Part shown: piece after piece, positions 1-23,949 of the stretch
Position numbering within the stretch: position 1 is the stretch's first letter
Layout of the letters: every line of letters begins with the position of its first letter
IMG/VR virus record: IMGVR_UViG_3300033144_004167
Span: 1-23,949 of that record
DNA from: a virus
Reading direction: 5' to 3' (one strand)
Length of the DNA stretch: 23,949 bases
The notes under the pieces: generated by a model
What the model was told of the DNA's origin: nothing
Databases searched by the model: none
Seen by the model: only the letters and a program-made list of their open reading frames with translations
Translations under genes and position numbers: made by a program

Positions 1-72
1 GTCCTTTCCCCACCAGATCAGGGCGCAAGAATCCGCAAGGGCGAACCGTCCGTTCCGTTCCCGTTATCGGTA

Positions 73-369
73 ATGGATCAGATACGCGATAAAGCCTTCC
101 GCGCCTGGGAAGTTCAGCCGGAACGCGGAACGGTCTTCGCTGAATTGCGTCGGTTGGCGGAATCGGCGCGGCTACTCCACGAACACGAAGTCGAACGGCG
201 CCAGTACGCCGAAGCGGCGTTGAAGGATTCCGAAGAATCGCGACGGCGGACGCTGGCGTTTCTCTCCGGCTGGCGCGATCGTTTTTCCGGCGATCTTTCA
301 TACCTGGAGTTTTGCGAAGCCGCGGAACAATTCGTCGAAGCGCTGGAAGCCGAAGGCGCGTCTTCATGA
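73..369 (+). CDS. Hypothetical helical protein, possibly 5'-truncated
   Basis: A 98-residue product with no family I recognise. The middle (about residues 20-60) is rich in Glu, Arg, Ala and Leu with heptad-like spacing, so it is probably helical or coiled coil. The C-terminus is acidic. The ATG at 73 has no visible Shine-Dalgarno, and the same frame stays open back to base 1. The true gene may therefore begin outside the window, with this ATG internal. The stop overlaps the next start as ATGA (366-369), the coupling seen throughout this operon. Its place just before the terminase small subunit gene suggests a phage accessory role. Coding is likely; the start is uncertain. Confidence 0.6.
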   Translation: MDQIRDKAFRAWEVQPERGTVFAELRRLAESARLLHEHEVERRQYAEAALKDSEESRRRTLAFLSGWRDRFSGDLSYLEFCEAAEQFVEALEAEGASS

Positions 370-632
370 AGCGGCGCCGCCGGAAGGTTCGTCCGATACC
401 CTGGACGCCAACGAAGGCGCGCGAATGGTCGCCGTCGGAATGTTTCTTGCGCCGTACTGTTTTCGTTACGCTCCACGTTTTCCGGAGTCCGTCCGGCTGG
501 ACTTGGCGACAACTGAACGGACGCGGCGCGCCGGTCGCCGAATGCCTGGAAACCTTCGAAACCAGTTTCGCGGCTATATTGAGTTTCGAAACTTACTACA
601 GCGACCGCGGTTCGAAGTATGATTCCGACTAA
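366..632 (+). CDS. Small hypothetical protein with basic N-terminus
   Basis: An 88-residue product of unknown function. The first ten residues are almost all Arg or Lys (MKRRRRKVR), which could bind nucleic acid. The remainder has several aromatic residues (SGWTWRQL, FETYYSD). I place the start at the ATG overlapping the upstream stop (ATGA at 366-369), because the frame upstream of it runs inside the previous gene. The stop at 630-632 overlaps the terminase small subunit start (TAATG). Coding support comes from these tight overlaps and codon use; no domain is recognised. Confidence 0.55.
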   Translation: MKRRRRKVRPIPWTPTKAREWSPSECFLRRTVFVTLHVFRSPSGWTWRQLNGRGAPVAECLETFETSFAAILSFETYYSDRGSKYDSD

Positions 633-1198
633 TGCCGACACGACCGAAAGACACCAGAACCAAGAAAGCGCGCGCCGAAGCTATCGGAATCGTTCCGCGG
701 ACTTGGCGAAAGTATACGAAGGAAGACGCGCGCTTCGCGCAACTTGTGACGCGCGGCGCGACCGACGACGAATTGAAGTCTTACCTTCACGCGAAAAAAA
801 ACGGACTTCCGTTCGCGTTACCCTGGGAAGCGGAAGCGACGAAGGCGGCGGCGGCTGGCGGCGACAACCGCGAATCTCCGGAAGACTTGTTCGAAGTCGC
901 GCGCCGGACGAAGGTCGCGCGAATGGAAAAGCTGGAAGAGGAAGCGAAGCGCGCCGAAATCGAACGGCGCAAACTGGAAGGAACTTTGATTCCGGTCGAG
1001 GAGGTAGCGAAGGAATACGGTCGAGCAATGACGAACCTTAAGAATTCAATTCTGGCGATCGCGCCGTCGATCCGCGGCGAATTGTTGCAGTTCGTGGAAA
1101 GACCGTCGGACGCCGCCGAAGTTGAACAATTGATAAACGAAGCTTGTCGCGCGCACCTGGAAGCCGCGTCGCAAGCGCTAATGAAAGGGAAGCAATAA
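632..1198 (+). CDS. Terminase small subunit
   Basis: A 188-residue protein likely to recognise the packaging site and recruit the large subunit. Residues about 10-30 (basic, with IGIVPRTWRKY) look like a helix-turn-helix DNA-binding region. Residues about 85-125 form a charged coiled coil. The C-terminal part (LIPVEEVAKEYGRAMTNLK, then IAPSIRGELL) resembles the lambda Nu1-like pattern in which a valine/glutamate stretch is followed by a helix and a conserved Leu-x-Ala-Pro segment. Its position just upstream of a GpA-type large subunit supports the call. It starts in a TAATG overlap with the upstream gene and ends in another with the next. An A8 tract lies near 794-801 but no frameshift product is convincing. 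Confidence 0.75.
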   Translation: MPTRPKDTRTKKARAEAIGIVPRTWRKYTKEDARFAQLVTRGATDDELKSYLHAKKNGLPFALPWEAEATKAAAAGGDNRESPEDLFEVARRTKVARMEKLEEEAKRAEIERRKLEGTLIPVEEVAKEYGRAMTNLKNSILAIAPSIRGELLQFVERPSDAAEVEQLINEACRAHLEAASQALMKGKQ

Positions 1199-1422
1199 TG
1201 AACACGAAGGAAGATTGTCGGTATTTCTTCCGACCGGAACGGAAGTCCTGGGTAGGTATCGGAATATTTTTTTCGGACGGCGCGGCGAAGGCGGCGACGC
1301 GCGACCTATTCGGCGGCGAAGTCGGAAGGCTGGTTGTCGCGATCGGAGACTTTGCGTTTCCGGTCGCGGACTTCGACGGCGCGGCGTTCGATACGCCGAA
1401 GACGCGGAAGGTTCGGAAATGA
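1198..1422 (+). CDS. Hypothetical protein between terminase genes
   Basis: A 74-residue product with no recognised domain. The centre is hydrophobic and glycine-rich (VGIGIFFSDGAAK, RLVVAIGDFAF) without a clear membrane helix. The C-terminus is basic. The ATG at 1198 overlaps the small terminase stop (TAATG) and is preceded by an AAGGGA motif about 7 bases upstream. A GTG/ATG further upstream in the same frame would overlap the terminase gene and is not needed. The stop overlaps the following lipoprotein start (ATGA). Real coding is supported by spacing and ribosome binding site; the function is unknown. Confidence 0.6.
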   Translation: MNTKEDCRYFFRPERKSWVGIGIFFSDGAAKAATRDLFGGEVGRLVVAIGDFAFPVADFDGAAFDTPKTRKVRK

Positions 1423-1610
1423 CGGTTCGCCAGGAAATGAAAGCCGCCGCGGTCTTGGCGTTTCTTGTCTTCATGGCGACCGGTTGCAGGACGACGGCGC
1501 CGGACTACTTCGAAGGCTGGCGTTCCGTTCACGTGAATGAATCGCTAAAACTGGAACCGTTCACACAAGACGCGCCGTTCGACTTGCGCGAAGGCGCGTC
1601 GGCGGAATGA
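1419..1610 (+). CDS. Small lipoprotein
   Basis: A 63-residue protein with a basic start (MTVRQEMK), a hydrophobic core (AAAVLAFLVFMATG) and a lipobox ending at Cys23 (A-T-G-C). This predicts signal peptidase II cleavage and lipid anchoring. The mature part is only about 41 residues, short enough for an outer-membrane spanin subunit or a superinfection-exclusion lipoprotein; neither can be proven here. It starts in an ATGA overlap and ends in another with the zinc protein. A lipoprotein inserted between the two terminase genes is unusual, because envelope genes normally sit with lysis genes. The lipobox is directly visible; the function is inference. Confidence 0.65.
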   Translation: MTVRQEMKAAAVLAFLVFMATGCRTTAPDYFEGWRSVHVNESLKLEPFTQDAPFDLREGASAE

Positions 1611-1795
1611 AAGGAAAACCATTCACGATAAATTGCGCCGATTGTAACGCTTTGATATGGCGCGCGCAAGCCTACCGCGGAAGGTGCGCCGATTGCGAAG
1701 TTCGGCGGCTTCGCGTCGAAGTCCAGGAATTGAAAAAGGCGAAAGGCGATCCGGCGCCGGACTGTCTATTTTGTAACCCTGGCGTCGCGTCGTGA
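1607..1795 (+). CDS. Small zinc-binding protein with three CxxC motifs
   Basis: A 62-residue protein with three CxxC pairs: Cys10/Cys13 (CADC), Cys27/Cys30 (CADC) and Cys53/Cys56 (CLFC). The first two pairs form a compact zinc ribbon. The third is separated by a charged helix (about residues 31-48). This layout is common in phage transcription or DNA-binding factors, but no specific family is recognised. It starts in an ATGA overlap with the lipoprotein, and its stop overlaps the GTG start of the large terminase gene, so translation is probably coupled to TerL. Confidence 0.65.
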   Translation: MKGKPFTINCADCNALIWRAQAYRGRCADCEVRRLRVEVQELKKAKGDPAPDCLFCNPGVAS

Positions 1796-3729
1796 CAGTT
1801 TATCCGGACGCCATTCGGCAAATGCGAAAAGCCGGTTCGCTGGCTTTGCGACCGCCGCCGTTACTTACGGTGGACGAACACGCGGAACGAACTTTCGTCT
1901 TGCCGGAAACTTCGCAAATATCCGGAACGCTCAATCTGGATCATACGCCTTATTTGCGGTTTCCTATGCGTTGCTTTAACGATCCGCGCGTTACCTGGAT
2001 TTATCTTTGTTGCGGAACTCAGCTAGGGAAAACGACGTATCTTTTCGCTTTGCTGAATTATATCGTCGACTATTCGCCAGCGTCGACGTATCTACTTTAC
2101 CCGACGAAAGATATTTGCTTGTCTATGTCGAAGGATCGGATTCAGCGTCTTTTCGAAGATTGTCCGACTTTGAAAGCTCACAAGACGCCGGTTTCCGACG
2201 ACTTCAAGTTGCTGGAATACTACTTGGATCGGCTAACAGTTCGGTTCGCCTGGAACTCTATTCCGTCGGTTTCTGGACACCCCGCGAAGTACGTCCTAAA
2301 AGACGAAACGAAAGACATAGATTCGCAAATCGACGAAGCCGTCGACGACCGGACGAAATCGTTTTTCGGTCGGAAGATCGTTTCGGCGTCTTCGCCGCTT
2401 TTGCCGGACGATTGTATCTGGCGACCGTTCGGCTTCCGTCGGGACTTCGAAGCCGAAGAGATAGCGAAGGCGGAAATTCCGGACGGCGTCGCGGTTCACT
2501 TGCCGATCCGAAGGTTCGACGCGAAAGGATCGACGACGGTTTACCGATACCGCGTGAAGTGTCCGCACTGCGCGAACCTTATCGAACTTTTGCCGGATCG
2601 GATTCGCTGGCCTCGCGACTGTGCAATTCGTGAACTCTCCGGCGCCGCTTGGTACGATTGCCAAATTTGCGGCGACCGGATCGAAGACCGGCACAAAAGG
2701 AAAGCCGTCCAGGCTGGACGCTGGAAGACTGACAACGAAGGCGGACGCGCCGTCGGCTTTCACCTTTCCAGCCTTTATAGCCTACTTGGCGAATCTTGCA
2801 CGTTCGGCGAAATCGCGGCGACCTATCTTCGCGCGCATATCTCGAAAAGCGACAAAAAGATTCAAGCCGTAACGAATTCGTTTTTCGCCTTTCCTTACGA
2901 AGCCGAAGAATTCGGAACGGACTTAATCGTCGTTTCAGATATTGCCGAACGATCGGCGGACGAAGCCTACCGGAAGAACGAAATTCCGGAAGGCGTGAAG
3001 ATCGTAACGGCTGGCGTCGACGTGCATAAGCGAAACATATATTATTCGGTTTGGGGTTGGGGAGAAGACGACGCCGGTTTCCTTATCGATTGGGGAATTT
3101 ACGAATGCGAAATCGACGTCGACGATCGTCCGGCGCTGGCGTTTTGCGAAGCGCTTCGATCGCGCGGTTATGGCGATTCGAACTTACAAATAATCGCGCA
3201 AGGTACGGACTCCGGCTATGGAACCGGAATCGTCTATAATTGGGCAAGACAATGTCGCTGGATAATGCCAGTGAAGGGCGAACGCGGCGACGTTATCGTT
3301 CCGGAAGGAATGGAAGTATACGTCCGCAAGTCGTCGAAAATCGACCGGCTTCCGGACGGTTCGGTTATTCCTGGCGGCGTCGTTCTCCGGTCGCTGAATA
3401 CTGGACTACTGAAACGCGAAATCTTCGATTCGATCAATTCCGGACGATACCGGTTTCCGGTCGACGTCGAACAAAACTTCGTCGATCAGTTGAACGCGGA
3501 AAAGTTAGTCACGCGGCGGAAAGGCGGAAGGTCGGTTCAGTATTACACGAAAAAGAAAAAGTCCGACGATCCGGACGAAATCGCAACCGTCCAGAATCAC
3601 TACCTGGACACCGTCGTTTATGCGCGAGCGACGAAGGAAATTCTTGTCGGCGGCTTGTCTTTGGATAAGGCGGCGGCGAAATACTACCGGCGGCGGCGCC
3701 GGAAATCGAAACGGGCTAGTTATGACTAG
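1792..3729 (+). CDS. terL: Terminase large subunit, GpA-like
   Basis: The DNA-packaging motor ATPase and endonuclease, 645 residues, typical for the lambda GpA family. The N-terminal ATPase has a Walker A at residues 75-81 (GTQLGKT) and an acidic Walker B-like segment near 167-172 (YVLKDE). A zinc knuckle follows, with Cys257/Cys260 and Cys290/Cys293. The C-terminal RNase H-like nuclease shows candidate metal ligands Asp410 (AGVDVH), Asp473 (GTDSG) and Asp606 (HYLDT). The very basic tail (YYRRRRRKSKR) may contact DNA or the portal. Translation starts at GTG in a GTGA overlap with the upstream zinc protein. GpA-type terminases usually cut at cos sites, so a cos-packaging phage is likely (family knowledge, not shown here). 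Confidence 0.95.
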   Translation: MTVYPDAIRQMRKAGSLALRPPPLLTVDEHAERTFVLPETSQISGTLNLDHTPYLRFPMRCFNDPRVTWIYLCCGTQLGKTTYLFALLNYIVDYSPASTYLLYPTKDICLSMSKDRIQRLFEDCPTLKAHKTPVSDDFKLLEYYLDRLTVRFAWNSIPSVSGHPAKYVLKDETKDIDSQIDEAVDDRTKSFFGRKIVSASSPLLPDDCIWRPFGFRRDFEAEEIAKAEIPDGVAVHLPIRRFDAKGSTTVYRYRVKCPHCANLIELLPDRIRWPRDCAIRELSGAAWYDCQICGDRIEDRHKRKAVQAGRWKTDNEGGRAVGFHLSSLYSLLGESCTFGEIAATYLRAHISKSDKKIQAVTNSFFAFPYEAEEFGTDLIVVSDIAERSADEAYRKNEIPEGVKIVTAGVDVHKRNIYYSVWGWGEDDAGFLIDWGIYECEIDVDDRPALAFCEALRSRGYGDSNLQIIAQGTDSGYGTGIVYNWARQCRWIMPVKGERGDVIVPEGMEVYVRKSSKIDRLPDGSVIPGGVVLRSLNTGLLKREIFDSINSGRYRFPVDVEQNFVDQLNAEKLVTRRKGGRSVQYYTKKKKSDDPDEIATVQNHYLDTVVYARATKEILVGGLSLDKAAAKYYRRRRRKSKRASYD

Positions 3730-3754
3730 CCGCAAACAAAAGGGAGTCGAAGCA

Positions 3755-4066
3755 ATGGCAGAAAAGAAAGGCGGGACGGAAGGCGAACCGAAGAAAAAGC
3801 GTCGCGGTCGTCCGCGGAAGTCCGCGGCGAAGAAACCGGAAGCGACGCGCCGGAGTCCAGGACGACCGCCGGAGTACGGCGAAAACGAAGTTCCGAACTG
3901 TTGTCGGTTTTGCGGATCGAAGCGAACGAAGCGTTACGGACAAAAGGACTACGGCGCGCCGCCGAACGTTCGCCGCGTTCGTTACCGCGAATGTCAAGAC
4001 TGTAAGGATTCCGGTCGCGCGGTCTTCCGCTACACTTCGAACGAATTCCTTTCGGACGGCGAATAG
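3755..4066 (+). CDS. AT-hook and zinc-ribbon DNA-binding protein
   Basis: A 103-residue basic protein. Residues 12-22 (PKKKRRGRPRK) form an AT-hook with the GRP core, and a second GRP lies at 36-38 (SPGRPPE). A zinc ribbon follows: Cys50/Cys53 and Cys80/Cys83, with the pattern of a CxxC, about 26 residues including basic RVRYRE, then CxxC. Ribbons of this type occur in Ogr-like activators, NrdR and transposon InsA proteins. I chose the ATG at 3755 because AAAGGGAG lies about 9 bases upstream; an in-frame ATG at 3722 has no such site. A sequence-specific regulator or nucleoid-type protein is likely, encoded directly after TerL. Confidence 0.7.
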   Translation: MAEKKGGTEGEPKKKRRGRPRKSAAKKPEATRRSPGRPPEYGENEVPNCCRFCGSKRTKRYGQKDYGAPPNVRRVRYRECQDCKDSGRAVFRYTSNEFLSDGE

Positions 4067-4151
4067 TTGGAAAACCTTCCGGCGTTCGTTGGCGATTAGG
4101 TCGTTACTGGCGGACGGTATTCGCGAACGGATAACGAAGGGAGTTTCGATT

Positions 4152-4373
4152 ATGGCGATAACGCTGGCAGAAAAAGAAAACGAACTAGACGAAACGACCG
4201 CGGCGATTAAGGCGATTCAAGACGGCGCGCAAGAGTATCGACTTGGCGATCGAACCGTGAAGCGCGCCGATTTGGGTACGCTGGAAGCGCGACAACAAAG
4301 ACTCGAAAGGGACGTCGCGCGAATGTCTGGAGCGAAGCCGCGCGTTTCGAATGTCCGCCTAAACGGTAATTGA
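4152..4373 (+). CDS. gpW-like head-tail joining protein
   Basis: A 73-residue, mostly helical protein. The pattern of a helix, a short beta hairpin (EYRLGDRTVKRADL at about 33-46) and a second helix (EARQQRLERDVARM) matches small gpW/DUF6148-type phage proteins found next to terminase and portal genes, which join head and tail. The start is the ATG with AAGGGAG upstream; a TTG further upstream (4089) lacks a binding site. The stop overlaps the next start (TGATG, 4371-4375). An 85-base stretch before it (4067-4151) shows no promoter or hairpin I can defend. The fold assignment comes from pattern only. Confidence 0.6.
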   Translation: MAITLAEKENELDETTAAIKAIQDGAQEYRLGDRTVKRADLGTLEARQQRLERDVARMSGAKPRVSNVRLNGN

Positions 4374-4687
4374 TGAAAGGGCGTCGCGAACTTTGCGCGC
4401 TTCCGCCGGATTCCGCGGACGCTGGCGCCGCTTCCGGCGAATTACTTCCAGCCGATCGGGAACGCGGCTTGCTGGTTCTTTACGCCGATCCGGATTCCGC
4501 CGCTTCTGAACGCGTTTGGTTGGCGTTCGGCAGTAACGCCGCCGTCGTCGGGAAAGGTCTTTGCTTGCTTGGCGCCGCGCGGTCGCGCCTTATCCTGGAT
4601 CGCGGCTTCATGGTGACCGATAAGATTTCGGCAGTATCCGGAAGCGGCGCGACGGTATCGGTAAAAATTCAAGGCTTCAAAGATTAG
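4373..4687 (+). CDS. Small beta-rich virion-type protein
   Basis: A 104-residue product. After a polar N-terminus it has alternating hydrophobic strands: GLLVLYADPDSAASERVWLA, then VVGKGLCLLG, then SAVSGSGATVSVKIQG at the end. Short proteins with this pattern (strand, glycine turn, strand, closing 'SGxGATVxV') are common beside phage head genes and are thought to decorate the capsid or adaptors. The ATG at 4373 overlaps the previous stop; the adjacent upstream TTG is not needed. No catalytic motif is seen. Structural protein is the best guess, not proven. Confidence 0.5.
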   Translation: MKGRRELCALPPDSADAGAASGELLPADRERGLLVLYADPDSAASERVWLAFGSNAAVVGKGLCLLGAARSRLILDRGFMVTDKISAVSGSGATVSVKIQGFKD

Positions 4688-4690
4688 CGT

Positions 4691-4987
4691 ATGAATTCGC
4701 TTACCGGACATATTTTCGAACTGGTTCCCGAAGTCGGAACCGGCGGCGGCGGCGACGGCGACACCTGGGCTTCGCCGTTTATCCTGGAAGCGTCGGAAGC
4801 CGACGAATCGAACGGATTCGTCGACCTGCCGAACGCGACAATCGTCGCCGCTTCGCTATTTGTTTCTTTGAATGGTTTAGTCTTGTCGATCGGACACGAC
4901 TACACGATCGCCGGAAATCGCGTAAACTTTACTTCGGGATGCCTGCGAACTGGCGATCTTGTTTCTTTCCGCTATCAAATCCCTTAA
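4691..4987 (+). CDS. Beta-domain virion protein (fibre/decoration-like)
   Basis: A 98-residue protein with a Gly-rich linker at about 16-25 and a C-terminal beta domain (SLFVSLNGLVLSIGHDYTI, then NRVNFTSGCLRTGDLVSFRY). The 'NGL-L--G-DYTI-G--V-F---L--GD-V---Y' pattern occurs in many phage fibres and head-fibre proteins as a small binding or trimerisation domain. The same domain appears at the end of the following gene product. The ATG comes 4 bases after the previous stop, with only a weak AAGG upstream, so translational coupling is likely. It sits with head genes rather than the tail module, so a head fibre is possible. Confidence 0.55.
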   Translation: MNSLTGHIFELVPEVGTGGGGDGDTWASPFILEASEADESNGFVDLPNATIVAASLFVSLNGLVLSIGHDYTIAGNRVNFTSGCLRTGDLVSFRYQIP

Positions 4988-5005
4988 ACTCTGGAGTCAA
5001 TTACT

Positions 5006-5611
5006 ATGGCAGTTACTAGAATTCGCGAAAATCAGCAAAATATCAGCCGCGGCGCGCTCGATCCGGTCAAGACCGTTTCGGAAGCGAACGTCGACGTTAC
5101 GACCGGCGGACTGATCGCCGTAAACGGCTACACCGTGCAAGCTGGCGACCGCGTCTTGTTGGTCGGTCAAACCGTCGGAACCGAAGACGGTATCTACCTT
5201 GCCGCGGCTGGCGCCTGGGAACTGGACGAAGACTCGGAAGCTGGCGACGATCTTGGTTCTTCGCTTATCGTTGTCGAGGAAGGTAACGCCGCCGGTCAAC
5301 TCTGGAAGATCACGAACGCGCGCGGAAGCGGCGTAGTCGGAACCGACAATCTGTCGGCGGCGGATATTACCGGCGGCGCGACGACGACCGTCGTCAAGAA
5401 CGAAACGCCGAACGTCGTCCATAAATCTTTCACGGTCACGCTGGCGAACGATCCGATAGACGCGACTTTGCAACTTTACAAAAACGGAATCCGTCTTCGT
5501 GAAGGCGCCGGAAATGATTTCACCATTTCGGGCGCTACGATCACCTTTCCGAAAAAGCTAAAGAACCAAGGTAATCGCGAAGACGTGATTGTCGCCGATT
5601 ACGAATATTAG
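5006..5611 (+). CDS. Two-domain head-fibre or fibre-like protein
   Basis: A 201-residue protein with two parts. Residues about 20-130 contain the phage fibre pattern 'NGYTVQAGDRVLLVGQTVGTEDGIYL...GAWELDEDSEAGDDL...VVEEG', seen in many adhesins and tail fibres. Residues about 140-201 (LQLYKNGIRLREGAGNDFTI onward) repeat the small beta domain of the preceding gene product. GGAG about 10 bases upstream supports the ATG at 5006. Fibre-type domains upstream of the portal suggest a capsid- or neck-attached fibre rather than a tail fibre. The family pattern is fairly clear; the location on the virion is inference. Confidence 0.65.
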   Translation: MAVTRIRENQQNISRGALDPVKTVSEANVDVTTGGLIAVNGYTVQAGDRVLLVGQTVGTEDGIYLAAAGAWELDEDSEAGDDLGSSLIVVEEGNAAGQLWKITNARGSGVVGTDNLSAADITGGATTTVVKNETPNVVHKSFTVTLANDPIDATLQLYKNGIRLREGAGNDFTISGATITFPKKLKNQGNREDVIVADYEY

Positions 5612-5644
5612 GAACGGCGCCGGTAAAGCGGCGAACGCTTGGAA

Positions 5645-6322
5645 ATGTCGGAAACCGAAGTAACCGCAAGCCAACTAAATATCGAAGCCGTCGAAATCCT
5701 GGAAGAACGTCCAGGACTTCGAACCGGCGGACACTTCCGCGCGATCGGCGTCGACCTGGACGTCGCCGCGGCGGCGCCTGGGAACGTGGAAGACTTCGAT
5801 TTGTCTTGGCCGATTCCGCTTTCGATCATGGCGGCGGAAGTGGACGTCGCGCCGGAGTGGGTAGGGGATTCCTTCGACGTGGTAGTTTCTCCGGAAACTT
5901 TAGTCGGTACGACTTCGCAACTTTGCGACGCTGGCGAAACCGTCATTCCGGTATCGGATACGGTAATCGGCGCGCTTTCCAATAATCCGGAACACGACGA
6001 TTCCGCTTTGCATTATCACGTCGGATACCTTGCGAAGATCGGCGCGGAAGATTGTCGCCATATCGTCGCCGTCGATCCGGAAGCGAAAACGATAACAGTC
6101 GAAAACGCTTTGATCGCTTCGGCTGGCGCCGGAACGCCGGTTTATATTTCGGCGCTGGTTTCCGAAAATTGCCGGTTTACCGTCGCCGGAGTCGCGAAGT
6201 CGATCGGCGAATCGAAGATCGGCGGTTCGTTCCTGGAAGCCGGTCGCGTCTTGCGGATACGCTACACGAACGGCGACGGACTGGCGAAGACCGTTTCGCT
6301 TATCTTCGAAGTCTTATATTAA
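5645..6322 (+). CDS. Hypothetical beta-rich virion protein
   Basis: A 225-residue acidic protein of unknown family. Segments such as TIVEN-like turns around residues 140-160 (AKTITVENALIASAGAGTPV) resemble beta-sandwich repeats in phage structural proteins. The C-terminus (RVLRIRYTNGDGLAKTVSL) ends in a final strand pair. An alternative TTG start lies two codons upstream of the ATG I chose; GGA immediately before the ATG is a poor ribosome site. It lies between the fibre-like genes and the portal gene, and the portal's ribosome binding site begins right at its stop. A virion role is likely; no enzyme motif is visible. Confidence 0.55.
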   Translation: MSETEVTASQLNIEAVEILEERPGLRTGGHFRAIGVDLDVAAAAPGNVEDFDLSWPIPLSIMAAEVDVAPEWVGDSFDVVVSPETLVGTTSQLCDAGETVIPVSDTVIGALSNNPEHDDSALHYHVGYLAKIGAEDCRHIVAVDPEAKTITVENALIASAGAGTPVYISALVSENCRFTVAGVAKSIGESKIGGSFLEAGRVLRIRYTNGDGLAKTVSLIFEVLY

Positions 6323-6333
6323 GGGAAGACAAA

Positions 6334-7866
6334 ATGAAATTTCAGCCTATCCGCGCGCTTCGAACTATGTTCGGATACGACGCGATTAACACGAAGGGAA
6401 GACGGAACGCGATCGCGGTTTCGTCGCGGACGGAAGATCGCGAATTGAATTCTTCCGACCGGAAGATCCTAACTTCGAACGCCGAAGATCAGCGAAGGAA
6501 TATCGCGCTTTGTCGCTGGATGATTAATAAGCACCTGGACTTCGTCACGAAATTTTCGATCCAGGTACGAACCGGCGACGACGAATTGAACGTGAAGGTC
6601 GAACGGCTTTTGAAATGGTGGAGTCGTCCGAAAAATTGCGACGTCGGGAAGCGGCATAGTTTCCAGGGAATGATACGAATCCTGGAAGCGCTGGCAGTGA
6701 CGACCGGCGATTCGGCGATTTCGAAACTGTCGTCCGGCAAGTTGCAAGGCATCGAAGGAACGCGGATCGCGACGCCTTCCCGCGGCGATATTCCGGAATC
6801 GGTAGCGAAGGCGAAAGCCGCCGGACGCTTGACGCTTGGCGTCATTCACGACGCCGCGTCCGCCGCGATCAGTTACGTAGTAAACCGCCGCGTCCGCGAC
6901 GGCTTGGAATACGAAGCGACGTTGAACGCTTCCCAGGTGGAGTTTTACGGTTTCTTCGATCGCTGGGATCAGGTTCGCGGAATCTCTCCGATCGCCGCCG
7001 CGTTGAACATTATGCGCGACCTTTACGAAGGATTCGAATACGCGCTAATGAAGGCGAAATTTCACGCGTTCTTCGGCGTCGCGATTATGTCCGACGGTTC
7101 GATCGAAGACGACTATTTCCGACAAGACGAAATCCGCGACAAAGATACGGACGGCGACGACGACGTCGATACGGACGACGCGCCGCGATACGAATTCCAA
7201 CTAAAGCCAGGGCTTAAGCTTGAGCTAGACAATGGCGACAAGATCGACACGATCGAATCGAAGACGCCGTCGAACGAATTCCAAAACTATTCAGTCCTTA
7301 TGATTCAGATCGCCTTACTCGCGCTCGATATTCCGTTGACGTTTTTCGATTCGCGGAAGTCGTCGTTTTCCGCTTCGCGCGCTGATATGTCGCTATATAT
7401 GGAAAGCGTCCACCGGAAGCGGGAAGCGCTACACGAAGTAATTTTGAATATCGTCTATTGGAAGTTAGGGCAATGGACGCGGACGACTGGCGACGACGGA
7501 AAACCGCTTGTCGTTCTTCCGGAAGGGAAGACAATCCGCGATATTGAAATCGATATTATATCGACTGGCGTTCCCTGGATTGATCCTATGAAAGAAGTCG
7601 CCGCCGGAGCGAAGGAAATCGCGATCGGCGTAAATTCGCGGACGCGCTATTGCCGCGAACGCGGTCGCGATTTTTGGACTATTAAGGACGAACTAGCCGC
7701 GGAAGAAAAAGCTTTGGTCGACGCTGGCGTTACTGTTGAAGTGGCTACCCCTGGCGCGCTTACGACGCGCGACGAAGAAGGTGCCGGAAATCCGTCGAAT
7801 ACGGAAGCCGACGATTCGCCGGAAGACTTGACCGAAGCCGAAACAATCGGAGCGACCGAACAATGA
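6334..7866 (+). CDS. Portal protein, lambda-type
   Basis: The dodecameric vertex protein through which DNA enters, 510 residues, normal for the lambda portal family. Recognisable parts are a helical N-terminus (RWMINKHLDFVTKF), the conserved wing/stem signature near 205-225 (FFDRWDQVRGISPIAAAL), the clip region near 330-360 (LDIPLTFFDSRKSSFSASRA) and the C-terminal WIDPMKE-AAGAKEIAIGVNSRT segment with RGRDFW. AAGGGA 8 bases upstream fixes the ATG at 6334; a longer open frame from 6052 overlaps the previous gene. Residues 271-282 form an EF-hand-like acidic loop (see findings). The tail is acidic and disordered. The stop overlaps the protease start (ATGA). Confidence 0.92.
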   Translation: MKFQPIRALRTMFGYDAINTKGRRNAIAVSSRTEDRELNSSDRKILTSNAEDQRRNIALCRWMINKHLDFVTKFSIQVRTGDDELNVKVERLLKWWSRPKNCDVGKRHSFQGMIRILEALAVTTGDSAISKLSSGKLQGIEGTRIATPSRGDIPESVAKAKAAGRLTLGVIHDAASAAISYVVNRRVRDGLEYEATLNASQVEFYGFFDRWDQVRGISPIAAALNIMRDLYEGFEYALMKAKFHAFFGVAIMSDGSIEDDYFRQDEIRDKDTDGDDDVDTDDAPRYEFQLKPGLKLELDNGDKIDTIESKTPSNEFQNYSVLMIQIALLALDIPLTFFDSRKSSFSASRADMSLYMESVHRKREALHEVILNIVYWKLGQWTRTTGDDGKPLVVLPEGKTIRDIEIDIISTGVPWIDPMKEVAAGAKEIAIGVNSRTRYCRERGRDFWTIKDELAAEEKALVDAGVTVEVATPGALTTRDEEGAGNPSNTEADDSPEDLTEAETIGATEQ

Positions 7867-9218
7867 GCAAGCAAGACAAAAAGAAAGCCGCCGAATTGAA
7901 GGCGCGCGGTCGCCGACTGAACAAGCGCGCGACTTCCTTCGAATCGATGCGCGAAAGCCTGGACGCCGCGAAGGTTCCAGGAACTACGGATTCGAACAAG
8001 TGGTTTCGGACGGCGCCGATTATCGGCGCGGTTCCAGCGATAAACGGTTCGATCGACGAAGAGAACGGAATCCTTCACGACGTCGCCGTCGCTACGCTTG
8101 GCGAAGCGCGCGGACATGGCGTCCAGCTAGACCGTTCGTTTCTGAACCGGCTTGTCGAACTTGGGAACGAATCGAAGAAAGGTCTTAAGGCGCGATTCGG
8201 ACACCCGAACGCAAGCGGAACAAGCCTGGGGACTTTCGTCGGTCGCTTTTGCGACTTCCGGATTCGACCGGATTCGCCGAACGTCGTTCGCGCCGACTTA
8301 CACTTGGACGCCAAAGTCGCGAAGGATACGCCGAACGGAAACCTATACGATTACATTATTCGAATGGCGCGGCACAATTCCGATATGTTCGGAACGTCGA
8401 TCGTCTTCAAGCCAGGAACCGAAATCGATCCGATCGAAATTCCCGACGGCGATCGCTTGTTCGCCGATCTTCCGATCGCCACGATCGACGAATTCTTGGC
8501 GGTCGACGTCGTCGACGATCCGGCGGCGAATCCGGACGGCTTGTTTTCCGCGTGGTCGGCTGAACAATTCGCCGGACAAGTTACAAACTTCCTGGACGCG
8601 AATCCGCATATTTGGGGAGTCCTGGACGATCACCCCGAAATCGTCGCGCCGTTCTTCGAACGCTATCGCGCCTATTCTACCGCAAAAACAAAAAACGAAG
8701 GTGAAGCAATGCCGAAACCAGAAAAGAAACCGGAAGCGATCGCCGCTTCCACCGTCGCCGAACCAGTCGCCGCGCCAGTCGCCGCGCCGGTCGAACCAGT
8801 TGTCGAACCGGTCGTCGAACCGGAAGCCGCGCCAGCCGCCGAACCGGTTGTCGCCGCCGCGCCAGTTGTCGAGCCGGAAGCCGCGCCAGCCGCCGAACCG
8901 GTCGCCGCGTCCGCAAGCGATCGCGTCGCGGAACTGAAACGGATTCAAAAGGAATTCGGCGCCAGTATCGCTGCCGCCGCTATCGACGAAGACTTGTCTT
9001 TCGACGAAGCGTCTTCGCGCTATATCGCCGAACTTCGCGCGGAAAACGAATCTCTTCGTTCCGGCGTCGCAAGCGTTGAACCGGAAGGCGCCGCGCCGGT
9101 ATCCGGCGGCGAAGGCGAGTCCAGCCGCAAGCCAGCGAAAACCTATCAGTCGTCGCTCTCCGAAGGTATGGCGGCGCGCGCTGAATACTTGGAAAACCGC
9201 ATGAAGGCGCGCAAGTAA
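7863..9218 (+). CDS. Prohead maturation protease fused to scaffold domain
   Basis: A 451-residue protein. Residues about 50-230 look like a phage capsid maturation protease of the assemblin-like type. His114 (RFGHPN) and Ser179 (MFGTSIVF) are the likely catalytic pair, and His147 (ADLHLD) is a possible third member. The segment FLAVDVVDDPAANPDGLFS closes the domain. Residues about 283-360 are a Pro/Ala/Glu/Val-rich linker with internal repeats. Residues 360-451 are helical (RVAELKRIQKEFG, AELRAENESLRSG) and resemble a scaffold. Overlap with the portal (ATGA) and the following capsid gene fit the classic order. An internal start probably yields free scaffold. Catalytic residues are predicted by pattern. 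Confidence 0.8.
   Translation: MSKQDKKKAAELKARGRRLNKRATSFESMRESLDAAKVPGTTDSNKWFRTAPIIGAVPAINGSIDEENGILHDVAVATLGEARGHGVQLDRSFLNRLVELGNESKKGLKARFGHPNASGTSLGTFVGRFCDFRIRPDSPNVVRADLHLDAKVAKDTPNGNLYDYIIRMARHNSDMFGTSIVFKPGTEIDPIEIPDGDRLFADLPIATIDEFLAVDVVDDPAANPDGLFSAWSAEQFAGQVTNFLDANPHIWGVLDDHPEIVAPFFERYRAYSTAKTKNEGEAMPKPEKKPEAIAASTVAEPVAAPVAAPVEPVVEPVVEPEAAPAAEPVVAAAPVVEPEAAPAAEPVAASASDRVAELKRIQKEFGASIAAAAIDEDLSFDEASSRYIAELRAENESLRSGVASVEPEGAAPVSGGEGESSRKPAKTYQSSLSEGMAARAEYLENRMKARK
8709..9218 (+). CDS. Nested scaffold protein (internal start, Nu3-like)
   Basis: In-frame internal translation start within the protease gene at codon 283. GAAGG at 8697-8701 lies 7 bases before ATG 8709, a good ribosome binding site placed exactly at the junction between protease and linker. 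The product would have 169 residues: MPKPEKKPE, the Pro/Glu/Val/Ala repeat region, then a helical scaffold. Lambda C/Nu3 is the known precedent for protease and scaffold sharing a C-terminus. Expression from this start is inference, but the binding site and domain boundary agree. Confidence 0.7.
   Translation: MPKPEKKPEAIAASTVAEPVAAPVAAPVEPVVEPVVEPEAAPAAEPVVAAAPVVEPEAAPAAEPVAASASDRVAELKRIQKEFGASIAAAAIDEDLSFDEASSRYIAELRAENESLRSGVASVEPEGAAPVSGGEGESSRKPAKTYQSSLSEGMAARAEYLENRMKARK
8820..8902 (+). repeat. Direct repeat in protease/scaffold linker
   Basis: A 29-base sequence occurs identically at 8820-8848 and 8874-8902, offset by 54 bases (18 codons). It encodes the repeated motif EPEAAPAAEPV. 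The surrounding linker has further shorter VEPV and AAPV repeats. The period is a multiple of three, so copy-number change would lengthen or shorten the linker without a frameshift. Confidence 0.85.
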
Positions 9219-9281
9219 AACGCGCAAATCGCGCAATAGTTTCAAAGACTACCATTCACACGAAAAAACGGAGAAATCCAA

Positions 9282-10214
9282 ATGCCAAAACTTACACTTC
9301 TTGACGTTGCCAAAATGAACGGAAGCGATTCCGCGGTCGGACTTATTGAGGAAAGCTTGCACGCTTCGCCGGAAGTCCGCGTCGGCGACGCGCGTTCGAT
9401 CAAGGGAACGACCTACAAAACGCTGATCCGGAAATCGGTTCCGAACGGCGGTTTCCGTAACGCGAACGAAGGTAAAGATCCCTGCCGTTCGACTTACGAC
9501 GACAAGATCGTTCAGACCTATATCGCCGACTGTTCCGGCGAAATGGACGCCGCCGTCGCCGAAGCTCACGAAGACGGCGTCGCCGCTTTGCTGGCGCAAG
9601 AGCAAGCCGGAAACCTGGAAGGGCAAATCCGCGCGCTTGGCTCGCAGTTCTATTACGGCACAGCGAACACGCTGGCGACTTCGACCGCCGACGGCGCTTC
9701 GAAAGGTTTCGCCGGTCTGGTTCAGTCCGTCGCCGCTTCGAACGTTGTCGACGCCACCGGCACGACCGGCGGTTCCGCGACTTCCGTTTGGATGGTCAAG
9801 TTCGGGACGCGCCATCTTCAATGGGTAGTCGGCCAAGGCGGCGCGATCGACGAACGCGATCCTTACCTTACCCGCTTGACGGACGGCAATAACAAGCCGT
9901 TCGACGGCTGGCGCGCGCCGCTTCTTTTCTGGATCGGTCTTCAAGTCGTGAATCCGAATTCTTTCGTTCAGTTGAAGAACGTAACGGCTGAAAGCGGAAA
10001 GGGCGTCGACGACGACAAGTTGTCGGATATGCTCCACACGTTCGCCGCCGGTATCGTTCCCGACGCTATCTTCATGACGCGCCGGAGTCGTGGGCAGTTG
10101 CAGAAGTCGCGCGCCGCGTTGAACACTATCGGAATGCGCGAAGTTCCGGTCGAATACGAAGGTATTCCGATCATTACGACCGACAATATTCTGAATACCG
10201 AAGCCGTCGTCTAA
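9282..10214 (+). CDS. Major capsid protein
   Basis: A 310-residue protein of the HK97-fold type, placed directly after protease/scaffold. The N-terminus (LTLLDVAKMNGSDSAVGLIE), the segment KGTTYKTLIRKSVPNGGFRN, the central helix-rich stretch MDAAVAEAHEDGVAALLAQE and the C-terminal EYEGIPIITTDNILNT match a capsid family common in uncultured siphoviruses. GGAG about 10 bases upstream supports the ATG. Codon use is more relaxed (more GGC, ATC and CTG) than in neighbours, as expected for a highly expressed gene. A GC-rich hairpin follows the stop. The 63-base leader (9219-9281) carries a 10-base match to the operator at 23421. Confidence 0.9.
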   Translation: MPKLTLLDVAKMNGSDSAVGLIEESLHASPEVRVGDARSIKGTTYKTLIRKSVPNGGFRNANEGKDPCRSTYDDKIVQTYIADCSGEMDAAVAEAHEDGVAALLAQEQAGNLEGQIRALGSQFYYGTANTLATSTADGASKGFAGLVQSVAASNVVDATGTTGGSATSVWMVKFGTRHLQWVVGQGGAIDERDPYLTRLTDGNNKPFDGWRAPLLFWIGLQVVNPNSFVQLKNVTAESGKGVDDDKLSDMLHTFAAGIVPDAIFMTRRSRGQLQKSRAALNTIGMREVPVEYEGIPIITTDNILNTEAVV

Positions 10215-10220
10215 TCGGCT

Positions 10221-10246
10221 GGCGGCGCCGCGTAACCGGCGCCGCC
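10221..10246 (+). promoter_or_regulatory. GC-rich hairpin after major capsid gene
   Basis: A perfect 10-base inverted repeat (GGCGGCGCCG / CGGCGCCGCC) with a 6-base loop begins 6 bases after the capsid stop. No T tract follows, so it is not a classical intrinsic terminator. Protection of the capsid mRNA 3' end, or a pause site, is more likely. Confidence 0.6.
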
Positions 10247-10295
10247 GACCGTTCGATTTCACCATACCAAAAACCATTAACGGAGAATTCAGAAA

Positions 10296-10700
10296 ATGAA
10301 CGAACCGAATGTCCGAAACCTTGCCGACGCCGACTTGACCGAAAGCGTCGCACTACCCGCGGCGCCTGGAACGGTCGTAACCGATTCCGTCGATCTTGGC
10401 GACGCTCCGCACGTGTCCGGCGCTGAATTGCGCTTCAACGCTCCGGCGCTTGACGCGACGCAACTTCCCGACACTGAAACCGTTACCTATTCGGTCGAAG
10501 AAAGCGACGACGGCCTTTCGTTTACGCCGCTTTGCACCGTCGGCGTCCAGACCGGCGCGGCTGGCGCTGGCGCCGCCGCGGCTTCGTTCCGCTTCGCTCC
10601 GGCTTCCACCGGTTCGCGCTACCACCGGCTTTCCGCCTTGTCGTCCGGCGGCGCTGGCGATCAGTCCGGAGCGACCGCGGAAATTCAGATCGTCGTTTAG
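10296..10700 (+). CDS. Minor capsid / decoration protein
   Basis: A 134-residue beta-rich protein directly after the major capsid gene. The pattern ELRFNAPALDATQLPDTETV, YSVEESDDG, TGAAGAGAAAASFRF and YHRLSAL matches small phage capsid proteins in which 'AP-L---QLPD--T--Y-V--S' precedes a glycine/alanine stretch and a closing strand. These are thought to decorate or stabilise the shell. GGAG about 11 bases upstream supports the start. A strong intrinsic terminator lies 61 bases after its stop, so the head genes end here as a transcription unit. Confidence 0.7.
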   Translation: MNEPNVRNLADADLTESVALPAAPGTVVTDSVDLGDAPHVSGAELRFNAPALDATQLPDTETVTYSVEESDDGLSFTPLCTVGVQTGAAGAGAAAASFRFAPASTGSRYHRLSALSSGGAGDQSGATAEIQIVV

Positions 10701-10711
10701 TCTTCCCGACC

Positions 10712-10782
10712 GCCGGACGGTTCGTCGCTTTGGTTTCGTTGCTTACCCTTTCGGCGGCGGAACCGAACGGCGACCGTCCGGT
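10712..10782 (+). promoter_or_regulatory. Possible antiterminator pairing
   Basis: Bases 10712-10722 (GCCGGACGGTT) can pair with 10772-10782 (GACCGTCCGGT) through nine Watson-Crick pairs and two G-U pairs. The second segment contains the right arm of the terminator at 10761-10787, so the two structures exclude each other. This resembles an attenuator, but chance pairing in repetitive CCG-rich sequence cannot be ruled out. Confidence 0.4.
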
Positions 10783-10787
10783 TTTTT
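10761..10787 (+). terminator. Intrinsic terminator between head and tail genes
   Basis: Stem AACCGAACGG (10761-10770) pairs with CCGTCCGGTT (10774-10783) with one A-C mismatch and a 3-base loop, followed by a run of six T (10782-10787). This is a classical rho-independent terminator. It ends only 13 bases before the ATG of the next gene, inside what otherwise looks like one late operon, so partial read-through or antitermination must feed the tail genes. Confidence 0.8.
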
Positions 10788-10800
10788 CTTGGCTTGATTT

Positions 10801-11148
10801 ATGGCACTATCAGAAACGCAACTGAACGCGGACGTCGATTTTATTATCGGCGACCTTCCCGACCGCGACGGCGTCCAGCCGACCGCGACGATCGGCGCCA
10901 ACGAATACGACGTCGCCGTTACCAGTCTTGCCAGGGATAAACGAATGGCGGTCGAATATACGGAAAACCACTATCGCTTCTCGATTTACGTAAACGCGAA
11001 GTCCGTCGACGAAGGCGGCGACCGTCCGGAAGTCGGGGAACTGGTAACTATGGACGGCGAAGATCTTACCGTTATCGACACGACCGACGATCCGATCCGC
11101 CAACTATTGCGCCTGGACTTAGGCGAAGAGAATTTCCGCCTTCAATAA
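10801..11148 (+). CDS. Head-tail connector-type protein
   Basis: A 115-residue acidic protein. The middle has alternating strands (HYRFSIYVNAKSV, ELVTMDGEDLTVID), and it ends with RQLLRLDLGEENFRLQ. Its position between minor capsid and HK97 gp10-like genes is that of a head completion or stopper protein; no family is firmly recognised. There is no Shine-Dalgarno: the bases before the ATG (TTGGCTTGATTT) follow the terminator T tract. Its translation signal is thus unlike those of most neighbours. The stop overlaps the next start (TAATG at 11146-11150). Confidence 0.6.
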   Translation: MALSETQLNADVDFIIGDLPDRDGVQPTATIGANEYDVAVTSLARDKRMAVEYTENHYRFSIYVNAKSVDEGGDRPEVGELVTMDGEDLTVIDTTDDPIRQLLRLDLGEENFRLQ

Positions 11149-11609
11149 TGCCAACCGAAAAACCATTCGAAATCGATCCGAAAACGCTTCGCGACTTTAA
11201 CGACCTTATGGACGAAATGGCGGAAGTAACCGGCGCGGAATTAAAGAAAGTGATTCGGAACACTTCCCGCGATTGCGTCTTTTCGCTTATTAAGGTTACG
11301 CCTATGGCGCCGCAGGGAACGCGCGGTCGCGGCTTTGCTAAGTCCGGATGGCTGAAAGCCTTGCGGCAACTTGGCGTAAAGCCGAAAGTTCCGTTCGATC
11401 AGTTCGGCGGAAAAGCCGCCGACCGATTGTCGGACTTTGTCGACGGCTTGGAAAAAGACGAACCGTTTACGGAACTTGTGAATCAGATTCCTTACATCGA
11501 AGAAATTGGCGGCGCAATATTGGAACTGGCGATTTCCGACACGAACGCGAAACTTGCCGTTCGGCTTACGCGAATGTCGCGTCGGCTTGGCGGAACCTGG
11601 AGTCGTTAG
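11148..11609 (+). CDS. HK97 gp10-like neck / tail completion protein
   Basis: A 153-residue protein. The pattern of an N-terminal helix (LRDFNDLMDEMAEVTGAELK), a basic loop with KSGWLKALR, and NQIPYIEEIGG near the C-terminus fits the HK97 gp10 tail-component family, whose hallmark is an aromatic/Glu segment ('PYxxxxExG') after 'TGxLRxS'-type motifs. Such proteins connect head and tail. It starts in a TAATG overlap. The C-terminus is basic (RLTRMSRRLGGTWSR). Gene order (connector, gp10-like, tail terminator, tube) supports the call. Confidence 0.65.
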   Translation: MPTEKPFEIDPKTLRDFNDLMDEMAEVTGAELKKVIRNTSRDCVFSLIKVTPMAPQGTRGRGFAKSGWLKALRQLGVKPKVPFDQFGGKAADRLSDFVDGLEKDEPFTELVNQIPYIEEIGGAILELAISDTNAKLAVRLTRMSRRLGGTWSR

Positions 11610-11612
11610 CGA

Positions 11613-12074
11613 ATGGCGGTCGTTTCGAATATCGAATGGAAGACACAGGAAGCGGTTTTGAACGCGCTTAGTAATAACCTTGATCTTCCCAACATAGGCG
11701 GCGGCGTCCAGCTCCGGCGCGCTTACGACGAATCGGTTCCGCTTGTACCGCCAGCCGTTACCGTTTACGCGATCCAAAGCCAGCACGCGCAAGACTACGG
11801 CGGACGCTTCGCGATCGACGAAGTCTTCGTCGAGATTACCGCGACGACGAAAGTTCGCGACGATCAAACCGGCGAATTAGTGGAACAAATCATCGGCGCC
11901 GTTCGCGATCAAGTCAGAGACACGGAATTTTATAACCAACTAAACGCGGTCGTGAACTTTACCGCTTACGGCGCCGAAGAAACCGGACAGTCGTTTCGAA
12001 AAGATTCGAAGTCCGACCGAATGCGGCGTCTTACCGTCAAGATCTTAGCGAATCCAAGCGACCTAAACAACTAA
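11613..12074 (+). CDS. Tail terminator-like protein
   Basis: A 153-residue protein in the position of the tail terminator (gpU-like). It begins with a helix (NIEWKTQEAVLNALSNNL). Then come strands VPPAVTVYAIQ and RFAIDEVFVEITATTKV, a helix ELVEQIIGAVRDQV and a final strand MRRLTVKILANP. This alpha/beta order (helix, strands, helix, strand) matches tail terminators that cap the tube. The ATG is 4 bases after the previous stop, with GGAG upstream at about 11599-11602. Homology is not certain at this level; the call rests on order and secondary-structure pattern. Confidence 0.6.
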   Translation: MAVVSNIEWKTQEAVLNALSNNLDLPNIGGGVQLRRAYDESVPLVPPAVTVYAIQSQHAQDYGGRFAIDEVFVEITATTKVRDDQTGELVEQIIGAVRDQVRDTEFYNQLNAVVNFTAYGAEETGQSFRKDSKSDRMRRLTVKILANPSDLNN

Positions 12075-12090
12075 CCGGAGACAAGAAACA

Positions 12091-12456
12091 ATGTCAACAC
12101 AAGTAGGAAATCAAGATTTGATCTGGGGCGTTACCGATACCGGAACGCTTGGACTTTTCGAAACGCTGGACTTTGAACAAGACGGCGAACAAACCGAAGT
12201 AACGGACGGCGACGGCGCGATTCAAGCCGTAATCTTTTCCGGCGACAAGTTGAGCGTTACCGCGTCTTTCGCTTATGATAGCGGCGGCGGGAATTCCGTT
12301 CCCGAACGCGGGGACGTTATCGTTCTTTCGCAAGCTCCGCAAGACTGGGCGGTTACTTCAATCATCGTCACGAAGGTAGGGCAAGCGTTCAGTAATTCGG
12401 ACGTTATGAAAGTTTCCCTCGACGCGGTCGCTTATCCTGAAATCACCGTACCGTAG
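12091..12456 (+). CDS. Tail tube-like protein
   Basis: A 121-residue beta-rich protein before the assembly chaperone gene, where the major tail tube gene is expected. It has FETLDFEQDGEQTEVTDGDG, KLSVTASFAYDSG, RGDVIVLSQ and VTSIIVTKVGQAFSN, ending in KVSLDAVAYPEITV. The order 'E-TD--G----V--D----V------G----P--GD-I-L' followed by two final strands recalls small tail-tube-fold proteins. It is shorter than many siphophage tubes but the only candidate here. GGAG upstream supports the start at 12091. No other tube gene is visible in the window. Confidence 0.55.
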   Translation: MSTQVGNQDLIWGVTDTGTLGLFETLDFEQDGEQTEVTDGDGAIQAVIFSGDKLSVTASFAYDSGGGNSVPERGDVIVLSQAPQDWAVTSIIVTKVGQAFSNSDVMKVSLDAVAYPEITVP

Positions 12457-12465
12457 GGCTAGAAA

Positions 12466-13056
12466 ATGAAAGGGAAACATTCGCGAACCGTTTCGCCAGC
12501 CGAAGCGGCGAAGCTCAAGAAATTAGCCGCCGCGCAAGGCGCGCCGTCGATCGCTCCGGAACCGGAGTCGCCGACGGTCGCGCTTTCCGCGATTGAAGGC
12601 GCCGCCTATTTCCTGGGAGAGTTACCGTTGCAACCGGCAACGCTGGAACATATCGCCGCGCTTCATGCGATCGATTCGCCGTTCGTTCGCGCTTCCGGTA
12701 TCGTTACGGAAGACGATATGTCGCCGCCTTCGATCGCGCGGACGGTCTTCGTCTTCGCGGCTGGCGCCAAGTCGGCGCGGCCTATTATGGCGCTGATCCA
12801 GCGTCGCAAGGCTTTAGAGAAGTACGCGGACTTGGCGAAGACCGGCGCCGACTATTTCGCCGCGTTCCTGGAAAAGTCCGACGAACTGGCGGACGTCGAA
12901 GCGGAGTTTACCGCGCAAGCCGTCGAAGTGTATTCGCTGGCGGGACTGATTCCGATCGAAGAAACCGTCGGCGTTATCCGGCAAATCTTGGCCGACGCTA
13001 TGGACGGCTTTTCGTTACTTCCCGAAGACGGCGGAAAAAAAAAGGCGAAGAACTAA
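12466..13056 (+). CDS. Tail assembly chaperone, short form (gpG-like)
   Basis: A 196-residue mainly helical protein directly upstream of the tape measure gene, the conserved place for tail assembly chaperones. The N-terminus is basic, then a Pro-rich linker (IAPEPESPTVAL), then helices that contain FLGELPLQPATLEHIAALH and RPIMALIQRRKALEKYADL. It ends in PEDGGKKKAKN, encoded over a run of nine A bases. AGGG upstream supports the ATG. The A9 tract at 13035-13043 and the open -1 frame after it identify the G/GT arrangement known from lambda and many other siphophages and myophages. Confidence 0.8.
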   Translation: MKGKHSRTVSPAEAAKLKKLAAAQGAPSIAPEPESPTVALSAIEGAAYFLGELPLQPATLEHIAALHAIDSPFVRASGIVTEDDMSPPSIARTVFVFAAGAKSARPIMALIQRRKALEKYADLAKTGADYFAAFLEKSDELADVEAEFTAQAVEVYSLAGLIPIEETVGVIRQILADAMDGFSLLPEDGGKKKAKN

Positions 13057-13262
13057 ACTTCGAACACATATCCGCAATAATTTACGCCGCCGCGGCGCGG
13101 CTGAACCTTTCGCCGCGTGAAGCAATGTCGACGCCGCTTTCGCTTATATCGCATTGCATAGCCGCCGCGGCGAAGGTCGAAGGGAAGGACGTCCGCCGCC
13201 GACCGCAAGCCGGAAAACTCAAGGAACTTTTGAAATGGGGAAGCAAGAACTACGCGCCGTAA
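12466..13262 (+). CDS. Tail assembly chaperone, -1 frameshift form (gpGT-like)
   Basis: Predicted 265-residue fusion. Ribosomes slip back one base on the A run, most simply at A-AAA-AAG (13038-13044), and continue in the -1 frame from 13044 to the TAA at 13260-13262. The 72-codon extension reads GEELNFEHISAIIYAAAARL, then NLSPREAMSTPLSLISHCI, then a basic stretch and LLKWGSKNYAP. It has no start of its own, no stops, and the same codon preferences as real genes. It ends 28 bases into the tape measure gene. Frameshifting itself is inference, but position, heptamer and open extension all match the conserved phage mechanism. Confidence 0.82.
13038..13044 (+). other. Slippery heptamer A-AAA-AAG
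   Basis: In-phase -1 slippery sequence inside a nine-A run (13035-13043) followed by G, 9 bases before the zero-frame TAA at 13054-13056. A AAA AAG is an efficient bacterial slip site. A second overlapping heptamer, A AAA AAA (13035-13041), gives a product of the same length. I see no strong stimulatory hairpin immediately downstream. Confidence 0.8.
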
Positions 13263-14731
13263 TTTCTGGAGACGCCAGGAAGTTTAACCGGACAATGGGA
13301 CAGGTTAAGAATACGGCGAAGCGTACCGCGAAAGGCTTGGCGGTTTTGGGCGTCGCCGGTATCGCCAAAGCGACGAAAGACGCCGCGGAGTTTCAGACGC
13401 AATTGGCAGAAATCGGAACGCTTGGCGGATTCGCCGAAAAGGAACTGAAAGGCGTCGGCGATCAATTGTTGACGCTTGGCAGTGAATTAGGCGCGACGAC
13501 TACCGAATTGACCGGCGGCTTATATCAAGCGCTTTCGGCTGGCGTTCCAAAAGGTAACGCGCTGGAATTCCTGGAAACTTCCGTTCGCGCCGCGAAGGCT
13601 GGTATTTCGGATACCGAAACGGCGGTCGACGGACTGACGACCGTGATAAACGCTTACGGACTGGAGTCCAGCGACGCCGGTAAAATTTCCGATCAGTTCT
13701 TCGCAACCGTCAAAGCCGGTAAAACGACCTTCGGCGAACTGTCTTCGAATATCGGTAAAGTCGCGACGACCGCGGCGACGGTCGGCGTTTCGACGGAAGA
13801 ACTTTTCGCGTCTTTCGCGACGCTCACGAAACAAGGTCTTTCGACCGAAGAGGCGACGACGCGAATTTCCGCGGCGATTTCGTCGCTACTGAAACCGGCG
13901 CCAGCGCTTACGAAGGTCTTGGACAAACTTGGATTCGCAAGCGGCGAAGCGGCAGTGAAGCAATTAGGCTTTCAAGGCGCCTTGGACGCGGTCGCGAATA
14001 ATGTCGACAACAACAACAAAGAAATCGCGAAGCTATTTCCAAGCGTTCGCGCGCTTGGCGGCGTCTTGTCGCTTACCGGCGCGAAGGCGAAGCTTGCCGC
14101 CGGAGACTTGCAAGCCTTGAAGAATTCAAGCGGAGCGACGGACGCGGCGTTCGCGATTCTTGCGAATACCGGCGCGAACACTTTCGCCAAGCTACAAGCG
14201 ACCGCGAAGAAATTATCCGTAACGGTCGGGAACGAAACGCTTCCGATAATAAACGAAGAACTGAAAAACCTTAACGAATTCCTGGCGACCGAAGAATCCG
14301 GACAACTTTTCCGCGATCTTGCCGACGGCGCCGCCGGAGCGCTCCAGGTAGTGAAAACGCTTGTCGGCGGAATTAATGAAATCGGTAAACTACTCGCGAA
14401 GATTGATCCGAAACGCGCGATCGCTTCCGCCTTCCCTGGCGGAACGCTGGCGCTGGACTTGGCCGAAAAGCTTGGATTCGAACCGAAGATCGGCGGCGCG
14501 CCGTCTTCGCTTGGCGAAGCCGTTACCGACGAACAAGTGACCGCGGCGCGGGAAGTCTTGCAAGGGAACCAAGTCCTGCAAGGCGCGACGACGACCGGTC
14601 AGTTTTTACGCGCGAAGGTTATCGAAGACTTTTTGCGCGCTGGCAGTACGGATAGCCTTTCGACGCTCCAGAATATCGAACGGCTTATGGATCAGAGATT
14701 ACCAGCCGCAACACAAGGCGCGACGCAATAA
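13235..14731 (+). CDS. Tail tape measure protein
   Basis: A 498-residue protein that sets tail length. The TP901-type core (about residues 45-300) is clear: AAEFQTQLAEIGTLGG, YQALSAGVPKGNALEFLE, AAKAGISDTETAVDGLTTVI, ATVKAGKTTFGELSSNIGKV and FASFATLTKQGLSTEEATTR. Helical and Ala/Gly-rich sequence follows, with no peptidase or lysozyme domain. AAGGA about 10 bases upstream marks the ATG at 13235; a longer frame from 13154 overlaps the chaperone extension. At about 0.15 nm per residue (general rule) the tail would be roughly 75 nm, short for a siphovirus. The stop overlaps the next start (TAATG). Confidence 0.9.
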   Translation: MGKQELRAVISGDARKFNRTMGQVKNTAKRTAKGLAVLGVAGIAKATKDAAEFQTQLAEIGTLGGFAEKELKGVGDQLLTLGSELGATTTELTGGLYQALSAGVPKGNALEFLETSVRAAKAGISDTETAVDGLTTVINAYGLESSDAGKISDQFFATVKAGKTTFGELSSNIGKVATTAATVGVSTEELFASFATLTKQGLSTEEATTRISAAISSLLKPAPALTKVLDKLGFASGEAAVKQLGFQGALDAVANNVDNNNKEIAKLFPSVRALGGVLSLTGAKAKLAAGDLQALKNSSGATDAAFAILANTGANTFAKLQATAKKLSVTVGNETLPIINEELKNLNEFLATEESGQLFRDLADGAAGALQVVKTLVGGINEIGKLLAKIDPKRAIASAFPGGTLALDLAEKLGFEPKIGGAPSSLGEAVTDEQVTAAREVLQGNQVLQGATTTGQFLRAKVIEDFLRAGSTDSLSTLQNIERLMDQRLPAATQGATQ

Positions 14732-15507
14732 TGGCGAAACTTATAAACGTTCCGAACTTCACGATTTCTTCGCTTCCTGGCGGCGGCGGCGACTTTCCGG
14801 TTTCGGTTCTTCGTGATTCTTTCCAGGCTTCCAACGAACGCCGGTCGCTTCGCGAAGACCGAACCGCGGACGCTCCGGCGGTCGTCACGATCGGGACTTC
14901 GGAAACGAAATACAATTCGCCTTCCGGCGGACTGAATAACCTTACCGACGCCGACTTTAACCGGCTACTTGCCGAAATCCAAATCCCAAGCTTTACGAAG
15001 GATCAGTTACCAGCCGGACAACGGTTCGTCGTTTCTATCGAAGGGCGTTCGACTGGCGGCGCCTGGAGTCCAGTCGCGACGATTACGATCGAAGGAACCG
15101 ACGAAACTACGGAACCGACTACAATCCAGTATCGACCGTCGGTCGGATCGCTTGTCGACGATCTTCGCGGTTCCGTTTCCCGCGTCGGCGGAACCGGTAC
15201 GAAAGCGGCGGAACTGGAATTGCGAGTTTTCTACGCCGCCGATCAAGTTCGGCAGGTTCGTTATATTACCGGTCATATTTTAGTCACGACGGAATCGACG
15301 ACAAGTTCGGCGTTCGAACAATTTATCGGGCAAAACTTCGTAACGAATCCAATTTTTTACTACGGTCGACTGACCGGTTCCGGACTTGTCGCCAGGACTT
15401 ACGGCGGCGCCTGGGTAATTATCCGGATCGACGTCGACGACAACCAGGATTCGACTTCGCTTGTTCGCTTATCGATGGAACAAGTCGGCGACTGGCGGGA
15501 CGTGTAA
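14731..15507 (+). CDS. Hypothetical distal tail protein
   Basis: A 258-residue beta-rich protein immediately after the tape measure gene, in the position of a distal tail or tail-tip protein. Segments include RFVVSIEGRSTGGAWSPVAT, ELELRVFYAADQVRQVRYI and GGAWVIIRIDVDDN, alternating strands with few helices. I recognise no family. It starts in a TAATG overlap with the tape measure gene, so expression is coupled. Its C-terminus (SMEQVGDWRDV) is followed 2 bases later by the next ATG. Tail role from position; chemistry unknown. Confidence 0.6.
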   Translation: MAKLINVPNFTISSLPGGGGDFPVSVLRDSFQASNERRSLREDRTADAPAVVTIGTSETKYNSPSGGLNNLTDADFNRLLAEIQIPSFTKDQLPAGQRFVVSIEGRSTGGAWSPVATITIEGTDETTEPTTIQYRPSVGSLVDDLRGSVSRVGGTGTKAAELELRVFYAADQVRQVRYITGHILVTTESTTSSAFEQFIGQNFVTNPIFYYGRLTGSGLVARTYGGAWVIIRIDVDDNQDSTSLVRLSMEQVGDWRDV

Positions 15508-15509
15508 TA

Positions 15510-15983
15510 ATGGCGACGGAACCAGGGCAAAAACTCCCCCCCCGCGGTCGACCGATTCGCCAGCCGTCGACCGGCTGGTCGGACTCGAAAGACTTGGCGC
15601 AACTTTGGCGGCTACTTGGAAACATTCGAAGCGACGACGAATCCAGGTTGTCGGTTCGCTATTCTGGAAACGGAATCGTCTTGTCGCCGCTTGTCGAACC
15701 GTCTTCGCCAGGAAGACGGACGACCGCCGGTTCGACGATCTTTCCGGCGCGTATCGGCGCGAAGGTTACGGCGAACGGAAACACGAACGAATACCTTTGC
15801 GACGTGTGGACGGGCGGTCGCTTCCAGGACGACGGTTCCGAAATCAATCCGGCGCCGGTCGAAGACGCGACTTTGTTCATTCTACAAGTAAACGGATCGT
15901 ATATCGTTCCCAACGGAACTTGGGTTTATGCGTTGGCGATCGGCGGACATTACGAAGCACAGATCCCCGTATGGCTTTGTTAA
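15510..15983 (+). CDS. Hypothetical tail-associated protein with C8 tract
   Basis: A 157-residue product without a recognised family. The N-terminus is Pro/Arg-rich and the remainder beta-like (RLSVRYSGNGIVLSPLV, ATLFILQVNGSYIVPNGTWV). It may pack with the flanking tail proteins. Codons 9-12 contain eight consecutive C bases (15536-15543) through CTC-CCC-CCC-CGC, codons otherwise avoided in this genome. The ATG follows the previous stop by 2 bases, without a good ribosome site. The last 13 bases overlap the next gene. Confidence 0.55.
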   Translation: MATEPGQKLPPRGRPIRQPSTGWSDSKDLAQLWRLLGNIRSDDESRLSVRYSGNGIVLSPLVEPSSPGRRTTAGSTIFPARIGAKVTANGNTNEYLCDVWTGGRFQDDGSEINPAPVEDATLFILQVNGSYIVPNGTWVYALAIGGHYEAQIPVWLC

Positions 15984-17248
15984 CTCCGGCAGATATAACC
16001 GACTGGAACGCCGTCGGCATGGACTGGTCGCCGCCGTCGTCGACGAACTGTCGTCCGCTGGAATGGAAGTACGTCGAAGCGCTTAGACAAGCGACGCTCG
16101 AACGAATGGAAGTCCATCGAAGCGGAACAAGTGAAGTCGGCGGAATAAACAGTTCGACGCCGACTTCGAATCGCCTTCGGCTTATCCGGCGAAACATTCT
16201 TCCGACCGAAGTTTTTCCCGTTCCGCCGGACGACCGGAATCCATACGGACGCGATCCGTTAGACGGAATCAGTTACAGCAATCCGCAAACGATCGCGCCA
16301 AGTACAAGCGGAATGGTCGGCGCGATCGATATAGCCATCAGAGTCATGATAGGACAAGCGGACGCATCTTTCGGCGGTTCGTTCGTCGATAGGCGGCGGA
16401 ACTGGGCAGTTCCGGCGGCTATCGGCAATTATGACGCGACGACCGGATTTCCATACTTGACTAAAAGCGCGATCGAAAACATTATCGGCGAACCGATCGA
16501 ATTCGCGACTTGCGGATCGCCTTCCACTTACAAGTGGGCGTATCATATGTACCGGATTCTTAATCTTATGGTTCACTATGGTTGCCGGATACAAATGGCT
16601 GGCGGCGGACTTGATCCGGCGGCGGAATCGACGGCGACGGTAACGAAGCGACCGGCTGGTTCGTGGTCGAACTTCGTAACCGGAACCGGCGTCGACTTGC
16701 CGTCGGCGCTGGCGGACTTGGCGGCGAACTGGAATTCGGCTTCGACTTCGTCTTTTACCCCTACCGGCGGATCGGACAACTACGCCAAATCGCAAACCTA
16801 CGCATTTTTCACGACTCAAGTCCGCGCGAACGCTCAAGAAACCGTCGGCGCCGGTTGCGCAAGTGTCGACATAGTTCCGACTTCGGCGGCTTATGCGGCC
16901 GACGTGGACTATTATTCGCGATCGCGGCGGATCGGTAATAACCTTATCGTCGGCGGATCGCCGCGCGTCTTCGATAATCAAGCACAAGATCCGACGCTTT
17001 CGGACGTCGAAAATCGTCTGACTTTCCTGGGAACCGTTCCGAAGATCGCAGGCAATAGGCATTGCCCGTCGCCGAAGATCGGCGATATATCGATCGCTCC
17101 GGACTTTTGTCCGACGGTCGGCACGACCTACGGCATCGAAGGCGGAACGCGCGGCCTGAATGCGTTAGCGCTTCCGGACGACTTGTCTCAAACGAATATT
17201 GGAATTCATCGATTCGACGTGGTCGACGGCTTCCGCTTCCAAGCATAG
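15971..17248 (+). CDS. Large tail/baseplate-type protein, unknown family
   Basis: A 425-residue protein. It starts MALLTPADITDWNAVGMDWS, followed by NCRPLEWKYVEALRQATLER, then many loops with Gly, Thr, Ser, Tyr and a few Cys. The central part (ADLAANWNSASTSSFTPTGG) is low-complexity, and the end (RGLNALALPDDLSQTNIGIH) is beta-like. It lies between tail-tip and fibre genes, so a tail hub, baseplate or fibre-attachment protein is possible. I place the start at the ATG at 15971, which overlaps the previous stop by 13 bases; the frame is open further upstream to 15461 but that part is the shadow of the previous gene. Confidence 0.6.
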   Translation: MALLTPADITDWNAVGMDWSPPSSTNCRPLEWKYVEALRQATLERMEVHRSGTSEVGGINSSTPTSNRLRLIRRNILPTEVFPVPPDDRNPYGRDPLDGISYSNPQTIAPSTSGMVGAIDIAIRVMIGQADASFGGSFVDRRRNWAVPAAIGNYDATTGFPYLTKSAIENIIGEPIEFATCGSPSTYKWAYHMYRILNLMVHYGCRIQMAGGGLDPAAESTATVTKRPAGSWSNFVTGTGVDLPSALADLAANWNSASTSSFTPTGGSDNYAKSQTYAFFTTQVRANAQETVGAGCASVDIVPTSAAYAADVDYYSRSRRIGNNLIVGGSPRVFDNQAQDPTLSDVENRLTFLGTVPKIAGNRHCPSPKIGDISIAPDFCPTVGTTYGIEGGTRGLNALALPDDLSQTNIGIHRFDVVDGFRFQA

Positions 17249-17256
17249 GGTAAGAA

Positions 17257-18105
17257 ATGCAAATTTTAGCGATCAGACATAATACGACGACCGGCGAAAC
17301 TACCGACTTCACCGGACAGCTACAACAAGAAATCGCCAGCGTGAACGGCGACGTCGTCTTGATCGCGGCGCAATTGATACAACAAGACTTGGACGGAACG
17401 ACGATCGAACAAGACTTGTCCGGCGTCTTGTCGCTACGCGCGACCGTCGGGAACGATCGCCAGGAGGGAACCGCCGTCCTGGCTTTTCAGGACGTATACA
17501 ATAACGGATCGCTTCCCCTAAACGAAGACCTTTCGACGGGTAAGGTTACTTGGCTGGTTTCGCTGAACGATCCTTCCATCGTTGCCGAACTGGATACAAA
17601 CGAATTTATCGACGTCGTCTTGGAATTCACGATCTTGACCGCGGACAACTATCCGCAAACCCTGGCGCAAATTCCATACCGGATATATGCGCAAGTTGAT
17701 AACGGCGCCGTCGGCGTTCCGCCGCCGTCTTCGCCGACTTATTATACCGCCGTCGAAATCGACGCGCTTGTCGCCGGTTGCCTATCTCCGGCGAACTATA
17801 TCGCGCCGCTTTTCTTGTCGGTCGACACGATACTTTCCGGAATCGCTGGACTTCAACACATATTCGTCGACACGTCCGCCGGACTGGTAACGATTACGCT
17901 TCCGCAAAGCGTGAGCGTCGACGAAAAGTTTTCGCCGGTAATTGTCAACGTCGGAACCGGAACGCTTCGGATCGCGACGCAGTTCGGCGATCAGCTAAAC
18001 GATCAGCCGTCGCCGTTAGATATACTGGCGCAATATGCGGCGATAGCGCTTTACAACGATCCGACGAACTTCCGATACCTTTCGCCGCTTATGGTGGTTC
18101 CGTAA
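17257..18105 (+). CDS. Baseplate/fibre protein with BppU-like N-terminus
   Basis: A 282-residue protein of two regions. Residues 1-150 are beta-rich (GDVVLIAAQLIQQDLDGTTI, FIDVVLEFTILTADNYPQTL, IPYRIYAQVDNG) and recall N-terminal domains of baseplate upper or fibre-connecting proteins. A Pro/Ser linker (VPPPSSPTYY) follows. Residues about 199-278 form a beta domain that reappears in the next gene product, with shared GLQ-I-VDT, VT-TL, SPV-VNVGT and ATQFG. GGGTAAG upstream supports the ATG. A link between tail tip and receptor-binding fibre is likely; the BppU resemblance is weak and from pattern only. Confidence 0.55.
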   Translation: MQILAIRHNTTTGETTDFTGQLQQEIASVNGDVVLIAAQLIQQDLDGTTIEQDLSGVLSLRATVGNDRQEGTAVLAFQDVYNNGSLPLNEDLSTGKVTWLVSLNDPSIVAELDTNEFIDVVLEFTILTADNYPQTLAQIPYRIYAQVDNGAVGVPPPSSPTYYTAVEIDALVAGCLSPANYIAPLFLSVDTILSGIAGLQHIFVDTSAGLVTITLPQSVSVDEKFSPVIVNVGTGTLRIATQFGDQLNDQPSPLDILAQYAAIALYNDPTNFRYLSPLMVVP

Positions 18106-18465
18106 ATGTCCGTCACGCCGTCCGATTTCTTTTTGACGATTCCGGAAGTCTTGTCGCGCGCCGTTCCTGGCGACGACTATATTTCGCGCGTCGACTTGGC
18201 GGCAGACGCGCCGGTTTCTTCGGTGAACGGTTTACAATTGATCGTCGTCGACACGACCGGCGGCGTCGTTACCGTTACCCTGGACGCCGCAAACTTGGCG
18301 CCGCCGAAGTATTCGCCGGTCGTGATAAACGTAGGAACGAACGACGTCGTCGTCGAAGGCGTAATTAACGGAATAACTGATCCGACAATCGCGACGCAAT
18401 TCGGCGGAATGTCTATTCTTAACAATAACGGCGCATATGTCGCAGGCTTGAAGGTGCAACCGTGA
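18106..18465 (+). CDS. Small fibre-type protein, paralogue of preceding domain
   Basis: A 119-residue product whose residues 41-117 repeat the C-terminal domain of the preceding protein: NGLQLIVVDTTGGVVTVTL, SPVVINVGT and TIATQFGGMSILNNNGAYV. The ATG follows the previous stop directly. The N-terminal 40 residues are unique. Its stop overlaps the GTG start of the fibre gene. A stand-alone copy suggests that it assembles with, or competes with, the same domain in its neighbour on the baseplate. Function is inferred from the duplication. Confidence 0.6.
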   Translation: MSVTPSDFFLTIPEVLSRAVPGDDYISRVDLAADAPVSSVNGLQLIVVDTTGGVVTVTLDAANLAPPKYSPVVINVGTNDVVVEGVINGITDPTIATQFGGMSILNNNGAYVAGLKVQP

Positions 18466-19895
18466 GTAAAAAACCAGTATTAACAGACGAACAAACCGGC
18501 GAAGTAATCGGCGGCGGACTGGCGAAGGCGAATCCGAACGCTTCGGTTAATCCAACCGTTACCGACGACGATTCCGCCGGTTACGCGATCGGTTCCGTAT
18601 GGCTGAACGCGACGACCGGCGTTTCGTTCAATTGTACCGACGCGACGACCGGCGCCGCCGTATGGATCGCGATCGGCGGCGGCGCGGCTGATATGGAAAA
18701 AGCGACCTATGATCCGACAAGCGTCGAAGACGACGCCTTCGATATGGACAATATGGCGGAAGGCGCGACGACTAAAATACTGACCGATACGGAACGCGCG
18801 GCGATCGCCGCGAATAGCGGTTTCGTTTCCGGCGACGGCGCCAGTAATACAAGCCACCGGACGACCGTAACCGGAAACCCTCACGCGGTTAGCGGCGACG
18901 AATTGAATTCCGACGCCCAACCAGCCGGAAAGATCATCGAAACCGACGGCGCCGGAGGCTTCGTGTATTTGGATACGCCGTCCGGCGGCGGAACGGCTGG
19001 CGGCGCGAACCGACAAATTCAGATAAACGATTCCGGATCGTTTGGCGCCGACGCAAATTTCCAGATTACCGCCGACGCTGGCTTGGCTTGCACGTATAAA
19101 GACGCGTCGCAAACCAGTTTCCAGCAAAACAACGAAGGGAAGGGCTGTATTCAGTTCGGCGCGAATATCGGAACCTATTCGAACGGATCAAATCGAATAA
19201 TCGGATCGAACGGGACGACGGCGCGCGGTTCGCTTAGTTTCGGTTGCTTGAATAGTCGCGTAAATTACGGCTGTTATTTGCAGGCACGCGGTAAGGGCTG
19301 TTTCGCTGGCGGCTACGCGGGAACCAGTACCGGATACGTAAACGGCGGCCAATATTTGCAGACTTCCAACGTCGAAGGCGCTTTCGCGTTCGGTTGTCTA
19401 TATATGGACGCAAGCGGTTACGGTCGTATTGAAAGCGAAGCGAACGGCGCGGTCGTTATGGGATACGCGAAGAACGAAGCCGAACTGAAGGCGGAATCCG
19501 GCGGCGTCGGATCGTTCGTCTTCGGACATTGCGACGGAAGCGGCGCGACGCGTTCGATAAAGACACAAGGGAAAGGCGCTTTCGCGCTAGGCTTTACGGA
19601 CGGATTGAGCATATTGGCAAGCGGCGACGGTTCGGTCGCGTGGAATAATGGCGCGAACGCTACCGCGGCTGGCGCGTTTATGCTCAATCGCGGAACCAAT
19701 AGCGTCGCGGATTCCGTCAAGTTTGGCGGCGCCGGTTACGGCGGCGAATTGCATATTTTAGGCGGATCGCAATACGCCGATCCAGGTTCGCCGGTAAACG
19801 GTCAAATGTGGGCGACCTATAATTTCTATTATGCGACTCACGCGATCAAGTGTCGCGTTAATGGCGTAACGAAAGACTTTACCAACATTCCATAA
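18462..19895 (+). CDS. Tail fibre with YadA-like G-x-F-x-G repeats
   Basis: A 477-residue receptor-binding type fibre. Residues about 38-71 (GYAIGSVWLNATTGVSFNC) form a domain common at fibre N-termini. Residues 131-143 carry the collar-like motif HRTTVTGNPHAVS. From 226 to 411 at least nine repeats follow at about 15-30 residue spacing, with core G-(A/C/S)-F-x-x-G: GKGCIQFG, GKGCFAGG, EGAFAFGC, NGAVVMGY, VGSFVFGH, GKGAFALGF and others. This resembles the beta-roll heads of YadA-type adhesins and implies a trimeric fibre. The C-terminus (GQMWATYNFYYATHAIKCR) is a capping domain. It starts with GTG in a GTGA overlap. Confidence 0.75.
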   Translation: MSKKPVLTDEQTGEVIGGGLAKANPNASVNPTVTDDDSAGYAIGSVWLNATTGVSFNCTDATTGAAVWIAIGGGAADMEKATYDPTSVEDDAFDMDNMAEGATTKILTDTERAAIAANSGFVSGDGASNTSHRTTVTGNPHAVSGDELNSDAQPAGKIIETDGAGGFVYLDTPSGGGTAGGANRQIQINDSGSFGADANFQITADAGLACTYKDASQTSFQQNNEGKGCIQFGANIGTYSNGSNRIIGSNGTTARGSLSFGCLNSRVNYGCYLQARGKGCFAGGYAGTSTGYVNGGQYLQTSNVEGAFAFGCLYMDASGYGRIESEANGAVVMGYAKNEAELKAESGGVGSFVFGHCDGSGATRSIKTQGKGAFALGFTDGLSILASGDGSVAWNNGANATAAGAFMLNRGTNSVADSVKFGGAGYGGELHILGGSQYADPGSPVNGQMWATYNFYYATHAIKCRVNGVTKDFTNIP

Positions 19896-19918
19896 ACGAA
19901 AGGGAAGGACGACAACAA

Positions 19919-20233
19919 ATGCCAAGAACTCCGAAAAAGAAACTCGCGACTTCGAATCCGCTAACGGTTCCAGCCGTCGCCGAAGAGACTTTCGATAGTG
20001 TCTTCGTAAAACGCGCGATCTTCGTCCAGGAACCGGACGGCGTCGGACACCTTCGCGCCTGGGTAATCCCTTGCCGCGACGACGGTAACGGCGGCGTCGA
20101 ATGCGCCGCGGAATCCGAAGTCCGCGTCGTGAACGTCGCCGGTATTGTCGCAACTGCCGACGGAAACGAAAACACGAACGAAGCGCTTTTCGTCGAAGCG
20201 CTGGAAGACTTAGTCGAAGCCGCCGAAGCCTAA
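19919..20233 (+). CDS. Hypothetical protein after tail fibre
   Basis: A 104-residue acidic protein with a basic start (MPRTPKKK). The middle has strands FVKRAIFVQEPDGVGHLRAW and VRVVNVAGIVA, with Cys53 and Cys62 flanking a Gly-rich turn, and an acidic helix ends the protein (ALFVEALEDLVEAAEA). No family is recognised. AAGGGAAGG upstream is a good ribosome binding site. It lies between the fibre and sulfotransferase genes, so a small fibre-assembly or virion protein is possible. The next ATG starts 3 bases after its stop, with no Shine-Dalgarno, suggesting coupling. Confidence 0.5.
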   Translation: MPRTPKKKLATSNPLTVPAVAEETFDSVFVKRAIFVQEPDGVGHLRAWVIPCRDDGNGGVECAAESEVRVVNVAGIVATADGNENTNEALFVEALEDLVEAAEA

Positions 20234-20236
20234 GCC

Positions 20237-21094
20237 ATGAAACAAACTGTCGGGAAACAGCTACACGCGATCGGCGGACTTCCGCGATCCGGTTCCACTC
20301 TATTATGCAACCTATTAAACCAAAATTCGCGCTTCCTGGCTTCGTCGACTTCGGCGCTTCCTGGCTTCGTTCGCGGCTTGTCGGCGATCGCTTCGGAACG
20401 GATCGAAGTTCGCAACTTGCTGGAAAGGTTTCCGGATCAGACCGTCGCGCGGCTGAACCATTCCGTCGGCGCCTTTTGCGCCGCTTGGTACGGCTGGACG
20501 GACGCGGACTTCGTATTCGACAAGTCGCGCGGCTGGAACGATCAGACGACGGCGTTTCGGGACTTGAATCCTGGCGGCGTCTTGTTCGTCATTGTTCGCG
20601 ACTTGCGCGCGGTCTTCGCCAGCGTCGAAAAGCAAGATCGGAAGTCCGGTCTTTTCCGGTCGTCGCCGACGACGATCGCCGACCGATACCGCGGCGCGTT
20701 CGCGGCGGACGGCGTTATCGGCGCGCCGCTTCGGGGAGTTATGTCGATCGTCGATCAGCGACCGGAAAACGTCTACTATATCCGATTCGAAGACTTAGTC
20801 CGGCGACCGGCGGAAATGCTTTCCAACATATACGCCAGGATCGGCGCGGAACCTTTCGAACACGACTTCGCGAACGTGGAGAATACGGCGATCGATCCGG
20901 ACGGCTACTATTTGCACAAGTTCCCGCACGAAGGAACCGGCGCCGTCGAAGTCCGTCCGGAGTCTTGGCCGGAAATCCTTCCGGACTGGATCGCCGCGGA
21001 CATTATGAAAGCCGCCGCGCCTTATAACGAATTCTTCAAGTATGGCGCGCCGCCGCCGTCACAACAAAAAAAAGAAAGGGAGTCCACGAAATGA
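20237..21094 (+). CDS. Sulfotransferase family protein
   Basis: A 285-residue protein with the PAPS-dependent sulfotransferase fold. The N-terminal strand and P-loop-like 5'-phosphosulfate loop is GGLPRSGSTLL (residues 13-23). The 3'-phosphate site is VIVRDLRAVFAS (118-129), with Arg121 and Ser129. The C-terminal YYIRFEDLVRRPAEMLSNIY (180-199) is the usual RYEDL-type helix. FDKSRGWND (94-102) also occurs in bacterial relatives. Length is normal. The reaction would move sulfate from PAPS to an acceptor, probably a glycan, that cannot be named here. It lies between tail fibre and envelope genes, and its codon pattern is that of the phage. The ATG at 20237 has no Shine-Dalgarno and probably depends on the upstream gene. 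Confidence 0.88.
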   Translation: MKQTVGKQLHAIGGLPRSGSTLLCNLLNQNSRFLASSTSALPGFVRGLSAIASERIEVRNLLERFPDQTVARLNHSVGAFCAAWYGWTDADFVFDKSRGWNDQTTAFRDLNPGGVLFVIVRDLRAVFASVEKQDRKSGLFRSSPTTIADRYRGAFAADGVIGAPLRGVMSIVDQRPENVYYIRFEDLVRRPAEMLSNIYARIGAEPFEHDFANVENTAIDPDGYYLHKFPHEGTGAVEVRPESWPEILPDWIAADIMKAAAPYNEFFKYGAPPPSQQKKERESTK

Positions 21095-21840
21095 AACCGA
21101 AAACCAAACTAGTAGCCTTCGCGCTTGTCCTGGCGTCCGTCTTGCTTGCCGGATGCGGCGCGACTGGAAGCCTTGCGCGTAGCGACCGCGCCGACCGGAA
21201 CCGCGTCGCGCCGACCGATCGCGACCGCGACGTTTTGTTGGCGGCGATCGCCAAGAATCAGACGGCACTAGGCGCGAAGATCGATTCGAATATCGAAAAA
21301 GGCTTGGTAATCAAAAACGAAACCGAAGACTTCGCGCGCGACACGAAAGGCGAAGTCGTCGTTATCGAACTGGCGGACGGAACTAAGTCCACGATCGCCA
21401 CGAAATCGACGATCGACGTTCGACTGAATTCATTTCACGAACTGGCGCAACAATTGGAAGGCTTCGAACTGGACGTCGCGACGCGATCGACGGCGCAAGT
21501 CGGGACGAATCAAGTATTCGGCGCGTCCGGATTCGACGGACTAAGGCTTCGAATTAATAACGCTGGCGGCGCCGGACTAAAGTCCGACAACATTCGCGCG
21601 CTTTCGGAAGGTCGAGCCGTTGAAAAGTCCGCCGCCGCTAAAGCCGCGGTCGAAGCGATCCGCGCGCGCTGGGAAGGTCTTCGCGGACTCACGATCGAAC
21701 TATCGAACGGCGCGCGCGGGATTATTCGCGAAGTGAATTCCGTTACGCCTATGGGCGTCGGACGCGCCGCGGTCGAAATGGTCTTGGAAAACGAAGACGG
21801 CGAAACCGAAACGGCTATCGAAACGGTTCCGATCGAATGA
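21091..21840 (+). CDS. Lipoprotein of envelope cassette
   Basis: A 249-residue protein with a classical lipoprotein signal: MKPKTK, a hydrophobic stretch and lipobox LAGC with Cys22. Gly follows the Cys, compatible with outer-membrane sorting in Gram-negative hosts. The mature part has an Arg/Asp-rich segment (SDRADRNRVAPTDRDRD) then mixed helices and strands (GEVVVIELADGTKSTIATKS, RGLTIELSNGARGIIREV). No enzyme motif is seen. It starts in an ATGA overlap with the sulfotransferase gene, with its own AAAGGGAG site, and ends in another with the nuclease-like gene. It could serve as an outer spanin-like or exclusion factor; unproven. Confidence 0.7.
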   Translation: MKPKTKLVAFALVLASVLLAGCGATGSLARSDRADRNRVAPTDRDRDVLLAAIAKNQTALGAKIDSNIEKGLVIKNETEDFARDTKGEVVVIELADGTKSTIATKSTIDVRLNSFHELAQQLEGFELDVATRSTAQVGTNQVFGASGFDGLRLRINNAGGAGLKSDNIRALSEGRAVEKSAAAKAAVEAIRARWEGLRGLTIELSNGARGIIREVNSVTPMGVGRAAVEMVLENEDGETETAIETVPIE

Positions 21841-22214
21841 AGCGCGCGGCTATTATTTTTTTCCTTTTGCTGATCGCTGGCGTCGTTTGCTTCGCCGGAG
21901 AACTCCAGGAAGTACGCCGAATTGCAAAACTTCCCGATCGCGAGTATACCGGCGCGCGTATCGAAGTCCGGAACTTCGATCAAACGCGCGTCGACCTATT
22001 GACCGAAGAGTACGCTATCGAATGCGACTTTTCGTCGAAATGGGCGGAAGGCGTCGGACAAGCGCTGTACTACTCCGAACTGACAGGAAAGCGCGCCGGT
22101 CTTGTTTTGTTGGTTCGCGATATGAACGCGGAAAAGGTGAATCTTTTACGCGCCAAGATCGCGACGCGTCGCGCTGGCGTTCGTCTTTGGATTGAAAAAG
22201 TAGAAAAGGAATAG
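21837..22214 (+). CDS. Exported PD-(D/E)XK nuclease-like protein
   Basis: A 125-residue protein with an N-terminal signal peptide (MKRAAIIFFLLLIAGVVCFA, cleavage likely near residue 20). The mature part matches a small PD-(D/E)XK-like family: Glu43 (RIEVR), Asp53 (RVDLLTE), Glu62 and Asp64 (AIECDF), Lys68 (SSKW), and GQALYY at 74-79, which fits a QxxxY motif (Gln75, Tyr79) like that of RecB/Cas4-type nucleases. It continues TGKRAGLVLLVRD. Related proteins occur widely in bacteria with unclear function. It starts in an ATGA overlap with the lipoprotein. An exported nuclease in a late phage cassette is unusual; activity is predicted only from motif spacing. Confidence 0.65.
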   Translation: MKRAAIIFFLLLIAGVVCFAGELQEVRRIAKLPDREYTGARIEVRNFDQTRVDLLTEEYAIECDFSSKWAEGVGQALYYSELTGKRAGLVLLVRDMNAEKVNLLRAKIATRRAGVRLWIEKVEKE

Positions 22215-22217
22215 GAA

Positions 22218-22586
22218 ATGTCGACGACCTGGATTCGGAAAAACGTCGCGGTTTGTATCGCCGCGGCGCAACTGCTTGTGTTCGTCGCCGGTATCGCTTG
22301 GGCGTCCGGCAAAAAAGATCACGACTTATCGTCGGTAAAATCGAAGATCGTCGAAGTCGAAGAAACCGCGGACAAGACGGCGAAAGAAGTCGCCGCGTTG
22401 AAGGCTGAACAATCCAGCGTGAAACGGACGGTCGACAAGATCGAAAAGAACCAGTCGGAAAACCTTCGCGGCGTCCAGGACGTGAAGCGCGAGCAAGCGG
22501 CGATTAAGGCGATTCAATCCAGGATCGAAAGCGACGTGAAGGACTTACATCGCGATATTAAGGAACTGCTCCGGAAACTGAAATGA
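22218..22586 (+). CDS. One-TM coiled-coil protein (inner spanin/holin-like)
   Basis: A 122-residue protein. A short basic N-terminus (MSTTWIRKN) precedes one hydrophobic helix (about 9-29, VAVCIAAAQLLVFVAGIAWA). A long charged coiled coil then runs to the end (VKSKIVEVEETADKTAKEV, IKAIQSRIESDVKDLHRDI). This layout matches inner-membrane spanin subunits and some small holin-like proteins. AAAGGAATAGG upstream supports the ATG. The stop overlaps the lipase start (ATGA). With the lipoprotein gene two positions upstream it could form a two-component spanin pair; inference from architecture and place. Confidence 0.65.
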   Translation: MSTTWIRKNVAVCIAAAQLLVFVAGIAWASGKKDHDLSSVKSKIVEVEETADKTAKEVAALKAEQSSVKRTVDKIEKNQSENLRGVQDVKREQAAIKAIQSRIESDVKDLHRDIKELLRKLK

Positions 22587-23266
22587 ATCGCGCCGGTAAG
22601 GAAAAGACCGGCGACGCCGTTCGCGATCCGCTTCGCGCGCTGGATTCCGCCGCCGCAACTTACGCTCCGGCGTTGCCGCCGATCGCCTTCGATATGCATA
22701 GGGGAAGCGATTACGTTCAGTGTCGAATCGACGGCGCCGCCGTCCGGCTGGCGTTTTGCGGTTCGGACGATCCGCAAGACTGGAAGTCGAATTTTCGCGC
22801 CGAACTGGTTCCGTTTAAGGGATTGGGTCAAGTCCATAAGGGATTCGCCGAAGCCTGGACGAAGTTCGAAGACGACTTGCGTAAACGGCTGAAATGTCTT
22901 TCCGGATCGCCGGTCTTCATCGAAGGACATAGCCGCGGCGGCGATATTGGCACGATCGGCGCCGCGGTTATCGGCAACTATTGGGAAGAATTCGGACAAG
23001 TCGAAAGCTTGACGACCTTCGGCGCCGCTATGGCTGGCGACGAATACTTCGCGGAATGCGTCGAAAAGGCTTGTCGATTCGTTCGCCGGTACGAAGTCGA
23101 GACGCTACCGATTCCAGGTTTCCGCGATCCGGTTCCGCGGCTTCCGCCTTCCCCCAGATATAAGCCAGCCGGAAAGCGAATAAGACTTTTCGCGATCGGT
23201 CGTCCGTCGGAATTGCATTCGATCCGGACTTATCGAAAAGCGCTTGTCCGCCAGTTCGGCAAGTAG
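22583..23266 (+). CDS. Class 3 lipase-like alpha/beta hydrolase
   Basis: A 227-residue protein with a lipase class 3 pattern. An early strand with oxyanion-type sequence is followed by an acidic turn (FCGSDDPQDWKSN, 58-70). VHKGFAEAW follows at 84-92. The nucleophile elbow GHSRGG has Ser117. A probable catalytic Asp182 lies in FRDPVPRLPP and a His212 in SELHSIRTY. No signal peptide is seen, so access to the membrane would need a holin or the spanin-like partner. It is the last gene of the cassette, before a terminator. A phospholipase or lipase role in lysis or envelope attack is plausible; LysB of mycobacteriophages is a functional precedent from another family. Confidence 0.8.
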   Translation: MNRAGKEKTGDAVRDPLRALDSAAATYAPALPPIAFDMHRGSDYVQCRIDGAAVRLAFCGSDDPQDWKSNFRAELVPFKGLGQVHKGFAEAWTKFEDDLRKRLKCLSGSPVFIEGHSRGGDIGTIGAAVIGNYWEEFGQVESLTTFGAAMAGDEYFAECVEKACRFVRRYEVETLPIPGFRDPVPRLPPSPRYKPAGKRIRLFAIGRPSELHSIRTYRKALVRQFGK

Positions 23267-23327
23267 CACGATCGGCGCAAGCTGCCGGCGCCCGGCGCGA
23301 CCGTAAGACTAGCACGATCGGCGCAAG
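23264..23327 (+). repeat. 18-base direct repeat pair downstream of lipase
   Basis: TAGCACGATCGGCGCAAG occurs at 23264-23281 and again at 23310-23327, identical, 46 bases apart. The first copy includes the stop codon of the lipase gene. The bases between are GC-rich (GCCGGCGCCCGGCGC) and contain the only GCCGGC I see in the window. Possible roles include protein-binding iterons or a duplication scar. Two copies are too few for a CRISPR array. Confidence 0.8.
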
Positions 23328-23358
23328 GTGAAGCGTCGCCGAGTGTCGCCGCCTCACG

Positions 23359-23398
23359 TACGCGTATACGCGCGCGCGTATTTCTTTTGTTTTTTTTG
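23359..23398 (+). terminator. Terminator closing the late operon
   Basis: A stem TACGCG (23359-23364) pairs with CGCGTA (23375-23380); the next T-G wobble extends it by one. A long U-rich tract follows (TTTCTTTTGTTTTTTTT, 23381-23397). Inside the stem-loop the palindrome CGCGTATACGCG (23361-23372) offers an alternative fold. It lies between the lipase stop and the next promoter, so it most likely ends late transcription. Confidence 0.65.
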
Positions 23399-23408
23399 GC
23401 TTTGCGGC

Positions 23409-23437
23409 TTGCCGTGTGAACATTCACACGGTATATA
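23409..23437 (+). promoter_or_regulatory. Sigma70-type promoter for next module
   Basis: -35 TTGCCG (23409-23414) and -10 TATATA (23432-23437) are separated by exactly 17 bases. Each matches consensus at four of six bases. The spacer is filled by a palindrome. The sequence after it (TATCATTACAG, then three TTAG units) is AT-rich and unlike the surrounding coding DNA. It reads toward the gene starting at 23516 and is the only convincing promoter I see in the window. Confidence 0.6.
23412..23431 (+). promoter_or_regulatory. Operator-like palindrome within promoter
   Basis: CCGTGTGAA-CA-TTCACACGG is a perfect 9-base inverted repeat with a 2-base centre, covering the end of the -35 box and the whole spacer up to the -10. 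A bound dimer would block RNA polymerase, so a repressor operator is likely. TGTGA and TCACA half-sites recall CRP/FNR-type sites, but the spacing is 4 rather than 6. Confidence 0.7.
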
Positions 23438-23515
23438 TATCATTACAGTTTAGTTAGTTAGTGTTTGGTGCGTGCGCGAGCAATGCCAACGAAAAAACAA
23501 GCAAGGGAAAGCAAA

Positions 23516-23949
23516 ATGAAGACCGAAACCGCAACGAAGACCGCCGCCGAACTGAACGCCGAACAAGCCGCTTTCGAAGCCGCTTTCGCTGGCGCTTACA
23601 ACCAATACGGAAAAGAAGGATTCGACGAAAACGAAGCGCGCCGCGTCCAGTCCGAAGCGATCGAAGGCGTTCGCAAGATCGCCGCCGACTATATCGGTTC
23701 GCTGGTTGAAACCGGCCACGACTTCAAGTTCGAGGAATGCCAGCCGGAAGAAATCAAAGTCGGCGACGTCATTCCTGGCGGATACGGTTTCGCCGGTCGC
23801 GTCCTGGAAGTGAAGGTCTTTCGCCGCGATCCAGCCGCGAAACCGGTTTTCGTCTTCAAAGTCGCTTACGAAGGCGGCGATCTTTTTTCGTTCAAGTATA
23901 AAGGCGAAACGCTTCTGAACGGTTGCGCGCGCGGTTTTCGTTCCCATAT
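23516..23949 (+). CDS. Hypothetical protein, first gene of next module (3' partial)
   Basis: Open to the window end, at least 144 residues. The N-terminus is Ala/Glu/Thr-rich and helical (TAAELNAEQAAFEAAFAGAY). Then comes a helix ARRVQSEAIEGVRKIAADYI and a beta region (IKVGDVIPGGYGFAGRVLEV, VFVFKVAYEGGDLFSFKY). No family is recognised. AAGGGA about 7 bases before the ATG at 23516 makes this the likely start; an in-frame ATG at 23483 has a weaker site. It is driven by the operator-containing promoter about 80 bases upstream, so it probably begins an early or regulated operon distinct from the late genes. Confidence 0.65.
   Translation, partial: MKTETATKTAAELNAEQAAFEAAFAGAYNQYGKEGFDENEARRVQSEAIEGVRKIAADYIGSLVETGHDFKFEECQPEEIKVGDVIPGGYGFAGRVLEVKVFRRDPAAKPVFVFKVAYEGGDLFSFKYKGETLLNGCARGFRSH

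Follow-up and report, generated by a model that had tools for sequence, protein, structure and literature searches.

A run of nine adenines as a very likely −1 recoding site in a gpG/gpGT-like gene upstream of a phage tape measure gene

Does the gene that immediately precedes the tape measure gene of this virus end at its stop codon, or is it continued in another frame? An earlier note had proposed, from the letters alone, that a run of nine A just 5′ of this stop is followed by a −1 frame that stays open for 72 codons to 13262, and that a −1 frameshift there makes a gpGT-like tail chaperone. In the window (the whole stretch of 23,949 bases that was analysed, a record of IMG/VR), the run and the open frame are indeed present. 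The gpG-like frame-0 ORF, on the plus strand at 12466–13056, encodes 196 aa and has its stop codon at 13054–13056; the A9 run occupies 13035–13043 of the same strand, the ORF ends 13 nt after it, and frame 0 reads GGA AAA AAA AAG GCG AAG AAC TAA over it. The −1 extension (plus strand, 13044–13262) comprises 72 codons at 13044–13259 and a TAA stop at 13260–13262. The gene order and the overlap with the tape measure gene were also described correctly: an ORF of 498 aa (plus strand, 13235–14731), which starts with the ATG at 13235 and shares 28 nt with the extension, matches Pfam PF10145 (E 6e-32) and PHROG tape measure families. On the other side, the plus-strand ORF at 12091–12456, for which PHROGs and Pfam gave no family match, is likely the tail tube gene, judging from its position before the chaperone-like gene.

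The openness of the −1 frame is weak evidence alone, because a −1 frame that stays open beyond a stop is a common occurrence in this window; here the frame is open already from 12597, far 5′ of A9. The case for recoding is carried by codon use, homology and the A run. The codon use of the extension, which the note had called normal, is gene-like in the −1 frame only: the codon log-odds amount to 0.389 bits per codon in that frame and range from −0.155 to 0.237 in the remaining five, the in-frame values of the window ORFs longer than 300 nt being 0.28–0.61 (ORFs 619 and 20101 excepted). These two ORFs have a higher codon score in another frame and look mis-framed. The note was inexact in denying the extension a start of its own, as the frame contains an ATG at 13125, 45 codons from the stop, as well as a TTG at 13230.

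A9 is the sole run of at least nine A in the window and contains the only in-frame X_XXY_YYZ heptamers within the 460-nt overlap of frames 0 and −1: A_AAA_AAG at the end of the run (plus strand, 13038–13044) and A_AAA_AAA three bases upstream. Two further ORFs among the 28 listed for the window have such a heptamer in frame in their last 150 nt. Elsewhere in the window, an A8 run (21066–21073, in-frame A_AAA_AAA) is found shortly 5′ of the stop of ORF 20237–21094, where the −1 frame runs into ORF 21091–21840; either a further recoding site or simply an ATGA overlap of four bases could explain this.

Single-protein scans revealed no close relative, whether IMG/VR was queried with the gpG-like ORF and the tape measure ORF or genome contigs with the gpG-like ORF; GenBank phages yielded no relative of the gpG-like ORF, and their only matches to the extension had an E-value of 6. 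Distant relatives were reached via the terminase, then via the gene at 7863–9218. Three of them (L173, from a Lentisphaerae MAG, and L100 and L101, from IMG/VR) have at the corresponding place, 5′ of a further long tail ORF, one ORF of 247–253 aa, to which the frame-0 product and the extension together can be aligned. When a profile of these three sequences was run against 471 six-frame segments of the window, the top match was the −1 segment (E 3e-4) and the second the frame-0 ORF (E 1.1), which aligned with the preceding part of the model, a result that is suggestive rather than firm.

The genomes searched comprised 387 from the phylum (13 with matches), 137 from the order (29) and 197 from its class (30). 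The family is made up of prophage-like loci from one bacterial order, including a Lentisphaerae MAG, and of two IMG/VR contigs. Seven relatives are split like the window (genome/locus: G304/L267, G033/L268, G283/L263, G191/L265, G348/L276, G369/L277 and G395/L278); six belong to the order, which includes the genome of the Lentisphaerae MAG (G001), and G191 belongs to another order. Scans with the queries labelled A3, A4, A7 and A8 gave no new virus record and recovered the L100 and L101 contigs again, and a family search in six genomes of other groups, run with no positive control, found nothing. The single-ORF count refers to 25 loci, with L269, L287, L288 and some later-fetched loci outside it. 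A remnant riddled with stops (L315, in G571) and a short single ORF (L318, in G570) were excluded from the counts; L097 and L169, where one ORF precedes the tape measure gene, are possible remote relatives whose alignment was unconvincing, and were left out of later counts. The best terminase relative (L013) differs in its tail region, and the match of L056 to the extension is a chance one, inside another gene. Note that some of the relative loci may be decayed prophages.

Homology was assessed in a non-circular way with a profile built from 12 natural single-ORF members, without any joined sequence, and run on the six frames of the 8 split loci (window included). In all eight, the two best matches were the frame-0 ORF 5′ of the run and the −1 segment 3′ of the run, in colinear order, and the frame change was −1. 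In the window, frame 0 matched positions 22–146 of the 254-position model (E 3.7e-7) and the −1 frame positions 151–212 (E 1.4e-6), the third-best match having an E-value of 0.88. The weakest split member, L265, gave E-values of 4e-7 and 0.0027 (extension), and was not recovered in a repeat search with the query labelled A6. Since the relatives without the A run encode both parts in a single frame, the extension is protein. Stops in the extension or a broken run in related genomes would speak against the earlier note; all seven split relatives have an A9–A10 run and an open, homologous −1 extension. At the level of sequence comparison, the split, its position, the homology of its halves to one natural protein and the conservation of run and direction are established, and the interpretation given in the note is supported overall.

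In the window, as in 6 of the 7 split relatives, the next gene encodes a tape measure protein; in L265, the following ORF had no family match. The window protein matches PF10145 and those of L267, L268, L263, L276 and L277 match TMP_3 (PF20155), so that this chaperone type occurs alongside different tape measure families.

The 8 split loci, 45,602 nt in all, contain eight runs of at least nine A, every one at the junction: A9 in the window, L267, L268, L263 and L276, and A10 in L265, L277 and L278. The frame-0 ORF ends 13–128 nt past the run. In all eight, the run holds an in-frame X_XXY_YYZ heptamer and is the sole source of such heptamers in the frame overlap, but what is conserved is a long A run whose codon phase changes. 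The chance figure for this arrangement is 1.5e-16 under the assumptions of a 60-nt target per locus and of independence, and, the loci being related, serves as a rough guide only.

Among the single-ORF relatives examined, 24 of 25 have no run of at least nine A. L173 (11707–12450), for example, encodes the gpGT-like protein as one ORF, and as the junction run is absent in many such members, they have no obvious route to a separate gpG. L275 (1483–2268) is a single-frame member with an A9 run at the equivalent place, in frame, where a −1 slip would truncate the product, the reverse of the window. A tRNA synthetase gene lies upstream of it, so that it is maybe a relic, and none of the genes in this short locus was recognised as a tape measure gene.

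These data are best explained by programmed recoding: A9 is very likely a programmed −1 recoding site, whichever machine slips. Most expression would stop at 13056 and give the 196-aa gpG-like protein, while a fraction would shift to the −1 frame at A9 and continue to 13262, yielding a fused, gpGT-like product of about 265 aa. If lambda is a guide, tail assembly would involve both products together with the tape measure protein, and recruitment of the tail tube would fall to the extension. Expression, product ratio and chaperone function are what we infer; for comparison, excerpts of PMC3711429 mention 6–7% frameshifting in reporters for a cluster of phage tail chaperone genes. The single-ORF relatives count against recoding, in that they show that the split is not required in every phage of the family.

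The same relatives could be read differently: the true gene might be one ORF, with an A10 miscalled as, or mutated to, A9, the split being an artefact or the mark of a dead gene. Homopolymers are prone to error, and 24 of the 25 single-ORF relatives examined manage without such a run; against this, the split recurs at one and the same place in eight separate records, always by −1 and always at the sole runs of at least nine A of their loci, and the extension retains gene-like codon use. An indel or sequencing error is unlikely because place and direction are the same in eight assemblies, and we regard this explanation as very improbable. Marginally less probable still is that the extension is a separate small gene starting at ATG 13125, or is translated by reinitiation past the stop. 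This ATG is in frame, but the homology to single-ORF proteins starts at 13053, well 5′ of it, both parts are one protein in those relatives, and a clear Shine-Dalgarno sequence was not seen by eye.

Within programmed recoding, the question is which machine slips: we judge the ribosome to come first, with RNA polymerase close behind. We give about an even chance to a mechanism in which the ribosome slips by −1, in tandem, on A_AAA_AAG. Slippage of RNA polymerase is a version of the recoding explanation rather than a competitor to it, and the likelihood given to it overlaps with that of recoding: some transcripts would gain one A, normal translation would give the fused protein, and there would be two mRNA species. 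We hold this to be a serious possibility that falls somewhat short of even. In its favour, the run is 9 or 10 in all 8 loci, though 7 would be enough for a heptamer; the other A runs of the same loci peak at A8 (A6, n = 21; A7, n = 5; A8, n = 3); and the codon phase takes all three values (0 in L267, L263, L265 and L278; 1 in L277; 2 in the window, L268 and L276). A comparison set of 251 other loci, scanned by rule, contained 60 −1 candidates of chaperone-like type, spread over 47 loci; none of their runs exceeded A8, and the commonest motif was A_AAA_AAC (21); some of these candidates are due to chance, and a few of the scanned loci hold single-ORF family members. No stimulator common to the 8 split loci was seen, either as an upstream Shine-Dalgarno-like element or as a downstream structure: downstream folding gave median z values of −0.78 to 0.14, with best single windows of −0.4 to −2.63, and L276 alone had a strong Shine-Dalgarno-like element (−12.0 kcal/mol, these scores having no shuffle control). 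L275, with its A9 in frame, recalls the split/in-frame tssM pair, for which excerpts of PMC4256274 report polymerase slippage demonstrated by experiment. Against polymerase slippage, a −1 change in 8/8 indicates a ribosomal event by the rule in section 10 of PMC3711429 (insertion-biased slippage would match too), the tail chaperone recoding in the excerpts of PMC5009743 is ribosomal, and an in-frame A_AAA_AAA heptamer is present in any A9.

How does this gene relate to known chaperones? A tail chaperone frameshift conserved among long-tailed phages was reportedly described by Xu, Hendrix and Duda in 2004. The gpG/gpGT type of lambda, whose conservation among long-tailed phages is also stated in excerpts of PMC5009743, has its gene just 5′ of the tape measure gene, a short frame-0 product, and a −1 extension close to the gene end that reaches the tape measure start. 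The window has the same layout: the gene lies directly 5′ of the tape measure gene (as in 6 of the 7 split relatives), and a slippery site near its 3′ end is followed by a −1 extension that stays open as far as the start of the tape measure gene. The family differs from lambda in its A9–A10 run of variable codon phase, in its common one-ORF relatives and in that no sequence relation was detected. Neither the frame-0 half nor the extension had a significant PHROGs or Pfam match, both were below NCBIfam cut-offs, and the family members tested had no detectable homology to gpG/gpGT or other known tail chaperones. Structure models (mean pLDDT 35.8 and 39.0) were too poor for use. The name gpGT-like, as used in the earlier note, therefore holds for position and architecture and not for sequence kinship: as far as sequence can tell, the gene resembles gpG/gpGT in position and architecture and is not assignable to that class by descent.

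Cyanophages S-CBS3 and S-LBS1, and many IMG/VR relatives, have a −1 site of A_AAA_AAC type at the same place, but with an A6–A7 run and a C after it. PHROG chaperone families match the S-CBS3 and L056 proteins but not the tested members of the window's family, and hhalign comparison of the two profiles gave a probability of 0.1%. In S-CBS3 (L011, 11978–12687) and S-LBS1 (L012, 13023–13744), the A_AAA_AAC site and its extension before the tape measure gene are unannotated, and the S-LBS1 frame-0 ORF carries the label ABC transporter ATPase. Chaperone-like ORFs of 114–125 aa located 5′ of the tape measure gene (L056 10305–10649; L011 11978–12355) match PHROG 569 (phrog_569), whose label, tail length tape measure protein, is probably an error.

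The family also resembles poly-A slippage genes, namely tssM of Citrobacter and Yersinia (excerpts of PMC4256274) and dnaX of Thermus (excerpts of PMC3711429 and PMC5009743): a long A run, short and long products, and orthologues that are split or in frame. These are not phage tail genes, and slippage was experimentally shown there (on an A11 run by RNA polymerase for tssM, according to PMC4256274), whereas here the argument is sequence-based. The usual signs of both mechanisms are found in all 8 split loci: a heptamer and a constant direction for a ribosomal −1 site, the heptamer being unavoidable in any A9, and, for transcriptional slippage, an A/T run of about nine or more, here A9–A10. In the open-licence papers covered, among them PMC3711429, PMC5009743, PMC10885494 and PMC4256274, neither this family nor a tail chaperone made by transcriptional slippage was found to be reported. 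That it is a chaperone family with no detected sequence kinship to known ones, making both products by RNA polymerase slippage on A9–A10, is a proposal we put forward tentatively, as a little less probable than its opposite. If true, the mRNA would determine which form, short or long, is made, and family members would change in evolution from split genes to single fused ORFs or the reverse. A tree of 31 sequences (8 split, 23 single) requires 4 state changes; it is poorly resolved, with the window on a long branch, and leaves undecided whether the ancestral state was split or fused.

One gene thus very probably supplies this virus with two tail-assembly helpers, a short and a long one. Gene callers end this gene at 13056 and miss the longer product, one that the tail probably requires. 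Within the family there is a natural series (split genes with A9 or with A10, an in-frame gene with A9, and fused genes without a run) that lets ribosomal and polymerase slippage be distinguished, and the single-ORF members pose the question of how a tail may be built without a separate gpG-like product.
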